From assembly GCF_020552705.1 (NCBI RefSeq), contig NZ_JAJBZG010000005.1:930001-994000 (forward strand): a stretch of 64,000 nucleotides of DNA. The letters run 5' to 3'. This document shows, one piece after another, positions 1-64,000 of the stretch. A program made the translations under genes and the position numbers. The stretch is from Christiangramia sediminis. Lineage in GTDB: Bacteria > Bacteroidota > Bacteroidia > Flavobacteriales > Flavobacteriaceae. The number at the start of each line of letters is the position of its first letter. The first letter of the stretch is position 1. Under the pieces are notes generated by a model. That model saw nothing but the letters and a program-made list of their open reading frames with translations, did not search any database and was not told the DNA's origin.

Positions 1-1286
1 AAGAGGTGTATGCTAGAGATGCCTACGCTTGTTCAGATGATAAATATCGTTTAAACATTCGGGTTGTAAATGAATATCCATGGTCAAACCTTTTTGCTTT
101 CAATATGTTCTTGCGAGCTGGTGATGATGAACTGGATAATTTCAAGGAAGACTGGCTAATTGTAAATGCTCCAGGTTTCAAAGCCGATCCCGAAACAGAC
201 GGGACAAGACAGGAAAATTTTGCAATTCTTAACTTCAGTAAAAAGATCGCTTTAATTGGAGGAACCGGATATACCGGGGAGATCAAAAAAGGAATTTTTT
301 CTGCATTAAACTTTATTCTTCCCGTATACAAGAACACTTTACCTATGCATTGTTCTGCGAATGTTGGAGAAGATGGAGATACCGCTATATTCTTCGGATT
401 ATCGGGTACAGGGAAAACAACTCTTTCCGCAGATCCAGAAAGAAAATTGATCGGTGATGATGAACATGGATGGACTGAAGAAAATACAATCTTCAATTTT
501 GAAGGAGGTTGTTATGCTAAAGTGATCAATTTATCTGAAGAGAATGAACCTGATATTTACCGGGCGATCAAACCAGGGGCTATTCTTGAAAATGTGGTTC
601 TTGATACGAATGGAGATGTAGATTTTGAAAATACAACGATCACCCAGAATACAAGAGTAAGTTATCCCATTCATCATATTCAGAATATTCAGGAACCTTC
701 AACGGGAAAAAATCCTAAAAATATATTCTTTCTTACAGCAGATGCTTTTGGTGTTTTGCCTCCTATAAGTAAACTCACGCCAGGACAGGCTGCGTATCAT
801 TTTATAAGTGGTTATACGGCAAAGGTAGCAGGAACTGAAGCCGGGGTAGATGAGCCCGTACCAAGTTTTTCCGCATGTTTTGGAGCGCCATTTATGCCGC
901 TTCATCCAACGGAATATGCTGAAATGTTAAGCGAAAAAATGAAAGCGGCAGAGGTAAATGTTTGGCTGGTAAATACCGGTTGGACAGGTGGACCTTATGG
1001 TGTGGGGAACAGAATGAAGCTGAAATATACCCGGGAAATGATAAGTTCTGCATTAGAAGGAAAACTGGACAATGTAGAATATGAAAAACACGAAATATTT
1101 GGTCTACAGATGCCGAAGACTTGTGAAAATGTACCTTCAGAAATATTAAATCCCAAGAATACCTGGAAAGACCGGAATGCTTATGATATGAAAGCAAAAG
1201 AGCTTTCAAATTTCTTTAGAAAGAACTTCAGTAAGTTTGAAGAGAATGCTAATGAAGAGATCATGAATGGCGCTCCGGTAAAGTAG
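1..1286 (+). CDS. pckA: Phosphoenolpyruvate carboxykinase (ATP), 5'-truncated by window edge
   Basis: ATP-dependent PEP carboxykinase converts oxaloacetate and ATP to PEP, ADP and CO2, the first committed step of gluconeogenesis in the cytosol. The reading frame is open from the first bases of the window, so the gene starts upstream; a GTG at position 6 is an internal valine and not the start. About 427 residues are present, and roughly 110 N-terminal residues are missing compared with the usual 530-540. The kinase-type P-loop GLSGTGKTTL lies at 396-425, followed by the LIGDDEHGW metal/nucleotide motif about 17 residues later. The downstream TGGPYGVGNRM and RRxF-like C-terminal region also fit the family. 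A hairpin with a T-run follows within 25 bases of the stop. Confidence 0.97.
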   Translation, partial: EVYARDAYACSDDKYRLNIRVVNEYPWSNLFAFNMFLRAGDDELDNFKEDWLIVNAPGFKADPETDGTRQENFAILNFSKKIALIGGTGYTGEIKKGIFSALNFILPVYKNTLPMHCSANVGEDGDTAIFFGLSGTGKTTLSADPERKLIGDDEHGWTEENTIFNFEGGCYAKVINLSEENEPDIYRAIKPGAILENVVLDTNGDVDFENTTITQNTRVSYPIHHIQNIQEPSTGKNPKNIFFLTADAFGVLPPISKLTPGQAAYHFISGYTAKVAGTEAGVDEPVPSFSACFGAPFMPLHPTEYAEMLSEKMKAAEVNVWLVNTGWTGGPYGVGNRMKLKYTREMISSALEGKLDNVEYEKHEIFGLQMPKTCENVPSEILNPKNTWKDRNAYDMKAKELSNFFRKNFSKFEENANEEIMNGAPVK

Positions 1287-1310
1287 TGTTAATTTGTTAG
1301 ATGTTGAAAC

Positions 1311-1340
1311 AAAAAATCCGGTCTAAAGACCGGATTTTTT
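1311..1340. terminator. Bidirectional intrinsic terminator between pckA and hemD
   Basis: A perfect 13-base inverted repeat (AAAAAATCCGGTC / GACCGGATTTTTT) with loop TAAA. It carries a T-run on either strand, so it can end both pckA and the convergent hemD transcript. Confidence 0.9.
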
Positions 1341-1367
1341 ATGTTTTAAAAGCAAATGAAAGAAGTG

Positions 1368-2114
1368 TTACTTCTTATTTACTTCACTTATATATTTATT
1401 AATTGCCATAGTCATACTTGGAGTCTCCGGAGTGGGAGCTTTAATATTACACACCAGGCCATGTTCTTTAGCAGCCTTGATGGTTGTATTTCCAAAAACA
1501 GCAATTCTAGTGTCATTTTGTTTAAAGTCAGGAAAATTCTCGAATAGAGATTTTATTCCGCTAGGACTGAAAAATACCAGGATGTCATAAGTAACATCTT
1601 TCAGGTGAGAAAGGTCACTAACTACCGTCCTGTAAAAAACGGCTTTTTTCCATTCTACCCCTAATTTATTCAATGTTTTTGGAACATCTGGTTTTAGCAT
1701 GTCTGAAGAAGGTAAAAGAAACTTCTCATTCTTGTACTTCTTTATTAGTGGTGCTAATTCAGCAAATGTTCTCTTCCCCACATAAATCTTACGTTTACGG
1801 TAAACTACGTACTTCTGTAAATAATAAGCTACCGCTTCACTCAGGCAGAAATACTTTAAAGTATCTGGCACTTTGTATCTCATCTCTTCAGCAATTCTAA
1901 AGAAATGATCTACCGCATTACGACTGGTAAGAATGATAGCCGAATAGTTTGTAAGATCAATTTTTTGTTGTCTAACTTCTTTAGAAGGTACGCCTTCAAC
2001 ATGTATAAAGGGAATGAAATCAATTTTAACTCTTTGCTTTTCCTCCAGCTCGAAATAAGGTGAATTTTCTACCTTAGGTTCGGGTTGAGAAACCAAAATT
2101 GTTTTCACTTTCAT
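1368..2114 (-). CDS. hemD: Uroporphyrinogen-III synthase
   Basis: HemD closes and rearranges hydroxymethylbilane to uroporphyrinogen III in tetrapyrrole synthesis, in the cytosol. The 248-residue protein shows the two-lobe HemD pattern: an N-terminal strand ILVSQPEP, then the ILTSRNAVDHFF segment of the first domain, and in the second lobe VFFSPSGIKSLF followed by IAVFGNTTIKAAKEHG and a terminal APTPETPSMTMAI. Sequence conservation is low in this family, so the assignment rests on this order of motifs. It lies 24 bases downstream of the DUF4271 gene on the same strand, the usual flavobacterial pairing, and ends at the shared terminator with pckA. Confidence 0.9.
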   Translation of the reverse strand: MKVKTILVSQPEPKVENSPYFELEEKQRVKIDFIPFIHVEGVPSKEVRQQKIDLTNYSAIILTSRNAVDHFFRIAEEMRYKVPDTLKYFCLSEAVAYYLQKYVVYRKRKIYVGKRTFAELAPLIKKYKNEKFLLPSSDMLKPDVPKTLNKLGVEWKKAVFYRTVVSDLSHLKDVTYDILVFFSPSGIKSLFENFPDFKQNDTRIAVFGNTTIKAAKEHGLVCNIKAPTPETPSMTMAINKYISEVNKK

Positions 2115-2138
2115 AAATAAAAATTTATTAGATCCTTT

Positions 2139-2792
2139 TTATATTGTAATTAGCTTGTACAAAATAATATAAGGGGCGATTTCAAGTGCGCAAAGGTACA
2201 AAATAAAATAGAACCAATTAGCGCTAAGCACACTTTGATTTCTTCTATAGATGATAATCAGGCCTATAGCATTTGCTATAATCGCTAATCCCCCTATCGT
2301 GCCTATGATTAAGCCAGTAGGATTTATCGTGTAAACCAAAAATAATGCTGCAACCAGTATAAAAAGAGAGATGAAATTCCTGTAACTCAATTTTTGAAAT
2401 AAATAATAATCGATCTTCTCATCGAGTTCAAAAATATTTCCTATAATTTTTTCAATTCCCGCTTTGATAAGGATCAGCGAAATGTATGCGGTAAGTATCC
2501 TTATGAATACTATTATTGCCGGGCTTGAAGTTTCAAAAAAATAAGTATAGGCGATATAAAGAAATACAGATATAGCTAAAGCCTGGGTTAACAATAATAA
2601 TATGTTAAAAGCATGAAAAGCTTTATTCTCTTTTCCCTTAAAGGCTATAAATTTGCTCGAGTTTAGTAAGGATATAAATTCCTCGAAGCGCTGGGGAAAT
2701 AGTAATTTTGCAAGAACGAGAAGAGTAAAGCATGCCAGGAATATGATAGTAATCCAATCCTGGTATTCATAAAATCTTTCTGTCGCCTGCAT
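2139..2792 (-). CDS. DUF4271 integral membrane protein
   Basis: Small membrane protein of unknown function belonging to the DUF4271 family found beside hemD in flavobacteria. I place the start at the ATG at 2792, giving 217 residues; a longer reading frame reaching 2990 would run through both divergent promoters and into the neighbouring glycosyltransferase gene. The protein has about six hydrophobic segments, beginning at WITIIFLACFTLLVLA near residue 9, with a basic, polar stretch (PQRFEEFISLLNSSKF) after the first one. It is presumably cotranscribed with hemD. Function is not known; a link to haem synthesis or gliding is only a neighbourhood guess. Confidence 0.85.
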   Translation of the reverse strand: MQATERFYEYQDWITIIFLACFTLLVLAKLLFPQRFEEFISLLNSSKFIAFKGKENKAFHAFNILLLLTQALAISVFLYIAYTYFFETSSPAIIVFIRILTAYISLILIKAGIEKIIGNIFELDEKIDYYLFQKLSYRNFISLFILVAALFLVYTINPTGLIIGTIGGLAIIANAIGLIIIYRRNQSVLSANWFYFILYLCALEIAPYIILYKLITI

Positions 2793-2806
2793 GAAATAAA
2801 TTTTTA

Positions 2807-2814
2807 CAAATGTA
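2807..2814 (-). promoter_or_regulatory. Putative -7 promoter element for DUF4271-hemD
   Basis: TACATTTG on the minus strand matches the Bacteroidetes -7 consensus TAnnTTTG and sits 15 bases before the chosen ATG. A candidate -33 TTG lies at 2840-2842, but the 25-base spacing is longer than usual. Confidence 0.5.
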
Positions 2815-2852
2815 AAATTTTGACCATTATTCCTGTGGCCAATCGTAAAGTT

Positions 2853-2878
2853 TTGAAATTTTAATTTCCATACATTTG
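2853..2878 (+). promoter_or_regulatory. Putative promoter for the mannosyltransferase/dihydroorotase operon
   Basis: TACATTTG at 2871-2878 matches TAnnTTTG. A TTG at 2853-2855 could be the -33 box, although the 15-base spacing is short. It implies a 5' leader of only about 10 bases before the ATG at 2895. Confidence 0.5.
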
Positions 2879-2894
2879 TGCAAAATATTTGGGA

Positions 2895-3626
2895 ATGGTA
2901 AATGGGATAATTATTATACCCACCTTTAATGAAATTGAGAATATAGAACGCATTATTAGGAATGTATTCTCTCAAAGACGGAAATTTCATATTCTGGTAG
3001 TGGATGATAATTCTCCTGATGGTACTGCTACCAGGGTAAGAACCTTACAAGCTGAATTTCCCGAGAGGTTGTTCATTGAAGAGAGAGTTGGAAAACAGGG
3101 TCTCGGTACCGCCTATATACACGGTTTTAAATGGGCCTTGAAAAGAGATTATGAATATATCTTTGAAATGGATGCCGATTTTTCTCATAATCCCAATGAC
3201 CTTGTAAGATTATACAATACCTGCAAAAGGGACGGCGCAGATGTGGCAATTGGCTCACGTTATATTACGGGAGTAAACGTAATTAACTGGCCCATGAGCA
3301 GGGTTTTAATGTCCTGGCTCGCTTCCAGATATGTGAGGTTTGTGACCGGAATGGATATTCAGGATACTACTGCAGGATTTGTTTGTTATAAAAGAAGTGT
3401 GCTGGAAGCAATAGATCTCAACAAAATACAGTTTGTAGGTTATGCTTTCCAGATAGAGATGAAATTTAAAGCTCATCTTTATAATTTTAAAATTATAGAA
3501 GTTCCGGTAATATTTACCGATAGAACCCGAGGGACTTCTAAAATGAGCGGCTCCATAATTTCTGAAGCCGTTTTTGGGGTAATTAAAATGAAGCTTAAAA
3601 GTCTGTTTAACAGGAAAAAAGTCTAA
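2895..3626 (+). CDS. Family 2 glycosyltransferase, polyprenol-phosphate mannosyltransferase type
   Basis: A DPM1-like GT2 enzyme that probably transfers mannose (or another hexose) from a nucleotide sugar to polyprenyl phosphate at the inner membrane. The 243-residue protein has IIIIPTFNEIENI at residues 5-17, the DDNSPDGT nucleotide-binding motif at 37-44 and the MDADFSHNP metal-binding motif at 92-100. GSRY and the DTTAGFVCYKR acceptor-side motif follow. There is no C-terminal membrane pair, so it resembles the soluble bacterial DPM synthases. An alternative TTG two codons upstream exists, but the ATG is preferred. The stop codon overlaps the dihydroorotase start (TAATG), indicating translational coupling. 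Confidence 0.9.
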   Translation: MVNGIIIIPTFNEIENIERIIRNVFSQRRKFHILVVDDNSPDGTATRVRTLQAEFPERLFIEERVGKQGLGTAYIHGFKWALKRDYEYIFEMDADFSHNPNDLVRLYNTCKRDGADVAIGSRYITGVNVINWPMSRVLMSWLASRYVRFVTGMDIQDTTAGFVCYKRSVLEAIDLNKIQFVGYAFQIEMKFKAHLYNFKIIEVPVIFTDRTRGTSKMSGSIISEAVFGVIKMKLKSLFNRKKV

Positions 3627-4969
3627 TGAAGAAGGTTTTAATCAAGAATGCAAAGATTGTAAACGAAGGAAAAATTACTGATGGTGATGTTTTTATCGAA
3701 GACGGAATCATATCAGAAATTTCTGAAAGTATTAGTGCCAAATCTCCCGATGTAAATATTTTTGATGCGGAAGGGACCTATCTCTTGCCGGGTCTTATAG
3801 ATGATCAGGTGCATTTCAGGGAGCCGGGGCTTACTCATAAAGAATCTATTGAAACAGGTTCAAGAGCTGCAGTTGCAGGAGGGATCACTTCCTTTATAGA
3901 AATGCCTAACACTTTGCCTCAAACAACCAATATGGAAATGTTGGAAGAAAAGTTTAAGATAGCTGAAGAAACTTCGTATGCTAATTATTCTTTTATGTTT
4001 GGAGGTACCAACGATAATCTTAGCGAGATTGAAAAGATAGATCCTAAGAAAGTTGCTGCCTTAAAACTATTTCTTGGTTCTTCTACCGGAAACATGCTGG
4101 TAGATGATGAGAAAGTGCTGGAACAGATCTTTAAAAAGTCTCCGGTATTAATTGCGGTGCACTGTGAAGATGAAGAGACCATAAAAAAGAATTTAGAAGA
4201 TTGCATTAAAAGATATGGGGAAGATATTCCTATTGAGCTGCATCCAAAGATAAGAAGCGAAGAAGCCTGTTATAAATCTTCTTCCAGAGCTGTGGCACTA
4301 GCTAAGAAAACAGGAGCAAGATTACATGTTTTCCATGTTTCAACCGCTAAGGAATTAAGTCTTTTCAATAATAAGAAGGATTTAAAAGATAAAAAGATCA
4401 CTGCTGAAGTTTGTATACATCACTTATGGTTCAATGATTCAGATTATGCAAAAAAAGGGACGCTCATAAAATGGAATCCGGCGGTTAAAACTAAAAAAGA
4501 CCAGGAAGCATTATTAGCTGGCTTATTGGATAATCATCTGGATGTTCTTGCGACCGACCATGCTCCGCATACCAAGCAGGAAAAGAAAAATGTATATACC
4601 AAGGCTCCAAGTGGCGGCCCGTTAGTGCAACATGCCTTACCGGCATTATTACAAATGCATCATCAGGGAAAAATATCTCTGGAAAAAATAGTTGAAAAGG
4701 CCTGCCATAATCCTGCAATTTTATTCCAAGTGGAAAAAAGAGGTTTTATAAGAGAAGGTTATAAAGCAGATCTTGTGCTGGTAGATCTTAATTCTCCATG
4801 GGCAGTACAGCCAGATAATATTTTCTCTAAATGTGAATGGTCTCCTTTTGAAGGAACAACCTTTAAATCAAGGGTGACTCATACCTTTGTAAATGGGAAG
4901 CTGGTTTATAAGAATTTTAAACATACCCCGTTTGCTAAAAATGCTGAAAGATTAAGTTTTGATCGTTAA
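3626..4969 (+). CDS. pyrC: Dihydroorotase (class I)
   Basis: Catalyses reversible cyclisation of carbamoyl aspartate to dihydroorotate in pyrimidine synthesis. The 447-residue amidohydrolase contains the first metal loop at residues 59-67, a candidate carboxylated lysine at K147 (ALKLFLGSSTG), metal histidines H179 (AVHCEDE) and H237 (HVFHVST) and the catalytic aspartate D311 (ATDHAPHT). Oddly, the usual HxH of the first loop is QVH (Q61, H63). I believe this is shared by Bacteroidetes enzymes. The gene starts inside the stop codon of the mannosyltransferase and overlaps the following lipoprotein gene by 11 bases, so the three form one tight operon. Confidence 0.93.
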   Translation: MKKVLIKNAKIVNEGKITDGDVFIEDGIISEISESISAKSPDVNIFDAEGTYLLPGLIDDQVHFREPGLTHKESIETGSRAAVAGGITSFIEMPNTLPQTTNMEMLEEKFKIAEETSYANYSFMFGGTNDNLSEIEKIDPKKVAALKLFLGSSTGNMLVDDEKVLEQIFKKSPVLIAVHCEDEETIKKNLEDCIKRYGEDIPIELHPKIRSEEACYKSSSRAVALAKKTGARLHVFHVSTAKELSLFNNKKDLKDKKITAEVCIHHLWFNDSDYAKKGTLIKWNPAVKTKKDQEALLAGLLDNHLDVLATDHAPHTKQEKKNVYTKAPSGGPLVQHALPALLQMHHQGKISLEKIVEKACHNPAILFQVEKRGFIREGYKADLVLVDLNSPWAVQPDNIFSKCEWSPFEGTTFKSRVTHTFVNGKLVYKNFKHTPFAKNAERLSFDR

Positions 4970-5513
4970 TCATAGAAATACTCTTCTATTGCTGCTTTTG
5001 ATAGTTTCAGTTTCCTGCCAGGATCTGAAAAGATCGGAAAAGCCTAAAGACCTTATTCCTAAGGATAAGATGATTGATGTACTTACGGAAATTTCACTGC
5101 TTCACGCTGCGAGGAACTATAATAAACAAAAGCTGGAAGCAACGGGGATTAACCCTGATACTTATATCTATGAGAAGTTCGATATAGACAGTCTTCAGTT
5201 TGAGCGAAGTAGTGATTGGTATTCAGAGCATTATGATGAATATGAGGGTATTTATGATAGTGTGAAAAACAGGGTTCAGTTTATGAAAAATAAGCTGGAT
5301 TCCCTTAGAGAGATTGAAGTGAAAATTGAAGATAGCATCAAACAGTTGAAAAAAGATTCGATAGAAGCCTTAGATTCTTTGAAAGTTAATCCGAAATTTA
5401 GAGATTCTTTAAAGAACGATTCAAACAAAAGAAGAGACTTTGAGGATTTGAAAAGAAAGAGAATAGATAGTTTGATCGAGCCCCCGGTCTCAACCAGAGA
5501 AGAAGTGAATTAA
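4959..5513 (+). CDS. DUF4296 lipoprotein
   Basis: Predicted lipoprotein of 184 residues, family DUF4296, function unknown. The start is a TTG at 4959, 11 bases inside pyrC; it gives MIVNHRNT followed by a leucine-rich signal core and a lipobox ending SVSC (C20), so a later start would lose the export signal. The DUF4296 part (about 30-110) contains LIPKDKMIDVLTEISLLHAAR. The C-terminal third is a charged, Lys/Asp/Ser-rich probable coiled coil with repeated DSLK/DSIK spacing. The last bases overlap the stop of the convergent epimerase gene. Its tail-to-tail position and coupling to pyrC do not reveal a role. Confidence 0.85.
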   Translation: MIVNHRNTLLLLLLIVSVSCQDLKRSEKPKDLIPKDKMIDVLTEISLLHAARNYNKQKLEATGINPDTYIYEKFDIDSLQFERSSDWYSEHYDEYEGIYDSVKNRVQFMKNKLDSLREIEVKIEDSIKQLKKDSIEALDSLKVNPKFRDSLKNDSNKRRDFEDLKRKRIDSLIEPPVSTREEVN

Positions 5514-6526
5514 GAATTTTTGTCGATTTTATAGAATTTAGCTGTTTCTTTTAAAACTTCGCTCATAGGAGTAAAATCGAAATTTAGCTTTTCCTTTACC
5601 TTGGAATTGTCAAAATATGTTTGTTCGTAAAGACCATTTATAGCATCTCTGGTAATCTGTCTATTTCTTCCGAACCAGCTCCCGATTTTTTGAAATATCC
5701 AGCCTAAAGCGATCATCCATTTCTGCAGTTTTTTATCAGGTTCCGGTTTGCCCATATTTCTCGCAGATTCTTTTAAAACTGTTTCAAAACTCAAGTTTTC
5801 AGAAACTATAATGAACTGTTCATTCTTTATGGAAGAATTCATTAGAGCAATCATGCTTTTTACAACATCCTTGACTCCAACAAATCCAGTGACTTTTGGA
5901 AAATGATAATTAAGGCCTTTGTCTATTTTGCTGAAAATTTTTCCACTTACTGAATTCCAGAAGCCAGGACCTATGATCACTCCCGGGTTTACAATTACAG
6001 CATCAACACCTTCCTGGGTACTTCTCCAAACTTCAATTTCAGCCCCGTATTTAGAAATAGCATAATCATTATGATTTTCTTCAGGGTTCCATTTCGAATT
6101 TTCGTCAGGTTTTGAATTATTCAGGGCAGATCCAATTGCAGCTACACTACTTACATAGCAGAGTTTTTTTATTTTATTTTCGATACAAAGATTTACAATA
6201 TTGGCGGTGCCTTCAATATTGATCTTTCTTAATTTTTTTTCGTCGGAAGGATCAAATGAGACAAGTGCTGCAGAGTGATATACTTGTGTAATATCTTTAA
6301 AAGCTAAATCTAATGAAGGAATATCATTGATGTCGGCTGTGACCCACTCGATCCTATTAAATAGCATGTCAGCTTCAGCTTTATCAGAATAATAGCCGAA
6401 AACCTTTCTTACCTTACCAATATCGCTTGAGGACCGCATAATAGCCCTAAGCTTTTCATTTTTACCCGCCAGCTCATATAAAAGATGGGAGCCAACTAAA
6501 CCTGTTCCTCCGGTTACCAGAATCAT
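5510..6526 (-). CDS. NAD-dependent epimerase/dehydratase family protein
   Basis: Extended short-chain dehydrogenase of 338 residues. The Rossmann motif GGTGLVG is at residues 6-12, and the catalytic YxxxK pair is Y155/K159 in YAISKYGAE, with the serine-bearing YVSSVAAIG strand before it. This combination fits the 4-dihydroflavonol reductase/3-beta-HSD-like group, commonly annotated only as epimerase in flavobacteria. Substrate is unknown. It stands alone: its stop overlaps that of the DUF4296 gene by four bases, and it diverges from tyrS across 83 bases. Confidence 0.85.
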   Translation of the reverse strand: MILVTGGTGLVGSHLLYELAGKNEKLRAIMRSSSDIGKVRKVFGYYSDKAEADMLFNRIEWVTADINDIPSLDLAFKDITQVYHSAALVSFDPSDEKKLRKINIEGTANIVNLCIENKIKKLCYVSSVAAIGSALNNSKPDENSKWNPEENHNDYAISKYGAEIEVWRSTQEGVDAVIVNPGVIIGPGFWNSVSGKIFSKIDKGLNYHFPKVTGFVGVKDVVKSMIALMNSSIKNEQFIIVSENLSFETVLKESARNMGKPEPDKKLQKWMIALGWIFQKIGSWFGRNRQITRDAINGLYEQTYFDNSKVKEKLNFDFTPMSEVLKETAKFYKIDKNS

Positions 6527-6609
6527 GTGGTAAATATAACCAAAGCACTTAGGAAAAATAAAGCTTTATGGTATCTTTACGCCTGTTTTTACTGAAATAT
6601 TAAAATATT

Positions 6610-7905
6610 ATGGATAAGAATTTTGTTGAGGAAATCACCTGGCGCGGGATGTTACACGATACCATGCCGGGGACCGAAGAACATCTAATGGAAGAAATGC
6701 GATCTGCTTATGTCGGGATAGATCCAACGGCAGATTCTCTACATATAGGCCATCTTGTGGGTGTAATGATGCTGCGCCATTTTCAGCTTTGCGGTCACAA
6801 ACCTTATGCATTGGTTGGTGGGGCCACAGGAATGATCGGTGATCCATCGGGAAAGTCGGCCGAAAGAAATCTTTTGGATGAAAAGACCTTAAGGCATAAT
6901 CAGAATGCGATAAAAGAACAACTTTCCAGATTTCTTGATTTCAGTTCTAGCAATGAGAATGCTGCCCTGCTTGTTAATAATTATGACTGGATGAAAGATT
7001 TTTCTTTCCTGGGATTCATTCGGGATGTTGGAAAACACATTACAGTTAATTATATGATGTCGAAGGATTCTGTGAAAAAAAGGCTTTCTTCAGATTCTTC
7101 CGAAGGAATGTCATTTACAGAATTCACTTATCAGTTAGTACAGGGGTATGATTTCCTGCATCTTTTCAGAGAGCATGATTGTACACTGCAAATGGGAGGG
7201 AGCGACCAGTGGGGAAATATTACTACCGGTACAGAGTTAATTAGAAGAATTGGAAATGGAAAAGGTTATGCTTTAACCTGTCCTCTTATAACAAAGGCTG
7301 ACGGGACAAAATTCGGGAAAACCGAAGGAGGAAATATTTGGCTTGATGCCAACAGGACCTCTCCTTATAAATTTTACCAATATTGGTTAAATACCAGCGA
7401 TGAGGATGCTGAAAAATATATCAAGATCTTTACTTTTTTAAGCAAAGAGGAAATAGAAACATTAATAGAAAAGCATCGGGAAGCCCCACACCAGAGAGAA
7501 TTACAAAAGGTACTGGGAAAAGAAGTGACTACAATGGTTCATTCTGAAGCTGATTTCGAGAATGCTCTGGCGGCTTCTGAAGTTTTATTTGGTAAAAGTA
7601 CTGCCGATGATTTTAGAAAACTTGATGAAGCGACATTCCTGGATATTTTTGAAGGTGTACCTCAGGCTGAGGTGGCTCTCAATGATATTGAAGCGGGGCT
7701 TGATATGATCGCGGCACTTTCAGCAAAAACGAATTTTCTTAATTCCAATGGAGAAGCAAGGAGAGCGTTGAAGGAAAATTCAGTTTCGGTAAATAAGCAG
7801 AAGGTTAAAGAGGATTATATGATCACTACTTCAGATCTTATCAATAATAAATATGTGATCCTTAATAAAGGGAAAAAAAACACCTATATCATTCACGCGA
7901 AATAG
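6610..7905 (+). CDS. tyrS: Tyrosyl-tRNA synthetase
   Basis: Class I aminoacyl-tRNA synthetase charging tRNA-Tyr. The 431-residue protein carries the HIGH signature at residues 45-48 (SLHIGHLVG), the tyrosine/adenylate-binding GGSDQWGNI near 196-204, and the KMSKS loop as KFGKT at 234-238. The C-terminal 70 residues (from about 360) form an S4-like RNA-binding domain that includes SVNKQKV. Length is normal for the bacterial TyrS. It diverges from the epimerase gene. A weak -7-like TATCTTTA lies at 6572-6579. No convincing terminator follows immediately. Confidence 0.97.
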
Positions 7906-7922
7906 AAATTTCGTTTTAGTTT

Positions 7923-8033
7923 TTATCGGTTACAAACTGTATCTCGGTTTTTTACGTAAATATCTATATACAGTGATGTGGACAATCCAAGAACCGAAAA
8001 TATTATTAGTGGGATCATATTTGTTATTTCCAT
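7923..8033 (-). CDS. Possible 36-residue small membrane protein
   Basis: A short open frame with an ATG at 8033. It encodes a polar N terminus (MEITNM), a hydrophobic stretch IPLIIFSVLGLSTSLYI long enough to cross the membrane, and a charged tail with one cysteine. It lies about 90 bases downstream of a terminator hairpin ending the previous minus-strand transcript. I do not recognise it and cannot exclude chance. Confidence 0.3.
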   Translation of the reverse strand: MEITNMIPLIIFSVLGLSTSLYIDIYVKNRDTVCNR

Positions 8034-8119
8034 GGCGATGATCCTGTATCTTACTTTCTTTCACACGTCTTAAGAGACCTGTGAATTTCTTGGAATAATA
8101 AGATATAGTTGAAAAACGA

Positions 8120-8146
8120 AAGCCTTCAGAGAGTATCTGAAGGCTT
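8120..8146 (-). terminator. Intrinsic terminator, minus strand
   Basis: An 11-base perfect inverted repeat (AAGCCTTCAGA / TCTGAAGGCTT) with a five-base loop. On the minus strand it is followed by TCGTTTTTC, so it probably ends the LuxE-like gene transcript after a 130-base 3' untranslated region. Confidence 0.7.
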
Positions 8147-8278
8147 CGCAACTAACTAACCAATCTAATATGAAAAATTTCACTTAGCCTGCAGAATATC
8201 AATGATTTAGTGTCATTATAATTCTGCACTAGTTGTGTCGTAAAACTTTCTGAAACTTTACAGAGATAGCGAAAAAAA

Positions 8279-9253
8279 TTATAATAAAAGCAAGTTACAG
8301 CCCCTAACGTCGCTATTATCAAACCTTCCCAGAATTTCAATTTCTTGATTATTTATTCTTCCAAGGTCCTGAGTGGCAATAAATGAACATGAATTGAGGT
8401 TGGCAAGATCTATAACATTAATTCCGCCGGTTTTTCCATCGGGCAAAAGAGATAAGGCATCTTCCGGATCGCGAATGAGCATATGCATCCATGGCGGACA
8501 ATCAAAAACTCCATCTCCTTTCGAGTAAGCCTGAGAAAGCAATTCGGTCATACCATATTCACTATGAATTTTTTCAACTCCAAAGCCATTTTTTAGATGA
8601 TGATGCAACTCCTGCCGTATCATTTCCTTGCGCCTTCCTTTCATTCCGCCGGTTTCCATGATCACGGTATTTTCCAAATGGAACTGTCTTTTCTCGATCA
8701 GGTCTAAAAGGGCAAAAGAAACTCCTATTAAAAATACTTTTTTTCCTCCTGCATCAAGTTTATTCAGTTTTTCAGAAAGAGAATCCAGATCATCCAGGTA
8801 AAAACCACTATCCTTATTTCCTGAACTTTTAATTAAGTGATCTGCCATATAGATCAGGGAGGAGCCTTTTCGTTCCAGGTAAGAGGGGAGTAGCGCAAGA
8901 AAAGTATAATCTGAAGGCTTTCCATAGAATCTATTAAATGTCTTTAGGAAACTTTCTTCATAAAGCCGAAGATCGGTTACATGATGTTTGCTGGTAACAG
9001 AGCCGGTGGTTCCGCTACTGGTGAAAGTAATTTGCGGAATTCGATCATCACTAATGACCTTTTTAGTTTTAAAAAACTCAATGGGTAGAAAAGGGATGTT
9101 CTTAAGAGTGGTCACATCGCCAGGCTTTCTATTTAAAAGTTCACAAAATTTCTGGTAGACCTTATTGTTGCTGAATTGATGCTCAAAAACCTCCAATGCC
9201 AGAGCCTCAAACTCATCTTCATCTGAGATCTCAAAGATTCTTTTTTCGAGCAT
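8279..9253 (-). CDS. LuxE-like acyl-protein synthetase family protein
   Basis: Member of the LuxE/acyl-protein synthetase family, which activate or carry acyl groups through an adenylate-type fold. In this 324-residue protein the phosphate-binding loop is FTSSGTTGSVTSKHHV at residues 77-92, and the SEYGMTELLSQAY motif corresponds to the conserved YGxTE of adenylating enzymes. The protein ends with the family-typical FDNSDVRGC. I use the ATG at 9253; a TTG eight codons earlier is possible. No lux genes or LuxC/D partners are nearby, so it works in another pathway. Bacteroidetes relatives are usually annotated as acyltransferases, and the substrate is unknown. Confidence 0.8.
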   Translation of the reverse strand: MLEKRIFEISDEDEFEALALEVFEHQFSNNKVYQKFCELLNRKPGDVTTLKNIPFLPIEFFKTKKVISDDRIPQITFTSSGTTGSVTSKHHVTDLRLYEESFLKTFNRFYGKPSDYTFLALLPSYLERKGSSLIYMADHLIKSSGNKDSGFYLDDLDSLSEKLNKLDAGGKKVFLIGVSFALLDLIEKRQFHLENTVIMETGGMKGRRKEMIRQELHHHLKNGFGVEKIHSEYGMTELLSQAYSKGDGVFDCPPWMHMLIRDPEDALSLLPDGKTGGINVIDLANLNSCSFIATQDLGRINNQEIEILGRFDNSDVRGCNLLLL

Positions 9254-9288
9254 AGAAAATAGTGGAATTTTCCTCAAAATTAAGGAAT

Positions 9289-9312
9289 AAAAAAAGCCTC
9301 TGAAACAGAAGC
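9289..9312 (-). terminator. Intrinsic terminator of the T9SS-tail gene
   Basis: On the minus strand a seven-pair stem (GCTTCTG / CAGAGGC, including one G-U pair) with a three-base loop is followed by seven T residues, 27 bases after the stop at 9339. Confidence 0.75.
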
Positions 9313-9338
9313 CGTTTAAAAAGTAAAGAGATAGTGAT

Positions 9339-9677
9339 TTATTTTACTACAAGTTTTCTGGTAGCTTTTGCTTTCCCTTCCTGTATCTTTAAAATATAAA
9401 TACCGGGAGTAAGTGATGAAACGTCCATTTCACGACCTCTTAAACGGGTTTTTTGAACGGGCTTACCTAAAACATTATAGATCTCTATGATTTTCTCCTG
9501 ATTCCTGGTAGAGGAAATATAAACTTTACCTCCAGTAACGGGGTTAGGATAAATAGACAATCCATCAATAGGAATTTCTGTTCGCTGTGGAACACGATCA
9601 GATTCCTGAGCATTTGCCGGTGCGGCAACTATCAGGAAACAAACAAGAAAAAAGATAAAAAGGTACTTTTGCTTCAT
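9339..9677 (-). CDS. Small secreted protein consisting of a type IX secretion sorting domain
   Basis: The 112-residue product has a signal peptide (about residues 1-24, hydrophobic core IFFLVCFLIVAAP, cleavage after ANA) and then almost nothing but a type A T9SS C-terminal domain: LSIYPNPVTGGKVYIS, IIEIYNVLGKPV, LTPGIYILKIQEG and a basic tail ending RKLVVK. These are the canonical blocks recognised by the gliding/secretion machinery that exports proteins across the outer membrane. There is no cargo domain. The ATG at 9677 is chosen because an upstream in-frame TTG would sit inside the -7 promoter element. Function unknown; it could be a surface-anchored peptide or a remnant of a larger protein. 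Confidence 0.87.
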   Translation of the reverse strand: MKQKYLFIFFLVCFLIVAAPANAQESDRVPQRTEIPIDGLSIYPNPVTGGKVYISSTRNQEKIIEIYNVLGKPVQKTRLRGREMDVSSLTPGIYILKIQEGKAKATRKLVVK

Positions 9678-9698
9678 TCTCTGTGATCTGGATTTAGA

Positions 9699-9706
9699 CA
9701 AACTTA
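9699..9706 (-). promoter_or_regulatory. Putative -7 promoter element of the T9SS-tail gene
   Basis: TAAGTTTG on the minus strand matches TAnnTTTG and lies about 20 bases before the chosen ATG. No clear -33 TTG is at the usual distance. Confidence 0.45.
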
Positions 9707-9767
9707 CAAATAAAATTTCAAAAACCCTGCCATTAAAAATAACTAAATGAAAAAAGCTAAAATAAAA

Positions 9768-9794
9768 AAAGGGGTTGTACGTTACAACCCCTTT
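9768..9794 (-). terminator. Intrinsic terminator of the TonB receptor/lipoprotein operon
   Basis: A 12-base perfect inverted repeat (AAAGGGGTTGTA / TACAACCCCTTT) with a three-base loop. It is followed on the minus strand by a T-run, 48 bases beyond the lipoprotein stop. Confidence 0.9.
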
Positions 9795-9842
9795 AAATTT
9801 GGCTAATTACTGATATTCAAATTATTAGAATAGAATATTTTT

Positions 9843-11825
9843 TTAGTTTGCCCAGTCGAACATTGCAATATCTACTGTGGCTTCAGCATCATATGCAGCT
9901 GATTCATTCACTATAACTCCGTCTATGGTTATACCAGTAAGATCTGTTCTGTTATCATCTGTAATATCGATGATGGTCTCATATCCGCTTAGTGATAAAC
10001 CTTCTATTTGAGCTCCCGAAGTCGCTTTAAATTGTAAGGCGGTTCCGCCAGTGGTAGAAACTGCTGTAAAGTTGATAATTTTAGGCATGGCATTTCTCTT
10101 ATCTGCTTCAATGGCTGTGGAGAAGTTTTCAATAGTATGAGACACATAAGTGTTCTCAATAGTACCATTCCATCCCTCGGTCCAGTCTACCGCATCATCT
10201 TCGTTATTTTCAAGGTAGATATTCATTACTGAAACAGTACCTCCAAAAAATTCTACACCATCATCAGCACCGTTTAAAATAGCGATGTTCTCAATCGTAG
10301 TTCCAGATCCAACCGCATAAAGGGAAAGACCATTGTATTGAGATTCGGAATTAATAGAAGCTCCGGCATCTTTTAAGACCAGGTAACTAATAGATCCCGA
10401 GTTATCATCGTCTATCGTACCTCCGTAAAGGATTCCACCCACTTCAGCAGTAGCGTCGGTTCCAGCGTCTGTTGAGGCTTTACCAGCAATAACAAGACCT
10501 CCCCAGCTTCCGGCCACGCCAGATGTTGAAGACATTACCACAGGATTGCTTTCTGTTCCCTGGATATCTATCATCCCACCTCTTTGTACAACTATATATA
10601 TACTGGTAGCAGCAGTCTCACTATCACTTCTTGCAGTAATTTGTGTGCCAGCAGGAATTGTAAGTGTAGCTCCTTCTTCTACTGAAACGGTATTACTTAT
10701 TACATATTGATTACTGGAATTAAGACTTAAATCTCCATCAATGCTAGAAGGCAATACAGAGACCTGTCCTCTGTTGGAGATCCAGTCGAATATGGAGACA
10801 TCTACAGTTGGATTGCCCGAATAATCTAAAGAAAGATCGGCAGGTGCTCCGTTAAGTATAATTCCGGAAAGATCTGTTCTTGAATCATCTGTAATATCTA
10901 CGGCAGTATCATAACCTGAAAGTGAAAGACCAGTGATAGTTGCTCCAGATACAGATTTGAATTGCAACGCAGTCCCACCAGTTGTAGAAATCGCAGTGAA
11001 ATTAGTGATCATTGGGTTTCCATTCTCCTTATCAGCTTCAATTGCAGTTGAAAAGTTCTCAATGGTATGAAGAACGTATACGTTATCTAAAGATCCGTTC
11101 CATCTTTCAGTCCAGTCTACAGCATCATCCTCATTGTTTTCAAGATAAAGATTTGATGCAGAAACCGTTCCTCCAAAAAATTCTACTCCGTCATCAGCTC
11201 CATTAATCAGGGCTATATTCTGGATGGAAGTTTCAGATCCCACAGCGTACAGGGAAAGTCCGTTGAACTGGGACTCAGAGTTAATAGAAGCTCCAGCATC
11301 AGACAGTACAAGGTAGTTTATAGACCCTGAATCATCTGAAGCGTCTTCACCTCCGTAAACGATTCCTCCTACTTCAGCAGTGGCATCTGTACCGGCAGCC
11401 GTTGGAGCATTCCCGGCGATGATCAATCCACCCCAGGTTCCAGCTTCGCCATTTGCAGAACGCATAACCACGGGAGCCGAAGAAGTTCCCTGGATTTCTA
11501 TTTGTGCTCCTTTTTGAACTACGATGTAAACGTTTGTGGCGTCACTCTGGTCTGTATCAGTATCTGCAATAATTTCAGTTCCAGCGGGAATAGTTAAAGT
11601 AACCCCAGATTCAACAGATAGTATTCCTGTTAAGCTATAGGTTTTAGTAGCATCCAGGGTTCTGTTTTCTTCTAATGATCCGTTAAGCTCTACATCATCT
11701 GAAGGTATAGAACCGCCATTATCGGTTGGATCTATAGGCTCAATGTTATTGTCGCTACTGCAAGAGGTGGCTAAAATTCCCATTGCAACTGCAGTAGATA
11801 GCATGATTTTTTTTAGATTTTTCAT
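9843..11825 (-). CDS. Lipoprotein with two tandem beta-helix-like halves
   Basis: A 660-residue predicted lipoprotein (signal peptide with lipobox ending TSC, C22) followed by a short Asp/Pro/Gly linker. The rest consists of two homologous halves of about 300 residues each, roughly 48-355 and 356-660. Shared blocks in both halves include LTIPAGT, YIVVQ, GTDATAEVGGI, YGG, GADDGVEFFGGTVS, NNEDDAVDWTE, HTIENFSTAIEADK and STTGGTALQFK. The repeated turns rich in Gly, Asn and Asp suggest a parallel beta-helix, perhaps calcium-binding. It lies 55 bases downstream of a TonB receptor on the same strand and is probably its surface partner, as SusD-like proteins are, though it is not SusD. Specific substrate is unknown; the neighbouring PhoB/PhoR pair suggests phosphate-containing compounds. 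Confidence 0.85.
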   Translation of the reverse strand: MKNLKKIMLSTAVAMGILATSCSSDNNIEPIDPTDNGGSIPSDDVELNGSLEENRTLDATKTYSLTGILSVESGVTLTIPAGTEIIADTDTDQSDATNVYIVVQKGAQIEIQGTSSAPVVMRSANGEAGTWGGLIIAGNAPTAAGTDATAEVGGIVYGGEDASDDSGSINYLVLSDAGASINSESQFNGLSLYAVGSETSIQNIALINGADDGVEFFGGTVSASNLYLENNEDDAVDWTERWNGSLDNVYVLHTIENFSTAIEADKENGNPMITNFTAISTTGGTALQFKSVSGATITGLSLSGYDTAVDITDDSRTDLSGIILNGAPADLSLDYSGNPTVDVSIFDWISNRGQVSVLPSSIDGDLSLNSSNQYVISNTVSVEEGATLTIPAGTQITARSDSETAATSIYIVVQRGGMIDIQGTESNPVVMSSTSGVAGSWGGLVIAGKASTDAGTDATAEVGGILYGGTIDDDNSGSISYLVLKDAGASINSESQYNGLSLYAVGSGTTIENIAILNGADDGVEFFGGTVSVMNIYLENNEDDAVDWTEGWNGTIENTYVSHTIENFSTAIEADKRNAMPKIINFTAVSTTGGTALQFKATSGAQIEGLSLSGYETIIDITDDNRTDLTGITIDGVIVNESAAYDAEATVDIAMFDWAN

Positions 11826-11880
11826 AATTCTAATTTTAAGTCTAGGTTTAATAAAGGTTTATGGTTTAATAAAAATGTGG

Positions 11881-14679
11881 TTAAAAACTATAGTTTACTC
11901 CCAAGCTTAATACGGCTCCGCGATCGTAGGATCTTACAGTTTGGTTCGATTCATCTACATTACCTGAAATGGGTCTGATCGCCTGGAATCTTTCGATCTC
12001 AGGATTAAGTAAATTTTGTCCTCTAAACTGAAATTCCCAATGCTCATTCAGTTCTTTAGTCATAATTAGATCCAGAGTCACAAAGCCTTTTTCTATGATC
12101 TCGTCATTATATTGTATGTCAATCTGATCCAATCTCTGACTCTCAGGATTACCCAGGGCGAAAATTTTATCTGAAGCATAAGCTCCCACAAGAGTCGCTG
12201 TAAATGGATTTTCGGTTTCTGTAGAAACATTTAAAGAAGCATTAAAGATCCAGTCTGAAGCTCCCTGAAGACCTATTTCATCTTTGCCATTATATCTGAA
12301 AGTTCTAATGAACCGTCCCTCCTGGTCGTAGACATCTTTTAAATCCTGAGAATGCCACATTCTGGTAATATTTCCAGAAACTGCCAAGTCCAGACCTGCT
12401 TCATTTTCGTTTTCGATCACATCCATTCTGGCCTCCAGTTCCAATCCGTAAATATTGGCTTCTTCCCCTGCATTGAAATAAGAGAATACAGGTGCAGAAC
12501 CTCTCTCTCTTGCTTTGTTAATAGGATCGGTGATTCTTTTATAGAATCCAGTAAGGGAGATCAACTCTCCGGAACTTGGGAAAATTTCATATTTCAAGTC
12601 CAGATTGGTATTTGTAGAGGCTTCCAGATCTGGATTTCCCCTGGTGACTAAACCAGTTTGAGAAACATATTCGAAAGGGGCGATTTCCTTAAATTCTGGA
12701 AGTGTTATGGTTCTGCTTGCCGCAAGTCTTATGTTGGAATCTTCATTTGGAGAAAACCTGAAATTGATACTCGGGTAGATATTATCATAAGATTTATAAA
12801 CGAAATTAGGCAGATTTTGGGGGTAGTTATTTACATCAAAAATCACATCTATTTCATCCTTTTGAAAACGTGCTCCGAGGTTTAAATTCCATTTGGCATT
12901 TCCATAATTAAAAGAAGCGAAACCTGCCGCAGACTCTAAACTTGCTTCGTAGATATCTGGATTAAGAGTATTAAATACCAGGGATCTGTTGTTAAAATTA
13001 TCTGTAGTAAATATCCCGTCAAAATTATCTATAGATGAAGGGTTGACAGTATTAAAGTCTCTTTCTTCAGTTCCAAAAAATCTAGAGAAAAAGTCTCTTT
13101 GTTTATTTCTGTAATTTCCTCCAAACTTTACAAATACCTTCTTCTGAGTTTCGTCCTCTTCAATAAAATTGTACTGGTCCTGGAAAAAAGCGTTGAATTC
13201 AATATCATCAATCTGTTGTACAGATTTTCTTTGCTGATAGGCATTGGTTTCACCTAGTAGAATTGGTTCTGTTGGATGAATATTTACTTCATTTCTAATT
13301 CGGTTTGGCTCATCTGCATCTACCATATTATAACCTGCAGCCCATTCTATCTCATTTTTGCCTTTCCACATATCATGGAAACCGTGTAACTGGTTCACCC
13401 AAAGTCTTGTTTGCTTCGTATTTTGATCACGAACAAACTGATTAAAACCGTCGCCGCGATCACTTTCTTCGAAAACTATTCCTTCTCCATTTCTACCTCC
13501 TTCAAAAACTTCATCGGTAACTTTATTGATAAATAAACTGGTAGCTTTGATCCTGTTATTATCGTTTATCTGGTAACCCAGATCTAAAAGAGCGGTATTG
13601 TTATCAGTCTTTTTATAATTAGTAGCATCTGTAAAACCATCTTCAAAATCATTGTTACGATAGTTGGCGAAGGTTCCGGTATTATATTCAAAATCTACAG
13701 AATTGGTAGCCGTTAGCAACACTCTAAGATCCCCAAACTCTTTTCCTGCGGTAAGGGCATATCTTCGGTTTACTGGAAATACTGCAGTTCCCGGATCCCA
13801 TCCCTGGTTATTTAGTGAAAACCGTGTTGGAATCGCCTGATCGTAAAACCCGAAATAAACATCTTCCTGGTTTGGCGAAACCTTAAAATTGCTGAATTCT
13901 CCAACGGCATTCGTGTTTGCGCCAAATCTTACCCCAAGATCCAGTTCGCTATTACCTTTAAGTTCCCTGGAAGTTATGTCAATACTTCCTGAAGCCTGAT
14001 CGGCAGAATTCTCTGCGGAATAATTTTTACTTATGGAAATGTTCTGAATAACCCGGGTTGGGAATAGCCCCAGGTCAATGTTCTTTCGCTCCACGTCATC
14101 TGAAGGGATAGGAAGGCCGTTCATTGTGGTATACAGGTAACGATCTCCAAGGCCTCTTACGAAAATATCTCCAGAAGCTTCACTGCTGGTAACACCAGAA
14201 ATTTTGGTCGTTGCTGTCGCAGCATCGGAAACTCCTAATTTGGCTAATTCCTGAGCTCCGATGCTTTCTTTAATATTTACTGAATTCTTCTGTTCTATAA
14301 GAAGGGCTACCTGTGAATCCCTTCTGGAAACTGTAGTGATCACTACTTCATCCAGAGCAGCCGCACTGGAACCAAGATCTGTATTTACTTCGGTAACTTT
14401 TCCGGCTTCAACTACTACATTGGGTACTTCTAATGTTTCATATCCCACAAAACTAAAAACCAGGGTATAGGTGCCCGGTTGTAATTTGTCAAGTATATAA
14501 AGTCCGTCATAATCTGATGTTATACCTTTAGTAGATCCTTTTATTAATACATTGGCAAATGGGAGTGGCTCACCGCTCATTTCACGGTCAGAAAGTTTTC
14601 CGGCAATAGAACCGGTAGTTTCCTGAGCCTGCATTATACCCGTAATTAATAGGAATGATAGTAATAAAAATTTTTTCAT
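11881..14679 (-). CDS. TonB-dependent outer membrane receptor
   Basis: A 932-residue TonB-dependent receptor that imports a ligand across the outer membrane using ExbBD/TonB energy. It starts with a signal peptide (MKKFLLLSFLLITGIMQA) and then has a carboxypeptidase-regulatory-like domain at about 24-110 with PFANVLIKGSTKG and a YDGLYIL turn. The plug domain at about 115-245 includes TKISGVTSSEASGDIFVRG. The beta-barrel runs to the C terminus, which ends in aromatic F (GVNYSF). There is no SusD gene; the partner appears to be the duplicated lipoprotein downstream. It diverges from the PhoB-like gene across a promoter region with an 11-bp-period repeat array, so phosphate-starvation control is likely by inference. 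Confidence 0.93.
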   Translation of the reverse strand: MKKFLLLSFLLITGIMQAQETTGSIAGKLSDREMSGEPLPFANVLIKGSTKGITSDYDGLYILDKLQPGTYTLVFSFVGYETLEVPNVVVEAGKVTEVNTDLGSSAAALDEVVITTVSRRDSQVALLIEQKNSVNIKESIGAQELAKLGVSDAATATTKISGVTSSEASGDIFVRGLGDRYLYTTMNGLPIPSDDVERKNIDLGLFPTRVIQNISISKNYSAENSADQASGSIDITSRELKGNSELDLGVRFGANTNAVGEFSNFKVSPNQEDVYFGFYDQAIPTRFSLNNQGWDPGTAVFPVNRRYALTAGKEFGDLRVLLTATNSVDFEYNTGTFANYRNNDFEDGFTDATNYKKTDNNTALLDLGYQINDNNRIKATSLFINKVTDEVFEGGRNGEGIVFEESDRGDGFNQFVRDQNTKQTRLWVNQLHGFHDMWKGKNEIEWAAGYNMVDADEPNRIRNEVNIHPTEPILLGETNAYQQRKSVQQIDDIEFNAFFQDQYNFIEEDETQKKVFVKFGGNYRNKQRDFFSRFFGTEERDFNTVNPSSIDNFDGIFTTDNFNNRSLVFNTLNPDIYEASLESAAGFASFNYGNAKWNLNLGARFQKDEIDVIFDVNNYPQNLPNFVYKSYDNIYPSINFRFSPNEDSNIRLAASRTITLPEFKEIAPFEYVSQTGLVTRGNPDLEASTNTNLDLKYEIFPSSGELISLTGFYKRITDPINKARERGSAPVFSYFNAGEEANIYGLELEARMDVIENENEAGLDLAVSGNITRMWHSQDLKDVYDQEGRFIRTFRYNGKDEIGLQGASDWIFNASLNVSTETENPFTATLVGAYASDKIFALGNPESQRLDQIDIQYNDEIIEKGFVTLDLIMTKELNEHWEFQFRGQNLLNPEIERFQAIRPISGNVDESNQTVRSYDRGAVLSLGVNYSF

Positions 14680-14705
14680 TTTTGTTTTGCTATAAAATCT
14701 CGCTG

Positions 14706-14713
14706 CAAATTAA
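14706..14713 (-). promoter_or_regulatory. Possible -7 element of the TonB receptor promoter
   Basis: TTAATTTG on the minus strand matches seven of eight positions of TAnnTTTG. It lies about 22 bases from the nearest unit of the direct-repeat array, the distance expected if an activator bound at the -33 region. Confidence 0.4.
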
Positions 14714-14732
14714 CGCTGAAGACATGAGGCCG

Positions 14733-14798
14733 GTGTTACCTAAGAATTAATCCTTTGTCATTAAAGGGTTAGTTAAATGTTACTAATAGGTTAAGCCC
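14733..14798. promoter_or_regulatory. Pho-box-like array of six 11-bp direct repeats
   Basis: Six consecutive 11-mers read GTGTTACCTAA, GAATTAATCCT, TTGTCATTAAA, GGGTTAGTTAA, ATGTTACTAAT and AGGTTAAGCCC. The core GTTA (with ATTA and GTCA variants) recurs exactly every 11 bases at 14735, 14746, 14757, 14768, 14779 and 14790. PhoB/OmpR-family regulators bind direct repeats with this 11-bp spacing, and the third unit resembles the E. coli half-site CTGTCAT. The array lies between a PhoB-like gene and a TonB receptor gene, so autoregulation plus receptor activation is the natural reading. Confidence 0.6.
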
Positions 14799-14855
14799 CC
14801 TATAGTTCAAATTATTGGTTAATTTTACGGTCTCTTAACCACATTATAATTCGTT

Positions 14856-15539
14856 ATGAAGAAAAAAGACATTCAGATTTTATTAGTTGATGATGAACCG
14901 GATATCTTAGAAATAGTTGGGTATAATCTTTCTTCTGAAGGTTATAATGTTATCACTGCAGATAATGGTGCAGATGCGGTAAAGATTGCTAAGAAAAAGA
15001 AGCCTCACCTTATTATTTTAGATGTAATGATGCCAGAGATGGATGGGATCGAAGCCTGTGAGCAGATTAGAAAAATGCCCGATATGGAAGGAACCATAAT
15101 CACCTTTCTTACCGCTCGCGGAGAAGACTATTCTCAAATGGCAGGTTTTGATGCGGGTGCCGATGACTATATTACCAAACCAATCAAACCAAAAGTCTTA
15201 CTTAGTAAAGTGAAGGCTTTATTGAGAAGATATCGCGAGGAAGATATTTCTTCAAATATTGTGAAACTGGGGGATATAACAATTAATCGCGAAGAATATA
15301 AGATCGTTCAGAACGGAGAGGAAATGGCGCTTCCCCGTAAAGAATTTGAGTTACTCTCTTTACTAGCATCTAAACCAGGAAAGGTATTTAAAAGAGAAGA
15401 TATTCTGGACAATGTTTGGGGTAACGATATTGTGGTTGGCGGAAGAACTATAGATGTGCATATTAGAAAGCTGCGTGAGAAGATTGGCGATGATAAGATT
15501 AAGACCATAAAAGGAGTTGGCTATAAGTTTGTAGTTTAA
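14856..15539 (+). CDS. PhoB-like response regulator
   Basis: OmpR/PhoB-family response regulator of 227 residues. The receiver domain (about 6-122) has the acidic pair in LLVDDEPD, the phosphoacceptor D56 in HLIILDVMMP, and the conserved lysine in DYITKPIKP. The C-terminal winged-helix domain (about 130-227) contains EFELLSLLASKPGKVF and VDVHIRKLR-type motifs (GGRTIDVHIRKLREKIG). Its stop overlaps the start of a PhoR-like kinase (TAATG), indicating a translationally coupled two-component system. Similarity in length and order to PhoB-PhoR, plus the 11-bp direct repeats upstream, support a phosphate-response role, but the signal is inferred. Confidence 0.92.
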   Translation: MKKKDIQILLVDDEPDILEIVGYNLSSEGYNVITADNGADAVKIAKKKKPHLIILDVMMPEMDGIEACEQIRKMPDMEGTIITFLTARGEDYSQMAGFDAGADDYITKPIKPKVLLSKVKALLRRYREEDISSNIVKLGDITINREEYKIVQNGEEMALPRKEFELLSLLASKPGKVFKREDILDNVWGNDIVVGGRTIDVHIRKLREKIGDDKIKTIKGVGYKFVV

Positions 15540-16618
15540 TGTCACAAAAATTTAAACGTTCATATCGTTTTGCACTTAGGACTGCTCTTTATATAAGCGT
15601 ATTCCTCACGGCGATTATGAGTGTTTTTGCTTTTTTTGAGATTCAGTCACTTTGGATCTCATTGCTGGTTTTTGCAATTTTCTGTTACTTCTTTTCATTT
15701 TTAATTATTCAGTATCGTGTGGAGCGTTTTATATACCGAAGAATTAAAAAGGTATATGATAATGTTTCTTTACTGGATTCAAAAACATTAAGTCCCAACC
15801 AGATCACTACAGATATGTCCAGTCTTACCCGTGAGGTAAAGAAATTTGCTGAAGACAAGAAACTGGAGATTGAAACTTTAAAGGTGAGGGAGGCTTATCG
15901 TAAGGAATTTATGGGCAATGTCTCGCATGAATTAAAAACCCCATTATTTACTGTGCAGGGGTATATTCTCACATTATTGGACGGGGCTCATAAGGATAAG
16001 GCAATAAGAAAAAAATACCTGGCCCGTGCTAATAAAGGAGTAGAAAGACTCATTTATATTGTAAAGGACCTGGATATGATCACCAAGCTGGAAACCGGTG
16101 ATCTTCACTTGCGATATGAAACATTTGATATTGTTGAATTAATTCAGGCTTCATTTGATCTTCTTGAAATGAAAGCTGCTAAGAAAAATATTACCCTCAC
16201 CTTTGACTTTGATTACGAAGAGCCAATATACGTCAGGGCAGATAGAGAAAGAATTCAGCAGGTGCTTACCAATCTTATCGTGAATTCCATTAAATATGGG
16301 AAGAAGGGTGGTACTACCGAAATTAGTATTGAAAACCTCATTAAAAATAAAGTCATCGTGCGGGTGACCGATAATGGGGAAGGAATTGAAAAAGAGAATA
16401 TTCCGAGATTATTTGAACGTTTTTATCGTGTGGATAAGAGTGGGTCGAGAAAAGAAGGTGGTTCTGGACTGGGATTGTCTATTGTAAAACATATACTCGA
16501 AGCCCATGGCGAAAAGATCTATGTAGAAAGTGTTTTTGGAGTGGGAAGTGAATTTTCATTCACGCTCGAAAAAAGAAAAAAGATCCCGGAAGATAACGTG
16601 ATCCCCGAAATCACGTAA
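15539..16618 (+). CDS. PhoR-like sensor histidine kinase
   Basis: Membrane histidine kinase of 359 residues that should phosphorylate the PhoB-like regulator encoded immediately upstream. Two N-terminal membrane segments lie within residues 12-58, with only a very short periplasmic loop, as in PhoR. The HisKA helix holds H130 in MGNVSHELKTPLF. The HATPase domain shows the N box (LTNLIVNSIKYG), the G1 box DNGEGIE, and the G2 box GGSGLGLSIVKH. The absence of a sizeable periplasmic sensor fits control through a transporter complex, as for PhoR. The last 63 bases overlap the convergent glycosyltransferase-like gene. Confidence 0.93.
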   Translation: MSQKFKRSYRFALRTALYISVFLTAIMSVFAFFEIQSLWISLLVFAIFCYFFSFLIIQYRVERFIYRRIKKVYDNVSLLDSKTLSPNQITTDMSSLTREVKKFAEDKKLEIETLKVREAYRKEFMGNVSHELKTPLFTVQGYILTLLDGAHKDKAIRKKYLARANKGVERLIYIVKDLDMITKLETGDLHLRYETFDIVELIQASFDLLEMKAAKKNITLTFDFDYEEPIYVRADRERIQQVLTNLIVNSIKYGKKGGTTEISIENLIKNKVIVRVTDNGEGIEKENIPRLFERFYRVDKSGSRKEGGSGLGLSIVKHILEAHGEKIYVESVFGVGSEFSFTLEKRKKIPEDNVIPEIT

Positions 16619-17617
16619 GCCATCATAATCTTCAATTCTTCTTAATTGGCCCAGGTTAAATTCATCCTGTTTGCTATAGGGTGCAATTCCCAATTCCTGC
16701 AGTCTTTTAGCAAGGTACTCCTGTTCTTCCTGCCCCGGTGTGGGGATAAAAAAGGCTTTTTTCTCCAGTTTGGCAAGATCCATCAGAGTGGTGTAGCCAG
16801 ATCTTGAAACAATGTATTTACTACTATTTATTGCTACCTGAAGCGCTTTCCCATACAGGTAATTCTTAATATTGATATTCGGGTTTTCGAAATTTAATTT
16901 CTCTTCAGAAATTACACCCCGTATAAATAAGACCCTCGCTTCAGATGTTTTGAATTCTTTAAGCAGAATAGATTCCAGAATACTTCGCTGAGGTTCAGGT
17001 CCGCTGAGTAATACCAGGAAATCATAGAATTCAGGCGTATTGCTTTTTTCCAATCTGCTTAGCGGACCTATATATTTTACATTTTCGGGTTTCTTTTTAA
17101 GATGTCCCAGGATGCCACTGAGGTTATTTTCTCCTGCAACATCGGGAACCCAGCATTGATCGAATTTACTGATATATTGCTGATGTAGATAACTACTTAA
17201 AAAGGAAGTGTTTCCGCTTAGAACATTCAGCTGGTGCGTGATAAAAACATTTGTTTTCAATCTTTTAGATCTTACCCCGAAGCGATTATCTGAAATGATT
17301 CCCTGGATATTATAATTTTCAACAATTTTTCTGGTGATCATCTTTTCTTCCTGAATTGCCTTGAGGATCCTGGGGCTGTCCATGATCATTTTCCATTTAA
17401 GATGACTTCCCTTTTTGGTGTACTGAATATTATAGGAAGGAAGTTCAATATGATCTAAATGAGGAAATTCTTTTTTCAGAAGTTCAAGAGCAGAGCCATC
17501 TGAAGCTATAAGGGGTTCAAAATCATTTAACTGTAGCTCTTTTATAATGGGAATACAACGGGTGGCATGCCCTAATCCCCAATTGAGTGCGGCCACCAAT
17601 ATTCTCTTCTTTCGCAT
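16556..17617 (-). CDS. MurG-like glycosyltransferase-fold protein
   Basis: A 353-residue GT-B fold protein of the MurG/glycosyltransferase 28-like group common in Bacteroidetes. The N-terminal glycine loop is NWGLGHATRCIPI (about residues 13-25), and the C-terminal donor-binding region has SRSGYTTLMDLA and the PTPGQEEQEYLA block typical of sugar-nucleotide transferases. Acceptor and donor are unknown. The final 63 bases overlap the 3' end of the histidine kinase gene on the other strand. The ATG at 17617 falls about five bases after a TACATTTG -7 element, so the message may be leaderless. Confidence 0.82.
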   Translation of the reverse strand: MRKKRILVAALNWGLGHATRCIPIIKELQLNDFEPLIASDGSALELLKKEFPHLDHIELPSYNIQYTKKGSHLKWKMIMDSPRILKAIQEEKMITRKIVENYNIQGIISDNRFGVRSKRLKTNVFITHQLNVLSGNTSFLSSYLHQQYISKFDQCWVPDVAGENNLSGILGHLKKKPENVKYIGPLSRLEKSNTPEFYDFLVLLSGPEPQRSILESILLKEFKTSEARVLFIRGVISEEKLNFENPNINIKNYLYGKALQVAINSSKYIVSRSGYTTLMDLAKLEKKAFFIPTPGQEEQEYLAKRLQELGIAPYSKQDEFNLGQLRRIEDYDGLRDFGDHVIFRDLFSFFERE

Positions 17618-17621
17618 ATTA

Positions 17622-17629
17622 CAAATGTA
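17622..17629 (-). promoter_or_regulatory. Putative -7 promoter element, possibly leaderless
   Basis: TACATTTG on the minus strand ends five bases before the ATG of the MurG-like gene. Transcription would then start at or next to the start codon. Confidence 0.45.
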
Positions 17630-17683
17630 TTCTTATAGACAGGTGGGCGATTTTATTTAATTTTACCAAAATATTAATTTTTA

Positions 17684-18358
17684 GTGGGAAGTAAGAATAA
17701 ACTCAGACGCTTTAAGGAAAACGAAAAATTTGAAAATGTTATCCAGCCTTCCAGGGAAGAGCTTACAGATAATTTATTTGAATTAAAAGGAAAATGGAGC
17801 GAAAATTTCTTCAAAAATGATAATCCTGTCGTTCTTGAACTTGGTTGCGGTAAAGGAGAATATACCGTAGAACTGGCTCGTCAAAACCCAGACAAGAATT
17901 TTATAGGCATAGACATTAAAGGTGCAAGATTCTGGCGGGGAGCAAAAACTGCTGTTGAAGAAAATTTGACTAATGTGGCTTTTGTTAGAACTCAAATAGA
18001 GCTTATAGAATATGTTTTTGCAACTGCAGAAGTTAGTGAGATCTGGATCACTTTTCCCGATCCTCAGATCAAATATAAACGAACCAAGCACAGATTAACG
18101 AATGCGGAATTCCTGCAGCGCTACAAAAATATTCTGAAGGAGGAGGGAATTATGCACCTTAAAACAGATTCAGAATTTATGCATGGTTATACGCTTGGTC
18201 TGCTACACGGAGAAGGACATGAAATATTATATGCTCACCACGATATTTATAAAAATGAATATTCTCCAAAGGAGGTAACGGGGATACAGACTTTCTATGA
18301 AAAACAGTACCTTGAAAAAGGAAAACCAATTACGTATATTCGATTCAAGATTAAATAA
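17684..18358 (+). CDS. trmB: tRNA (guanine-N7-)-methyltransferase
   Basis: TrmB methylates G46 in the tRNA variable loop using S-adenosylmethionine. The 224-residue protein has the SAM-binding motif LELGCGKGEYTVELA, the IGIDIKGARFWRGA acidic loop, and the family signature ITFPDPQIKYKRTKHRLTN. It starts with GTG at 17684, giving MGSKNKLRRFKENEKF, the N terminus usual for flavobacterial TrmB, so this non-ATG start is well supported. It is followed after seven bases by the LysE-family gene in the same direction, and the two are probably cotranscribed. Confidence 0.95.
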   Translation: MGSKNKLRRFKENEKFENVIQPSREELTDNLFELKGKWSENFFKNDNPVVLELGCGKGEYTVELARQNPDKNFIGIDIKGARFWRGAKTAVEENLTNVAFVRTQIELIEYVFATAEVSEIWITFPDPQIKYKRTKHRLTNAEFLQRYKNILKEEGIMHLKTDSEFMHGYTLGLLHGEGHEILYAHHDIYKNEYSPKEVTGIQTFYEKQYLEKGKPITYIRFKIK

Positions 18359-18364
18359 GAAGTA

Positions 18365-18988
18365 TTGGAAGAAACAAAAATTTTTCTAATTACTTATCTG
18401 GCTGCTTTTATAGGAGTGGTCCCACCCGGTTTAGTGAATATGACTGTTGCTAAAACCTGCGTGGAGAAAGGTAAAAAAAATGGATTTTTTGTAGCAATAG
18501 GAGCGGGGATAGTCATTCTAATCCAGGCCTTTATTGCGGTATTACTGGCTAAATATATTTTTGATCATCCTTTTGTAAGAAGAATGCTCTTAAGAGGCGG
18601 ACTCGTGGTTTTTTGTATCCTTGCCGTTTATTTCTTCATTCAGGCGAGGCATAAAAAGGGGGTCAGCCAAAATCGTCAAAAAGCCAATGCTAACAGTGTT
18701 CTAAAAGGAATGCTCATAGCAGCGCTAAATGTTTTTCCAATTCCCTATTTTGTCGCTATAGCAGGCGCTATGGATTTAAGCGGTGGGGTAGAGTATGACT
18801 GGTTTGTGATTATTCCATTTGCTACGGCAGCCTGTGCGGGAAGTTTTACAGCCTTATATTTATATGTAGTGCTATTCGATAAAATTGAAAAGAAGGCAGA
18901 ATCTTTTGCCAAATATTCCAATTATTTCATGGCTGTTTTGATGTTGGTCCTCATTTTAGTTGCGCTTATAAGAATATTTAACACCTAA
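18365..18988 (+). CDS. LysE/RhtB-family exporter
   Basis: Predicted amino-acid or small-metabolite exporter of the inner membrane, 207 residues with about six hydrophobic helices. The N-terminal VVPPGLVNMTVAKTCVEKG corresponds to the conserved PGPxxxxxxxxxxxxG region of LysE, and ALNVFPIPYFVAIAGA is the second half-repeat. The start is TTG at 18365, with no ATG available before the first helix. It sits six bases after trmB and three bases before the alkyltransferase-like gene, forming a compact three-gene unit in which all starts are non-ATG. The substrate cannot be read from the sequence. Confidence 0.8.
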   Translation: MEETKIFLITYLAAFIGVVPPGLVNMTVAKTCVEKGKKNGFFVAIGAGIVILIQAFIAVLLAKYIFDHPFVRRMLLRGGLVVFCILAVYFFIQARHKKGVSQNRQKANANSVLKGMLIAALNVFPIPYFVAIAGAMDLSGGVEYDWFVIIPFATAACAGSFTALYLYVVLFDKIEKKAESFAKYSNYFMAVLMLVLILVALIRIFNT

Positions 18989-18991
18989 GAA

Positions 18992-19324
18992 TTGAGCGAT
19001 AATTCCGGATTTTTTGAAAGGGTTTACAAAGTCTGTCAGCAAATTCCTGAAGGCAGGGTCACTTCTTACGGAGCTATAGCAAAATATTTAGGAGCTGCGA
19101 AAAGTGCCCGAATGGTGGGTTGGGCTATGAACTCTTCTAAGAATATGGATGTCCCTGCACATAGGGTTGTGAATCGAAATGGAATTCTTACCGGTAAAAG
19201 TCACTTTGGAGGGAGCAATGCCATGCAGCAGTTACTTGAAGAAGAAGGAGTGAAAGTTAAAGATCTTCAGATCGTGGATTTTGAAAAGTATTTCTGGGAT
19301 CCCATGAAAGAACTTTCTGAATAA
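18992..19324 (+). CDS. Alkyltransferase-like protein (MGMT fold without catalytic cysteine)
   Basis: A 110-residue protein of the O6-alkylguanine-DNA alkyltransferase DNA-binding domain family. It has the helix-turn-helix part GRVTSYGAIAKYLG and the conserved VGWAMNSS, but the active-site motif PCHRVV reads PAHRVV, so the alkyl-accepting cysteine is an alanine. Such ATL proteins bind alkylated bases without repairing them and flag them for nucleotide excision repair. The N-terminal nuclease-like domain of Ada/Ogt is also absent. It starts with TTG at 18992, three bases after the LysE-family stop. DNA-damage signalling is inferred from the family, not from context. Confidence 0.9.
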   Translation: MSDNSGFFERVYKVCQQIPEGRVTSYGAIAKYLGAAKSARMVGWAMNSSKNMDVPAHRVVNRNGILTGKSHFGGSNAMQQLLEEEGVKVKDLQIVDFEKYFWDPMKELSE

Positions 19325-19410
19325 GATATTTTAGTTTTTCCTTATAATTTCCAACTATTCCCTTATAAATCTAATATTGCTAAATTCTTCGTATTCTTAG
19401 CTTTTCCAAC

Positions 19411-19418
19411 TATATTTG
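19411..19418 (+). promoter_or_regulatory. Putative -7 promoter element of the mrp-nifU pair
   Basis: TATATTTG matches TAnnTTTG and lies 50 bases before the ATG of the Mrp-like gene. No clear -33 TTG is seen. Confidence 0.5.
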
Positions 19419-19467
19419 CATTTAGAATCAGTCTATATAAGCTAAAGAATCTGATTAAAATTCATAT

Positions 19468-20604
19468 ATGAAATTAGACAGAAAAGAGATTTTAAAAGCC
19501 CTGGAAACCATATCTGTAGCAGGTGAAGGAAGCAATATGGTAGAAAGTGGTGCAGTTCAAAACGTAATGACTTTTGGCGATGAAGTGGTAGTGGATCTGG
19601 TGCTTAGCACTCCCGCCCTCCATATTAAAAAAAGAGCCGAAGTGGATGTAATGAAAGCTATCCATGAGAAGGTTTACGAAAAGGCCAAAATCAAAGTAAA
19701 TATTAAAGTTCAGGCTCCTGAAAAAAAACAGCCCGAGATCAAAGGAAAAGCTATTCCCGGAATTAAGAATATTATTGCGGTAGCCTCAGGAAAAGGAGGA
19801 GTGGGGAAATCTACGGTAACCTCGAATCTTGCGGTGACTCTAGCTAAAATGGGCTTTAAAGTTGGTATTCTTGATGCCGACATTTATGGTCCTTCCACGC
19901 CAATGATGTTTGACGTAGAAGCTGAAAGACCTCTTTCAGTTAAGGTTAACGGAAAGTCTAAAATGAAGCCGGTTGAAAACTACGGAGTTAAAATTCTTTC
20001 TATTGGGTTCTTTACAAAACCAAATCAGGCAGTGGTTTGGAGAGGTCCTATGGCCGCAAAAGCATTGAATCAAATGATCTTTGATGCTGATTGGGGTGAG
20101 CTGGATTTTATGCTGGTAGACCTTCCGCCGGGAACTGGAGATATTCATCTTTCTATTATGCAGTCGCTTCCAATTACAGGTTCTGTGATCGTAAGTACAC
20201 CTCAAAATGTTGCTCTGGCTGATGCTAAGAAAGGAGTGGCGATGTTCCAGCAGGAAAGTATCAACGTTCCGGTATTAGGTATCATCGAAAATATGGCCTA
20301 TTTTACACCAGAGGAATTACCAGATAATAAATATTATATTTTCGGACAGGAAGGAGCTAAGAATCTTGCGAAAGACTTAAAAGTGCCTTTTCTTGGAGAA
20401 ATTCCTTTAGTTCAAAGCCTGAGAGAATCAGGAGATATTGGTAGACCTGCAGCGCTTCAAACCGCGACTCCACTGGAAGCTGCTTTTGAAGATATTACCA
20501 GACAAATGGTGCAGGAAACCGTAAACCGAAACAAAGATTTGCCTCCAACAGAAGCCATTAAGATCACTACAATGGCGGGATGCAGTGCTGTTAATAAGAA
20601 ATAA
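19468..20604 (+). CDS. Mrp/ApbC-family Fe-S cluster carrier ATPase
   Basis: P-loop ATPase of the Mrp/Nbp35 family that carries Fe-S clusters to apoproteins. The 378-residue protein has an N-terminal DUF59/FeS_assembly_P domain (1-80), then the deviant Walker A GKGGVGKST at residues 108-116 and the VDLPPGTGDIHLS switch region. The CxxC pair usually found after the ENMA/SY segment is absent: the region reads IIENMAYFTPEELPDNKYY. The stop codon directly abuts the ATG of a NifU C-terminal-domain gene, so the two act together in cluster delivery. Downstream redox genes point the same way. Confidence 0.92.
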   Translation: MKLDRKEILKALETISVAGEGSNMVESGAVQNVMTFGDEVVVDLVLSTPALHIKKRAEVDVMKAIHEKVYEKAKIKVNIKVQAPEKKQPEIKGKAIPGIKNIIAVASGKGGVGKSTVTSNLAVTLAKMGFKVGILDADIYGPSTPMMFDVEAERPLSVKVNGKSKMKPVENYGVKILSIGFFTKPNQAVVWRGPMAAKALNQMIFDADWGELDFMLVDLPPGTGDIHLSIMQSLPITGSVIVSTPQNVALADAKKGVAMFQQESINVPVLGIIENMAYFTPEELPDNKYYIFGQEGAKNLAKDLKVPFLGEIPLVQSLRESGDIGRPAALQTATPLEAAFEDITRQMVQETVNRNKDLPPTEAIKITTMAGCSAVNKK

Positions 20605-20847
20605 ATGACAAGCGAAGAAGTTAAAATTAATGTTGAGAAGGCATTAGCCGAGATCCGTCCATTTCTAGAAAGCGATGGAGGGAATATCTCTCTGGTTTCC
20701 ATTGAAGATGATCGTTTGGTAAAGGTTCAGTTGGAAGGTGCATGCGTTGGCTGTACAGTGAATCAAATGACTCTGAAGAGTGGAGTGGAAATGACTATAA
20801 AAAAATATGTGCCCCAAATTGAAAAGGTGGTGAATATTGAAAGATAG
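20605..20847 (+). CDS. NifU C-terminal domain protein (Nfu-type scaffold)
   Basis: An 80-residue stand-alone Nfu domain that binds a bridging 4Fe-4S cluster and hands it to target proteins. Its cluster-binding CxxC is in GACVGCTVNQMTLKSGVE, and the helix IRPFLESDGGNI is typical of the family. It starts on the base after the Mrp-like stop, the tightest possible spacing, so the scaffold and the ATPase carrier are made together. No A-type or NifU N-terminal domain is fused. Confidence 0.95.
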   Translation: MTSEEVKINVEKALAEIRPFLESDGGNISLVSIEDDRLVKVQLEGACVGCTVNQMTLKSGVEMTIKKYVPQIEKVVNIER

Positions 20848-20876
20848 ATTTACCAGCCTTTTAATTGAATTGAAAA

Positions 20877-21938
20877 ATGATTAAAACCGATATACTCATT
20901 ATTGGCGCTGGGCCAACTGGTCTTTTTGCCGTTTTTGAAGCAGGATTATTAAAACTGAAATGTCATCTTATCGATGCGCTTCCTCAACCCGGAGGTCAGT
21001 GTTCTGAAATTTATCCCAAGAAACCTATTTACGATATTCCCGGTTTCCCGGAGGTATTGGCGGGTGATCTTGTAGATAATCTCATGGAACAGATAAAACC
21101 TTTCGAGCCCGGATTTACTCTGGGAGAAAGAGCTGAAACCATAGATAAGCAGGAAGATGGTAGTTTTATTGTGACTACAAGTAAGGGAACAAAACATCAT
21201 GCTCCTGTAGTTGTTATTGCCGGAGGACTTGGTAGTTTTGAGCCAAGAAAACCACCTATTCCCTCTATAAAAGAGTATGAAGATAAAGGGGTAGCTTACA
21301 TTATTCGGGATCCTGAAGTATACAGAGATAAAAAAGTAGTGATCGCCGGTGGTGGTGATTCAGCTTTAGACTGGAGTATCTTTCTTGCAGAGGTAGCTTC
21401 AGAAGTTTCCCTGGTTCACAGGAGAAAAGATTTCCGCGGAGCACTGGATTCCGTTGAGAAAGTGGAAGAACTTTCGAAAATTGGAAAGATCAATCTTATT
21501 ACAGATGCAGAAGTGGTGGATCTTAAGGGAAAAGATGAACTTGAAGCTGTATTGATTCGTCATAAAGATGAAGCCAGAGGTGAGGAACTAAAAGAAACCG
21601 ATCATTTTATTCCGCTATTCGGGCTCTCACCTAAACTTGGACCTATTGGAAACTGGGGGCTGGAAATTGAAAAGAATGCTATTAAGGTTGATAATGCTTA
21701 TGATTATCAAACCAATATCCCCGGTATTTATGCCATTGGAGATGTAAATACCTATAAAGGAAAATTGAAGCTAATTCTTTGCGGATTCCATGAAGCAGCG
21801 ATCATGTGCCAGAGTGCGTACCAGCGCATAAATCCTGATAAGAAATACGTAATGAAATATACCACGGTGAGTGGTGTAAGCGGATTTGATGGTAGTAGAA
21901 AAGAAGCAAAACGAGAAGTAGTTAAAAGTATAAATTAG
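20877..21938 (+). CDS. Ferredoxin--NADP reductase type 2 (thioredoxin-reductase-like FAD enzyme)
   Basis: FAD/NAD(P)-dependent oxidoreductase of 353 residues. It has the FAD-binding IIGAGPTGLFAVFEAG at residues 7-22, the second dinucleotide-binding site KKVVIAGGGDSALDWS, and the C-terminal GIYAIGDVN FAD motif. The thioredoxin-reductase CxxC between the two domains is absent, which together with length identifies the ferredoxin/flavodoxin reductase type 2 group. A 2Fe-2S ferredoxin follows 81 bases downstream, a plausible redox partner; the gap between them contains a palindromic repeat copy. It is 29 bases after the NifU-like gene. Confidence 0.9.
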   Translation: MIKTDILIIGAGPTGLFAVFEAGLLKLKCHLIDALPQPGGQCSEIYPKKPIYDIPGFPEVLAGDLVDNLMEQIKPFEPGFTLGERAETIDKQEDGSFIVTTSKGTKHHAPVVVIAGGLGSFEPRKPPIPSIKEYEDKGVAYIIRDPEVYRDKKVVIAGGGDSALDWSIFLAEVASEVSLVHRRKDFRGALDSVEKVEELSKIGKINLITDAEVVDLKGKDELEAVLIRHKDEARGEELKETDHFIPLFGLSPKLGPIGNWGLEIEKNAIKVDNAYDYQTNIPGIYAIGDVNTYKGKLKLILCGFHEAAIMCQSAYQRINPDKKYVMKYTTVSGVSGFDGSRKEAKREVVKSIN

Positions 21939-21943
21939 ATACC

Positions 21944-21998
21944 ATCGTCAAGCTGAACTTTTTTTTTTCAGCTTCTGAAACAAGTTCAGAATGACGAT
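21944..21998. repeat. Palindromic repeat, family A copy 1
   Basis: Imperfect terminal inverted repeats ATCGTCAAGCTGAAC and GTTCAGAATGACGAT flank a T-rich centre and an internal AGCTTCTGAAACAA block. It lies between the ferredoxin reductase and ferredoxin genes. Confidence 0.75.
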
Positions 21999-22019
21999 AT
22001 TTGAGATATATTATATAAA

Positions 22020-22355
22020 ATGTCTGACGTTAAGATCACAATTATTGACAGAGAAGGGGAGGCTCACAGGGTAGATGCTCCCACAGATATGAATATGAAC
22101 CTTATGGAGGTGATTCGTTCTTATGAACTCGCAGCTGAAGGAACTATTGGAATTTGTGGTGGAATGGCGATGTGTGCCTCCTGCCAGTGTTATATATTGA
22201 ATTTTGAACATATGCTTCCCGAAAAAGGTATTGAAGAAGAGGATATGCTGGATCAGGCATTCTTTGTGGAAGATAATAGCCGTCTCAGCTGTCAGATTCC
22301 CATAACAGAAGGTTTGGATGGATTGGAAGTCAGGATCGCTCCTGCTTCGGAATAA
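22020..22355 (+). CDS. 2Fe-2S ferredoxin (adrenodoxin type)
   Basis: Small electron carrier of 111 residues with the cluster-binding pattern C46-x5-C52-x2-C55 in GICGGMAMCASCQC and the distal C91 in SRLSCQIP, the spacing of adrenodoxin/ISC-type ferredoxins. An extra cysteine (C57) follows. It is downstream of the ferredoxin reductase and the Mrp/Nfu pair. It could supply electrons for Fe-S assembly or for the reductase, but the partner is inferred. A palindromic repeat occupies most of the space before it, so it may have its own promoter. Confidence 0.95.
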   Translation: MSDVKITIIDREGEAHRVDAPTDMNMNLMEVIRSYELAAEGTIGICGGMAMCASCQCYILNFEHMLPEKGIEEEDMLDQAFFVEDNSRLSCQIPITEGLDGLEVRIAPASE

Positions 22356-22411
22356 ATTCTTTTGCAGATTCCAGATTCAGAATTCAAGATTTTTGTGAAA
22401 GATTTGTTGCT

Positions 22412-22500
22412 ATTGTCATTTCGAAGAAGCGTAGCGACTGAGAAATCTCTTTATATTGGAAAATCTGGTTGAGATCTCTCCCTATGGTCGAAATGGCAAT
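22412..22500. repeat. Palindromic repeat, family B copy 1
   Basis: Ends ATTGTCATTTCGA and TCGAAATGGCAAT are near-perfect inverted repeats, with inner GAGAAATCTC and GAGATCTCTC arms that can extend the hairpin. Noncoding gap after the ferredoxin gene. Confidence 0.8.
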
Positions 22501-22522
22501 TACATCAATAACTCAATAACAT

Positions 22523-22553
22523 AAAAAAATCTGGACGCGAGTTCAGGTTTTCT
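22523..22553. terminator. Intrinsic terminator with GCGA tetraloop
   Basis: A nine-pair stem (AATCTGGAC / GTTCAGGTT, with G-U pairs) closed by GCGA at 22528-22549. It has an A-run on the left and a T-rich right flank, so it can act on both strands, chiefly for the DUF3050 gene. Confidence 0.7.
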
Positions 22554-22617
22554 TATTTTCCATCAGATTTTATTAATTAACCGAAAGTAACTGCGTGCGT
22601 AAGCAAAGCAATCTATC

Positions 22618-23403
22618 CTAAGCGAATTCAATCTTTGTTTTTGCTTCAATTTCTTTTTCAATTCCGTTCCAAAGTTCGAGTCGGCTTTGTAAAGATTTTT
22701 CAGCTGTGAGTTTTATTTCGTCCCATTTTCTTTCGTCATTTCCGCATAGGTCTGCGACCATTTTAAAAGCCATAGGGCCATGTTCATCAGCATCCAGTTC
22801 TATATGGCGATCAAAATAGTATTTGAACAGGCTAAGATCGTCTTTAGGAAAGTTTTTCTGAACTTTTTCAATAATAGCTGAAAACATATCCGGAATTAGT
22901 CCCTCGCGACCAAAGGTAAAGGCAGATGCAATTTTATGAGGTTCTCTGCTATAAACCACTTCAAAAGTATGTTTCAGGAATTGCTTGATACTAACGGGAA
23001 GTTTGCTGGTAGCGATAATCAGGAAAATATCGGTGCCATGCGTCACCTGCATTAGAAAATCCTCCACTTTATCTCTGCTTGCCCCGGCGGCAGACATTGC
23101 ATCCAGGTACATTTCAAAATGGCTTTGTCTTTTGCCATAGATGTTGATATCGGTTTCTTCGGCAAGGACGATCTCATTGATCAGGTATCGGATTTCAGGA
23201 TCTCCAACTGGCAACCAAGGATTCGTAGTTTTTGTAAGAATTTCCTGCAGGGAAGTGAGCAGGGACATAAAATCCCAAACGGCAAAAACATGATGCTCCA
23301 TAAAAATCTGAAGCTGTTCGGGGGTATTGATCTTTTTATATAAGGGATGATTTATTAACTGGTTGGTTAGAGGCTCTAAACTTGCGTTTATCTCTTTAAT
23401 CAT
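22618..23403 (-). CDS. DUF3050 protein (haem-oxygenase-like fold)
   Basis: A 261-residue protein of family DUF3050, helical and related in fold to haem-oxygenase/TenA-like proteins; its reaction is unknown. Conserved histidine/acidic clusters suitable for metal binding occur in FMEHHVFAVWDFMSLL, VLAEETDIN, YFDRHIELDADEHG and HFEMYLDAM. The start is placed at the ATG at 23403: a TTG four codons earlier is possible, but the ATG is 20 bases from a TACCTTTG -7 element. The gene stands alone and ends before a strong hairpin terminator. Confidence 0.85.
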   Translation of the reverse strand: MIKEINASLEPLTNQLINHPLYKKINTPEQLQIFMEHHVFAVWDFMSLLTSLQEILTKTTNPWLPVGDPEIRYLINEIVLAEETDINIYGKRQSHFEMYLDAMSAAGASRDKVEDFLMQVTHGTDIFLIIATSKLPVSIKQFLKHTFEVVYSREPHKIASAFTFGREGLIPDMFSAIIEKVQKNFPKDDLSLFKYYFDRHIELDADEHGPMAFKMVADLCGNDERKWDEIKLTAEKSLQSRLELWNGIEKEIEAKTKIEFA

Positions 23404-23422
23404 AATCTCTTTCAATTTTCTG

Positions 23423-23430
23423 CAAAGGTA
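23423..23430 (-). promoter_or_regulatory. Putative -7 promoter element of the DUF3050 gene
   Basis: TACCTTTG on the minus strand matches TAnnTTTG and lies 20 bases before the ATG at 23403. No good -33 match. Confidence 0.5.
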
Positions 23431-23477
23431 AAATCTGAAGTACTATTTAGAAAATCTTAAAGGCTTTTTATGGCTTG

Positions 23478-23509
23478 TTTAACTCAGAAAATCAGCCTTT
23501 TGAGTTAAA
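23478..23509. promoter_or_regulatory. Nine-base inverted repeat just upstream of the small cysteine-rich gene
   Basis: TTTAACTCA and TGAGTTAAA are a perfect inverted pair separated by 14 bases. The right arm ends eight bases before the ATG at 23518. It could be an operator or an RNA hairpin covering the ribosome-binding region. Confidence 0.4.
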
Positions 23510-23517
23510 TTAAAAAT

Positions 23518-23697
23518 ATGGCCGTTGAAATTATCAATAACATAAATGTGATCGTGTTCTACTCAAATAAATCTAAAGATTATTTGAGGGTAGATGGTGT
23601 TTCTGCTAAAAAACCGAAGCCATTAAAGAAAGAATGCTGTGAAAAATATAAAAAGGGCAAGCGATGTAAGCGTTGCCCATGTTTTGATCTTTTATAA
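23518..23697 (+). CDS. Small cysteine-rich protein, 59 residues
   Basis: An ATG-to-TAA frame of 59 codons in an otherwise empty gap. The N-terminal half is a likely beta hairpin (EIINNINVIVFYSNK), followed by a basic linker. The C-terminal 25 residues carry six cysteine-rich-motif positions: KKECCEKYKKGKRCKRCPCF, i.e. C40, C41, C50, C53 and C55. The CC-x8-C-x2-C-x-C pattern suggests a zinc site or disulphide knuckle. I recall similar small CCxKYxKKGKxC-type proteins from Bacteroidetes, but cannot confirm a family. The lysine-rich context could also bind nucleic acid. It is divergent from DUF3050 and convergent with the acyl-CoA dehydrogenase gene. Confidence 0.7.
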   Translation: MAVEIINNINVIVFYSNKSKDYLRVDGVSAKKPKPLKKECCEKYKKGKRCKRCPCFDLL

Positions 23698-23708
23698 TTT
23701 TCCTGAAT

Positions 23709-23795
23709 GTCCTCTCGAGAAACGGGAGAGATCTCTAATTTATGCAATAAAAGCAGGGAGATTTCTCACACCGCTATGCTACGTATCGAAATGAC
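23709..23795. repeat. Palindromic repeat, family B copy 2
   Basis: Left end GTCCTCTCGAGAAACGGGAG and right end TATCGAAATGAC, with inner GAGATCTC/GAGATTTCTC arms, match family B with some divergence. It sits 11 bases after the small cysteine-rich gene and may serve as its transcription end. Confidence 0.7.
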
Positions 23796-23814
23796 TTATT
23801 AAAAACTTTAAATT

Positions 23815-24990
23815 TTAAAAAGCAGCATGGCCGGTAATATCCATACCAGTGATCAATAGATGAATATCGTGTGTTCCCTCATAAGTGATCACACTTTCCA
23901 GGTTCATCATATGTCTCATAATGCTGTATTCTCCGCTTATTCCCATTCCACCCAGGACCTGTCTTGCTTCTCTCGCAATTTTTATAGCCATTTCAACATT
24001 GTTTCTTTTGGCCATTGATATTTGTGCTGAAGTTGCCTTGCCTTCATTTCTCAGGGTTCCAAGCCTCCACGCCATCAACTGAGCTTTAGTGATTTCTGTG
24101 ATCATTTCGGCCAGTTTCTTTTGCTGAAGTTGTTTCGAAGCTATCGGCACACCGAATTGCTCTCTTTCTTTGGCATATCTCAAGGCGGTATCGTAACAAT
24201 CCATAGCAGCTCCTATAGCTCCCCAGGCGATACCATAGCGCGCTGAGTCCAGGCATCCAAGAGGTGCTCCTAAACCGGATTTATTTGGCATCAGGTTTTC
24301 TTTCGGCACCTTTACATTGTCAAATATCAATTCTCCGGTGGCACTGGCTCGTAGAGACCATTTATTGTGAGTTTCAGGAGTTGTAAACCCTTCCATCCCG
24401 CGCTCAACGATCAAACCATGAATTCGTCCTTCTTCATTTTTAGCCCAAACGATTGCGATATCTGCAAAAGGTGAATTAGAGATCCACATTTTAGCACCAT
24501 TTAAAAGGTAATGATCTCCCTTGTCTTTAAAGTTAGTGGTCATTCCCCCGGGATTAGATCCATAATCTGGTTCGGTCAGTCCGAAACATCCAATCATTTC
24601 TCCGGAAGCCAGTTTGGGAAGGAACTTTTTCTTTTGCTCTTCAGTTCCATATTTAAAAATAGGATACATTACCAGGGAAGACTGAACTGAAGCTGTAGAA
24701 CGAATTCCACTGTCCCCACGTTCTATTTCCTGCATGATCAAACCGTATGAGATCTGGTCTAAGCCGGCGCCTCCGTATTCTTCCGGAATATAGGGGCCAA
24801 AAGCACCAATTTCGGCAAGGCCGTTGATAAGTTGTTTTGGAAATTCAGCTTTTTGAGCCGCTTCCTCTATGATTGGTGAAACTTCCCGCTTAACGAATTC
24901 GCGAGTTGCGTCACGAACCATTTTATGTTCATCGGTTAAAAGCTCATCAATATTGTAATAATCAGGAGCCTGAAATTGATCTGGTTTCAT
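23815..24990 (-). CDS. Acyl-CoA dehydrogenase, glutaryl-CoA dehydrogenase type
   Basis: FAD-dependent acyl-CoA dehydrogenase of 391 residues, closest in pattern to glutaryl-CoA dehydrogenase, which oxidises and decarboxylates glutaryl-CoA in lysine and tryptophan breakdown. Visible landmarks are GCFGLTEPDYGSNPGGM (flavin/substrate loop), KMWISNSPFADIAIVWAK, RYAKEREQFGVPI, RQVLGGMGISGEY and the catalytic-base region ITYEGTHDIHLL. The ATG at 24990 is used; upstream TTG codons overlap the -7 promoter element. No other lysine-degradation gene is adjacent, so the physiological substrate remains inferred from sequence similarity. Confidence 0.9.
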   Translation of the reverse strand: MKPDQFQAPDYYNIDELLTDEHKMVRDATREFVKREVSPIIEEAAQKAEFPKQLINGLAEIGAFGPYIPEEYGGAGLDQISYGLIMQEIERGDSGIRSTASVQSSLVMYPIFKYGTEEQKKKFLPKLASGEMIGCFGLTEPDYGSNPGGMTTNFKDKGDHYLLNGAKMWISNSPFADIAIVWAKNEEGRIHGLIVERGMEGFTTPETHNKWSLRASATGELIFDNVKVPKENLMPNKSGLGAPLGCLDSARYGIAWGAIGAAMDCYDTALRYAKEREQFGVPIASKQLQQKKLAEMITEITKAQLMAWRLGTLRNEGKATSAQISMAKRNNVEMAIKIAREARQVLGGMGISGEYSIMRHMMNLESVITYEGTHDIHLLITGMDITGHAAF

Positions 24991-25008
24991 TTTGTGTAGT
25001 GTTTCCAA

Positions 25009-25039
25009 CAAATGTAACCAAGTCTTTTATGAGAAGCAA
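25009..25039 (-). promoter_or_regulatory. Promoter of the acyl-CoA dehydrogenase gene
   Basis: On the minus strand TTG (25037-25039) is followed after 20 bases by TACATTTG (25009-25016), a full match to the Bacteroidetes -33/-7 arrangement. The ATG is about 18 bases further on. Confidence 0.7.
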
Positions 25040-25111
25040 TCTTTTTTATGGAGGCTTTAAAAGGCTGAATTTTAAACCTGATGTGGTTTAGAAATTGAAA
25101 ATTTAAAGAAA

Positions 25112-25201
25112 TACGTCAGCCTGTTCCGATGCGTCGGGAGTTTCAGGGCTTCAAGATATATTGATATATGCGAGATGCGGAATCAAGTACAGCATGACGT
25201 A
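25112..25201. repeat. Palindromic repeat, divergent family A copy
   Basis: Ends TACGTCAGCCTG and CAGCATGACGTA are inverted repeats with two mismatches. Inner sequences GTTTCAGGGCTTC and GGAATCAAGTAC resemble family A weakly. It lies between the acyl-CoA dehydrogenase promoter and the end of the tRNA methyltransferase gene. Confidence 0.65.
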
Positions 25202-25216
25202 AATTGGTAAAAAGAA

Positions 25217-25939
25217 CTATAATTTTAAGTAGAAATCTTTAACCAGTTTCTTGAATTCCTCAGTATAATTATGTCTTGAGATCTCTAAAATTAATTCTTC
25301 TATTTCAAGTTCAGTTTCTCTGAAACCAAATCTGATTAAGCTTCTTTTGATAGGAGCAGATTCAGTTCCTTTTACTCTGGTTATCCTATTCGGAAATAAA
25401 CCATGTTTTTTTGCATTATTCAGGGCATTGCTTTCTTCTGAAAAGGGAATTATAAGATCCAAATGTCCTTCTTTGGAAAGCAGGAGGGATGAACCTTCGA
25501 TCAATTCCTCAAGTGGTAAGGCATCTGCAAAACGAGCCTGGTCCCGGTTATCGTTTCCGCTTTTATAGTCTTCAGAAAAGAAAGGTGGGTTGGAAATAAT
25601 AAGATCATATTTCTCTTCATCCCGCATCTCTTCAACGAATTCATCAAAGCCAGCGTGGTAGCAGAATAGCCGATCTCCCCAGTCGCTTTTTTCAAAATTC
25701 TCAACGGCCTGTTCATAGGCGTTATTTTCAATTTCCAGGGCATCGATAAGTTCAGCTTCAGATCTTTGTGCCAGCATTAGTGCGATCAAGCCAGTTCCGG
25801 TTCCAATATCAAGGATGCTAGCGGGATTATGATCAAGTGAAGACCATGCTCCCAAAAGGACTCCGTCTGTACCAATTTTCATGGCGCAACGATCCTGGTC
25901 TATACTAAATTGTTTGAATTTGAAAGGTTCTTGGGACAT
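25217..25939 (-). CDS. trmN6: tRNA1(Val) (adenine-N6)-methyltransferase
   Basis: YfiC/TrmN6-type methyltransferase that makes m6A37 in tRNA1-Val. The 240-residue protein has the SAM motif ILDIGTGTGLIALMLAQ (motif I at residues 44-50), the acidic DALEIENNAYEQA motif II, and the catalytic NPPF at 117-120 (ISNPPFFSEDYKSG). The N-terminal RCAMKIGTDGVLLGAW is characteristic of this family. The gene is isolated between two repeat-containing gaps. Assignment to tRNA1-Val rather than another RNA follows family convention. Confidence 0.9.
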   Translation of the reverse strand: MSQEPFKFKQFSIDQDRCAMKIGTDGVLLGAWSSLDHNPASILDIGTGTGLIALMLAQRSEAELIDALEIENNAYEQAVENFEKSDWGDRLFCYHAGFDEFVEEMRDEEKYDLIISNPPFFSEDYKSGNDNRDQARFADALPLEELIEGSSLLLSKEGHLDLIIPFSEESNALNNAKKHGLFPNRITRVKGTESAPIKRSLIRFGFRETELEIEELILEISRHNYTEEFKKLVKDFYLKL

Positions 25940-25964
25940 GTTGTAAATATAAAAATTATTGATC

Positions 25965-26053
25965 TGTCATCTCGACTGAAAGGAGAGATCTCTTTGGAGT
26001 TGGAATCTTACTTCTTATAGATTTCTCAGTCGCTCCGCCTCTTCGAAATGACA
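25965..26053. repeat. Palindromic repeat, family B copy 3
   Basis: Ends TGTCATCTCGAC and CTTCGAAATGACA with inner GGAGAGATCTC and GATTTCTCAG arms. It is directly followed by a family A copy, forming a tandem of the two families. Confidence 0.8.
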
Positions 26054-26059
26054 TGACTC

Positions 26060-26115
26060 GTCATCCTGAACTTGATTCAGGATCTCTTGAGAAGCTGAAA
26101 CAAGTTCAGCTTGAC
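26060..26115. repeat. Palindromic repeat, family A copy 2
   Basis: GTCATCCTGAACTTGATTCA at the left and CAAGTTCAGCTTGAC at the right form an imperfect palindrome. It is six bases from the preceding family B copy. Confidence 0.8.
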
Positions 26116-26134
26116 TATATAAAAGTACGAGTAT

Positions 26135-26167
26135 AAAAAAAGAGGTTTTAAATGAATAAAACCTCTT
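26135..26167 (-). terminator. Intrinsic terminator of tsf
   Basis: An 11-base perfect inverted repeat (AAGAGGTTTTA / TAAAACCTCTT, 26140-26167) followed on the minus strand by a seven-base T-run, 24 bases after the tsf stop. Confidence 0.9.
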
Positions 26168-26190
26168 AATTGAAATTATATAAAATGAGC

Positions 26191-27015
26191 TTATCCTAAA
26201 GCTACTCTTTCAAAAGCTACAACTTCAAGATCGCTGTCTACAGACTTAACGTACTCAGCAATGCTTTGTTTGTTGTCTTTGATATACGCCTGGTGTACCA
26301 AAGTGTTGTCTTTGAAGAAACGCTGAAGTTTACCCTGAGCGATCTTGTCCAGCATATTTTCTGGCTTTCCTTCTTCTCTCAAAGTGTCTTTAGCGATCTC
26401 GATCTCCTTATCTATAGTCGCCTGATCAACACCTTCTTCATTAAGTGCAACCGGGTTCATTGCCGCAGCCTGCATAGAAACGTTTTTCGCAGCTTCTTCA
26501 GCTCCGTCTACGTTCTTAGAAAGACCTGTAAGAACAGCAATTTTGTTACCAGCGTGGATATAAGAACCTACGAAAGGAGCTTCCAAAGTTCTGAATGCAC
26601 CGATCTCGATCTTTTCTCCAATAACACCTGTTTGCTCAGTAAGCTTATCTTCAACAGAAATCCCTTTGTAATCTGCTTTTAAAAATTCTTCTTTGGTAGA
26701 ATAGTTAAGAGCCATTTCAGCAAAATCGTTCGCCATTTTGATGAAGTCATCATTCTTTGCTACGAAGTCTGTCTCACAGTTTAAAGAGATTATCACACCT
26801 TTAGTGTTGTCTCCATTAACCTGGGCAATAGCAGCTCCTTCAGAAGAATCTCTGTCGGCTCTCTTGGCAGCAACTTTCTGACCTTTTTTACGAAGCAATT
26901 CAATTGCAGCGTCAAAATCACCATCAGCTTCAACTAATGCTTTCTTGCAGTCCATCATTCCTGCACCAGTAGCTTTTCTTAATTTATTTACTTCAGCGGC
27001 GGTTATCTTAGCCAT
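26191..27015 (-). CDS. tsf: Elongation factor Ts
   Basis: EF-Ts catalyses GDP/GTP exchange on EF-Tu. The 274-residue protein begins with the UBA-like domain (VNKLRKATGAGMMDCKKALVEADGD), and then the TDFVAKNDDF motif that contacts EF-Tu. Two dimerisation subdomains follow, with VLTGLSKN and MQAAAMNPVALN. Length is normal for bacteria. It is the second gene after rpsB, separated by 90 bases containing a strong hairpin. A terminator follows. Confidence 0.98.
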   Translation of the reverse strand: MAKITAAEVNKLRKATGAGMMDCKKALVEADGDFDAAIELLRKKGQKVAAKRADRDSSEGAAIAQVNGDNTKGVIISLNCETDFVAKNDDFIKMANDFAEMALNYSTKEEFLKADYKGISVEDKLTEQTGVIGEKIEIGAFRTLEAPFVGSYIHAGNKIAVLTGLSKNVDGAEEAAKNVSMQAAAMNPVALNEEGVDQATIDKEIEIAKDTLREEGKPENMLDKIAQGKLQRFFKDNTLVHQAYIKDNKQSIAEYVKSVDSDLEVVAFERVALG

Positions 27016-27033
27016 AATATTGTCTTTTATTTA

Positions 27034-27083
27034 AAAAAAGTCGTTTAGAAACTTACTGTAAAGGAAGAAACTAAACGACTTTT
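27034..27083 (-). terminator. Hairpin with T-run between rpsB and tsf
   Basis: A 13-base perfect inverted repeat (AAAAGTCGTTTAG / CTAAACGACTTTT, 27036-27083) with a 22-base loop. On the minus strand it is followed by seven T residues, so it looks like a terminator or attenuator inside the rpsB-tsf unit. Confidence 0.7.
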
Positions 27084-27105
27084 AGATTTTATGAAAACGT
27101 TATTT

Positions 27106-28005
27106 TTATTCTTCTTCGTTAGATGCTTTTGCTTTATCTAAAGTTTCACTTTTAGATTCAAGCTTTACATCTTTCTTAGCTTCTTTCATTGCCTTTTTGT
27201 CTTCGGCATCTTTAGAAGGTACTTCAGCTTTTTTCTCCTTTTTCTCTTTTGGAGCTTTGTCTGACTTCTCTTCTTTTGAAGCTTTTTCGTCCTTCTTCTT
27301 GGTAGTCTTTTCAGACTTTCTTTCAGAAAGACCTTCTACGATAGAATCTGCAACATAAGAAACAACTTTGCTAATAGATTTAGAAGCATCGTCGTTAGAT
27401 GGAATTAGATAATCAACCTCACGTGGATCGGAGTTGGTATCTACCATCGCAAAAATTGGAATGTTTAGTTTGTGTGCTTCTTTGATCGCGATGTGCTCAC
27501 GTGTAGTATCTACAACGAAAAGCGCAGCTGGAAGTCTTGACATGTCTGAGATAGAACCTAAGTTCTTTTCTAGCTTAGCTCTAAGACGATCTACCTGAAG
27601 ACGCTCTTTTTTAGAAAGAGAGTTAAAAGTTCCGTCTTTCTTCATTCTATCGATAGAAGCCATTTTCTTAACAGCTTTACGAATAGTAACGAAGTTTGTA
27701 AGCATACCACCAGGCCAACGCTCAGTGATATAAGGCATATTTGCCTTTTCAGCTTGTTCAGCAACGATCTCTTTCGCTTGTTTCTTCGTAGCTACGAAAA
27801 GGATCTTTCTTCCGCTTGCGGCGATCTTTGCAAGGGCATCACCTGCCTCCTGCATTTTAGCAGCACTCTTGTATAAGTTGATGATGTGGATTCCGTTACG
27901 CTCCATATAGATATATGGGGCCATATTTGGGTTCCAACGTCTGGTTAAGTGTCCAAAATGAACACCAGCATCAAGTAATTCTTTTACTTCTACTTTGTTT
28001 GCCAT
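27106..28005 (-). CDS. rpsB: 30S ribosomal protein S2
   Basis: Small-subunit protein S2, 299 residues. The conserved body (about 1-228) contains DAGVHFGHLTRRWNPNMAPY, KKQAKEIV, ERWPGGMLTNF and PIFAMVDTNSDPREVDYLIP. The last 70 residues or so are a low-complexity Lys/Glu/Asp/Ser tail, a Bacteroidetes-type extension that could be disordered and contact RNA or other ribosomal proteins. Transcribed with tsf. The leader upstream can form a hairpin likely used for S2 autoregulation. Confidence 0.98.
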   Translation of the reverse strand: MANKVEVKELLDAGVHFGHLTRRWNPNMAPYIYMERNGIHIINLYKSAAKMQEAGDALAKIAASGRKILFVATKKQAKEIVAEQAEKANMPYITERWPGGMLTNFVTIRKAVKKMASIDRMKKDGTFNSLSKKERLQVDRLRAKLEKNLGSISDMSRLPAALFVVDTTREHIAIKEAHKLNIPIFAMVDTNSDPREVDYLIPSNDDASKSISKVVSYVADSIVEGLSERKSEKTTKKKDEKASKEEKSDKAPKEKKEKKAEVPSKDAEDKKAMKEAKKDVKLESKSETLDKAKASNEEE

Positions 28006-28037
28006 TTTTGTAATAGTTTACGTTCTGTTGAGATAGC

Positions 28038-28089
28038 AACATTCAGGTGGCTACTTTTAAGTACGGCCCTGAGTGTTTAGATGCTAAAC
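28038..28089 (-). promoter_or_regulatory. Structured rpsB leader, probable S2 autoregulatory element
   Basis: In the minus-strand RNA, AACACTCAGG pairs with CCTGAATGTT (nine of ten), enclosing a symmetric internal loop (GCCG/GCCA) and an inner TACTT-AA-AAGTA stem at 28038-28077. An adjacent hairpin GTTTAG-CAT-CTAAAC (28075-28089) shares bases with the first stem, so the two compete. Repression by S2 is a known bacterial strategy; its use here is inference. Confidence 0.5.
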
Positions 28090-28171
28090 TAACTTCTGCC
28101 CGGCATGAACAGAATAACAACAAAAAATTAATTTTTTTATGAACTCTCCGGAAAATATTCCGGTAATAATA

Positions 28172-28558
28172 TTAACGTTTAGAGAACTGGAATTTCTTAC
28201 GGGCTTTCTTCTGACCGTATTTCTTACGTTCTACCATACGTGGATCTCTAGTAAGAAGACCTTCTGGCTTAAGAGCGCCATGGTTTTCCTGGTCTAGCGC
28301 TACCATAGCTCTGGAAAGTGCCAGACGGATCGCTTCAGCCTGTCCAGTGATACCACCACCGTATACGTTAATTTTAACGTCGAAGTTTCCTTCGTTCTCG
28401 GTAAGCATCATTGGCTGGTTTACTTTGTATAAAAGTGTACCAGTTGTGAAGTAATCTTTAAGGTCTTTCTTGTTTACGGTAATGTTTCCTTTTCCTTCTG
28501 AAACATATACACGGGCCACAGCTGTTTTTCTACGGCCAATTTTGTGAATTACCTCCAT
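28172..28558 (-). CDS. rpsI: 30S ribosomal protein S9
   Basis: Small-subunit protein S9, 128 residues, with IGRRKTAVARVYV at the start, YGGGITGQAEAIRLALSRA in the middle and the C-terminal tail KKYGQKKARKKFQFSKR whose last residues reach the P-site tRNA. The stop and start codons of rplM and rpsI overlap by one base, giving the near-universal rplM-rpsI pair. No rpsB continuity is likely, since 166 bases with leader structures intervene. Confidence 0.98.
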   Translation of the reverse strand: MEVIHKIGRRKTAVARVYVSEGKGNITVNKKDLKDYFTTGTLLYKVNQPMMLTENEGNFDVKINVYGGGITGQAEAIRLALSRAMVALDQENHGALKPEGLLTRDPRMVERKKYGQKKARKKFQFSKR

Positions 28559-29013
28559 TACTTAACGTCGTTTAAGTTAATAGTTTTAGGTTTTTGAGCT
28601 TCGTGATCATGTTCAGATCCTACATAAACCTTTAAATTTCTGAATAGGTCTGCTCCAAGTTTGTTCTTAGGAAGCATTCCTTTAATTGCCTTTTCGACAA
28701 GTCTCTCCGGACCTTTTTCGAATAATTCGGCAGCTGTTAGACTTTTTTGTCCACCCGGGAAGCCTGTGTGACGGATGTATTCTTTCGCGTCCCATTTCTT
28801 TCCTGTTAAGTTGATTCCCTGCGCATTCAATACAATAACATTGTCTCCGCAATCAACATGTGGGGTGAAGTTAGGCTTGTGCTTTCCTCTAAGCAGGTAT
28901 GCTACTCTAGAAGCAAGACGACCTAAATTTTGTCCTTCAGCATCTACCACAACCCATTCTTTGGTTCTGGTGGCTTTGTTAGCCGATACTGTTTTGTAAC
29001 TTAATGTGTCCAC
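28558..29013 (-). CDS. rplM: 50S ribosomal protein L13
   Basis: Large-subunit protein L13, 151 residues, with [19 protein letters not shown], the [17 protein letters not shown] motif and [13 protein letters not shown]. It precedes rpsI with a one-base overlap. A well-formed -33/-7 promoter lies about 75 bases upstream, and the leader contains a small CCCGA/TCGGG hairpin at about 29057-29073. Confidence 0.98.
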
Positions 29014-29085
29014 ACCAATTGATTTTACTAATTATTAAACATTCCAATCCCATTTACCCGAATCTCAATCGGGAAAACAGGGGTG

Positions 29086-29115
29086 CAAATGTACAATTAT
29101 AAATTCTAATAGCAA
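29086..29115 (-). promoter_or_regulatory. Promoter of rplM-rpsI
   Basis: On the minus strand TTG (29113-29115) is followed after 19 bases by TACATTTG (29086-29093), a textbook Bacteroidetes promoter arrangement. The leader is about 70 bases. The remaining 29116-29336 gap to the next gene is AT-rich and shows no coding frame. Confidence 0.75.
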
Positions 29116-29336
29116 ATAGCGAAAAGATTATTTTAATTGCTTTGAAGAACTTGATTTTCAGGCTTATCTAAGTGTTAATATATTTTATATCAAATATCAT
29201 ATCAATAATATTATGAAGAGGCTGGTTGGGTAATATTATAATTCATTCATCGTTATGTAAATCGTTGAAAAGCATTAAAAGACGATTAATGTCAATATTA
29301 ATGTTAATAAAGTCATAAAATACTTACTTTATTATT

Positions 29337-29344
29337 TATGTTTG
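29337..29344 (+). promoter_or_regulatory. Putative -7 promoter element of the lipocalin-like lipoprotein gene
   Basis: TATGTTTG matches TAnnTTTG. It overlaps an in-frame ATG at 29338, which therefore cannot be the translation start. Confidence 0.55.
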
Positions 29345-29364
29345 CACCCGAATCTAAATGCCCT

Positions 29365-29940
29365 ATGAAAATGAATAACCTATTAAAAGTAAAGACTCTA
29401 GCGAGTTTTGGTTTGCTTATCCTTATGATGGCTAGCTGCAGTAAAGAGGAAATGGCGATGGACTCTCAATTAAAAGTGAGCAATGCGACCGCAGTAACTA
29501 CAAACGATATGATTGGATACTGGGAACTTTCAGGAATGATGGCTGATACCGCGGTTAATTTAAATGATGATGCCTTTTCCAGTAAAAATCTTCTGGATGA
29601 AACCAATTGTTTTAACACAATGAGTATAACATTTGATGAAAATGGTACGTTTATATCTAATAACGCACAGATGACTTTTGAGTCAGGAACTTCTAATAAC
29701 CAGTTTTCCTGTTTGACAGATAGAATGGACTCGGGGGAGTGGCAGGTGAGAAATGATAGCTTGATTCTTTCGGTAGAAATTAATAATTCAACTTTTACTC
29801 ATAAGAAGCTGATAAACCTGGAAACTAATAAGTTTTCACTCGATGTAACAAAAATTGAATCAAATCAATATGTAAATGATCCTGGAAATACGCAGGCTTC
29901 AGCAATAAGAATTTTAGAAGTAGAGTATACTAAAGCTTAG
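29365..29940 (+). CDS. Lipoprotein with lipocalin-like domain
   Basis: A 191-residue predicted lipoprotein. With the ATG at 29365 the signal peptide is MKMNNLLKVKTLASFG, hydrophobic LLILMM, and lipobox ASC (C25). An upstream ATG at 29338 lies inside the -7 promoter element and adds a non-signal-like segment, so it is rejected. The mature part has a GYWELSGM strand, the SITFDENGTFISN strand-turn-strand and an ILEVEYTK end, the pattern of small Bacteroidetes lipocalin-like lipoproteins; the ligand is unknown. It is a single-gene unit ending at a strong terminator shared with polA. Confidence 0.8.
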   Translation: MKMNNLLKVKTLASFGLLILMMASCSKEEMAMDSQLKVSNATAVTTNDMIGYWELSGMMADTAVNLNDDAFSSKNLLDETNCFNTMSITFDENGTFISNNAQMTFESGTSNNQFSCLTDRMDSGEWQVRNDSLILSVEINNSTFTHKKLINLETNKFSLDVTKIESNQYVNDPGNTQASAIRILEVEYTKA

Positions 29941-29977
29941 TATCCCTATTCTAATTGTAGTTTTAGTGTTAGTTGGG

Positions 29978-30011
29978 AAAAACCTCACAGATATCAGTCT
30001 GTGAGGTTTTT
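29978..30011. terminator. Bidirectional intrinsic terminator between lipoprotein gene and polA
   Basis: A 14-base perfect inverted repeat (AAAAACCTCACAGA / TCTGTGAGGTTTTT) with loop TATCAG and T-runs on both strands. Confidence 0.92.
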
Positions 30012-30143
30012 TTCTGAATTAAATTTTGTCCCGCCTTTTCTAAGATCCTAATTTGAATATGAGCTAATTGTCTATTAAGCTTTATCAGTAGAGAAAACTT
30101 AAAATGGAATATCATTAAAATATCCTTTTTCAGATTTCAGTTA

Positions 30144-32972
30144 TTAATGAGCTTCCAGCCAGTTTTCTCCTATTCCCAGATCCACATCTAAAGGAACTTC
30201 CAGTTTATAAGCATTCTCCATTTCAGATTTGATCATCTGCTGTACCTTATCAAGTTCATCCCTATGTGCGTCAAAAACCAATTCATCATGTACCTGAAGT
30301 AGCATTTTGGTCTTATAATTCCCTTCCTTCAATTTCCTGTGAATATTGATCATGGCGATCTTAATAATATCCGCCGCACTCCCCTGGATAGGTGCATTTA
30401 CGGCGTTCCTTTCAGCCGCGCCACGAACTACCTGATTTCGGGAATTGATGTCTTTAAGATATCGTCTTCGGCCTAAAACTGTAGATACATAGCCATGCTC
30501 CCGGGCAAATTCTACCTGGTCTGCAATGAAATTACTCAGTTTTGGATAAGTTTTATAGTACGTATCAATGAGTTCTTTAGATTCACTTCTGGAGAGGGAA
30601 GTCTGATTGCTTAATCCGAAGGCGGAAACTCCATAAATAATCCCGAAATTTACCGTTTTCGCATTGCTTCTTTGCTCACGGGTCACTTCTTCTAAAGGAA
30701 CATTAAATACTTTTGCGGCAGTAGAAGCGTGAATATCTTCCCCATCCTGAAAGGCCTTGATCATATTCTCCTCTTTACTCAACGCAGCAATGATACGGAG
30801 TTCTATCTGGGAATAATCGGCAGCGAGCAACACATAATTCTCATCTCTGGGTACAAAAGCTTTTCTAACCTGCCTTCCTCTTTCCGTTCTAATAGGAATA
30901 TTCTGAAGGTTTGGGTTGTTGGAACTTAATCTTCCAGTTGCAGCAGTAGTTTGCACATAATCTGTATGCACTCTTCCCGTGGTTTTCTCCACCTGGTTAG
31001 GCAGCGCATCTACATAAGTATTCTGAAGTTTTACCAGTCCACGGTAATCCAGTACATGGCGAACAATAGCATGTTCATCGGCCAAAACAGAAAGTACATC
31101 TTCGCTGGTGGAATATTGACCGGTCTTGGTTTTCTTGGGTTTTTTGGAAATTTCCATTTTTTCGAACAGAATAATTCCTAATTGTTTTGGTGAGCTTATA
31201 AGAAATTCTTCTCCTGCCGCCGCATATATTTTTGTTTCCAGATCTTTAATGTCTGAAGCCAGAGCCTCTGATAAAGATTTTAGATATTTCTCGTCCAGTT
31301 TGATCCCTTCCAGTTCCATATCGGCAAGCACTTTTACCAGTGGAATTTCGATCTCATTAAAAAGTTTTCTGGTTTCGGCATCATCCAGTTCTTTCTCGAA
31401 TAAATTCTTCAGCTGAAAGGTGATATCGGCATCTTCTGAAGCATATTCTGTTTGCTTTTTTAGATCAACATCCCTCATATTACCCTGATTTTTGCCTTTT
31501 TTTCCGATCAATTCTGAAATTGGCTGCGGGGTATAATTAAGATAAGTTTCAGCCAGCACATCCATATTATGGCGCATATCGGGATTGATCAAATAATGCG
31601 CGATCATGGTATCGAATAAGGGTCCTTCTACCTTAATATTATATTTATCTAAAACCTCGATATCATATTTAAGGTTCTGACCTATCTTCTCAATTTTATC
31701 GTTTTCAAAGAAAGCTCTGAGTTCTTCGATAAGTTTTTGGGCTTCTTCCCTGTCTTCAGGAACCGGTAGATAAAATCCTTTTCCGGCTTCCCAGGAAAAA
31801 GCGATTCCTACAAGTTCTGCTTCCAGGGTATTAAGGCTGGTCGTTTCGGTATCAAAACAAACGCTTTTTTGTTTCAGAAGTTTTTCAATAAAGATCTGCC
31901 GGGCCATTCCGGTAGTTATAGCCTGATAAAAATGTGGAGTGTCTGATAGATTAGTCCTTGACGAAGTTCTTTCAATTTCTTCCCCATCTCCGCCAAATAA
32001 TGAAAATTGTCCTGCCCCGGCAGTAGCCTGTGCATTCTGCTTTGCTGAGGGTGAGTTGGAAACCTGGGTTTGAGGGGTATCATCTTCCCCGCTGAATAAT
32101 TTTATAAACTGATCTTTTAATCTTCTAAATTCAAGTTCCTCAAAGATCTCCTGAACTTTTCCGCCATCGGGCTGGGAAAGCTCATAATCTTCCGCATGGA
32201 ATTTAACATCACAATCGGTAAATATGGTCGCCAGTTTTTTCGAAAGTCTTCCTAACTCGGCGTTTTCAATGACTTTTTCTTTCATCTTGCCCTTGAGATC
32301 ATCGGTATTCTCAAGAAGCGCTTCCATACTGCCATATTTCTTCAGAAATTTCTTGGCCGTCTTTTCGCCCACACCAGGTAATCCAGGAATATTATCTACA
32401 GAATCTCCCATCATACCGAGGAAGTCGATCACCTGCTCCGGTCTTTCCACTTCGAATTTTTTCTGAACTTCCGGAATTCCCCAAATTTCAATCCCGTTCC
32501 CCATTCTGGCGGGGCGGTACATAAAAATATTTTCAGAAACCAGCTGTGCAAAATCCTTATCTGGAGTTACCATATATACTTTATAGTTCTCCTTTTCAGC
32601 TTGCTTGGCCAGGGTTCCAATAATATCATCGGCTTCCATCCCGGCGCATTCCACCACTGGAATATGCATCGCCTTTAGAATATCCTGAATAATTGGGATC
32701 GCTTCACGAATGGGCTCCGGAGTTTCATCCCTGTTGGCTTTATAATCTGAAAACATTTCAGTTCTCTCTTTACTTCCGTCTTTATCGAAACATACCGCAA
32801 GATGATCTGGTTTTTCTCTTCTTATCACATCAAAAAGAGAATTGGTGAAACCCATGATCGCGGAAGTATTAAAACCTTTGGAGTTGATCCGGGGATTTTT
32901 TATAAAAGCATAATATCCACGGAAAATTAATGCGTATGCGTCGAGTAAAAAAAGGCGTTTTTGATCGGCCAT
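30144..32972 (-). CDS. polA: DNA polymerase I
   Basis: Repair and Okazaki-fragment polymerase, 942 residues. The N-terminal 5'-3' exonuclease (about 1-290) starts KRLFLLDAYALIFRGYYAF and has GLPGVGEKTAKKFL. A linker follows, and then a 3'-5' exonuclease domain (about 345-540) that retains the DTETT acidic motif (VCFDTETTSLNTL), so proofreading may be active. The polymerase domain contains motif A LLAADYSQIELRI, the O-helix region RSNAKTVNFGIIYG and motif C LLQVHDELVFDAH. Monocistronic, with its own promoter. Confidence 0.98.
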   Translation of the reverse strand: MADQKRLFLLDAYALIFRGYYAFIKNPRINSKGFNTSAIMGFTNSLFDVIRREKPDHLAVCFDKDGSKERTEMFSDYKANRDETPEPIREAIPIIQDILKAMHIPVVECAGMEADDIIGTLAKQAEKENYKVYMVTPDKDFAQLVSENIFMYRPARMGNGIEIWGIPEVQKKFEVERPEQVIDFLGMMGDSVDNIPGLPGVGEKTAKKFLKKYGSMEALLENTDDLKGKMKEKVIENAELGRLSKKLATIFTDCDVKFHAEDYELSQPDGGKVQEIFEELEFRRLKDQFIKLFSGEDDTPQTQVSNSPSAKQNAQATAGAGQFSLFGGDGEEIERTSSRTNLSDTPHFYQAITTGMARQIFIEKLLKQKSVCFDTETTSLNTLEAELVGIAFSWEAGKGFYLPVPEDREEAQKLIEELRAFFENDKIEKIGQNLKYDIEVLDKYNIKVEGPLFDTMIAHYLINPDMRHNMDVLAETYLNYTPQPISELIGKKGKNQGNMRDVDLKKQTEYASEDADITFQLKNLFEKELDDAETRKLFNEIEIPLVKVLADMELEGIKLDEKYLKSLSEALASDIKDLETKIYAAAGEEFLISSPKQLGIILFEKMEISKKPKKTKTGQYSTSEDVLSVLADEHAIVRHVLDYRGLVKLQNTYVDALPNQVEKTTGRVHTDYVQTTAATGRLSSNNPNLQNIPIRTERGRQVRKAFVPRDENYVLLAADYSQIELRIIAALSKEENMIKAFQDGEDIHASTAAKVFNVPLEEVTREQRSNAKTVNFGIIYGVSAFGLSNQTSLSRSESKELIDTYYKTYPKLSNFIADQVEFAREHGYVSTVLGRRRYLKDINSRNQVVRGAAERNAVNAPIQGSAADIIKIAMINIHRKLKEGNYKTKMLLQVHDELVFDAHRDELDKVQQMIKSEMENAYKLEVPLDVDLGIGENWLEAH

Positions 32973-33013
32973 GGGTAATGTTTAGATATAAAATTGAGAA
33001 TATTTCAAAACTA

Positions 33014-33044
33014 CAAAGATAAAATCAGTCTTCCTTGGAAACAA
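33014..33044 (-). promoter_or_regulatory. Promoter of polA
   Basis: On the minus strand TTG (33042-33044) is followed after 20 bases by TATCTTTG (33014-33021), matching the Bacteroidetes consensus. The leader is about 35 bases. Confidence 0.7.
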
Positions 33045-33092
33045 TAAACAATAAGCATTAAAGCATTCTTTTCAGAAAAATAAAAATTTTGT

Positions 33093-33175
33093 CGTCATCC
33101 TGAATTTATTTCAGGGTCTCAGGTTAATTATGGATTACTAGTCTTATGAGATTCTAAAACAAGTTCAGAATGACG
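33093..33175. repeat. Palindromic repeat, family A copy 3
   Basis: Left CGTCATCCTGAATTTATTTC and right AAACAAGTTCAGAATGACG, with inner GGGTCTCA and TGAGATTC arms, form a long imperfect palindrome between polA and the aspartylglucosaminidase gene. Confidence 0.8.
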
Positions 33176-33214
33176 TTTTTTATGAATTTCAGATTTTTAT
33201 GGATATATAGATAA

Positions 33215-34189
33215 TTATTCATCCAAATAAGAATCACTCAGATTATCTGTGCTTTCTCCTTTATAAAATTTGGCATAACTGAATCCTTTATGAATACAAT
33301 AAGAACCGATTTCGCCCTTTTTATTCAGTGCAACATAAGCCACCTGAAAATCTTTATAATTAGGAGCCTTTTTTATAGTTCTCATTACCGCTTCTTCACA
33401 GGCTTCCTGGGGCGACTTTCCTTGTCGCATCAATTCCACGATCAAAAAGCTACCCACACTTTTCATAATGGCTTCGCCCATTCCGGTTCCAACCGCACCT
33501 CCAATTTCATTGTCTAAAAACAAGCCCGCTCCAATAATAGGGGAGTCCCCAACCCGGCCATTTATTTTATAAGAAAGTCCGGAGGTGGTGCAGGCTCCGG
33601 CGATATCTCCCTTTTCGTCCAGGCAAAGCATTCCGATCGTATCGTGATTTTCGATATTGATGATGGGTTTATATTCCTTATGTTCCAGCCATTCTTTCCA
33701 GGCTTTTTCATATTCTTCGGTAAGCAGGTTCTTCTTTTTGAACCCCTGTTGAATAGCAAACTGTAGAGCTCCCTCTCCCGCCAGCATCACATGCGGGGTT
33801 TCCTCCATTACTTTCCTGGCTACAGAAATCGGATGCTCAATTTCTTTTAAATAGACCACAGAGCCTGCATTGCCATCTGGCGACATAATACATGCATCCA
33901 GGGTTACATTACCATCCCGGTCTGGTGCGCCACCATCACCAACGGTAGTATTTTTTAAATTTGATTCTTCAACCATCACTCCTTTTTCCACCGCATCCAG
34001 GGCAGAATTACCTTTTTCTAACATGGTGCCGGCCATTTTTGTGGCATTCTGAAAATTCCATGTTGCCACCGCTACCGGATATTTTTGGGTCATATTCAAT
34101 TCGTTTAATATAGATTTTGAGAATACAGAGGTTGAACTTATTCCAACACCTGTCAGGGCAGTATTCTTAATAAAATTTCTGCGTTTCAT
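33215..34189 (-). CDS. N4-(beta-N-acetylglucosaminyl)-L-asparaginase (aspartylglucosaminidase family)
   Basis: Ntn-hydrolase of 324 residues that cleaves the GlcNAc-asparagine bond of glycopeptides after autoproteolysis. The nucleophile is T184 in NHDTIGMLCLDEKG. GRVGDSPIIGAGLFLD and GGAVGTGMGEA form the substrate pocket as in human and flavobacterial glycosylasparaginases. The N terminus MKRRNFIKNTALTGVG is a twin-arginine-type signal, so the folded proenzyme is probably exported by Tat. The gene is monocistronic, with a palindromic repeat downstream. Role: breakdown of N-glycoproteins, consistent with a polymer-degrading flavobacterium. Confidence 0.93.
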   Translation of the reverse strand: MKRRNFIKNTALTGVGISSTSVFSKSILNELNMTQKYPVAVATWNFQNATKMAGTMLEKGNSALDAVEKGVMVEESNLKNTTVGDGGAPDRDGNVTLDACIMSPDGNAGSVVYLKEIEHPISVARKVMEETPHVMLAGEGALQFAIQQGFKKKNLLTEEYEKAWKEWLEHKEYKPIINIENHDTIGMLCLDEKGDIAGACTTSGLSYKINGRVGDSPIIGAGLFLDNEIGGAVGTGMGEAIMKSVGSFLIVELMRQGKSPQEACEEAVMRTIKKAPNYKDFQVAYVALNKKGEIGSYCIHKGFSYAKFYKGESTDNLSDSYLDE

Positions 34190-34344
34190 CTTTTATAAAT
34201 AACCGTATAAATATAGGATTTTGAATGGGTCAAACCAATTGGTAAGTTGTTATTGATATTCATTTGGAAACCATCAAATTAAATTATCGTAAATAGAATA
34301 TCCATAGATCTTATAAGACCTATCTTCGCAAAAAAATTGTTTTA

Positions 34345-35571
34345 ATGCGTTGGTTTATTCTCGCGGTAATCTATTTGATCGTAGATCTTTATGCTTACCA
34401 GGCTTTAAGAGTCTTCTCTAAAAATATCTGGGTGGCCGTGATCTATTTTATAATCTCTGCCGTAGTTATTGGAAATTTATTCTATCAATTCAATCAAGCT
34501 TCACCAAATGGAAGTTTTGGTGGTGGACGGGGTTATGCAATAGGCATCTTTCTGGCATTTTTCGTCGGAAAGATCATTCTTTCTCTGGTGATGTTGGGTG
34601 AAGATGTAGTTCGTATTCCCATGGCGGGTATTCAAAAGCTATTCGGTTCTGCGGAAAGTTTTGATATGCCTTCCCGAAGGAAATTCATTAGTACCATAGC
34701 GATAGGCCTGGCAGCGATTCCCTTTGCCGGTTTGCTCTACGGAATGTATAAAGGAAAGTATAATTTCAGGGTATTGAGATATACCCTATATTTTGAAGAT
34801 CTTCCCGAGGCGTTCGATGGATATACCATTAGTCAGATAAGTGATGTTCACAGCGGTAGCTTTGACAATAAGAATAAGATACAGTACGGAGTAGATCTTC
34901 TAAAGGAGCAGAAGTCAGATATGGTGGTCTTTACCGGGGATCTGGTAAATAATATGGCTTCAGAAATGAAGGACTGGAAAGGCCTTTTTTCGGAAATAAA
35001 AGCGCCAGACGGGGTTTATTCAATTTTAGGAAACCATGATTATGGTGATTATCATAACTGGGAAAGTGCTACGGCTAAAGAAGAGAATCTAGACCGGCTG
35101 AAGCAAACCCATGCGGAAATGGGCTGGGATCTTATGCTTAATGAAAATCGTTTTATTGAGAAAAATGGGCAGCGAATTGCTTTGGTTGGAGTTGAGAACT
35201 GGGGTATAGGTGGATTCAAAAAAGCAGGTGACCTGGAAAAGGCCGGAGCAGGAGTAGAAGAGAATGATTTTAAGATCCTGCTGAGTCATGACCCTTCACA
35301 CTGGGAACAGCAGGTAAAATCGCATCCTAAAAAGTATCATTTAACCATGAGTGGACATACTCACGGCATGCAGTTCGGGATAGAAATTCCCGGTTGGTTC
35401 AAATGGAGTCCTGTTCAATACAGGTATAAACATTGGGCCGGTATTTATGAAGAAGCGGGAAGATATATCAACGTAAATCGTGGCTTTGGCTTTCTGGCTT
35501 ATCCCGGGCGCGTGGGCATCTGGCCGGAAATTAGTGTCATAGAACTGAAAAAAGGTTCGAAACCTGCATAA
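34345..35571 (+). CDS. Membrane-anchored metallophosphoesterase
   Basis: A 408-residue protein with about four N-terminal membrane segments (within residues 1-140, separated by a Gly-rich loop and a RRKF stretch) followed by a YkuE/YaeI-type calcineurin-like phosphoesterase domain. Metal-binding motifs are ISDVHSGS, FTGDLVNN, GNHDYGDY, LLSHDPSHW and SGHTHGMQFG, all intact. Related bacterial enzymes act on phospholipid or lipid-A precursors at the membrane, but the substrate here is unknown. A thioredoxin-fold gene follows 75 bases downstream in the same direction. Confidence 0.9.
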   Translation: MRWFILAVIYLIVDLYAYQALRVFSKNIWVAVIYFIISAVVIGNLFYQFNQASPNGSFGGGRGYAIGIFLAFFVGKIILSLVMLGEDVVRIPMAGIQKLFGSAESFDMPSRRKFISTIAIGLAAIPFAGLLYGMYKGKYNFRVLRYTLYFEDLPEAFDGYTISQISDVHSGSFDNKNKIQYGVDLLKEQKSDMVVFTGDLVNNMASEMKDWKGLFSEIKAPDGVYSILGNHDYGDYHNWESATAKEENLDRLKQTHAEMGWDLMLNENRFIEKNGQRIALVGVENWGIGGFKKAGDLEKAGAGVEENDFKILLSHDPSHWEQQVKSHPKKYHLTMSGHTHGMQFGIEIPGWFKWSPVQYRYKHWAGIYEEAGRYINVNRGFGFLAYPGRVGIWPEISVIELKKGSKPA

Positions 35572-35646
35572 TTAGAAGAATTTCCTATATTTGATTATAG
35601 CGGGCATACGTGGTAATTACCATGCGCTAAAAATAAATCCTGGATT

Positions 35647-35943
35647 ATGTCAAAATTTGGTGAATTAGTAGACTTAAACATTCCTGTGCTTTTAGATTTC
35701 TATACGGAATGGAATGACGCTTCTGTAGCGATGCATCCTGTTCTAAGAGATGTCGCGGCCGCGCTGGGAGACAAGGCGAAAGTTATTAAAATTGATGTGG
35801 ATAAGAATTCCCAGTTGGCGGAGGCGCTTCGCGTAAAAGGCCTTCCCACTTTAATGATCTATAAATCTGGAGAAATGAAGTGGCGGCATAGCGGGGAACA
35901 GGATGCTAATACCCTTATAGCATTGCTTAAAGAACATCTTTAA
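35647..35943 (+). CDS. Thioredoxin-fold protein lacking the CxxC active site
   Basis: A 98-residue thioredoxin-fold protein. The usual strand LLDFYTEW is followed by NDAS, where thioredoxins have CGPC, so neither redox cysteine is present (W22 to S26). The cis-proline region KGLPTLMIYKSGE (P67) and the C-terminal helix are conserved. It is therefore unlikely to be a disulphide reductase and may be a binding or chaperone-like module. The final 17 bases overlap the convergent polysaccharide deacetylase gene. Confidence 0.88.
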   Translation: MSKFGELVDLNIPVLLDFYTEWNDASVAMHPVLRDVAAALGDKAKVIKIDVDKNSQLAEALRVKGLPTLMIYKSGEMKWRHSGEQDANTLIALLKEHL

Positions 35944-36622
35944 GACTTCTGAATTCCAATCCTTTTTCTTTATAAAAATCCAGTATCTGGGGAAGAATGA
36001 CCTTAAGATTTTTAAAGGCCTTCTTGCTGTCGTGGAATACGATAGTACTTCCGGCCGTCGCATTCTTTGTTACATTATTAAGACAATCCTGAGCTGAAAA
36101 TTTCCCGTTGTAGTCACCGCTTATCACATCCCACACCACGATCTTAAAACCTTGACTCTTTAATCTTTTTGCCTGAGCGTTTTTGATTTTTCCATAGGGT
36201 GGTCGAAAGAGTTTGTAGTGGGGGGATGGGGGTTTAAATTTGGTATTTCGTAGCTCGTGGTTTGAAGTTTCTTCTTTGCCTTTATTCTTTAGAGCACTTT
36301 CGGCAAGATAGACATTCTCAATATATTCTGAAGTTGGAGTTTCCCAGCCGTTAAGATGGTTATAGGTATGATTTCCTATACAATGCCCTTCAGCCTGGAT
36401 CTGTTGAAAAATATCCGGGTGTTTTTGCACATTATCACCAATACAGAAGAAGGTAGCTTTTGCGTTATATTTTGCCAGCAGGTCTAAAACCCAGGGAGTA
36501 ACTTCTGGAATAGGGCCATCATCAAAAGTAAGATAGATGGCTTTAGCAGTATCGACCCTGGAAATCCTTCCCGGATACAAAGCTTTTAAAAGCGAAGGAT
36601 ATTTTGGACGGAAGAGTTTCAT
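35927..36622 (-). CDS. Polysaccharide deacetylase (NodB domain)
   Basis: Carbohydrate esterase family 4 enzyme of 231 residues that removes N- or O-acetyl groups from sugar polymers. NodB motifs are present: TFDDGPIPEVTPWVLDLL (metal-binding DD), GNHTYNH (HxxxH metal ligands), and FRPPYGK; later VVWDVISGDYN and STIVFHDS complete the active site. The ATG at 36622 is preferred; an upstream ATG at 36667 would start in a partial repeat sequence. No signal peptide is evident. Peptidoglycan or exopolysaccharide may be the substrate. It overlaps the thioredoxin-fold gene tail by 17 bases. Confidence 0.88.
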   Translation of the reverse strand: MKLFRPKYPSLLKALYPGRISRVDTAKAIYLTFDDGPIPEVTPWVLDLLAKYNAKATFFCIGDNVQKHPDIFQQIQAEGHCIGNHTYNHLNGWETPTSEYIENVYLAESALKNKGKEETSNHELRNTKFKPPSPHYKLFRPPYGKIKNAQAKRLKSQGFKIVVWDVISGDYNGKFSAQDCLNNVTKNATAGSTIVFHDSKKAFKNLKVILPQILDFYKEKGLEFRSLKDVL

Positions 36623-36660
36623 TACTAATGTTCTCGGTTGTGGGTTTTCTGTATTGTGGA

Positions 36661-36692
36661 GAGTCATAGCGAGAGCAACGAAGCGATCTCAA
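36661..36692. repeat. Partial repeat resembling a third palindromic family
   Basis: GAGTCATAGCGAGAGCAACG followed by AAGCGATCTC looks like one arm of a GTCATTGCGAG-type repeat whose other arm is missing. It abuts a complete family B copy. Confidence 0.5.
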
Positions 36693-36713
36693 CTTTGATA
36701 GCTCTATTGAATA

Positions 36714-36798
36714 TGTCATCTCGACCATAGGGAGAGATCTCATCTGTGTTTATTTAACACTTGAGATTTTTCCTCCGCTACGCTCCGTCGAAATGACA
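36714..36798. repeat. Palindromic repeat, family B copy 4
   Basis: Ends TGTCATCTCGACCATAGGGA and CTCCGTCGAAATGACA with inner GAGAGATCTC and GAGATTTTTC arms. It is the most complete family B copy and separates the deacetylase and DUF2723 genes. Confidence 0.85.
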
Positions 36799-36815
36799 GC
36801 TACCCTAACTTCCTA

Positions 36816-39800
36816 TTATTGTTCCACAGAATCCAAAGCCGCAGAATCTATACTTGTTTCAACCGGCACGGCGCCATCCAGTGCTTCCATTATTTCTTCC
36901 TGTGGCGATTTAACCTCGGCGTCTATTTCTTCATCTTCTCTGTAGAAATGTCGGAATAATCTCAGGTAATTATTGAACTCTTCCGCTTTTTTCTGGGCAG
37001 TTTCCCGGTCTTCATAAACCATCATGATGTCTACAAGTCCGCGGTATCGCTCCATATCGGTAATGATCTCATCAGCATACCTATACTGCCTGTCTACATC
37101 CCAGGTGCTATAAAAGTTTAGATTTTCCTGATATTTTTTAGTGACCTTTTCCCATATTTCACGAGCTTTTTGGGGCTTATTCACTTCATAGTAACCAGTG
37201 ATAAATGGTTCCAGTAAAGTGTAATACTCATAATACTCTACGGGCATATGCTCCATACCAAGATCAAGGATCTCTTCCGCATGAATAGTGTCTCCTTCAT
37301 TCAGAAGATTTTCGGTAAGTCGGGCCAGATTGCTCCTGTAGGTAATGGAATTCTTACGGGTTTCAGGATCATGATAGATGTCGCCAGAGCCCATATTACC
37401 CCAGTCCCAATTCTTAACAATATTGTACATTTTCTCTGTATTCACCCGTCCCATGTCAAATGGATTACGTGGATCTACAGGCGTGCGTATGGGAACCAGT
37501 TTATAAGTTACTCCTTCTAACTGCAGATAGTCTTTCATCCATAAATAATCTTCATCGCCAAAACTACCGCCGGTAAAGTATATAGGTCTTTTCCAGTTAT
37601 TGTTAGCGAGAATGTCCAGCATCAGGAGTCGGTTCTTGTAAAGGATCTGATCATCTATCGTGATGTCTATATGGTCAACTATTTTATCAGCTGCCGAATC
37701 GGCGACGATATTATTTTCCAGAACAGTTTGTTTATCTACCGGAATCCTAACATATCTTGAAGGGAAAGTGTTTATAAAAGTCCCGCTTTGCAATTCTGCC
37801 TGGGTACGGGGATCGTCATTTTCAATATAATTCATCCAGGTTTTTATAGGAATAGTATCCTGGGTAACTTCTCTAAGGAAAATGGCATCGTTCTTACCAT
37901 TATAGAATTCATTCTGAAGCTGGGATGGCACCGGATCACTTTCAAAAGCGGCCCGTTTCATCTGGTCTATATACCAGTCGGTAGCCAGAAGACTTGTATT
38001 TATGATTCTAACATCGGTCCTGTATTTTTCCACCTGCTGAACATACCACAGGGCAAAAGTATCGTTATCACCAATGGTGAATAAAATACCATTTTCATCT
38101 ACCGAGTCAAGGTACATCCGGGCCATGGTTAAAGCAGTATCCCGACCAGACCTGTCATGATCGTCCCAGTTTTCTGAAGCCAGTAAGGTAGGAACACATG
38201 ATAAACTTAGCACCACCACTGCCGGAGCAAGGATTTTCGGACTAATGGAACTTCGAAGTTTATCAAAGATCGCATAGACCCCGAAGCCTATCCAGATCGC
38301 AAAAACATAGAAAGAACCTACCAGGGCATAATCTCTTTCGCGTGGCTCAAAAGGACGTTCGTTCAGGTATATTTTCAGGGCAATTCCCGTAAACAGGAAG
38401 AATACCATTAATACCCAGAAAGTCTTTTTATCTCTTTTCAATTGAAAAACGAGGCCTATTAATCCTAGTAGTAGGGGCAGGAAGAAATAGGTGTTCCTGG
38501 CCTTGTTATTTTTCATGTCTGAAGGCAGCTCATCCTGAGTGCCAATATGCATTTCGTCTATAAAGTCTATTCCGCTAAGCCAGTTCCCGTGCAGGTCATT
38601 GTATTTACCCTGGATGTCATCCTGGCGACCCGTGAAATTCCACATAAAATAACGCCAATACATATATCCTACCTGATATTCCAGTAAATAGCCAATGTTT
38701 TCGGCAAAAGTGGGCTTCTGGACATCCAGGTAATCACTCATTTGTGTCAGGAAATTATGATAGTCTTCCATATCCCTTTCTCCCCGGGAAAACTGATTCT
38801 TAAAATCGTTTACAGCCTGAAGTAATCTTTCTTCGCCTTGGTATTCAGATTTGATCTTAAAATCCAGGGGTCCGGTGAATTCCATATAATTAACGGCATG
38901 CTCTGTACTCCACATTCGTGGGAGAATAGCTTTGTGATCGTCATCCAGATTCTGTTTGGCATTTTTGTAATCATTTACAATAATGTATTTGCCCACTTCT
39001 TCATCTTTCTCATACTTAGGTTTAGCATCTTCATAGGGATTATCAGCATCTAATCCTGAGTACATTTCAGACCATTGAGGGCCGTAAAAAAGATGGGTTT
39101 CCCCGTACTGTTCCCGGTTATAATAAGCCAGTAGTTCCCTGGCATTATCGGGGCTGTTCTCATTGATCACCGTGGGGGCATTACTTCTTATAGGAAGCAT
39201 TACCCAGCTCGAAAAGCCTACCAGTACAAAGAGAATGCATAGTAGCAGAGTATTGTATTTATAAAGATTTTTCTTTCGGGTATAATTTATTCCGAAGTAA
39301 AAAGCAGCGACAATTACCAGAAAAGCGACTATAGTACCGGTGTTAAACGGCATTCCCAGACTGTTGGTAAAGAACAGTTCAGAAGCAGAAAAGAAGGTAA
39401 GGGTATAAGGTAAAAGAAGTTTGAAAATAAACATTAGAACCGCCACCACTACGATGTTGGCAATGATGAAATTTTTAACCGTTACTTTTTTATAGTTTTT
39501 AAAGAAATAAAGGAATCCTATGGCGGGTAAGGTGAGCAGTCCCATAAAGTGAACTCCAAAAGAAAGTCCTATCACTAAAGAAATCAATATGATCCAGCGA
39601 TTTCCGCGCGGGGTGAACATATCTCTTTCCCATAAAAGACCGAGATAGAACATGACCGACATAAAGCAGGCGGCCATGGCATAAACTTCAGCTTCCACAG
39701 CATTAAACCAGAAACTATCAGTAAAAGTAAGCGCCAGGGAGCCCACGAGAGCACTTCCCAGGACCGCTATTTTTTTTGAGCTGGTTAATTTAGTGACCGG

Positions 39801-40124
39801 CCCGGCTATTTTTAGCACCAAAAGACTAATAGACCAGAACATGAACATAATGGCAACGGCGCTGGAAAATCCAGACATGAAGTTAACCATTAGAGCAACC
39901 TGGGTATTATCAGCGGCAAAAGTAGAAAAGAAGGCGCCCATCATTTGATAGAATGGAGCCCCGGGGGGGTGTCCTACTTCCAGATTGGCAGATGTTGCGA
40001 TATATTCACCGGCATCCCAAAAGCTTGCCGTAGGTTCCAAAGTAAGGGAATATGTGGTCAAAGCGATCAAGAAAACCAGCCAGCCTAGGATCTTGTTCCA
40101 CTTACCAAAGTTAAAGTCAGTCAT
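36816..40124 (-). CDS. DUF2723 multi-pass membrane protein (protein O-mannosyltransferase-like)
   Basis: A 1102-residue membrane protein of family DUF2723, assigned to the GT-C glycosyltransferase superfamily. The first luminal loop contains FWDAGEYIATS (acidic residue at D37) and GHPPGAPFYQ at residues 51-57, typical of GT-C catalytic sites. About a dozen membrane helices fill the N-terminal 650 residues, and a large periplasmic C-terminal part includes TIGDNDTFALWYVQQ and tetratricopeptide-like helices. By analogy it may transfer mannose from a polyprenyl-phosphate donor, such as that made by the enzyme at 2895, to exported proteins. This link is inference. Confidence 0.85.
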   Translation of the reverse strand: MTDFNFGKWNKILGWLVFLIALTTYSLTLEPTASFWDAGEYIATSANLEVGHPPGAPFYQMMGAFFSTFAADNTQVALMVNFMSGFSSAVAIMFMFWSISLLVLKIAGPVTKLTSSKKIAVLGSALVGSLALTFTDSFWFNAVEAEVYAMAACFMSVMFYLGLLWERDMFTPRGNRWIILISLVIGLSFGVHFMGLLTLPAIGFLYFFKNYKKVTVKNFIIANIVVVAVLMFIFKLLLPYTLTFFSASELFFTNSLGMPFNTGTIVAFLVIVAAFYFGINYTRKKNLYKYNTLLLCILFVLVGFSSWVMLPIRSNAPTVINENSPDNARELLAYYNREQYGETHLFYGPQWSEMYSGLDADNPYEDAKPKYEKDEEVGKYIIVNDYKNAKQNLDDDHKAILPRMWSTEHAVNYMEFTGPLDFKIKSEYQGEERLLQAVNDFKNQFSRGERDMEDYHNFLTQMSDYLDVQKPTFAENIGYLLEYQVGYMYWRYFMWNFTGRQDDIQGKYNDLHGNWLSGIDFIDEMHIGTQDELPSDMKNNKARNTYFFLPLLLGLIGLVFQLKRDKKTFWVLMVFFLFTGIALKIYLNERPFEPRERDYALVGSFYVFAIWIGFGVYAIFDKLRSSISPKILAPAVVVLSLSCVPTLLASENWDDHDRSGRDTALTMARMYLDSVDENGILFTIGDNDTFALWYVQQVEKYRTDVRIINTSLLATDWYIDQMKRAAFESDPVPSQLQNEFYNGKNDAIFLREVTQDTIPIKTWMNYIENDDPRTQAELQSGTFINTFPSRYVRIPVDKQTVLENNIVADSAADKIVDHIDITIDDQILYKNRLLMLDILANNNWKRPIYFTGGSFGDEDYLWMKDYLQLEGVTYKLVPIRTPVDPRNPFDMGRVNTEKMYNIVKNWDWGNMGSGDIYHDPETRKNSITYRSNLARLTENLLNEGDTIHAEEILDLGMEHMPVEYYEYYTLLEPFITGYYEVNKPQKAREIWEKVTKKYQENLNFYSTWDVDRQYRYADEIITDMERYRGLVDIMMVYEDRETAQKKAEEFNNYLRLFRHFYREDEEIDAEVKSPQEEIMEALDGAVPVETSIDSAALDSVEQ

Positions 40125-40279
40125 AAAATACTCGTGTAGTTGTACTAAAGTGGCGAATTTAATAATAAATTGCTGAATGCTTTACAAACGGAAGATAAAA
40201 GCATTTATTTTGGAAAATGCTGAGAATGAAGCCTAAAAGTAGGTAACTGTAATTTTTCAGGAAAATTTCAATAAAAAGT

Positions 40280-40309
40280 TTGTGTAAAATAAACTTTGTC
40301 TTAAATTTG
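40280..40309 (+). promoter_or_regulatory. Promoter of tRNA-Gln
   Basis: TTG (40280-40282, in TTTG) and TAAATTTG (40302-40309) are separated by 19 bases, matching the Bacteroidetes -33/-7 promoter. The tRNA begins 18 bases after the -7 box. Confidence 0.75.
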
Positions 40310-40326
40310 CATCCGCATTTAAGCAT

Positions 40327-40399
40327 TGGCCTATGGTGTAACTGGCAACACGTCTGGTTTTGGTCCAGAAGAGTCTAGGTTCGAGCCCTAGTAGGCCAA
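40327..40399 (+). tRNA. tRNA-Gln (anticodon TTG)
   Basis: A 73-base cloverleaf: acceptor stem TGGCCTA/TAGGCCA with discriminator A, D stem GTGT/ACAC with GG in the loop, anticodon stem TCTGG/CCAGA with loop TTTTGGT (anticodon TTG), short variable loop, and T stem CTAGG/CCTAG with loop TTCGAGC. The 3' CCA is not encoded. It decodes CAA, and CAG by wobble. Confidence 0.97.
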
Positions 40400-40408
40400 C
40401 AAAAGTGC

Positions 40409-40436
40409 AAAAGCCTGAACGAAAGTTCAGGCTTTT
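40409..40436 (+). terminator. Intrinsic terminator of tRNA-Gln
   Basis: A 12-base perfect inverted repeat (AAAAGCCTGAAC / GTTCAGGCTTTT) closed by a GAAA tetraloop and followed by a T-run. The following gap up to 40701 has small hairpins (GCAATC/GATTGC at 40458-40471, GCCTTG/CAAGGC at 40552-40566) but no coding frame I would defend. Confidence 0.92.
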
Positions 40437-40701
40437 TTAGTTTATAGTTCGTAGATCGCAATCCAGATTGCATCCCGAATTCGTATTTTTTATTTAAGAA
40501 GTTATCAGTTGTGTGTTCCGGTTGAAACAGAGTTCCAATTCCATTAAAGAGGCCTTGAAGCAAGGCTGAGATAATATAAAAAGAACTGGGATTAAGGAAA
40601 TAATTCTTAAAGTAGGAAGAATAAATCCCTTATTTTTGACGGATAATCGGGGCTTTCTTCGAATTATAGAAGAAGATTTCTATTGAAGATACTAATATTT
40701 T

Positions 40702-41727
40702 ATGAAAATACTCGTTACGGGAGCTGCAGGTTTTATCGGTTTTCATTTATGTGAAAAGTTAGTGAAAGAGGGGCATGAGATAGTAGGACTAGATAATATC
40801 AACGATTATTATAGTCAGGATTTAAAATTTGCCAGATTAAAGGAATTAGGAATAGATAGAGAGGATGCAGATAAATTCAATCAAAAATGTGAAAGTTCCA
40901 AACTCCAGAACTTATGTTTTTTCAGGATGAACCTGGAAGATCGGGATAAACTCCCGGAGTTATTCAGAAAAGAAAATTTTGATATCGTCTGCAATCTTGC
41001 CGCCCAGGCAGGGGTTAGATATAGCCTGGAAAATCCGGAGGCCTATATAGATAGTAACCTCGTTGGTTTTGCTAACATCCTGGAATGCTGTCGTAATCAT
41101 CCTATAAAACATTTGATCTATGCGAGTAGTTCCAGCGTATATGGACAAAATAAAAAGATCCCGTTTTCCGCGGAAGACAGGGTAGATGAACCAATCAGTC
41201 TGTATGCTGCCACCAAAAGAAGTAACGAGCTTATGGCTTATACCTATAGTCATTTATATAATATACCTACTACCGGGCTAAGGTTCTTTACGGTTTACGG
41301 CCCCTGGGGTCGCCCAGATATGGCCATGTTCCTGTTTACAGATGCCATTCTAAAGGGAGAAACACTAAAAGTCTTTAATGCCGGCAAGCTGGAGCGGGAT
41401 TTTACTTTTATAGATGATATCGTTAATGGAATAATAGCGGTAGTAAAAAAAGTCTCCACAGAAAAAACCTCTGCATATCGTCTCTATAATATTGGAAATA
41501 GCAAGCCGGTAAAGCTTTTGAGTTTTATTGAAGAGATTGAAACGCAGCTGGGAATAAAAGCTAAAAAAGAATTTATGCCCATGCAGGCGGGAGATGTAGA
41601 AAGGACCTGGGCAGATTCAGAACCTTTAATGAAAGATTTCAATTATAAAACTTCTATTGAAATTGAAGAAGGCGTCAGTAAATATTTAGAATGGTATAAG
41701 TCTTATTATAAATGTTCATTAAAGTAA
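40702..41727 (+). CDS. NAD-dependent epimerase, UDP-glucuronate 4-epimerase type
   Basis: Extended short-chain dehydrogenase of 341 residues that probably interconverts UDP-glucuronate and UDP-galacturonate for surface polysaccharides. The NAD motif GAAGFIG is at residues 7-13, with catalytic S/Y/K in SSSSVYG and Y168-x3-K172 (YAATKRSNE). The region NINDYYSQDLKFARL and RFFTVYGPWGRPDMAMFLF are characteristic of the UDP-glucuronate epimerase group. It is a single gene with no polysaccharide cluster nearby, so the product's destination is unknown. Other UDP-sugar 4-epimerases cannot be strictly excluded. Confidence 0.9.
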   Translation: MKILVTGAAGFIGFHLCEKLVKEGHEIVGLDNINDYYSQDLKFARLKELGIDREDADKFNQKCESSKLQNLCFFRMNLEDRDKLPELFRKENFDIVCNLAAQAGVRYSLENPEAYIDSNLVGFANILECCRNHPIKHLIYASSSSVYGQNKKIPFSAEDRVDEPISLYAATKRSNELMAYTYSHLYNIPTTGLRFFTVYGPWGRPDMAMFLFTDAILKGETLKVFNAGKLERDFTFIDDIVNGIIAVVKKVSTEKTSAYRLYNIGNSKPVKLLSFIEEIETQLGIKAKKEFMPMQAGDVERTWADSEPLMKDFNYKTSIEIEEGVSKYLEWYKSYYKCSLK

Positions 41728-41901
41728 TTCTTTTAAAGAGGATATATTCATATTTCTAAGCTCTTCAAATGATTATATTTAAAAAAGGAATGATTTTCTA
41801 TTGTTATGAAGTTCTTGAATATCTACTCTTACCAATAATCAACTTAAAATTCCAGCTTTCTCAAAATATCAGCAATTAGACCTATTTTACAGTTATTTAG
41901 G

Positions 41902-41909
41902 TATATTTG
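41902..41909 (+). promoter_or_regulatory. Putative -7 promoter element of the CHASE histidine kinase operon
   Basis: TATATTTG matches TAnnTTTG and lies 54 bases before the ATG at 41963. The rest of the 41728-41962 gap shows no gene. Confidence 0.5.
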
Positions 41910-41962
41910 GTTTCCTTAATTTCTAAATCTTACCTCATTACTAGTCCCCTAATTCTAGTTGA

Positions 41963-44314
41963 ATGGCTCATACAATAGAAAACCCTACCAGCTCAAATGC
42001 TAAGAGAAGACCATTACTTATAGGTTTCCTTGCTTTCTTATTACTTCTTCTGGCTGGCTTCTTCATGCTATGGCAGCGGTATCAGATCTTACTGGATGAT
42101 CGTCAGAGTGAAATGTCGGCCATTATAGATGTTGCCGAACAAAATATAGATCAGTCCTTAAAGTATAGTTACTCCGCGGCTCTTTCCCTGGCTTTGCAAA
42201 TAGATGAAGATGGTGATATTGAAAATTTTGATGAGGTAGCCCCGCAGTTAGTAGATAATAATCCCAATATAGATGCTATTCAAATTGTTCCCGGGGGTGT
42301 AATTACCAAAGTATATCCCCTGGAAGAGAATAAAGATGCTCTTAATTATAATATTCTAAAGGATAGTACCAGAAATGGAGAAGCTTTTAAAGCAATCGAG
42401 AGAAAGCAGATGTTCTTTGCCGGTCCTTTAGAATTGAAACAGGGTGGATTAGCCATTGTAGGTAGACTTCCAGTTTTTAAAAAGAATGAATTCTGGGGGT
42501 TTGTAGCGGTGCTAATTGAATTTGACAATCTAATAGATCAATCAGGACTTGAAGAGCTGGCAGGTGACCAATATCATTTTCAGTTTTCCAAGATAAATCC
42601 GCTCACAAAAAAAGAAGAGTTCTTTCTAAAAAAAGATCATAAGCTGGATAAATCCTATTCAGAAGAACTGGTTTTACCAGATGGCGGCTGGAAGATATAT
42701 ATAATTCCGGTAGATCCTCAAAAAGCTTTTTACACCCTTATTCCTGTAGCCATTATGATCCTGGTTATTTCAGGAGCTATAGGCTGGATCATATATAATA
42801 CTTTAAAACAACCGGCAAAATTGCAGCAACTAGTGAAGGAGCAGGCGGGGGAACTGGCTAAAAGCGAACTGCATTTTCGAACCATATTCAATCAGGCGGC
42901 GATAGGTATGGCTAGGGTTGATTCTAAATCGGGGATGATCCTGGAAGCGAACAAGAAATTTCAGGATCTTCTGGGGTATTCAGAAGAAGAGCTCAAACAA
43001 AAGGATTATAAGGTCATTTCGCATCCCGATGATCTTTCTGAAAACACCCAATTAATGCAGAAGTTGAGTCGGGATGAGATTAGGGAATACAGTCTGGAAA
43101 AGCGACTGCAAAGAAGCGATGGCAGGCTTATTTGGGTAAGAATTAATGTTTCGCCATTATGGGAAGTGGGGGAGGAAGTAAGTTCTCATATAGCTCTGGT
43201 AGAAGATATTTCAGCACGGATACTGGTTAAACAGAAATTGATTGATAATGAGAACCGTTTCAGGTCCCTGGTTGAAAATTCAAATGAGATTATCCTTATT
43301 GTAGATGATCTTAATAATGTTAAATATTATTCTCCTTCGCTGGCCAAGATCTCGAAATATGAAGAAATAGATTTTGCTGCAAACGGAGTCCTATATTACA
43401 CACATCCTGATGATCATGATTTATTACGATTGAAGGTTGAAAAAGCATATCAGAATCCCGGCACTCCAATTACCGATATTATCCTAAGAGTTAAAAATGC
43501 TGAAAATAACTGGTTCTGGGTAAATGCTACCTTAACCAATATGCTGAAAGTGGATAATGTGAATGGTTTTGTGGTGAATCTGAGAGATATTACCGGTAAA
43601 AAAGAAGCTGAAATGAATTTGGTAAAATCTTACGAACTCGTCATGGAGCAGAACAAGAGATTACTGAATTTCGCCTATATTGTTTCTCATAACCTAAGAT
43701 CGCATTCAAGCAATATGTCTTCAATCCTGGAATTATATGATACTGAAGAGTCTCAGGAAGAGAAGGATTCCTATGTTAAGCTACTGAATAAAGTGTCCAG
43801 GAATCTGGATCAATCTTTACATGACCTGAATGAAGTGGTTTCCATCAATACCAATCTTGATATAAAAGCGGAGGTGATTAATGTTGCTGAATTTGTTGAT
43901 CAGGCTCTGGATGTTTTGAGTTTACAGATTAAAACCAAGGACGCCAAAATTATTAAAGATTTGCCTGTCGATATGCAGGTAAATTTTAACGCTGCCTACA
44001 TGGAAAGTGTATTGCTCAATTTTCTTACTAATGCTTTGCGTTATTCACACCCCCAGCGAACTCCGGTGATTGAATTAAGAGGTTATAAAGAGGAGGATAA
44101 CTGGATACTGGAAATAAGAGATAACGGGATCGGGATTGATCTGGATAAACATGGTGAAAAGGTCTTCGGACTTTATAAAACTTTTTCTGAAAGAAAGGAC
44201 GCCAGGGGTGTGGGCTTGTTTATCACCAAGAACCAGATAAATGCCATGGGCGGAACGGTTAAAATAGAAAGTAAGCCGGAAGTCGGTACCAGCTTCAAAG
44301 TAAGGTTTAAATGA
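41963..44314 (+). CDS. Sensor histidine kinase with CHASE-like periplasmic domain and two PAS domains
   Basis: A 783-residue membrane kinase. Membrane helix 1 is at about residues 18-38. A periplasmic CHASE-like sensor at about 45-255 includes VPGGVITKVYPLEENKDALN and GGLAIVGRLPVFKKNEFWGF. Helix 2 is at about 257-280. PAS domain 1 (about 300-425) and PAS domain 2 (about 430-550) each have FRTIFN/FRSLVEN starts and a RDITGKKEAE-type end. The dimerisation helix has H576 in AYIVSHNLRSHSS, and the HATPase contains DNGIGIDLDKHG and a GVGLFITKNQ G2 box. The kinase shares an ATGA overlap with a single-domain response regulator. Confidence 0.92.
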   Translation: MAHTIENPTSSNAKRRPLLIGFLAFLLLLLAGFFMLWQRYQILLDDRQSEMSAIIDVAEQNIDQSLKYSYSAALSLALQIDEDGDIENFDEVAPQLVDNNPNIDAIQIVPGGVITKVYPLEENKDALNYNILKDSTRNGEAFKAIERKQMFFAGPLELKQGGLAIVGRLPVFKKNEFWGFVAVLIEFDNLIDQSGLEELAGDQYHFQFSKINPLTKKEEFFLKKDHKLDKSYSEELVLPDGGWKIYIIPVDPQKAFYTLIPVAIMILVISGAIGWIIYNTLKQPAKLQQLVKEQAGELAKSELHFRTIFNQAAIGMARVDSKSGMILEANKKFQDLLGYSEEELKQKDYKVISHPDDLSENTQLMQKLSRDEIREYSLEKRLQRSDGRLIWVRINVSPLWEVGEEVSSHIALVEDISARILVKQKLIDNENRFRSLVENSNEIILIVDDLNNVKYYSPSLAKISKYEEIDFAANGVLYYTHPDDHDLLRLKVEKAYQNPGTPITDIILRVKNAENNWFWVNATLTNMLKVDNVNGFVVNLRDITGKKEAEMNLVKSYELVMEQNKRLLNFAYIVSHNLRSHSSNMSSILELYDTEESQEEKDSYVKLLNKVSRNLDQSLHDLNEVVSINTNLDIKAEVINVAEFVDQALDVLSLQIKTKDAKIIKDLPVDMQVNFNAAYMESVLLNFLTNALRYSHPQRTPVIELRGYKEEDNWILEIRDNGIGIDLDKHGEKVFGLYKTFSERKDARGVGLFITKNQINAMGGTVKIESKPEVGTSFKVRFK

Positions 44315-44697
44315 AGAAAAGCATTTATGTGATAGACGATGATGAGATCTACCAAAGGATCATCAAAAAACTAGTTGCCCGGGCAGATGTTTTCCAGCAA
44401 GCATCATTTTATATGAATGCCAGGAAGGCTCTGCATGATCTAAATTTTACCAATTCAGAAATGCCCTCAGTTATATTATTAGATATTAATATGCCGGTAA
44501 TGGATGGCTGGCAGTTTTTAAAGGAGTTGGAAAAATCATTTCCTAATTTATATACACAAACGAAAATTTTTATTGTAAGCTCTTCTATCGCGTATTCTGA
44601 TAAAGAAAAGATAAATGAGTTTCCCATGCTTTCCGGTTTTCTGTCTAAACCTTTAAGTGTGGAGAAATTAAGGGAGATAGGGGAGTATATAAAATAA
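44311..44697 (+). CDS. Single-domain response regulator
   Basis: A 128-residue CheY-like receiver without output domain. Acidic pocket IDDDE is at residues 8-12, phosphoacceptor D58 in VILLDINMPVMDGW, and lysine K113 in LSKPLS. It overlaps the last four bases of the CHASE/PAS kinase gene (ATGA), so the two are a coupled phosphorelay pair. With no DNA-binding domain, output must be by protein contact or a further phosphotransfer step. Pairing of HNLRS-type kinases with a stand-alone receiver is common in flavobacteria. Confidence 0.93.
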   Translation: MKKSIYVIDDDEIYQRIIKKLVARADVFQQASFYMNARKALHDLNFTNSEMPSVILLDINMPVMDGWQFLKELEKSFPNLYTQTKIFIVSSSIAYSDKEKINEFPMLSGFLSKPLSVEKLREIGEYIK

Positions 44698-44719
44698 AAA
44701 ATCCCGGTGTAGGGACCGG
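44696..44719 (-). terminator. Probable terminator of the secreted hypothetical gene
   Basis: On the minus strand a CCGGT/ACCGG stem (44704-44719) with a six-base loop is followed by a T-rich run, 34 bases after the stop at 44753. The stem is short. Confidence 0.45.
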
Positions 44720-44752
44720 AACTTATACTGAATATAGTATTGGGGTATTAGT

Positions 44753-45082
44753 TTAAGCTGCTGTGGTAATATTATAGTGGTTAAGTATATTCTGGTAAAA
44801 GAACAGGCTCTTTTCATCTTTCTTAAGACATGATCTTAAAAATCTTTCTAAATCCTGGCATTCAAAAGTAATATTGGTGTATTTTTTTTGTCCTACAGGC
44901 AGTTGTAAATCTATTGTCTCATCCTGGTAATTAATATTTACATGCTTGGCATCAAAATACTTTTTTACAATAGCGCGATGCATGGTCTGGAAATTTGAAT
45001 TTTCCTCGGCCTTGTTAATAATGCTATAAGAAATAAGATTTTTGACTTCATCAAGAATCTCCGGGGTAGTAAATCTATTCAT
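44753..45082 (-). CDS. Hypothetical protein, probably the mature part of a secreted protein
   Basis: With the first ATG the product has 109 residues and no recognisable domain. It is a mixed, charged sequence with NFQTMHRAIVKKYFD and two cysteines (FECQDLERFLRSC). The open frame, however, continues 33 codons upstream without any ATG, GTG or TTG and reads like a signal peptide, so the true product is probably exported and longer (see the stretch 45083-45175). I do not recognise a family. It lies convergent to the response regulator and upstream of nothing on its strand. Confidence 0.6.
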   Translation of the reverse strand: MNRFTTPEILDEVKNLISYSIINKAEENSNFQTMHRAIVKKYFDAKHVNINYQDETIDLQLPVGQKKYTNITFECQDLERFLRSCLKKDEKSLFFYQNILNHYNITTAA

Positions 45083-45175
45083 GGTTAAACTGTTTTCGAC
45101 ATTTTCATCTTGGGCTAAATTACTACTAGACAGGCTAAAAGCTGTTAAAAAAAATGTAATACTTGCCCTGTTAAT
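45083..45175 (-). other. In-frame signal-peptide coding stretch without an AUG start
   Basis: Reading in frame with the hypothetical gene, codons from an ATT at 45175 encode INRASITFFLTAFSLSSSN followed by LAQ-DEN, i.e. a basic residue, hydrophobic core and an AQ-type cleavage site. The frame is closed by TAA at 45182-45184. Either ATT (AUU, as in infC) is the start, or a start codon was lost, or there is a sequence error. Confidence 0.55.
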
Positions 45176-45219
45176 AAATTTTTAACTTGTACGGGAGATT
45201 CTTAAGATTAATTTTTGTT

Positions 45220-45837
45220 TTACAGATCAAGTACTAGTGGTGAGTGCATGATACGTTGGCGTTCATCGAGGATAGAGAGATTGAAAAACTGTGTTGATGA
45301 CTTCTTCATAGAACCCGCGGCATGATGAATATGTCCAAAGAAATGATACTTTGGTTGAACAATTTTTAAAATTTGAGGTAATTCTTCACATCCCAGTTTT
45401 ATTCCACTACTAATTTCATCCAGAATTCCATAAGGAGGTGTATGGGTAATTAAAACGTCAGTATTTTCCGGAATTAAGTTCCAGTGACTTTTAATTTGTA
45501 TTCCTCTTTCGCGATTAAAAGCCCAGTTTTCTATTCCCGGAGTAACCGGGGAACCCCAAAACTGAAATCCCTCTATTTTAAGGCCACTGTCTATAAGTAA
45601 ATTGATGTTGGCAGGAACATTTTTGCGCTGTTCTGGTTTTTCGAAATAGAAATCGTGATTTCCGGGCACCAGGATTTTATGTTTATGAGGTAGATTGGAT
45701 AACCAGTTTAAAAAATTCTCGGTTTCATTTCGGGTACCCCCGTCTGTACAATCACCCGCATGAATTAGAATATCTCCTTCAGGAATTGAGATATCGTGGT
45801 GAAAATTGTGAGTGTCTGAAAGGCAAACCAGCCTCAT
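45220..45837 (-). CDS. Cytosolic metallophosphoesterase
   Basis: Calcineurin-like phosphoesterase of 205 residues without membrane anchor or signal. Metal motifs are complete: LSDTHNFHH, LIHAGDCTDGG, VPGNHDFYFE, ITHTPPYG and FGHIHHAAG. It resembles the MPPED/UPF0046-type phosphodiesterases of small size. Substrate unknown; nucleotide or cyclic nucleotide hydrolysis is a family-level possibility. Monocistronic. Confidence 0.88.
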   Translation of the reverse strand: MRLVCLSDTHNFHHDISIPEGDILIHAGDCTDGGTRNETENFLNWLSNLPHKHKILVPGNHDFYFEKPEQRKNVPANINLLIDSGLKIEGFQFWGSPVTPGIENWAFNRERGIQIKSHWNLIPENTDVLITHTPPYGILDEISSGIKLGCEELPQILKIVQPKYHFFGHIHHAAGSMKKSSTQFFNLSILDERQRIMHSPLVLDL

Positions 45838-45872
45838 ATGATCTTTTTAAAATGAAGGGCAAATTAAATAAA

Positions 45873-45901
45873 AAAATCCGTTGAAGTAAACAACGGATTT
45901 T
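45873..45901 (-). terminator. Intrinsic terminator downstream of the 70-residue membrane protein gene
   Basis: An 11-base perfect inverted repeat (AAAATCCGTTG / CAACGGATTTT) with a seven-base loop and an adjacent A-run giving a T-run on the minus strand, 24 bases beyond the stop at 45926. Confidence 0.85.
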
Positions 45902-45925
45902 CTCTATGATCTAATATTATATTTT

Positions 45926-46138
45926 TTATTCTCTATCGTCTGCCTGGACTTCCATTAATGCTTTATCTGTAGGTAGGATCTTATTTATGGTTTTCAGCAT
46001 GGCAAAAGCTATTATTGCTGCAGTTACGGCAAAAAATAAAAATTTGATCAGCAAACTCTCAGAGATTACCAAACTATAGAAGCCAAGGAAAACCTCCATG
46101 ACTACAAATAAAACTTTTACGCCGACTTTTAAAAACAT
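45926..46138 (-). CDS. Small two-helix membrane protein
   Basis: A 70-residue protein with two hydrophobic segments, VKVLFVVMEVFLGFYSLVI (about 7-25) and FLFFAVTAAIIAFAMLK (about 33-49), and a charged acidic tail (TDKALMEVQADDRE). I do not recognise a family. It has its own terminator and an ATG start, and no overlapping gene, so it is likely real. The orientation is probably N-out or N-in with both tails on one side. Confidence 0.65.
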   Translation of the reverse strand: MFLKVGVKVLFVVMEVFLGFYSLVISESLLIKFLFFAVTAAIIAFAMLKTINKILPTDKALMEVQADDRE

Positions 46139-46320
46139 TTTTTCTTTTTGATTTGTTCAAATATACTATCCAATTATCATACCGTAGAAGTAAAAGATCA
46201 AGTTTGACGAAAATTTAACTTTGGTAACTTCTGTATTACAATCTTTTAAGTTAAAAAATCTTAAACAGGTCTTTTGAAAGACTCTGAATTGTAAATTGGT
46301 TCACAAATAGAAATCATAAT

Positions 46321-47847
46321 TTGAAAAGAACTACAAAATTTGCCGTTAGTGCTCTCATAATGATCGGAGTTCTGGCTTTAGGATTATTATTTTTAAATAA
46401 TCATCTGGAAAATAAAATAAGGCAAAGTATAGAAGATAATCTTAAGAAAGCCAGCGGGAGCTTTGAGAAGGTGGATGTGAAATTGCTGGATCGCAGGGCA
46501 GAAGTTGTTAATCCTTCATTTCGTATTGATGGAAAGACCTTAAAAGTTGATGCTATTCTGCTGGATGATATTCATTTATGGGACTATATTTCAAAAAAGG
46601 ATATAATAATTGGAGAACTTAAAATTTCCAACCCGGTAATTAAGGTTTATAACTTTAAGAATAAAGAAAAAGATTCTTCTTCTGAAAAAAGTAAGAGCCC
46701 AAAATTTGAAAATAAGGTCCTCATTAAAAACGTGAATATCAATGGAGGGAGTTTTCAGATATTCGAAAAAGATAGTTCAGAACACAGGTTGTTTACGAAA
46801 ATTAGGGATGTTAAACTGCAACAGGTAAGGATCAATTCCGAAACCCTTAAAGAAACTGTTCCCTTTAATTACGATCTTATTCTTTTAAATGCTGATAGTA
46901 TTTTCTATGACCTCAATGAGCAGCATAAATTAGCTGCGGGTAATTTTGTAATAGATAATAATAAAGTTCTTATTCAGAAACTTCAAATTATTCCGAAGTT
47001 TTCAAAAACCGGGCATCAAGAAACTATTAATGTAGAAAAGGACAGGTATAATCTAAAAATTGATTCCCTGTCTATGGATAGTTTTAACTGGTCTATGCAG
47101 AATGATACCTTGAAAATCCAAAATTCACTTACCGAAATTTACGGAGCTTATTTTGATATTTACCGGGATAAACTTCAGCCAGATGATACCAGTATTAAGC
47201 CTTTGTATAGTGAGATGATAAGAAAGATGCCTATCCTGCTTCAGTTAGATAGTATAAATGTAAATCGTTCCTATATAAGGTATGAAGAAAATATTCATGC
47301 GGACAGGGAAAGTGGCGTAGTTGATTTCTCTAATTTGAATGCCCAAATTAAAAATATCACCAATATTGGTTTAGATAGAAAAGACTTTCCGAAAACCGTT
47401 CTTACCGCCACAGCAAATTTTATGAAAAAGGCTCCTATAAAAGTAAGGCTTGAATTTGATATTAGTAATGTAAATGATAGATTTCATATCACCGGGAATA
47501 TGGGTAGAATTGCTGCAGAACAGATGAATAAATTCATGAAGCCTGCTATGAATTTACAGGCAGAAGGTGAGATCCTGGATATGTATTTTAATTTCTACGG
47601 GAATGATATTAAAGCAAGCGGAGACATGAAATTGGAGTATAATAATTTTAAAGTTGAGGTGCTTAGAAAGGATGGAACAAGAAAGAACAAGGTCATATCT
47701 GCTTTGGCAAATCTAATTGTGAAGAATAATACCCTTAATAAAAAGGCAAATTATAAAGAGATCAGTTTTACCAGGGATAGAACAAAATCTTTCTGGAATT
47801 ATTTATGGAACCTCCTTAAGAACGGAGCGCTTAAATCCTTTCTCTAG
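46321..47847 (+). CDS. AsmA-like single-anchor envelope protein
   Basis: A 508-residue protein with one N-terminal membrane anchor (KFAVSALIMIGVLALGLLFL) followed by a large beta-rich domain of repeated strands such as VLIKNVNINGGSFQIF, NYDLILLNADSIFY and LQAEGEILDMYFNFYGN. It fits the AsmA/DUF748-like group, some of which move lipids across the periplasm. The start is TTG at 46321; the next ATG (codon 14) would cut into the anchor. The C terminus is basic and aromatic (SFWNYLWNLLKNG). Its stop overlaps the universal stress protein stop by four bases. Function is inferred only from fold type. Confidence 0.72.
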   Translation: MKRTTKFAVSALIMIGVLALGLLFLNNHLENKIRQSIEDNLKKASGSFEKVDVKLLDRRAEVVNPSFRIDGKTLKVDAILLDDIHLWDYISKKDIIIGELKISNPVIKVYNFKNKEKDSSSEKSKSPKFENKVLIKNVNINGGSFQIFEKDSSEHRLFTKIRDVKLQQVRINSETLKETVPFNYDLILLNADSIFYDLNEQHKLAAGNFVIDNNKVLIQKLQIIPKFSKTGHQETINVEKDRYNLKIDSLSMDSFNWSMQNDTLKIQNSLTEIYGAYFDIYRDKLQPDDTSIKPLYSEMIRKMPILLQLDSINVNRSYIRYEENIHADRESGVVDFSNLNAQIKNITNIGLDRKDFPKTVLTATANFMKKAPIKVRLEFDISNVNDRFHITGNMGRIAAEQMNKFMKPAMNLQAEGEILDMYFNFYGNDIKASGDMKLEYNNFKVEVLRKDGTRKNKVISALANLIVKNNTLNKKANYKEISFTRDRTKSFWNYLWNLLKNGALKSFL

Positions 47848-48671
47848 ATCTTAAAGGTAACGACGGGACGGGTAGCATGATTTACCAGGTCTTCGCTAAT
47901 GCTGCCATTAAAAAAGTGGGCGATCCCTTTTCTGCCGTGAGTGCCAATTCCCAGGAGTCCGGCGTTTATTTTTTTGGCGAAATTAAGTATGCCTTTTTCC
48001 ACACTCACGTCATTATAAATGTGAATTTTATAATTTTTGGAATTTGAATCCCCCGCGAATTCTTCAATTCTTCTAGTCGCCTCTGCACTGGTCATAAAAT
48101 CATTTGGCGTATTCACAAAAAGAAGATGAAGGTTTGCATTAATGGTATTTGCGAATTTTATAGCTTTTCCCAGCACGTGTTTATGATCATTGTTTGCATC
48201 TGTTGCGAATACAAAATTTTGAATTTCAAATTCCTGTATCTCATTTTTAATCACCAACACGGGGATTTCAGAATGGCGAACCACTTTTTCAGTATTTGAG
48301 CCTATAAACATTTCCTGAAATCCGCTTGCGCCATGTGAGCCCATAACGATAAGGTCACATTTTTTTTCTTTGCTAATTTCCATAATTCCGTCAAAAGCAC
48401 GGTGGAATTCAACTGTTTCGTGAACTTTAATTCCTTCCAGGTAAGGTTCTCGCATAATTTTCGAAAATCGCTGATGGGCAAGTTTCATAAAAAAAATGGC
48501 TTCAGGAATATTTTGGCTGCTCCCGCCAACAGGATCTATTAGCTGAAGGGGAAGTTCCAGCATATGGAGTAAAAATATCTCGCCGTCAAATTTCCGGGCT
48601 AATTGTGCGGCTACTTTAAGAGCCATCTCTGCCTGAGGGCTAAAGTCTGTGGGAACAAGTATATTTCTCAT
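47844..48671 (-). CDS. Tandem-domain universal stress protein
   Basis: A 275-residue UspA-family protein with two Usp domains (about 1-145 and 150-275). The first starts ILVPTDFSPQAEMALKVAAQ, and both carry the ATP-binding glycine motif: GSHGASGFQEMFIGSNTE and GTHGRKGIAHFFNGSISED. ATP binding is likely in both. Such proteins respond to starvation or redox stress; no regulator is adjacent. It diverges from rimP-nusA-infB and is convergent with the AsmA-like gene. Confidence 0.92.
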   Translation of the reverse strand: MRNILVPTDFSPQAEMALKVAAQLARKFDGEIFLLHMLELPLQLIDPVGGSSQNIPEAIFFMKLAHQRFSKIMREPYLEGIKVHETVEFHRAFDGIMEISKEKKCDLIVMGSHGASGFQEMFIGSNTEKVVRHSEIPVLVIKNEIQEFEIQNFVFATDANNDHKHVLGKAIKFANTINANLHLLFVNTPNDFMTSAEATRRIEEFAGDSNSKNYKIHIYNDVSVEKGILNFAKKINAGLLGIGTHGRKGIAHFFNGSISEDLVNHATRPVVTFKI

Positions 48672-48763
48672 GATTGAAGTTATAGGCTTCCTAATTAAAG
48701 CTCTATTAAAATTACAAAGAATAATTGATTTATTTTCACGTTTTTATACTTGGAAAATATTGC

Positions 48764-48771
48764 TATATTTG
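48764..48771 (+). promoter_or_regulatory. Putative -7 promoter element of rimP-nusA-infB
   Basis: TATATTTG matches TAnnTTTG, 58 bases before the rimP ATG and 27 bases before the leader hairpin. No clear -33 TTG. Confidence 0.55.
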
Positions 48772-48797
48772 CAGCGTTGAAACTAAAAAAGTACAGC

Positions 48798-48822
48798 GAG
48801 GGGACAGAAGTCCCCTCTTTTT
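48798..48822 (+). terminator. Leader terminator/attenuator immediately upstream of rimP
   Basis: GAGGGGAC-AGAA-GTCCCCTC forms an eight-pair GC-rich stem followed by five T residues. The run ends six bases before the rimP ATG. It has the form of an intrinsic terminator but lies after the promoter and before the first gene, so it should attenuate the operon or mask the ribosome site. Confidence 0.75.
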
Positions 48823-48828
48823 ATAAAC

Positions 48829-49290
48829 ATGCTGAAGGAGAAGGTAGAAAAGTTAGCAGAGAAGGTATTCGAAGAAAATAATTCCTTATTTTTAATAAGC
48901 CTTGAAGTAAACTCCGCCAATCACATTAAGATAGTATTGGACGGGGATCAGGGCGTTTCGGTAAACGACTGTATCATGGTGAGCCGTGCTATTGAGCATA
49001 ACCTGGACAGGGAGGAGGAAGATTTTTCTCTGGAAGTTACTTCGGCAGGAGTCTCTGAGCCTCTTTCAATGCCGAGACAATACCAAAAGAATATTGGACG
49101 CAGGTTGAAAGTGAAAACGGAGAATGAAAAATTCGAAGCTGATCTGGTTTCTGCAGATGATAGTGAAATAAAGCTTTCATGGAAAGCAAGAGAGCCTAAG
49201 CCTGTGGGCAAGGGGAAAATTACAGTTCAGAAAGAGGCGACCGTGCCTTATGCTGATATTGTGGAAGCAAAAGTTAAAATAACATTTTAA
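48829..49290 (+). CDS. rimP: Ribosome maturation factor RimP
   Basis: RimP assists 30S assembly. The 153-residue protein has the [25 protein letters not shown]... start, the [19 protein letters not shown]... segment with the family-typical SAGVSEPL, and a C-terminal SH3-like domain. It is first in the rimP-nusA-infB operon, the classical order in bacteria. Twelve bases separate it from nusA. A terminator-like hairpin precedes its start codon. Confidence 0.95.
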
Positions 49291-49302
49291 TCACAAATTG
49301 AT

Positions 49303-50535
49303 ATGGAAAATATCGCGTTGATTGAGTCATTCTCAGAGTTTAAAGACGATAAACTTATAGATCGTGTTACGCTGATGGCGATCTTAGAGGATGTTTTTAG
49401 AAATGCTTTAAAGAAAAAGTATGGAGAAGACGATAATTTTGATATTATTGTAAACCCTGATAAAGGAGATCTTGAGATTTGGAGAAACCGAATCGTGGTA
49501 GCAGATGGTGAAGTAGAAGATTCTAACAGGGAAATTTCTCTAACTCAGGCAAGAAAGATCGAGCCTGATTTTGAAGTTGGGGAAGATGTTTCAGAAGAAG
49601 TGAAGCTTGTAGATCTTGGTAGAAGAGCGATTTTGGCCTTGCGTCAAAATTTGATCTCAAAGATCCATGAGCATGATAATACAAATATTTACAAGCAGTT
49701 TAAAGATCTTGAAGGAGAGATTTATACTGCAGAAGTTCATCATATAAGGCACAGAGCAATCATTCTTCTTGATGATGAAGGGAATGAGATTGTGCTTCCA
49801 AAAGACCGCCAGATTCCTTCAGATTTCTTCCGTAAAGGAGAAAATGTAAGGGGGATCATTGAAAGTGTGGAATTAAAAGGTAACAAGCCTACGATCATTA
49901 TGTCCAGAACCGCTCCCGGTTTCCTTGAGAAATTATTCGAACAGGAAATCCCGGAAGTATTTGATGGTTTGATCACTATCAAAAAAGTAGTTCGTGTTCC
50001 TGGCGAGAAAGCGAAGGTGGCCGTAGATTCTTACGATGATAGGATCGATCCTGTTGGAGCTTGTGTAGGTATGAAAGGTTCCAGGATTCACAGTATTGTA
50101 CGTGAATTAGGAAATGAGAACATAGATGTGATCAATTTCACCAATAATGAGCAGTTATTCATCACCAGAGCATTGAGCCCGGCGAAAATAACTTCCATTA
50201 AGATGAACGAAGAAGCTAAAACGGCTGAGGTAATGCTTAAGCCGGAAGAAGTTTCCAAGGCAATTGGTCGTGGTGGGCACAATATTAGATTAGCTGGTCA
50301 GTTGACGGGTTATGAAATTGATGTGTATCGTGAAGGTGTAGAGGAAGATGTTGAATTAAAAGAGTTTACAGATGAAATTGAAGACTGGGTGATCGCCGAG
50401 TTTTCTAAAATTGGTCTGGATACTGCAAAGGCTGTATTGGAACAGGATGTTAATGATCTTGTTCGTCGTACAGACCTTGAGGAGGAAACCATTAAGAATG
50501 TAATGGCCGTACTTCGTTCAGAATTTGAAGAATAA
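49303..50535 (+). CDS. nusA: Transcription termination/antitermination factor NusA
   Basis: NusA binds RNA polymerase and modulates pausing, termination and antitermination. The 410-residue protein comprises an N-terminal RNAP-binding domain (1-130), an S1 domain (about 135-200), and two KH domains (about 205-345) with GACVGMKGSRIHSIVREL and KAIGRGGHNIRLAG. A short acidic C-terminal region follows, and the two acidic repeats of E. coli NusA are absent, as in most bacteria. It lies between rimP and infB. Confidence 0.97.
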   Translation: MENIALIESFSEFKDDKLIDRVTLMAILEDVFRNALKKKYGEDDNFDIIVNPDKGDLEIWRNRIVVADGEVEDSNREISLTQARKIEPDFEVGEDVSEEVKLVDLGRRAILALRQNLISKIHEHDNTNIYKQFKDLEGEIYTAEVHHIRHRAIILLDDEGNEIVLPKDRQIPSDFFRKGENVRGIIESVELKGNKPTIIMSRTAPGFLEKLFEQEIPEVFDGLITIKKVVRVPGEKAKVAVDSYDDRIDPVGACVGMKGSRIHSIVRELGNENIDVINFTNNEQLFITRALSPAKITSIKMNEEAKTAEVMLKPEEVSKAIGRGGHNIRLAGQLTGYEIDVYREGVEEDVELKEFTDEIEDWVIAEFSKIGLDTAKAVLEQDVNDLVRRTDLEEETIKNVMAVLRSEFEE

Positions 50536-50586
50536 TATTTTTTTAATAAAGCTTACATTAAAAGAGGTTAATTTAGAGGGCAATTT

Positions 50587-53367
50587 ATGGCAGAAGCGAA
50601 AACAACGCGATTAAATAAAGTTCTACGTGAGTTCAATATCTCGTTAGACAGGGCTGTGGAATATCTTACTTCCAAGGGCTACGAGATAGATGCACGTCCA
50701 ACGACCAAGATCTCGGGAGAAATCTACGAGGTGCTTTCTGATGAATTCCAAACCGACAAGAGTAAAAAAGTTGCTTCTAAAGAAGTTGGAGAGGAAAGAA
50801 AGAAAGAAAAGGAAGAGCTGCGTAAGGAGATCGAAGAAAAGCGTAAGGCAGAAGAGGTGAAGAAGGAAAAGGAAGAAGAAGCCGTTTCTACGAGAGCCAA
50901 GCTTGAAGGTCCAAAGACTGTCGGGAAAATAGATCTGGATAAAAAGCCAGGCGAGAAACCCAAGGAAAAAGAAGCCGAAGCCTCCAAAGAGGAAGTAAAG
51001 GAAACTCCAGCTGAAGAACCTGTCAAAAAAGCTGAAGAGACCAAAGAGCCTGAAAAACCTGCTGCGAAAGCAGAAGAGAAAAAAGAAGAAAAGCCTAAAG
51101 AGGAAAAAGCGGAACCTAAGAAAGAAGAAGCCAAGCCTCAGGAAGCCAAAACCGAAGAGCCTAAAGCAGAAGAAAAAGCTGAGGAATCTAAAGAAGAATC
51201 TGGTACTATAGAAACTAAGTATACTAAACTTAGTGGTCCTAACTTCACGGGTAAAAAGATCGATCTTTCTCAATTCAAGAAACCTGTTAAGAAGAAAGAG
51301 GAGAAGAAAGACGACAAGAAGGATGATAAAGATAAGCGCAAGAAACGTCGCCGTCGCATCAGTAAAGATGTAAAAGGTGGAGGCGGAAATGCTCCGCGTG
51401 GTGGAGCTAAGAAAGGCGGAAGAACCAGAAGTAAACCTATTACCAAGGAGGAACCTACTGAAGAAGAAGTACAAAAGCAGGTGCGTGAAACACTTGAAAA
51501 ACTTCAGGGGAAATCTTCTAAAGGTAAGGGCGCGAAATATAGAAGAGAGAAAAGAGATCAACACCGTCAAAGATCTGAACAGGATCTTGCACAGCAGGAA
51601 TCTGATGAAAAGATCTTAAAGGTAACCGAGTTTGTTACCGTAAGTGAGGTGGCAACCATGATGGATGTATCTGTAACTCAGGTGATCTCAGCATGTATGT
51701 CTCTAGGAATGATGGTAACCATGAATCAACGTCTGGATGCTGAAACGTTAAGCATTGTTGCAGAAGAATTTGGCTATGAGGTTGAATTTACAACCGCCGA
51801 TGTTGAAGAAACTGTTGAAGAAGTAGAAGAGAATCCTGAAGATCTAGTTACCAGAGCTCCAATTGTAACAGTAATGGGTCACGTAGATCACGGTAAAACC
51901 TCATTACTGGATTATGTTCGTAAGGAAAATGTAATTGCCGGAGAAAGCGGAGGGATTACCCAGCATATTGGTGCCTATGGTGTAAAACTTGAAGGCGGAC
52001 AAAAAATTGCCTTCCTGGATACTCCGGGTCACGAAGCCTTTACGGCAATGCGTGCTCGTGGTGCACAGGTAACAGATATCGCAATTATTGTAATTGCTGC
52101 AGATGATGATGTGATGCCTCAAACAAAAGAGGCGATCTCACACGCACAGGCTGCCGGGGTTCCAATTATATTCGCGATCAATAAATCTGATTTACCAACG
52201 GCGAATCCTGAAAAAATTAAAGAAAAACTTGCCGCCATGGATCTTCTGGTTGAAGATTGGGGTGGTAAGATCCAGTCACACGATATTTCTGCAAAAACAG
52301 GAGCAGGTGTAAAAGAATTACTTGAAAAAGTGCTTCTTGAAGCAGAGATCCTGGAGCTGCAGGCGAATCCTAAGAAACTAGCTAAGGGTACAGTAGTAGA
52401 AGCCTTCCTTGATAAAGGTCGTGGTTATATAGCAACTATCCTTGTACAGTCGGGTACGCTTAGAGTTGGGGATTATGTTCTTGCTGGAAGACATAGTGGT
52501 AAGGTAAAAGCTATGCACGATGAACGTGGTCATGAGGTGAAAGAGGCAGGTCCTTCTACACCGGTATCCATACTTGGTCTTGATGGTGCACCTCAGGCAG
52601 GTGATACCTTTAAGGTGATGGAAGATGAGCGTGAAGCTAAAGATATTGCTGCAAGACGTACTCAGTTGCAACGTGAACAGAATGTGAGAACTCAGCGTCA
52701 TATTACACTGGATGAAATTGGAAGACGTATCGCTCTTGGAGACTTTAAAGAGCTTAATATTATTCTGAAAGGAGATGTGGATGGTTCTGTAGAAGCACTT
52801 ACAGATAGTTTCCAGAAACTTTCTACGGAAGAGATCCAGGTGAATATCATACATAAAGGAGTGGGTGCGATCACAGAAAGTGATGTGTTGCTTGCTTCGG
52901 CATCTGATGCGGTAATTATCGGATTTAACGTTCGTCCTGCCGGAAATGCAAGACAGGTAGCCGATAAGGAAGAGATCGATATCAGAATGTACTCTATTAT
53001 CTATGATGCCATCAACGACATCAAAGATGCGATGGAGGGTATGCTTTCTCCTGAATTGAAGGAAGAGATTACTGGTACGGCAGAGATCAGGGAGACATTC
53101 AAGATATCTAAGATCGGTACAATTGCCGGTTGTATGGTGACTTCTGGTAAGATCTATAGAAGTGCCGGAGTGAGATTGATCCGTGAGGGAGTGGTTGTTT
53201 ATACCGGCGAGCTTTCATCTCTTAAGAGGTTTAAAGACGATGTGAAAGAAGTAGCTAAGGGTTATGACTGTGGTATGCAGGTTAAGAACTACAATGATAT
53301 TAGAGAGGGAGATGTGATCGAAGCCTTTAGAGAGGTGGAGGTTAAGAAAACTCTTAAATCAAAATAA
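50587..53367 (+). CDS. infB: Translation initiation factor IF-2
   Basis: IF-2 GTPase that brings initiator tRNA to the 30S subunit. The 926-residue protein has an N-terminal IF2_N-like segment (about 1-55). A long Lys/Glu/Ala/Pro low-complexity linker (about 58-300) with [12 protein letters not shown]-type repeats and a basic [11 protein letters not shown] cluster follows, and then a second IF2_N unit. The G domain starts with GHVDHGKT at residues 431-438, then DTPGHEAF and NKSD, followed by domains II-IV. The long linker creates an antisense reading frame that is not a gene. A strong terminator follows. Confidence 0.98.
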
Positions 53368-53386
53368 TCAGAAAACTGATTGAATA

Positions 53387-53418
53387 AAAAAAGCGACTCA
53401 TTTTTGAGTCGCTTTTTT
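53387..53418. terminator. Intrinsic terminator after infB
   Basis: A 14-base perfect inverted repeat (AAAAAAGCGACTCA / TGAGTCGCTTTTTT) with a four-T loop, 20 bases beyond infB. T-runs on both strands allow it also to end the SPOR-domain gene transcript. Confidence 0.93.
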
Positions 53419-53475
53419 AGTTTTAAACCGCGCAGGTATTTAATTACCTGTGAAATTTCGATCTTCTAAATAGTA

Positions 53476-53865
53476 TTATTTTCTCTGTGGTTTAGGAATA
53501 AAAGCAGAAGGGAAAGTTTCTTTTATTTTAAGAAGAGCTCTGTCAGCTTCAAGCCTGCTCCTAAAATTTCCTATCCAAACTTTATAATTTGGCGCTTCAT
53601 AAGTAATTTGAGAAGGGTAGGTGTAGACATTTCTGTATTTCTGAATTACCTCGTTAGCCTCTCCGTTATCACCATAGAATAATTGAATAACAAAGCGGTC
53701 GCCAATTTTGTTGTTTTCATTCAGTTCTTTCTTGACCTCCATCAACTTTTCTATCTTCTGATTTTGTTGAATGCTAACATTCCCTTCCTGAGCCTTTATT
53801 TTCTGAGTTGAAAAGAATAGAAAGGCCGCGAAAATAAAAAGAAAGTGGGATTGTAATTTTCTCAT
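53476..53865 (-). CDS. Secreted SPOR-domain protein
   Basis: A 129-residue exported protein: signal peptide MRKLQSHFLFIFAAFLFFS with cleavage near KAQ, a charged linker (SIQQNQKIEKLMEVKKEL), and a C-terminal SPOR-like domain from about residue 55. The domain contains DRFVIQLFYGDNGEA, YEAPNYKVWIGNFRSRLEADRALLKIKE and a PKPQRK tail. SPOR domains bind denuded peptidoglycan glycan strands, often at division sites. The start is the ATG at 53865, because the TTG further upstream coincides with the -7 promoter element. Confidence 0.88.
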   Translation of the reverse strand: MRKLQSHFLFIFAAFLFFSTQKIKAQEGNVSIQQNQKIEKLMEVKKELNENNKIGDRFVIQLFYGDNGEANEVIQKYRNVYTYPSQITYEAPNYKVWIGNFRSRLEADRALLKIKETFPSAFIPKPQRK

Positions 53866-53883
53866 GGTATTTTGGCTTTTTGA

Positions 53884-53891
53884 CAAATGTA
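53884..53891 (-). promoter_or_regulatory. Putative -7 promoter element of the SPOR-domain gene
   Basis: TACATTTG on the minus strand matches TAnnTTTG, 18 bases before the ATG at 53865. No clear -33 TTG. Confidence 0.5.
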
Positions 53892-53989
53892 AAATTAAAT
53901 AACTTAAACAGCTTGTAATTTATTATTTAGAACTAATATAAATTAACCATTAACACTTATGTAACATTCCTAAAATCGTCTATAAGTAT

Positions 53990-53997
53990 TACTTTTG
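53990..53997 (+). promoter_or_regulatory. Putative -7 promoter element of the alternative complex III operon
   Basis: TACTTTTG matches TAnnTTTG and lies 94 bases before the actA start codon, leaving a leader that contains the structured region at 54012-54062. Confidence 0.55.
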
Positions 53998-54011
53998 TGC
54001 ACGAATTTAAA

Positions 54012-54062
54012 GGTACCTTTTTAGGTTTTTAGCCCTAAAATACTGAGTGTAAAAACCGTACC
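54012..54062 (+). promoter_or_regulatory. Structured leader of the alternative complex III operon
   Basis: GGTAC (54012-54016) and GGTTTTTA (54024-54031) pair with TAAAAACC (54050-54057) and GTACC (54058-54062), a 13-pair stem interrupted by a seven-base bulge. A competing hairpin, TTTTAGG (54019-54025) with CCTAAAA (54034-54040), would break it. Whether it is regulatory is unknown. Confidence 0.4.
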
Positions 54063-54091
54063 AAAGTTTAGACGTTAATCGAACTTATAAT

Positions 54092-55450
54092 ATGAAAAAG
54101 GTGATTTTCCGCCATTCAACTCCGCGACAACTACTATTAAGCGTAGCATTTTTATTTACATTCACCCTATCCGGGTTTTCGCAGGCTCAGGCGGCACAAG
54201 ATACCACTGCCCAGGCTGAAACAGGTCAGGAAGAGGCTGCTGCAGATGCTGCGGCTTCAAGTTTAGGTGATGCAGCTGCAGGAAAGGAATTGTTTAATTC
54301 CCTATGTGCGGCATGTCATAAGCCCTATTCCAATTCTATTGGGCCGGCTTTAAATGGTGTGACAGATAGGCGTGACATGGAATGGATCCATGAGTGGATT
54401 AAAAACTCTGCTGCTTTAATCGCTAGCGGTGATTCGCAGGCTAATGAAATTTATAATGAGTGGGGGCAAACTGCTATGCCAGCTTTTCCTCAGTTGTCTG
54501 ATGCCGATATTAATAATATTCTGGCTTATGTTGAGCAGCCTAAACCTGAGCCTCAGGCAGCAACTGCAGGTGCGGGAGGTGAAGCAGGTGCATCTGGAGG
54601 TTCTGGTGGAGTTTCTACAGATGTAATACTTGGGATCCTGGTATTTGTACTGGCTCTTCTTCTTTTAGTTCTGTTTCTGGTTAATAAAACACTTAGGAAT
54701 TTTGCCGATGCTTCTGGGATCGTTATTCCTGAGAAGCCGAAAAGAAAACCTATCTATAAGTCATTTGTTGAGAACCAGTTCCTGGTATTGGTGAGTGCGA
54801 TATTTGTTCTTTTGGCAGTTGGTTATTTTGCCTACGGATTTTTTATGCAGGTAGGTATAGATCAGGGTTATCAGCCAATTCAGCCAATACATTACTCTCA
54901 CAGAATACATGCTGGTGATAATGAGATAGAGTGTAAGTATTGTCACTCTTCTGCCAGAACATCTAAACATTCAGGGATACCTTCTCTTAATGTTTGTATG
55001 AACTGTCATAAATCTATTGCAGAGGTGGCTCCTGAAACTGCGACCGAAGAATATTCAAAAGAATTTTACGATAAAGAAATAGCGAAGTTATATGATGCTG
55101 CCGGATGGGATCCTGCTTCCAGAACATATTCTGGTGAGGAGAAACCTGTGAAATGGGTGCGTATACATAACCTTCCAGATTTTGCATACTTCAATCACTC
55201 TCAACACGTAAGTGTTGCCGGGATCGAATGTCAGAAATGTCACGGGCCTATTGAGGAGATGGAGATAGTATATCAAAATGCTCCTTTAACCATGGGATGG
55301 TGTATTAACTGTCACCGTGAAACTAATATCAGGGTCGAGGGTAATGAATATTACGAAAAGATCCACGAGGAGTTATCTAAAAAATATGGTGTGGAAGAAC
55401 TTACTGCTGCTCAAATGGGCGGATTGGAATGTGGTAAGTGTCACTATTAA
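54092..55450 (+). CDS. actA: Alternative complex III subunit ActA (multihaem cytochrome c)
   Basis: Multihaem cytochrome c of the quinol:cytochrome c/oxidase oxidoreductase called alternative complex III, replacing the bc1 complex. The 452-residue protein has a signal/anchor (about 12-36) and a monohaem domain at about 60-150 with LCAACH (C72-H76) and a candidate methionine ligand in AMPAF. A Gly-rich linker and membrane helices at about 178-198 and 230-252 follow. The C-terminal domain has five CxxCH motifs, C281, C302, C380, C404 and C447. The total of six exceeds the pentahaem ActA I expect from Rhodothermus. First gene of actABCDEF. Confidence 0.93.
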   Translation: MKKVIFRHSTPRQLLLSVAFLFTFTLSGFSQAQAAQDTTAQAETGQEEAAADAAASSLGDAAAGKELFNSLCAACHKPYSNSIGPALNGVTDRRDMEWIHEWIKNSAALIASGDSQANEIYNEWGQTAMPAFPQLSDADINNILAYVEQPKPEPQAATAGAGGEAGASGGSGGVSTDVILGILVFVLALLLLVLFLVNKTLRNFADASGIVIPEKPKRKPIYKSFVENQFLVLVSAIFVLLAVGYFAYGFFMQVGIDQGYQPIQPIHYSHRIHAGDNEIECKYCHSSARTSKHSGIPSLNVCMNCHKSIAEVAPETATEEYSKEFYDKEIAKLYDAAGWDPASRTYSGEEKPVKWVRIHNLPDFAYFNHSQHVSVAGIECQKCHGPIEEMEIVYQNAPLTMGWCINCHRETNIRVEGNEYYEKIHEELSKKYGVEELTAAQMGGLECGKCHY

Positions 55451-55498
55451 AATCCTGGAATTCAGGTATAATTTAAGAAGCTAATATCTAGATATAAT

Positions 55499-58400
55499 AT
55501 GTCATCAAACAAGAAATACTGGAAAAGTGTTGAAGAGCTAAATGAAAACAGCTCTGTTGTTGAGACGCTCCAACAAAAGGAATTCGCTGAGGAGATCCCG
55601 GTTGAGGATTTCCTTGGGGATAAGGAAAATCTTGAAGATTCTAAAACTTCAAGAAGGGATTTCCTTAAGTATGTTGGATTCAGTACAGCAGCGGCATCAC
55701 TGGCTGCCTGCGAGGGCCCCGTGGTAAAATCTATTCCGTATGTGGTGCAGCCTGAAAGGATTGTACCGGGAATCGCGAATTTTTATGCCTCTACAATTGC
55801 TGATGGTTTCGACTTTGCAAGTGTGTTGGTTAAAACTCGAGAAGGTAGACCAATCAAGATTGAAAATAATGATCTGTCGAAATTCAAGGCAGGGGCGAAT
55901 GCTCGTGTTCATGCTTCGGTACTTTCATTGTATGATACAAAAAGGGTGAAACGCCCAATGATTGAGGGGAGAAATGTTTCTTGGGAAGAGTTTGACCGTG
56001 AGGTGGGATCTGCCCTTGATAATGCAAGTGGAGACATCGTTCTTCTTACGCAGACCTTTGCCAGTCCTTCAACATCAAAACTTATTCAGGAGTTTTCTTC
56101 TAAATACGGGAATGTTCGTCACATTGTTTACGATACAGTCTCTGAAGATGCTGCTCTAAATGCCTTCCAGTCTAAATATGGAAGACGTGCCTTGCCAAAT
56201 TACGACTTTTCGAAAGTTAAGACCGTAGTTGGTGTAGGTGCAGATTTCCTTGCAGACTGGCAGGGTGGTGGATATGATGCTGCCTATGCAAAAACTAGAA
56301 TTCCTGAAAATGGCGAGATGTCTCGTCATATTCAGTTTGAATCTAATATGTCTCTTACCGGGGCGAATGCAGATAAGCGTGTTTCGTTAAAGCCATCTCA
56401 GCAAAAAGCTGTGATGTCTGCTTTGAGAGGTTATGTAGCTGGTGGTTCTTCTACAAGTGATCTGCCTGCAAATATTGACGATGCGGTTGTGAAAGCTGCC
56501 AGACAACTTAGACAGGCCGGTAGTGGTGCTGTTGTGGTTTGTGGTATTCCAGATGAGGAAGCTCAAAACTGGGCTTTAGAGATCAATGAGTCTCTTGGTA
56601 GCCAGGTTATGGATACTTCAAATGCGAGAGTGATCCGTCAGGGTAATGCAAGTGAAGTTGCTCAGTTGGTGGAAGATATGAATAACGGTAGTGTTGGTGC
56701 TCTTTTGATCGCCGGGCTTAACCCAGTTCATACACTTCCAAACGGAAAAGATTTCGCTGAAGGTCTTAAGCAGGTTGAAACTGTGGTTGATTTTACTACC
56801 AGAACCGATGAGACTTCAAAATTAAGTAAATACGTTGCTGCTACTCCGCATTACCTGGAGAGCTGGGGAGATATTCAGTTTTCTGAAAAATCTTTCAGCT
56901 TAATGCAGCCAACAATAAGACCTTTATTTGATACAAGACAATTTCAGGATACAATTTTGAAATGGTCTGATAATAATTTGTCTTATTACGAATATATTAA
57001 AGAGACCTGGTCTGGTGGATTAGGTGACAGGAACTGGAGCGAAGTACTTCATGATGGAGTATTTGAGGCGACTTCTCCCGTTACGCAGCCGGCTTCAACT
57101 AATGCTGGTTCTTCTTCAGTTTCATTCAATATGGATGAAATGGAAGGTGATGGCTACGAATTGACTCTTTACACCAGTACTGCGATTGGAGATGGTCAGC
57201 AGGCTAATAACCCATGGTTGCAGGAGATGCCAGATCCTCTTTCCCGAGCGAGTTGGGATAACTATGTGACAGTTTCTAAAGCTGATGCTGAAGAACTTGG
57301 ATTGGAAAATGAAAATGTTGCTAATGGAGGGCTTAACGGAAGTTATTTAAACCTAAGTGTTGGTGATACTGTAGTTCAGAATGTACCAGTATATATCATG
57401 CCTGGTCAGGCTAAAGGATCTGTAGGTCTTGCGCTTGGTTATGGGAGAAAAGCAGGTGTTCAGGAAGAAATGCAAACAGGGGTAAATGCTTATCCTTTGT
57501 ATAAGAACTTTAGTTCTGTTCAAAAAGTAAAGATCGAAAAGGCTGCGGGAATGCATGAATTTGCATGTGTTCAGCTTCATAATACCTTAATGGGTAGAGG
57601 GGATATTATCAAGGAAACTAGTCTTGAGATATTCAATACTAAAGATGCGCATGTATGGAACCATGTTCCTGAAGTTTCTTTAGATCACCAGGAAACTCCG
57701 GTGACTTCTCCTGAGGTTGATATCTGGGAAAGTTTTGACAGGTCTACGGGGCCTCACTTTAACTTAAGTATAGACTTAAATGCCTGTACTGGTTGTGGTG
57801 CTTGTGTGATCGCTTGTCACTCTGAGAATAACGTTCCTGTAGTAGGTAGAGAAGAGGTGAGAAAATCAAGAGATATGCACTGGTTGCGTATTGACCGTTA
57901 TTTCTCTTCGGAAGATACCTTTACAAACGATCTTGAGAAAAAAGAAAATATTGGAGGCCTTGGAAGTTCTCTTTCTGAATTTGGAGAACTAGAGCAGCCG
58001 GCAGATAATCCTCAGGTTGTATTTCAGCCTGTAATGTGTCAGCACTGTAACCATGCACCTTGTGAAACAGTTTGTCCGGTAGCGGCAACTTCGCATGGTA
58101 GACAGGGTCAAAACCAAATGATCTATAACAGATGTGTGGGTACAAGATATTGTGCAAACAACTGTCCTTATAAAGTTCGTCGTTTCAACTGGTTCAACTA
58201 TGCACAGAACGATGAATTTGATTACCATATGAACAATGACCTTGGTAGAATGGTATTAAACCCGGATGTTACCGTACGTTCCAGAGGGGTTATGGAAAAA
58301 TGTTCTATGTGTATTCAGAAGACTCAAAAAACTATCCTGGATGCCAAGCGTGAAGGTAGAACTATTGAAGATGGTGAATTCCATACTGCCTGTTCTGCTG

Positions 58401-58561
58401 CCTGTGATAAAGGAGCGATGGTCTTTGGAGATGTAAATAACAAGGACTCGAAAGTTCTTGAAAAGAAAAATGATGACAGGATGTATCATCTGCTTGAGTA
58501 TGTAGGTACAAAACCAAACGTGATGTACCAGACAAAAGTTAGAAATACAACCGACGCTTAA
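55499..58561 (+). CDS. actB: Alternative complex III subunit ActB (molybdopterin-oxidoreductase-like with Fe-S domain)
   Basis: A 1020-residue subunit joining a molybdopterin-oxidoreductase-like domain (about 75-700, without evidence here for bound cofactor) to a C-terminal ferredoxin-like domain with four cluster-binding groups. These are NACTGCGACVIACHSENN, CQHCNHAPCETVCPV, CVGTRYCANNCPY and CSMCIQKTQ with CSAACDKG. The Tat-type motif SRRDFLKYVG is at residues 51-60, preceding a lipobox-like cysteine C71. The family is annotated as TAT-variant-translocated molybdopterin oxidoreductase. It relays electrons from quinol oxidation at the periplasmic face toward the ActA haems. Confidence 0.95.
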   Translation: MSSNKKYWKSVEELNENSSVVETLQQKEFAEEIPVEDFLGDKENLEDSKTSRRDFLKYVGFSTAAASLAACEGPVVKSIPYVVQPERIVPGIANFYASTIADGFDFASVLVKTREGRPIKIENNDLSKFKAGANARVHASVLSLYDTKRVKRPMIEGRNVSWEEFDREVGSALDNASGDIVLLTQTFASPSTSKLIQEFSSKYGNVRHIVYDTVSEDAALNAFQSKYGRRALPNYDFSKVKTVVGVGADFLADWQGGGYDAAYAKTRIPENGEMSRHIQFESNMSLTGANADKRVSLKPSQQKAVMSALRGYVAGGSSTSDLPANIDDAVVKAARQLRQAGSGAVVVCGIPDEEAQNWALEINESLGSQVMDTSNARVIRQGNASEVAQLVEDMNNGSVGALLIAGLNPVHTLPNGKDFAEGLKQVETVVDFTTRTDETSKLSKYVAATPHYLESWGDIQFSEKSFSLMQPTIRPLFDTRQFQDTILKWSDNNLSYYEYIKETWSGGLGDRNWSEVLHDGVFEATSPVTQPASTNAGSSSVSFNMDEMEGDGYELTLYTSTAIGDGQQANNPWLQEMPDPLSRASWDNYVTVSKADAEELGLENENVANGGLNGSYLNLSVGDTVVQNVPVYIMPGQAKGSVGLALGYGRKAGVQEEMQTGVNAYPLYKNFSSVQKVKIEKAAGMHEFACVQLHNTLMGRGDIIKETSLEIFNTKDAHVWNHVPEVSLDHQETPVTSPEVDIWESFDRSTGPHFNLSIDLNACTGCGACVIACHSENNVPVVGREEVRKSRDMHWLRIDRYFSSEDTFTNDLEKKENIGGLGSSLSEFGELEQPADNPQVVFQPVMCQHCNHAPCETVCPVAATSHGRQGQNQMIYNRCVGTRYCANNCPYKVRRFNWFNYAQNDEFDYHMNNDLGRMVLNPDVTVRSRGVMEKCSMCIQKTQKTILDAKREGRTIEDGEFHTACSAACDKGAMVFGDVNNKDSKVLEKKNDDRMYHLLEYVGTKPNVMYQTKVRNTTDA

Positions 58562-58597
58562 TAATAACGAATAACTAAGAATCAATCAGATAAGGAT

Positions 58598-60412
58598 ATG
58601 TCTCATTACGAAGCACCTATACGAAAGCCTCTAGTTACCGGGAACAAAAGCTATCACGATGTGACTGTTGATGTTGCTGCTCCGGTTGAAGGAAGGGCTA
58701 ATAAAACCTGGTGGATAGTTTTTGCTATCTCCCTTGTTGCCTTTCTTTGGGGTGTTGGATGTATAGTTTACACGATTTCTACAGGTATAGGTACCTGGGG
58801 ATTAAACAAAACAGTAGGTTGGGCCTGGGATATTACCAACTTTGTATGGTGGGTAGGTATTGGTCACGCCGGTACACTTATTTCTGCGGTATTACTACTG
58901 TTCCGTCAAAAATGGAGAATGGCGATCAACAGGTCTGCAGAGGCCATGACGATTTTCTCTGTAATGCAGGCGGGTCTTTTTCCATTAATTCACATGGGGC
59001 GTCCATGGTTGGCATATTGGGTACTTCCAATTCCTAACCAGTTCGGATCTCTTTGGGTGAACTTTAACTCACCGCTTCTCTGGGATGTATTTGCGATCTC
59101 TACATATCTTTCGGTTTCACTGGTATTCTGGTGGACTGGATTGTTACCTGACTTCGCAATGATTCGTGACAGGGCAATTACCCCTTTTACAAAAAGAGTT
59201 TACGGAATACTTTCCTTTGGATGGAGTGGACGTGCTAAAGACTGGCAGCGTTTTGAAGAAGTATCATTAGTACTTGCCGGATTGGCAACACCTCTGGTAC
59301 TTTCTGTACACACCATCGTATCTTTTGACTTCGCAACTTCGGTAATACCGGGATGGCATACGACCATTTTCCCTCCTTACTTCGTTGCAGGTGCGATCTT
59401 CTCTGGATTTGCCATGGTAAATACCCTGCTTATCATCATGAGAAAGGTTTCTAATCTTGAAGATTATATAACTATTCAGCATATCGAACTCATGAACATC
59501 GTAATTATGATTACGGGTTCTATCGTAGGTACTGCCTATATTACCGAGTTGGTTATCGCGTGGTACTCAGGAGTGGAGTACGAACAGTATGCATTCCTTA
59601 ACAGGGCTACCGGACCTTACTGGTGGGCATACTGGAGTATGATGACCTGTAACGTGTTCTCGCCACAGTTCATGTGGTTCAAGAAATTACGTACAAGTAT
59701 CATGTTCTCGTTCTTTATCTCTATCGTTGTAAACATCGGGATGTGGTTTGAGCGTTTTGTAATTATCGTGACCTCGCTTCACCGTGATTACCTGCCATCT
59801 TCATGGACGATGTTCTCTCCAACTTTTGTAGATATAGGGATCTTTATCGGTACCATTGGATTCTTCTTTGTATTGTTCCTTCTTTATGCACGTTCGTTCC
59901 CTGTGATCGCTCAGGCAGAGGTTAAAACTATTTTGAAGGCTTCCGGAGAAAAGTATAAGAAACTAAGAGCTGAGCATGGAGATGATGTACTTCATTATAA
60001 TCCGGAAACAGTGGGTAGAAATCCTGTTCGAAATGAAGAGGAAGGTATACATCATAAGATCGAAGATACCGAGCATACTAAGAGAAAAGAAGCAGATCAT
60101 CCTCATGAGGATACTGTGAATGCTGATGGACTGGTTGTTTCTGAAGTAATGAAAGACCGTATTGATGAAATGCTTGAAAGAATTGGAACTTACGATCCGA
60201 AAACTCAGGATGCAGATGATCTTACAAAACTTAAGAATGTGGGGCCGTTGCTTCAGCAACATTTCCATCAGGTAGGTATCTATCTGTTTGATCAGGTAAG
60301 CAAATTAACAGAACAGGATTTTGAATTGCTGGATGAAGTAATCGAGAATTTCCCTATAGAAAAGAATAGAGAAGGATGGGTTGCACAGGCAAACAAACTA
60401 AAAAATAAATAA
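58598..60412 (+). CDS. actC: Alternative complex III subunit ActC (NrfD-like) with C-terminal extension
   Basis: Quinone-binding NrfD/PsrC-family membrane subunit, 604 residues. About ten membrane helices span 30-440, starting with TWWIVFAISLVAFLWGVG, and include a GHAGTLISAVLLLF quinone-site-like region. Unlike the minimal subunit, the last 150 residues are soluble and charged. They contain a His/Glu-rich linker, and at the very end a helix-hairpin-helix-like segment around TKLKNVGPLLQQHFHQVGIY with an FDQVSKLTEQDFELLDE continuation. That tail is of unknown role. It is followed after five bases by actD. Confidence 0.93.
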   Translation: MSHYEAPIRKPLVTGNKSYHDVTVDVAAPVEGRANKTWWIVFAISLVAFLWGVGCIVYTISTGIGTWGLNKTVGWAWDITNFVWWVGIGHAGTLISAVLLLFRQKWRMAINRSAEAMTIFSVMQAGLFPLIHMGRPWLAYWVLPIPNQFGSLWVNFNSPLLWDVFAISTYLSVSLVFWWTGLLPDFAMIRDRAITPFTKRVYGILSFGWSGRAKDWQRFEEVSLVLAGLATPLVLSVHTIVSFDFATSVIPGWHTTIFPPYFVAGAIFSGFAMVNTLLIIMRKVSNLEDYITIQHIELMNIVIMITGSIVGTAYITELVIAWYSGVEYEQYAFLNRATGPYWWAYWSMMTCNVFSPQFMWFKKLRTSIMFSFFISIVVNIGMWFERFVIIVTSLHRDYLPSSWTMFSPTFVDIGIFIGTIGFFFVLFLLYARSFPVIAQAEVKTILKASGEKYKKLRAEHGDDVLHYNPETVGRNPVRNEEEGIHHKIEDTEHTKRKEADHPHEDTVNADGLVVSEVMKDRIDEMLERIGTYDPKTQDADDLTKLKNVGPLLQQHFHQVGIYLFDQVSKLTEQDFELLDEVIENFPIEKNREGWVAQANKLKNK

Positions 60413-60417
60413 TCAGG

Positions 60418-60939
60418 ATGGCATCTAAAGTTGTACACGCTATTTACAGAGATGACGATCTGCTTTTACAAGCCGTAAAACAGATTCGCGAAGCACGCTA
60501 TCATATTGGAGAGATCTATTGTCCATTTCCGGTACACGGGCTAGACAAAGCAATGGGTCTTGCTCCTACAAGACTTGCCATCACTTCATTTTTATATGGT
60601 CTGGTTGGACTTGCAGTGGCAGTTACTATGATGAACTTTATCATGATTGAAGACTGGCCTCAGGATATTGGAGGTAAGCCAAGTTTTAGTTTTATTCAGA
60701 ACATGCCGGCATTTGTGCCAATTATGTTCGAACTAACTGTCTTTTTTGCGGCTCACCTTATGGTAATTACTTTTTATATGAGAAGTAGATTATGGCCTTT
60801 CAAAAAAGCTGAAAATCCAGATGTAAGGACTACAGATGATGTGTTCCTTATGGAGGTAGATGCTGCCAATCACAATATAGATGACCTGACAGATTTTTTA
60901 TATAAAACGGGTGCATCTGAAATTAAATTAATAGAATAA
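60418..60939 (+). CDS. actD: Alternative complex III subunit ActD (DUF3341)
   Basis: A 173-residue DUF3341 membrane subunit with two helices (about 62-84 and 100-122) and conserved YCPFPVHGLDKAMGL in the N-terminal soluble part. In the known structure of the complex ActD sits against ActB/ActC on the cytoplasmic side; its exact role is undetermined. It follows actC by five bases and precedes actE by about 12. Confidence 0.93.
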   Translation: MASKVVHAIYRDDDLLLQAVKQIREARYHIGEIYCPFPVHGLDKAMGLAPTRLAITSFLYGLVGLAVAVTMMNFIMIEDWPQDIGGKPSFSFIQNMPAFVPIMFELTVFFAAHLMVITFYMRSRLWPFKKAENPDVRTTDDVFLMEVDAANHNIDDLTDFLYKTGASEIKLIE

Positions 60940-60951
60940 TACATAGTGATA

Positions 60952-61653
60952 ATGAGAAGTTTGTTCCATAAAACTATAGGATTTTGTCTGCTTGGCTTTG
61001 CAGTTGTTTCCTGCCAAGATAAGGAGGATCCAAACTATCAGTACATGCCAGATATGTATGAGCCGGTAGGTTACGAAGCTTACGGTGAATACGATGTTTT
61101 TGAAAATGGTCAGGAAGCTAAATTGCCTGTAGAAGGTACTGTGCCACGTGGATGGTTACCTTACGATTACGAAAATAATCCACAGGGATTTGCAGATGCC
61201 AAGGCTAATTTAACCAACCCTCTTCCTTATACTCAGGATCACCTGGTGGAAGGAAAGGCCCTTTATACCATTTATTGTGCAGTATGTCATGGGGATAAAG
61301 GAGACGGAAAAGGAATTCTGGTTGAAAGAGAAAAAATTCTGGGTGTTCCATCTTATGATGATGTAGGCCGTGCGATTACTGAAGGTAGTGTTTACCACGT
61401 AATGTATTACGGAATTAATAATATGGGATCTTATGCTTCACAAACCTCTATTGAGGAACGTTGGCAAATAGATCACTACGTGATGAGTCTTAAAGACCAG
61501 TTGGAAGGAAATCCTGAAAGAGAATTTGTAAAAGAAGAGGATGTTCAGAAAAGCATGCTGCCATCAAGAGCAGATGCAAATCTATATCAGGATGCAGGAG
61601 ATGTAAATTCTGAACCTGAAAACGAGAACAACCAAACCGAAATTCAAGAATAA
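60952..61653 (+). CDS. actE: Alternative complex III subunit ActE (monohaem cytochrome c lipoprotein)
   Basis: A 233-residue monohaem cytochrome c. It starts with a lipoprotein signal MRSLFHKTIGFCLLG and lipobox VVSC (C21), anchoring it to the membrane. The haem-binding motif is C109-AVC-H113 in CAVCHGDKGDG, and a likely methionine axial ligand lies in NNMGSYASQ. It receives electrons from ActA and passes them towards the oxidase. The ATG at 60952 is preferred over a GTG two codons upstream. The C-terminal 40 residues are acidic and Asn/Glu-rich. Confidence 0.93.
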   Translation: MRSLFHKTIGFCLLGFAVVSCQDKEDPNYQYMPDMYEPVGYEAYGEYDVFENGQEAKLPVEGTVPRGWLPYDYENNPQGFADAKANLTNPLPYTQDHLVEGKALYTIYCAVCHGDKGDGKGILVEREKILGVPSYDDVGRAITEGSVYHVMYYGINNMGSYASQTSIEERWQIDHYVMSLKDQLEGNPEREFVKEEDVQKSMLPSRADANLYQDAGDVNSEPENENNQTEIQE

Positions 61654-61671
61654 AGATTTAGATCTATCGAT

Positions 61672-63090
61672 ATGTATACGCTATCCAGTAAATTAAAATT
61701 AACAGCAATCATTTGTATGATTGTTGGCGCAATAGGTCTCATTTATGGATTCATCGCTGCACCGGAAACCGTAGAGGATGTTAAGGAAATGATGGCTTCA
61801 GAACATCATGGTGAGGAGCATGCAGAAGAGAGTACTACCGCAGTAAATGTTGAACAACTACCGGGAGGTGATAATGTAGAAATGGAAGATGTTTCGGGAT
61901 ACGAAAGCGAAACTTCCCATGCCGATGAAACTCATGCCGAGGCAGGAGCTCAGGCAGGACATGGCGAAGAAGCATCTCATGATAATGAACATTATGAGCA
62001 TATTCTTCACCAGTTACAAAATAAGCCCTGGGCGGCGATATATGTAGCTGCATTCTTTTTCTTTATGATATCTCTGGGAGCACTTGCTTTTTATGCAATT
62101 CAATATGCAGCACAGGCAGGGTGGTCTCCCGTACTTTTTAGAGTAATGGAAGCTATCACTGCTTACCTGCTACCTGGCGGAATTATTGTATTTGTATTAT
62201 TAGTGCTTTCAGGACTTCATTTGAACCATTTATTTGTCTGGATGGATCCGGAAGTAGTGGCACATGATGAGATCATTCAGGCTAAAACAGCTTATTTAAA
62301 TGTTCCTTTTTTCCTGATTAGGGCAGCTATTTATCTTGGAGGGTGGGTATTATTCAGACATCTGCTTAGAAAAAATTCTATAAAGATGGATGATGCTACA
62401 GATAACGTTTATTTCAAAAAGAACTTTAAACTGGCTGCAGGATTTCTTGTATTCTTTATTGTGACTGAATCTATGATGTCATGGGACTGGATCATGAGTT
62501 TAGATCCACACTGGTTTAGTACATTATTTGGATGGTTTGTATTTGCAAGTTTATTTGTTTCAGCAATTACTACTATCGCTATAGTAACCATCTATCTGAA
62601 ATCAAGAAGTTACCTTGAATTCGTAAATGACAGTCATATTCATGACCTGGCGAAATTCATGTTCGGAATCAGTATTTTCTGGACCTATTTATGGTTCTCT
62701 CAGTTCATGCTGATCTGGTATTCAAATATTCCGGAAGAGGTTGTGTACTTTATCCAGCGAATGGAAGATTATCAGCTACCATTTTTCGGAATGCTTATTA
62801 CAAACTTCCTTTTCCCGGTTCTGTTATTAATGAACAGCGATTATAAAAGAGTAAACTGGTTTGTGATCATGACTGGAATTGTGATCTTGTGTGGTCACTA
62901 CCTGAACGTGTATGTGATGGTGATGCCTGCCACGGTTGGAGAATCATGGTTTATTGGAATTCCTGAAATTAGTGCAGTACTATTGTTTGGTGGATTATTC
63001 ACATTTATTGTGTTCAATTCACTTACCAAAGCACCATTACTGGTTAAGGGGAATCCTTTTATAAAGGAGAGTAAGCATTACCATTATTAA
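61672..63090 (+). CDS. actF: Alternative complex III subunit ActF (NrfD-like quinol-binding subunit 2)
   Basis: Second NrfD-like subunit, 472 residues. After a first helix (LKLTAIICMIVGAIGLIYG) there is an unusual His/Glu/Asp-rich soluble loop at about 38-112 (EHHGEEHAEES, HADETHAEAG, EEASHDNEHYEH), able to bind metal. The remaining roughly nine helices match ActF, including ESMMSWDWIMSLDPHWFS and NFLFPVLLLMN. Together with ActC it provides the membrane scaffold. coxB starts 33 bases downstream. Confidence 0.93.
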   Translation: MYTLSSKLKLTAIICMIVGAIGLIYGFIAAPETVEDVKEMMASEHHGEEHAEESTTAVNVEQLPGGDNVEMEDVSGYESETSHADETHAEAGAQAGHGEEASHDNEHYEHILHQLQNKPWAAIYVAAFFFFMISLGALAFYAIQYAAQAGWSPVLFRVMEAITAYLLPGGIIVFVLLVLSGLHLNHLFVWMDPEVVAHDEIIQAKTAYLNVPFFLIRAAIYLGGWVLFRHLLRKNSIKMDDATDNVYFKKNFKLAAGFLVFFIVTESMMSWDWIMSLDPHWFSTLFGWFVFASLFVSAITTIAIVTIYLKSRSYLEFVNDSHIHDLAKFMFGISIFWTYLWFSQFMLIWYSNIPEEVVYFIQRMEDYQLPFFGMLITNFLFPVLLLMNSDYKRVNWFVIMTGIVILCGHYLNVYVMVMPATVGESWFIGIPEISAVLLFGGLFTFIVFNSLTKAPLLVKGNPFIKESKHYHY

Positions 63091-63123
63091 TTAAGATTGA
63101 TTGTTTAAAGAAGAACTTATAAA

Positions 63124-64000
63124 ATGACCGTATTTTTAGTAATCATAGTACTAGCACTTCTGGCCGTAACAGGTTGGCAGATCTCTAAGATCTTTCAGTT
63201 ATCTAAGAGACCCGATGCCGATACTTCTGAGGTTGCAAACGATAAGGATAACAAATTGCATGGGATCCTTAATCTGGCTTTTCTTATTTTCCTTTATGTA
63301 ATTAGTATTTACTGTTTCTGGGAGTATGGAAGGTTTTACCTGCCAGAGGCAGCTTCTGAGCATGGTGGTGAATATGATACCCTGATGTTTGTTTCTATCG
63401 CCCTTATTATGGTGGTACAGGTATTCACACAGGGACTTCTTCATTACTTTGCGTATAAATACAAAGGTGAAAAAACTAAAAGAGCACTGTTTTATGCTGA
63501 TAATGATAAGCTGGAGTTTATCTGGACCATTATCCCCGTAATTGTTCTTGCAGGTCTAATTATCTACGGATTATTCACCTGGAGTGATATTATGAATATC
63601 AACGAGGAGGAAGATCCCCTGGTGATTGAACTCTATGCGTATCAATTTGACTGGAGAGCAAGATATTCCGGTGAAGACAATACTTTAGGAAAAGCGAATG
63701 TTCGTTTTATTGAAGGAGTAAATCAGTTAGGGGTTGACGAGTCTGATTCTTACGGACAGGATGATAAGATCGTTACTGAATTACACTTACCAGTAAACAG
63801 ACCAGTATTATTCAAATTCCGATCTCAGGATGTATTGCACTCGGCTTACTTCCCATTCTTCAGGGCTCAGATGAACGTTGTTCCGGGTATGATCACTCAA
63901 TTTGGATTTACACCAACCATCACTTCCGAAGAAATGCGGGAAAGTGAATATATGGTAGATAAAGTAAAGAGCGTAAATGAGGAAAGAAATGAAAAAAATA
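63124..64000 (+). CDS. coxB: Cytochrome c oxidase subunit II, 3'-truncated by window edge
   Basis: Starts with ATG at 63124 and stays open to the window end (292 complete codons). Residues 1-18 form a helix, and two further hydrophobic segments follow (about 46-62 and 84-104), ahead of the KLEFIWTIIPVIVLAG helix typical of subunit II. The cupredoxin domain begins with YAYQFDWRARYSG and includes LHLPVNRPVLFKFRSQDVLHSAYFP, where the histidine is a CuA ligand. The CxxxC part of the CuA site lies beyond the window. Its position behind actF fits the alternative complex III-oxidase supercomplex gene order. Confidence 0.95.
   Translation, partial: MTVFLVIIVLALLAVTGWQISKIFQLSKRPDADTSEVANDKDNKLHGILNLAFLIFLYVISIYCFWEYGRFYLPEAASEHGGEYDTLMFVSIALIMVVQVFTQGLLHYFAYKYKGEKTKRALFYADNDKLEFIWTIIPVIVLAGLIIYGLFTWSDIMNINEEEDPLVIELYAYQFDWRARYSGEDNTLGKANVRFIEGVNQLGVDESDSYGQDDKIVTELHLPVNRPVLFKFRSQDVLHSAYFPFFRAQMNVVPGMITQFGFTPTITSEEMRESEYMVDKVKSVNEERNEKN

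Follow-up and report, generated by a model that had tools for sequence, protein, structure and literature searches.

Genes at the locus

The window (the whole stretch of 64,000 nucleotides of Christiangramia sediminis DNA analysed here) contains, in the 176-base intergenic region between two divergent genes, an array of short direct repeats, the features of which are collected in Table 1. The response regulator on one side combines a receiver with a Trans_reg_C winged helix, which places it in the OmpR/PhoB family, and among NCBIfam models it matches best those for PhoB, TIGR02154 and NF053854 (the latter for Bacteroidota), at scores below the equivalog cut-offs (219.7 vs. 296.2 and 210.4 vs. 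270 bits, respectively). For the kinase encoded next to it the NCBIfam models PnpS and PhoR lead, also below their cut-offs. The TonB-dependent receptor on the other side contains all three of the Pfam families given for Fjoh_0545 of Flavobacterium johnsoniae, while the 660 aa protein that follows it has zero Pfam or NCBIfam matches and appears, by reading of its sequence, to be a lipoprotein composed of two similar halves.

Table 1. Features of the array and its surroundings, in window coordinates.
Feature	Position	Strand	Remark
Putative lipoprotein, 660 aa	9843..11825	-	position as Fjoh_0546 (lipoprotein FII)
TonB-dependent receptor with CarbopepD_reg_2	11881..14679	-	Pfam; divergent from regulator
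Receptor-side -7-like element TTAATTTG	14706..14713	-	TTTGC 23 nt from unit 1 edge
Unit 1 (GTGTTACCTAA)	14733..14743	+	receptor-side operator edge
Unit 2 (GAATTAATCCT)	14744..14754	+	degenerate
Unit 3 (TTGTCATTAAA)	14755..14765	+	weak linking unit; reads GTCA
Unit 4 (GGGTTAGTTAA)	14766..14776	+	family-wide dimer, first half
Unit 5 (ATGTTACTAAT)	14777..14787	+	family-wide dimer, second half
Unit 6 (AGGTTAAGCCC)	14788..14798	+	lineage-specific
Regulator-side -7-like element TAATTTTA	14820..14827	+	TAnnTTTA 32 bases after dimer
PhoB-like OmpR-family response regulator, 227 aa	14856..15539	+	Pfam Response_reg, Trans_reg_C
PhoR-like histidine kinase, 359 aa	15539..16618	+	Pfam HisKA, HATPase_c
Glycosyltransferase, Glyco_tran_28_C PF04101	16556..17617	-	as in Fjoh_0541

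The order glycosyltransferase, phoR, phoB, TonB-dependent receptor (TBDT), lipoprotein is shared with the phoBR-TBDT-FII cluster of F. johnsoniae, called PUSIV, which has "PhoBR operon" table entries (PMC8115612). The likeness is one of gene order and Pfam families, those of the receptor included, with the lipoprotein being Pfam-less; PUSIV differs in containing a porin, Fjoh_0542, for which the window has no counterpart at the corresponding position. Upon phosphate depletion of F. johnsoniae the values reported are 3.06 for PhoB, 8.02 for the receptor and 9.91 for the lipoprotein, in a column headed FC which the expression "log2FC" in the text suggests to be on a log2 scale, with no significant change for PhoR (0.76) and the cluster porin Fjoh_0542 (-1.3) (PMC8115612).

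An array of cores at an exact 11-base period

The original prediction of six cores at an exact 11-base period was confirmed: GTTA, ATTA, GTCA, GTTA, GTTA and GTTA start at 14735, 14746, 14757, 14768, 14779 and 14790, and constitute the sole run of at least three such cores at period 11 on both strands of the 64 kb. Repetition is limited to the four-base cores, and Tandem Repeats Finder has no entry for 14000-15500. In having at least two direct 11-nt repeats with a conserved core the array corresponds to a Pho box. The resemblance of one unit to an E. coli half-site, also claimed, holds in that unit 3 has TGTCA, but this unit is weak; the family consensus has TGTTA in place of the TGTCA core of the E. 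coli-type consensus CTGTCAT, with GTCA in unit 3 only.

When all 256 four-mers were scored with at most one mismatch per core at periods 8-14, the 176-base intergenic reached a score of 22, which was equalled or exceeded in 1/400 dinucleotide shuffles, whose scores had a mean of 13.3 (sd 1.7) and peaked at 23, and in 2/363 tiles of 176 bases across the window. The significance of the array as a single sequence is moderate, suggestive rather than decisive, and these few equals are what speaks for the period having arisen by chance in promoter DNA rich in A and T. It is the comparison with other genomes that settles the matter: such an origin is contradicted by the conservation across genera, the recovery of phosphate genes and the fixed promoter spacing described below, and it is hardly credible.

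Conservation upstream of the regulator genes

A single regulator match at E≤1e-60 was found in 142 of 149 genomes of the family, and of the named relatives scanned Christiangramia oceanisediminis is the closest (92% regulator identity). Seventy of these 142 matches were combined with the best 80 of 589 relatives into 150 loci, and the removal of L117, which has a short upstream sequence, and of three near-duplicates left 146 loci (114 near, 32 distant). The 350-base upstream regions match themselves in excess at lag 11 (z 10.1), at 33 (5.5) and 44 (4.5), and weakly at 22 (2.2); lags 6, 9, 12 and 31 (5.7) are raised too, the first three probably from coding sequence. In the receptor-less loci L113, L062 and L030 the dimer is followed, at a distance of about 20 bases, by a further ATGTTA directly in front of TATCTTT; this additional ATGTTA may account for the peak at lag 31.

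Motif discovery in the 114 near intergenics yielded aTGTTAccTtAATGTTAttAaT, made up of two 11-base direct repeats, with a site fraction of 0.99; when the search was begun from 60 random starts, the best run converged on the same motif. In the window it corresponds to units 4-5, which are the top match of the position weight matrix (PWM) in the 64 kb (18.9 bits at 14766, next 14.0), this site being itself among the 114 training loci. A site of at least 14 bits is present at 93/114 near regulator loci, and these 93 upstream sites constitute the search profile used below; among the distant loci, with 1600 bases upstream scanned, such a match occurs in only 3/32. The 11-base periodicity is kept in orthologous intergenic regions, the point on which the reading as a Pho-box-like array had been staked, and that reading is thus supported.

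The units of the array are unequal. In the 21 receptor-linked genomes of the genus, C. sediminis included, units 1 to 6 have an exact GTTA in 19, 0, 0, 21, 21 and 14 genomes, and at least three of the four core bases in 21, 21, 17, 21, 21 and 16. Unit 6 is the least conserved of the array (inexact in 7/21) and is exact and in phase in 2/29 receptor-linked loci of the family; several other genera have a GTTAAG 8 bases further on, out of phase, so that an 8-base difference may have put unit 6 in phase here, and some relatives have a TGTAAAG unit at the other end of the array. An in-phase GTTA three units upstream of the dimer is found in 22/29 receptor-linked family loci vs. 4/85 others (Fisher p 9e-14, a value that ignores shared ancestry), the 85 receptor-less loci retaining mostly the dimer alone; unit 1 is kept in one of the three congeners without an adjacent receptor. 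The extended operator of six units originally proposed stands as far as the common register is concerned, but its units are not equivalent, with five conserved in the genus and the sixth variable, and the array makes better sense as a pair of operators sharing an 11-base register than as six units of equal rank.

Promoter geometry

Promoters of Bacteroidota are of the -33/-7 type, with the consensus TTG...TAnnTTTG. On the receptor strand the distance between the edge of unit 1 and a TTTGC is exactly 23 nt in 22 of the 28 divergent family loci examined, these being all 22 loci with the in-phase unit; the same distance is kept in 21/21 receptor-linked congeners and 0/3 receptor-less ones. With a promoter of the -33/-7 type, this distance puts the edge of the operator at -33. 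Such fixed distances support the -33-type geometry that had been predicted for the receptor side; in the window, TTAATTTG (14713-14706) is separated by 21 bases from the first core, in place of the 22 then given, and by 19 from the unit edge. On the regulator side, TAnnTTTA follows the dimer by 32 or 33 bases in 21/21 receptor-linked congeners and, in the family, most often by 32-35 bases, other loci forming a group at 26-28. Six Flavobacterium loci (L087, L096, L104, L110, L114 and L118), which count as misses in the tallies of 28-29 loci, were anchored on a different dimer; after re-anchoring, TTTGC stands at 23 in L087, L096, L104 and L110 (from the dimer edge) and in L118 (from the edge of unit -1), the distance in L114 being 24.

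The same spacing recurs at other genes. Among 23 boxes outside the regulator promoters, (C/T)TTG(C/T) is at 23 in 12, including PHO4 promoters of the genus, of Aquimarina and of a Flavobacterium, and TTTGC is at 12, i.e., 23 minus one unit, in four (three porins and one receptor). The seven boxes with TTTGC at neither distance, one of which is the no-box control, comprise two with TTTG at 22, one with TTTGA at 21 and four with no such element (L108 PstS, L145 Na/Pi, the second L073 receptor box and L298, the control).

These distances and the unit counts bear on the explanation that only units 4-5 work, in autoregulation of phoB, units 1-3 and 6 being relics or chance and the receptor being regulated otherwise. 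Units 2 and 3, never an exact GTTA in the 21 receptor-linked congeners, the variable unit 6 and the 85 loci without a receptor neighbour, most of which retain just the dimer, would suit this explanation. It is nevertheless unlikely, as it leaves unaccounted for the exact unit 1 in 19 of the 21 congeners, the contrast between loci with and without a receptor in the unit three repeats from the dimer, and a TTTGC held at 23 nt from the edge of unit 1 both in the 22 family loci and in every receptor-linked congener, as at several PHO4 promoters.

Occurrence of the motif at phosphate genes

In the C. sediminis genome the profile has 8 matches at E≤10. The first in rank lies in the interval between a Porin_O_P gene and the gene for the phosphate transporter PHO4, 50 bases upstream of the latter; the second is 59 bases upstream of a gene for a 121 aa MORN_2 protein (L245, C1:256594-256617), and the third is the window site, units 4-5. 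The proposed link to phosphate genes is borne out by the presence of the same motif upstream of such genes in C. sediminis and in relatives, while the second PHO4 of the C. sediminis genome is absent from its 8 matches and PhoU (PF01895) was not found in that genome. PhoX (PF05787) was dropped as a test gene, having a match in 1/13 genomes reached through the named loci. The search for three-unit GTTAN7 repeats that had been suggested was successful only in a modified form: the bare pattern GTTAN7GTTAN7GTTA, with at most one mismatch, gave 14 matches in the C. sediminis genome vs. 25 for the reversed control and was rejected as a regulon finder since it is not enriched, whereas the full profile does recover phosphate genes.

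Across 24 genomes of the genus the profile has 102 matches at E≤1, and a site is present at the regulator in 23/24, at PHO4 in 13/24 and at the MORN_2 gene in 19/24 genomes, all 13 PHO4 sites being oriented as the array is towards the receptor. Thirty of the 102 matches were read as returned loci, followed by another 18; of the remainder, only the matches at the regulator or PHO4 were classed, on the basis of their coordinates. The 30 returned loci together with the window site fall at the regulator (11), PHO4 (5) and MORN_2 (15), and at nothing else, and the 18 lesser matches at MORN_2 (4), a porin (1) and 13 unclaimed places. The latter are the start of a sigma-factor-like gene (5), which is probably conserved coding sequence matched by chance, the inside of ORFs (4), and lipoyl-synthase-like (2) and SDR-like (2) genes, these three names being given by reading only. 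PHO4 has no match at E≤1 in 11/24 genus genomes, and in two of these, which were read, no box was seen. For the SDR-like protein (L286, L297) the box is about 67-77 bases upstream on the same strand, and for the lipoyl-synthase-like gene (L284, L291) about 130 bases upstream on the opposite strand; both are possible targets.

Five Flavobacterium genomes gave 13 matches at E≤0.3, among which the regulator sites, lying outside the profile in these genomes, do not figure. Eight of the 13 are at PHO4, PhoU_div, Porin_O_P, a Phosphodiest-family gene (L311, about 240 bases from the gene), a TonB-receptor-like gene and three MORN_2-like genes, and the other five are not at such genes; one match, L312, is the L108 porin site and is already included in the count of the named loci. 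One of the eight is likely kin of PafA, which is constitutive in F. johnsoniae (PMC8115612).

In 80 named loci (795 kb), 25 off-site matches of at least 14 bits were found at the half-spacing of 11. Thirteen other spacings gave 0-4 matches each, spacing 22 gave 12, and 30 column permutations gave 4.4 +/- 2.4 (maximum 9). Fourteen of the 25, including two pairs that each overlap at one site, are at PHO4, Porin_O_P, PstS-like PBP_like_2, Na_Pi_cotrans/PhoU, TonB-receptor or MORN_2-like genes. The remaining matches are inside ORFs (4) or elsewhere (7), namely at a T9SS-tail gene and in the regulator-receptor intergenic of L133, upstream of the regulator of L100, at an L103 gene without a Pfam match, at a gene for a 116 aa protein of L114 and at further genes of L102 and L131. 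As is the case for a Pho box, the motif is upstream of phosphate-acquisition genes, though not of each such gene. The glycosyltransferase of the window has upstream of it only a PWM match of 9.4 bits in the opposite orientation, and no box is claimed for it; a counter-point is the porin Fjoh_0542, uninduced in F. johnsoniae although relatives carry a box there.

The MORN_2-type protein, of about 120 aa and with a leader-like N-terminus, has the dimer about 60 bases upstream in those 19 genus genomes, and similar proteins with a box occur in three Flavobacterium genomes (L302, L303, L310) and in Aquimarina, with similarity scores of 277-315 against a shuffled maximum of 57; the 116 aa L114 protein shows a modest similarity (score 166). 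The MORN_2-type protein is therefore a candidate core phosphate-response gene product.

A putative operator array of the PhoB-like regulator

The conserved dimer motif, the sites at PHO4 and MORN_2 genes and the induction of the like cluster in F. johnsoniae lead us to read the array as an operator array of PhoB. On the sequence evidence it is very probably the Pho box through which the adjacent PhoB-type regulator acts, serving the divergent receptor as well as phoB. Direct repeats of 11 bases are general in the OmpR family, and a first look at the C. sediminis genome gave 37 candidates for the regulator query, whose family membership is putative, so that the operator could in principle belong to another phosphate-controlling member of that family. 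PhoB, on the other hand, typically autoregulates, and the site precedes this very gene in nearly all of the 114 loci, even with a differing neighbour. The F. johnsoniae counterpart, moreover, is named PhoB and is itself induced (PMC8115612), and control by a regulator other than the adjacent one is accordingly quite improbable.

With the adjacent regulator as the binding protein, phosphate limitation would lead the kinase to phosphorylate the regulator, which in its phosphorylated form would bind head-to-tail on the 11-base TGTTA repeats. Units 1-2 would act on the divergent promoter of the TonB receptor, in the direction of which the repeats read TAAC, and their edge would occupy -33 in front of a Bacteroidota-type -7 element, with TTTGC 23 bases off, in a class-II-like activation. 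Units 4-5 would be an autoregulatory dimer upstream of the phoB promoter, and units 2-3 would keep both operators in one helical register, so that dimers, once bound, could be in contact over some 55-66 bases. We infer binding, its dependence on phosphorylation, activation and cooperativity from this arrangement. A bolder and tentative reading, which we consider possible but rather less likely than its opposite, is that the array works cooperatively as one switch with two ends, in which two operators of different geometry (class-II-like at the receptor, a forward dimer at phoB), exactly 33 bases apart, would be covered by phosphorylated PhoB as one continuous filament throwing regulator and receptor together; TGTTA-N6 would then be the general phosphate code of the Flavobacteriaceae, with the small, probably exported MORN_2 protein in the core regulon.

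Relation to other Pho systems

In E. coli the Pho box precedes genes of phosphate transport as well as phoB. The array differs from it in the core, TGTTA and not CTGTCAT, in the TTTGC-type -7 promoters, and in the five or six units that share a register between two divergent genes. The PhoP of Bacillus subtilis also uses 11-nt direct repeats, and its consensus TTAACA is close to TAACA, the reverse complement of the core found here. In Streptomyces, PhoP recognises 11-nt direct repeats in simple and complex operators that vary in the number and quality of their units (PMC4415409). Pho boxes built of 11-base direct repeats and operators of many units are thus already known in other phyla (PMC4415409); the Bacillus and Streptomyces systems belong to other phyla and another promoter type, whereas here one array seems to serve two divergent genes.

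Closer to the case at hand, Bacteroides fragilis PhoB, a PhoB of the same phylum, binds the pstC promoter in EMSA, with no consensus site given in the available part of that report (PMC3547664), and putative Pho boxes have been noted in plcP gene clusters of marine bacteria, the accessible text giving no sequence for them (PMC4796936). What the accessible portion of another paper offers in this respect is only the citation of a Streptomyces paper (PMC3160421), and the main text on PUSIV, as available, has neither "pho box" nor "motif" (PMC8115612). Within the part of the open-access literature that was covered, no flavobacterial Pho box sequence was seen.

The flavobacterial phosphate regulon is known from omics data. 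Flavobacteria matter in the turnover of organic phosphorus (PMC8115612), and the array, if it is the landing strip of the regulator, would reveal how the phosphate response is encoded in the DNA of an ecologically important group. With a motif in fixed geometry to a TTTGC -7 element, the regulon could be predicted from sequence and the action of an OmpR-family activator could be tested at the unusual promoter of the Bacteroidota; the motif also points to the MORN_2 protein, as yet uncharacterised, as the product of a core phosphate-response gene.

Further observations on the gene neighbourhood

The convergent frames of the glycosyltransferase and the histidine kinase overlap at their 3' ends by 63 bases (window 16556-16618). 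In other genomes the regulator adjoins PHO4 (Aquimarina L073, Plebeiobacterium L121) or PhoU_div (Bacteroidia MAG L134), and in receptor-less members of the family T9SS-tail genes are found beside phoB (by Pfam in L075 and L084). In the window a T9SS-tail protein is encoded further down the strand of the receptor (8279-9701, minus strand), a placement from which the receptor and the lipoprotein seem to come and go between the tail gene and phoB.
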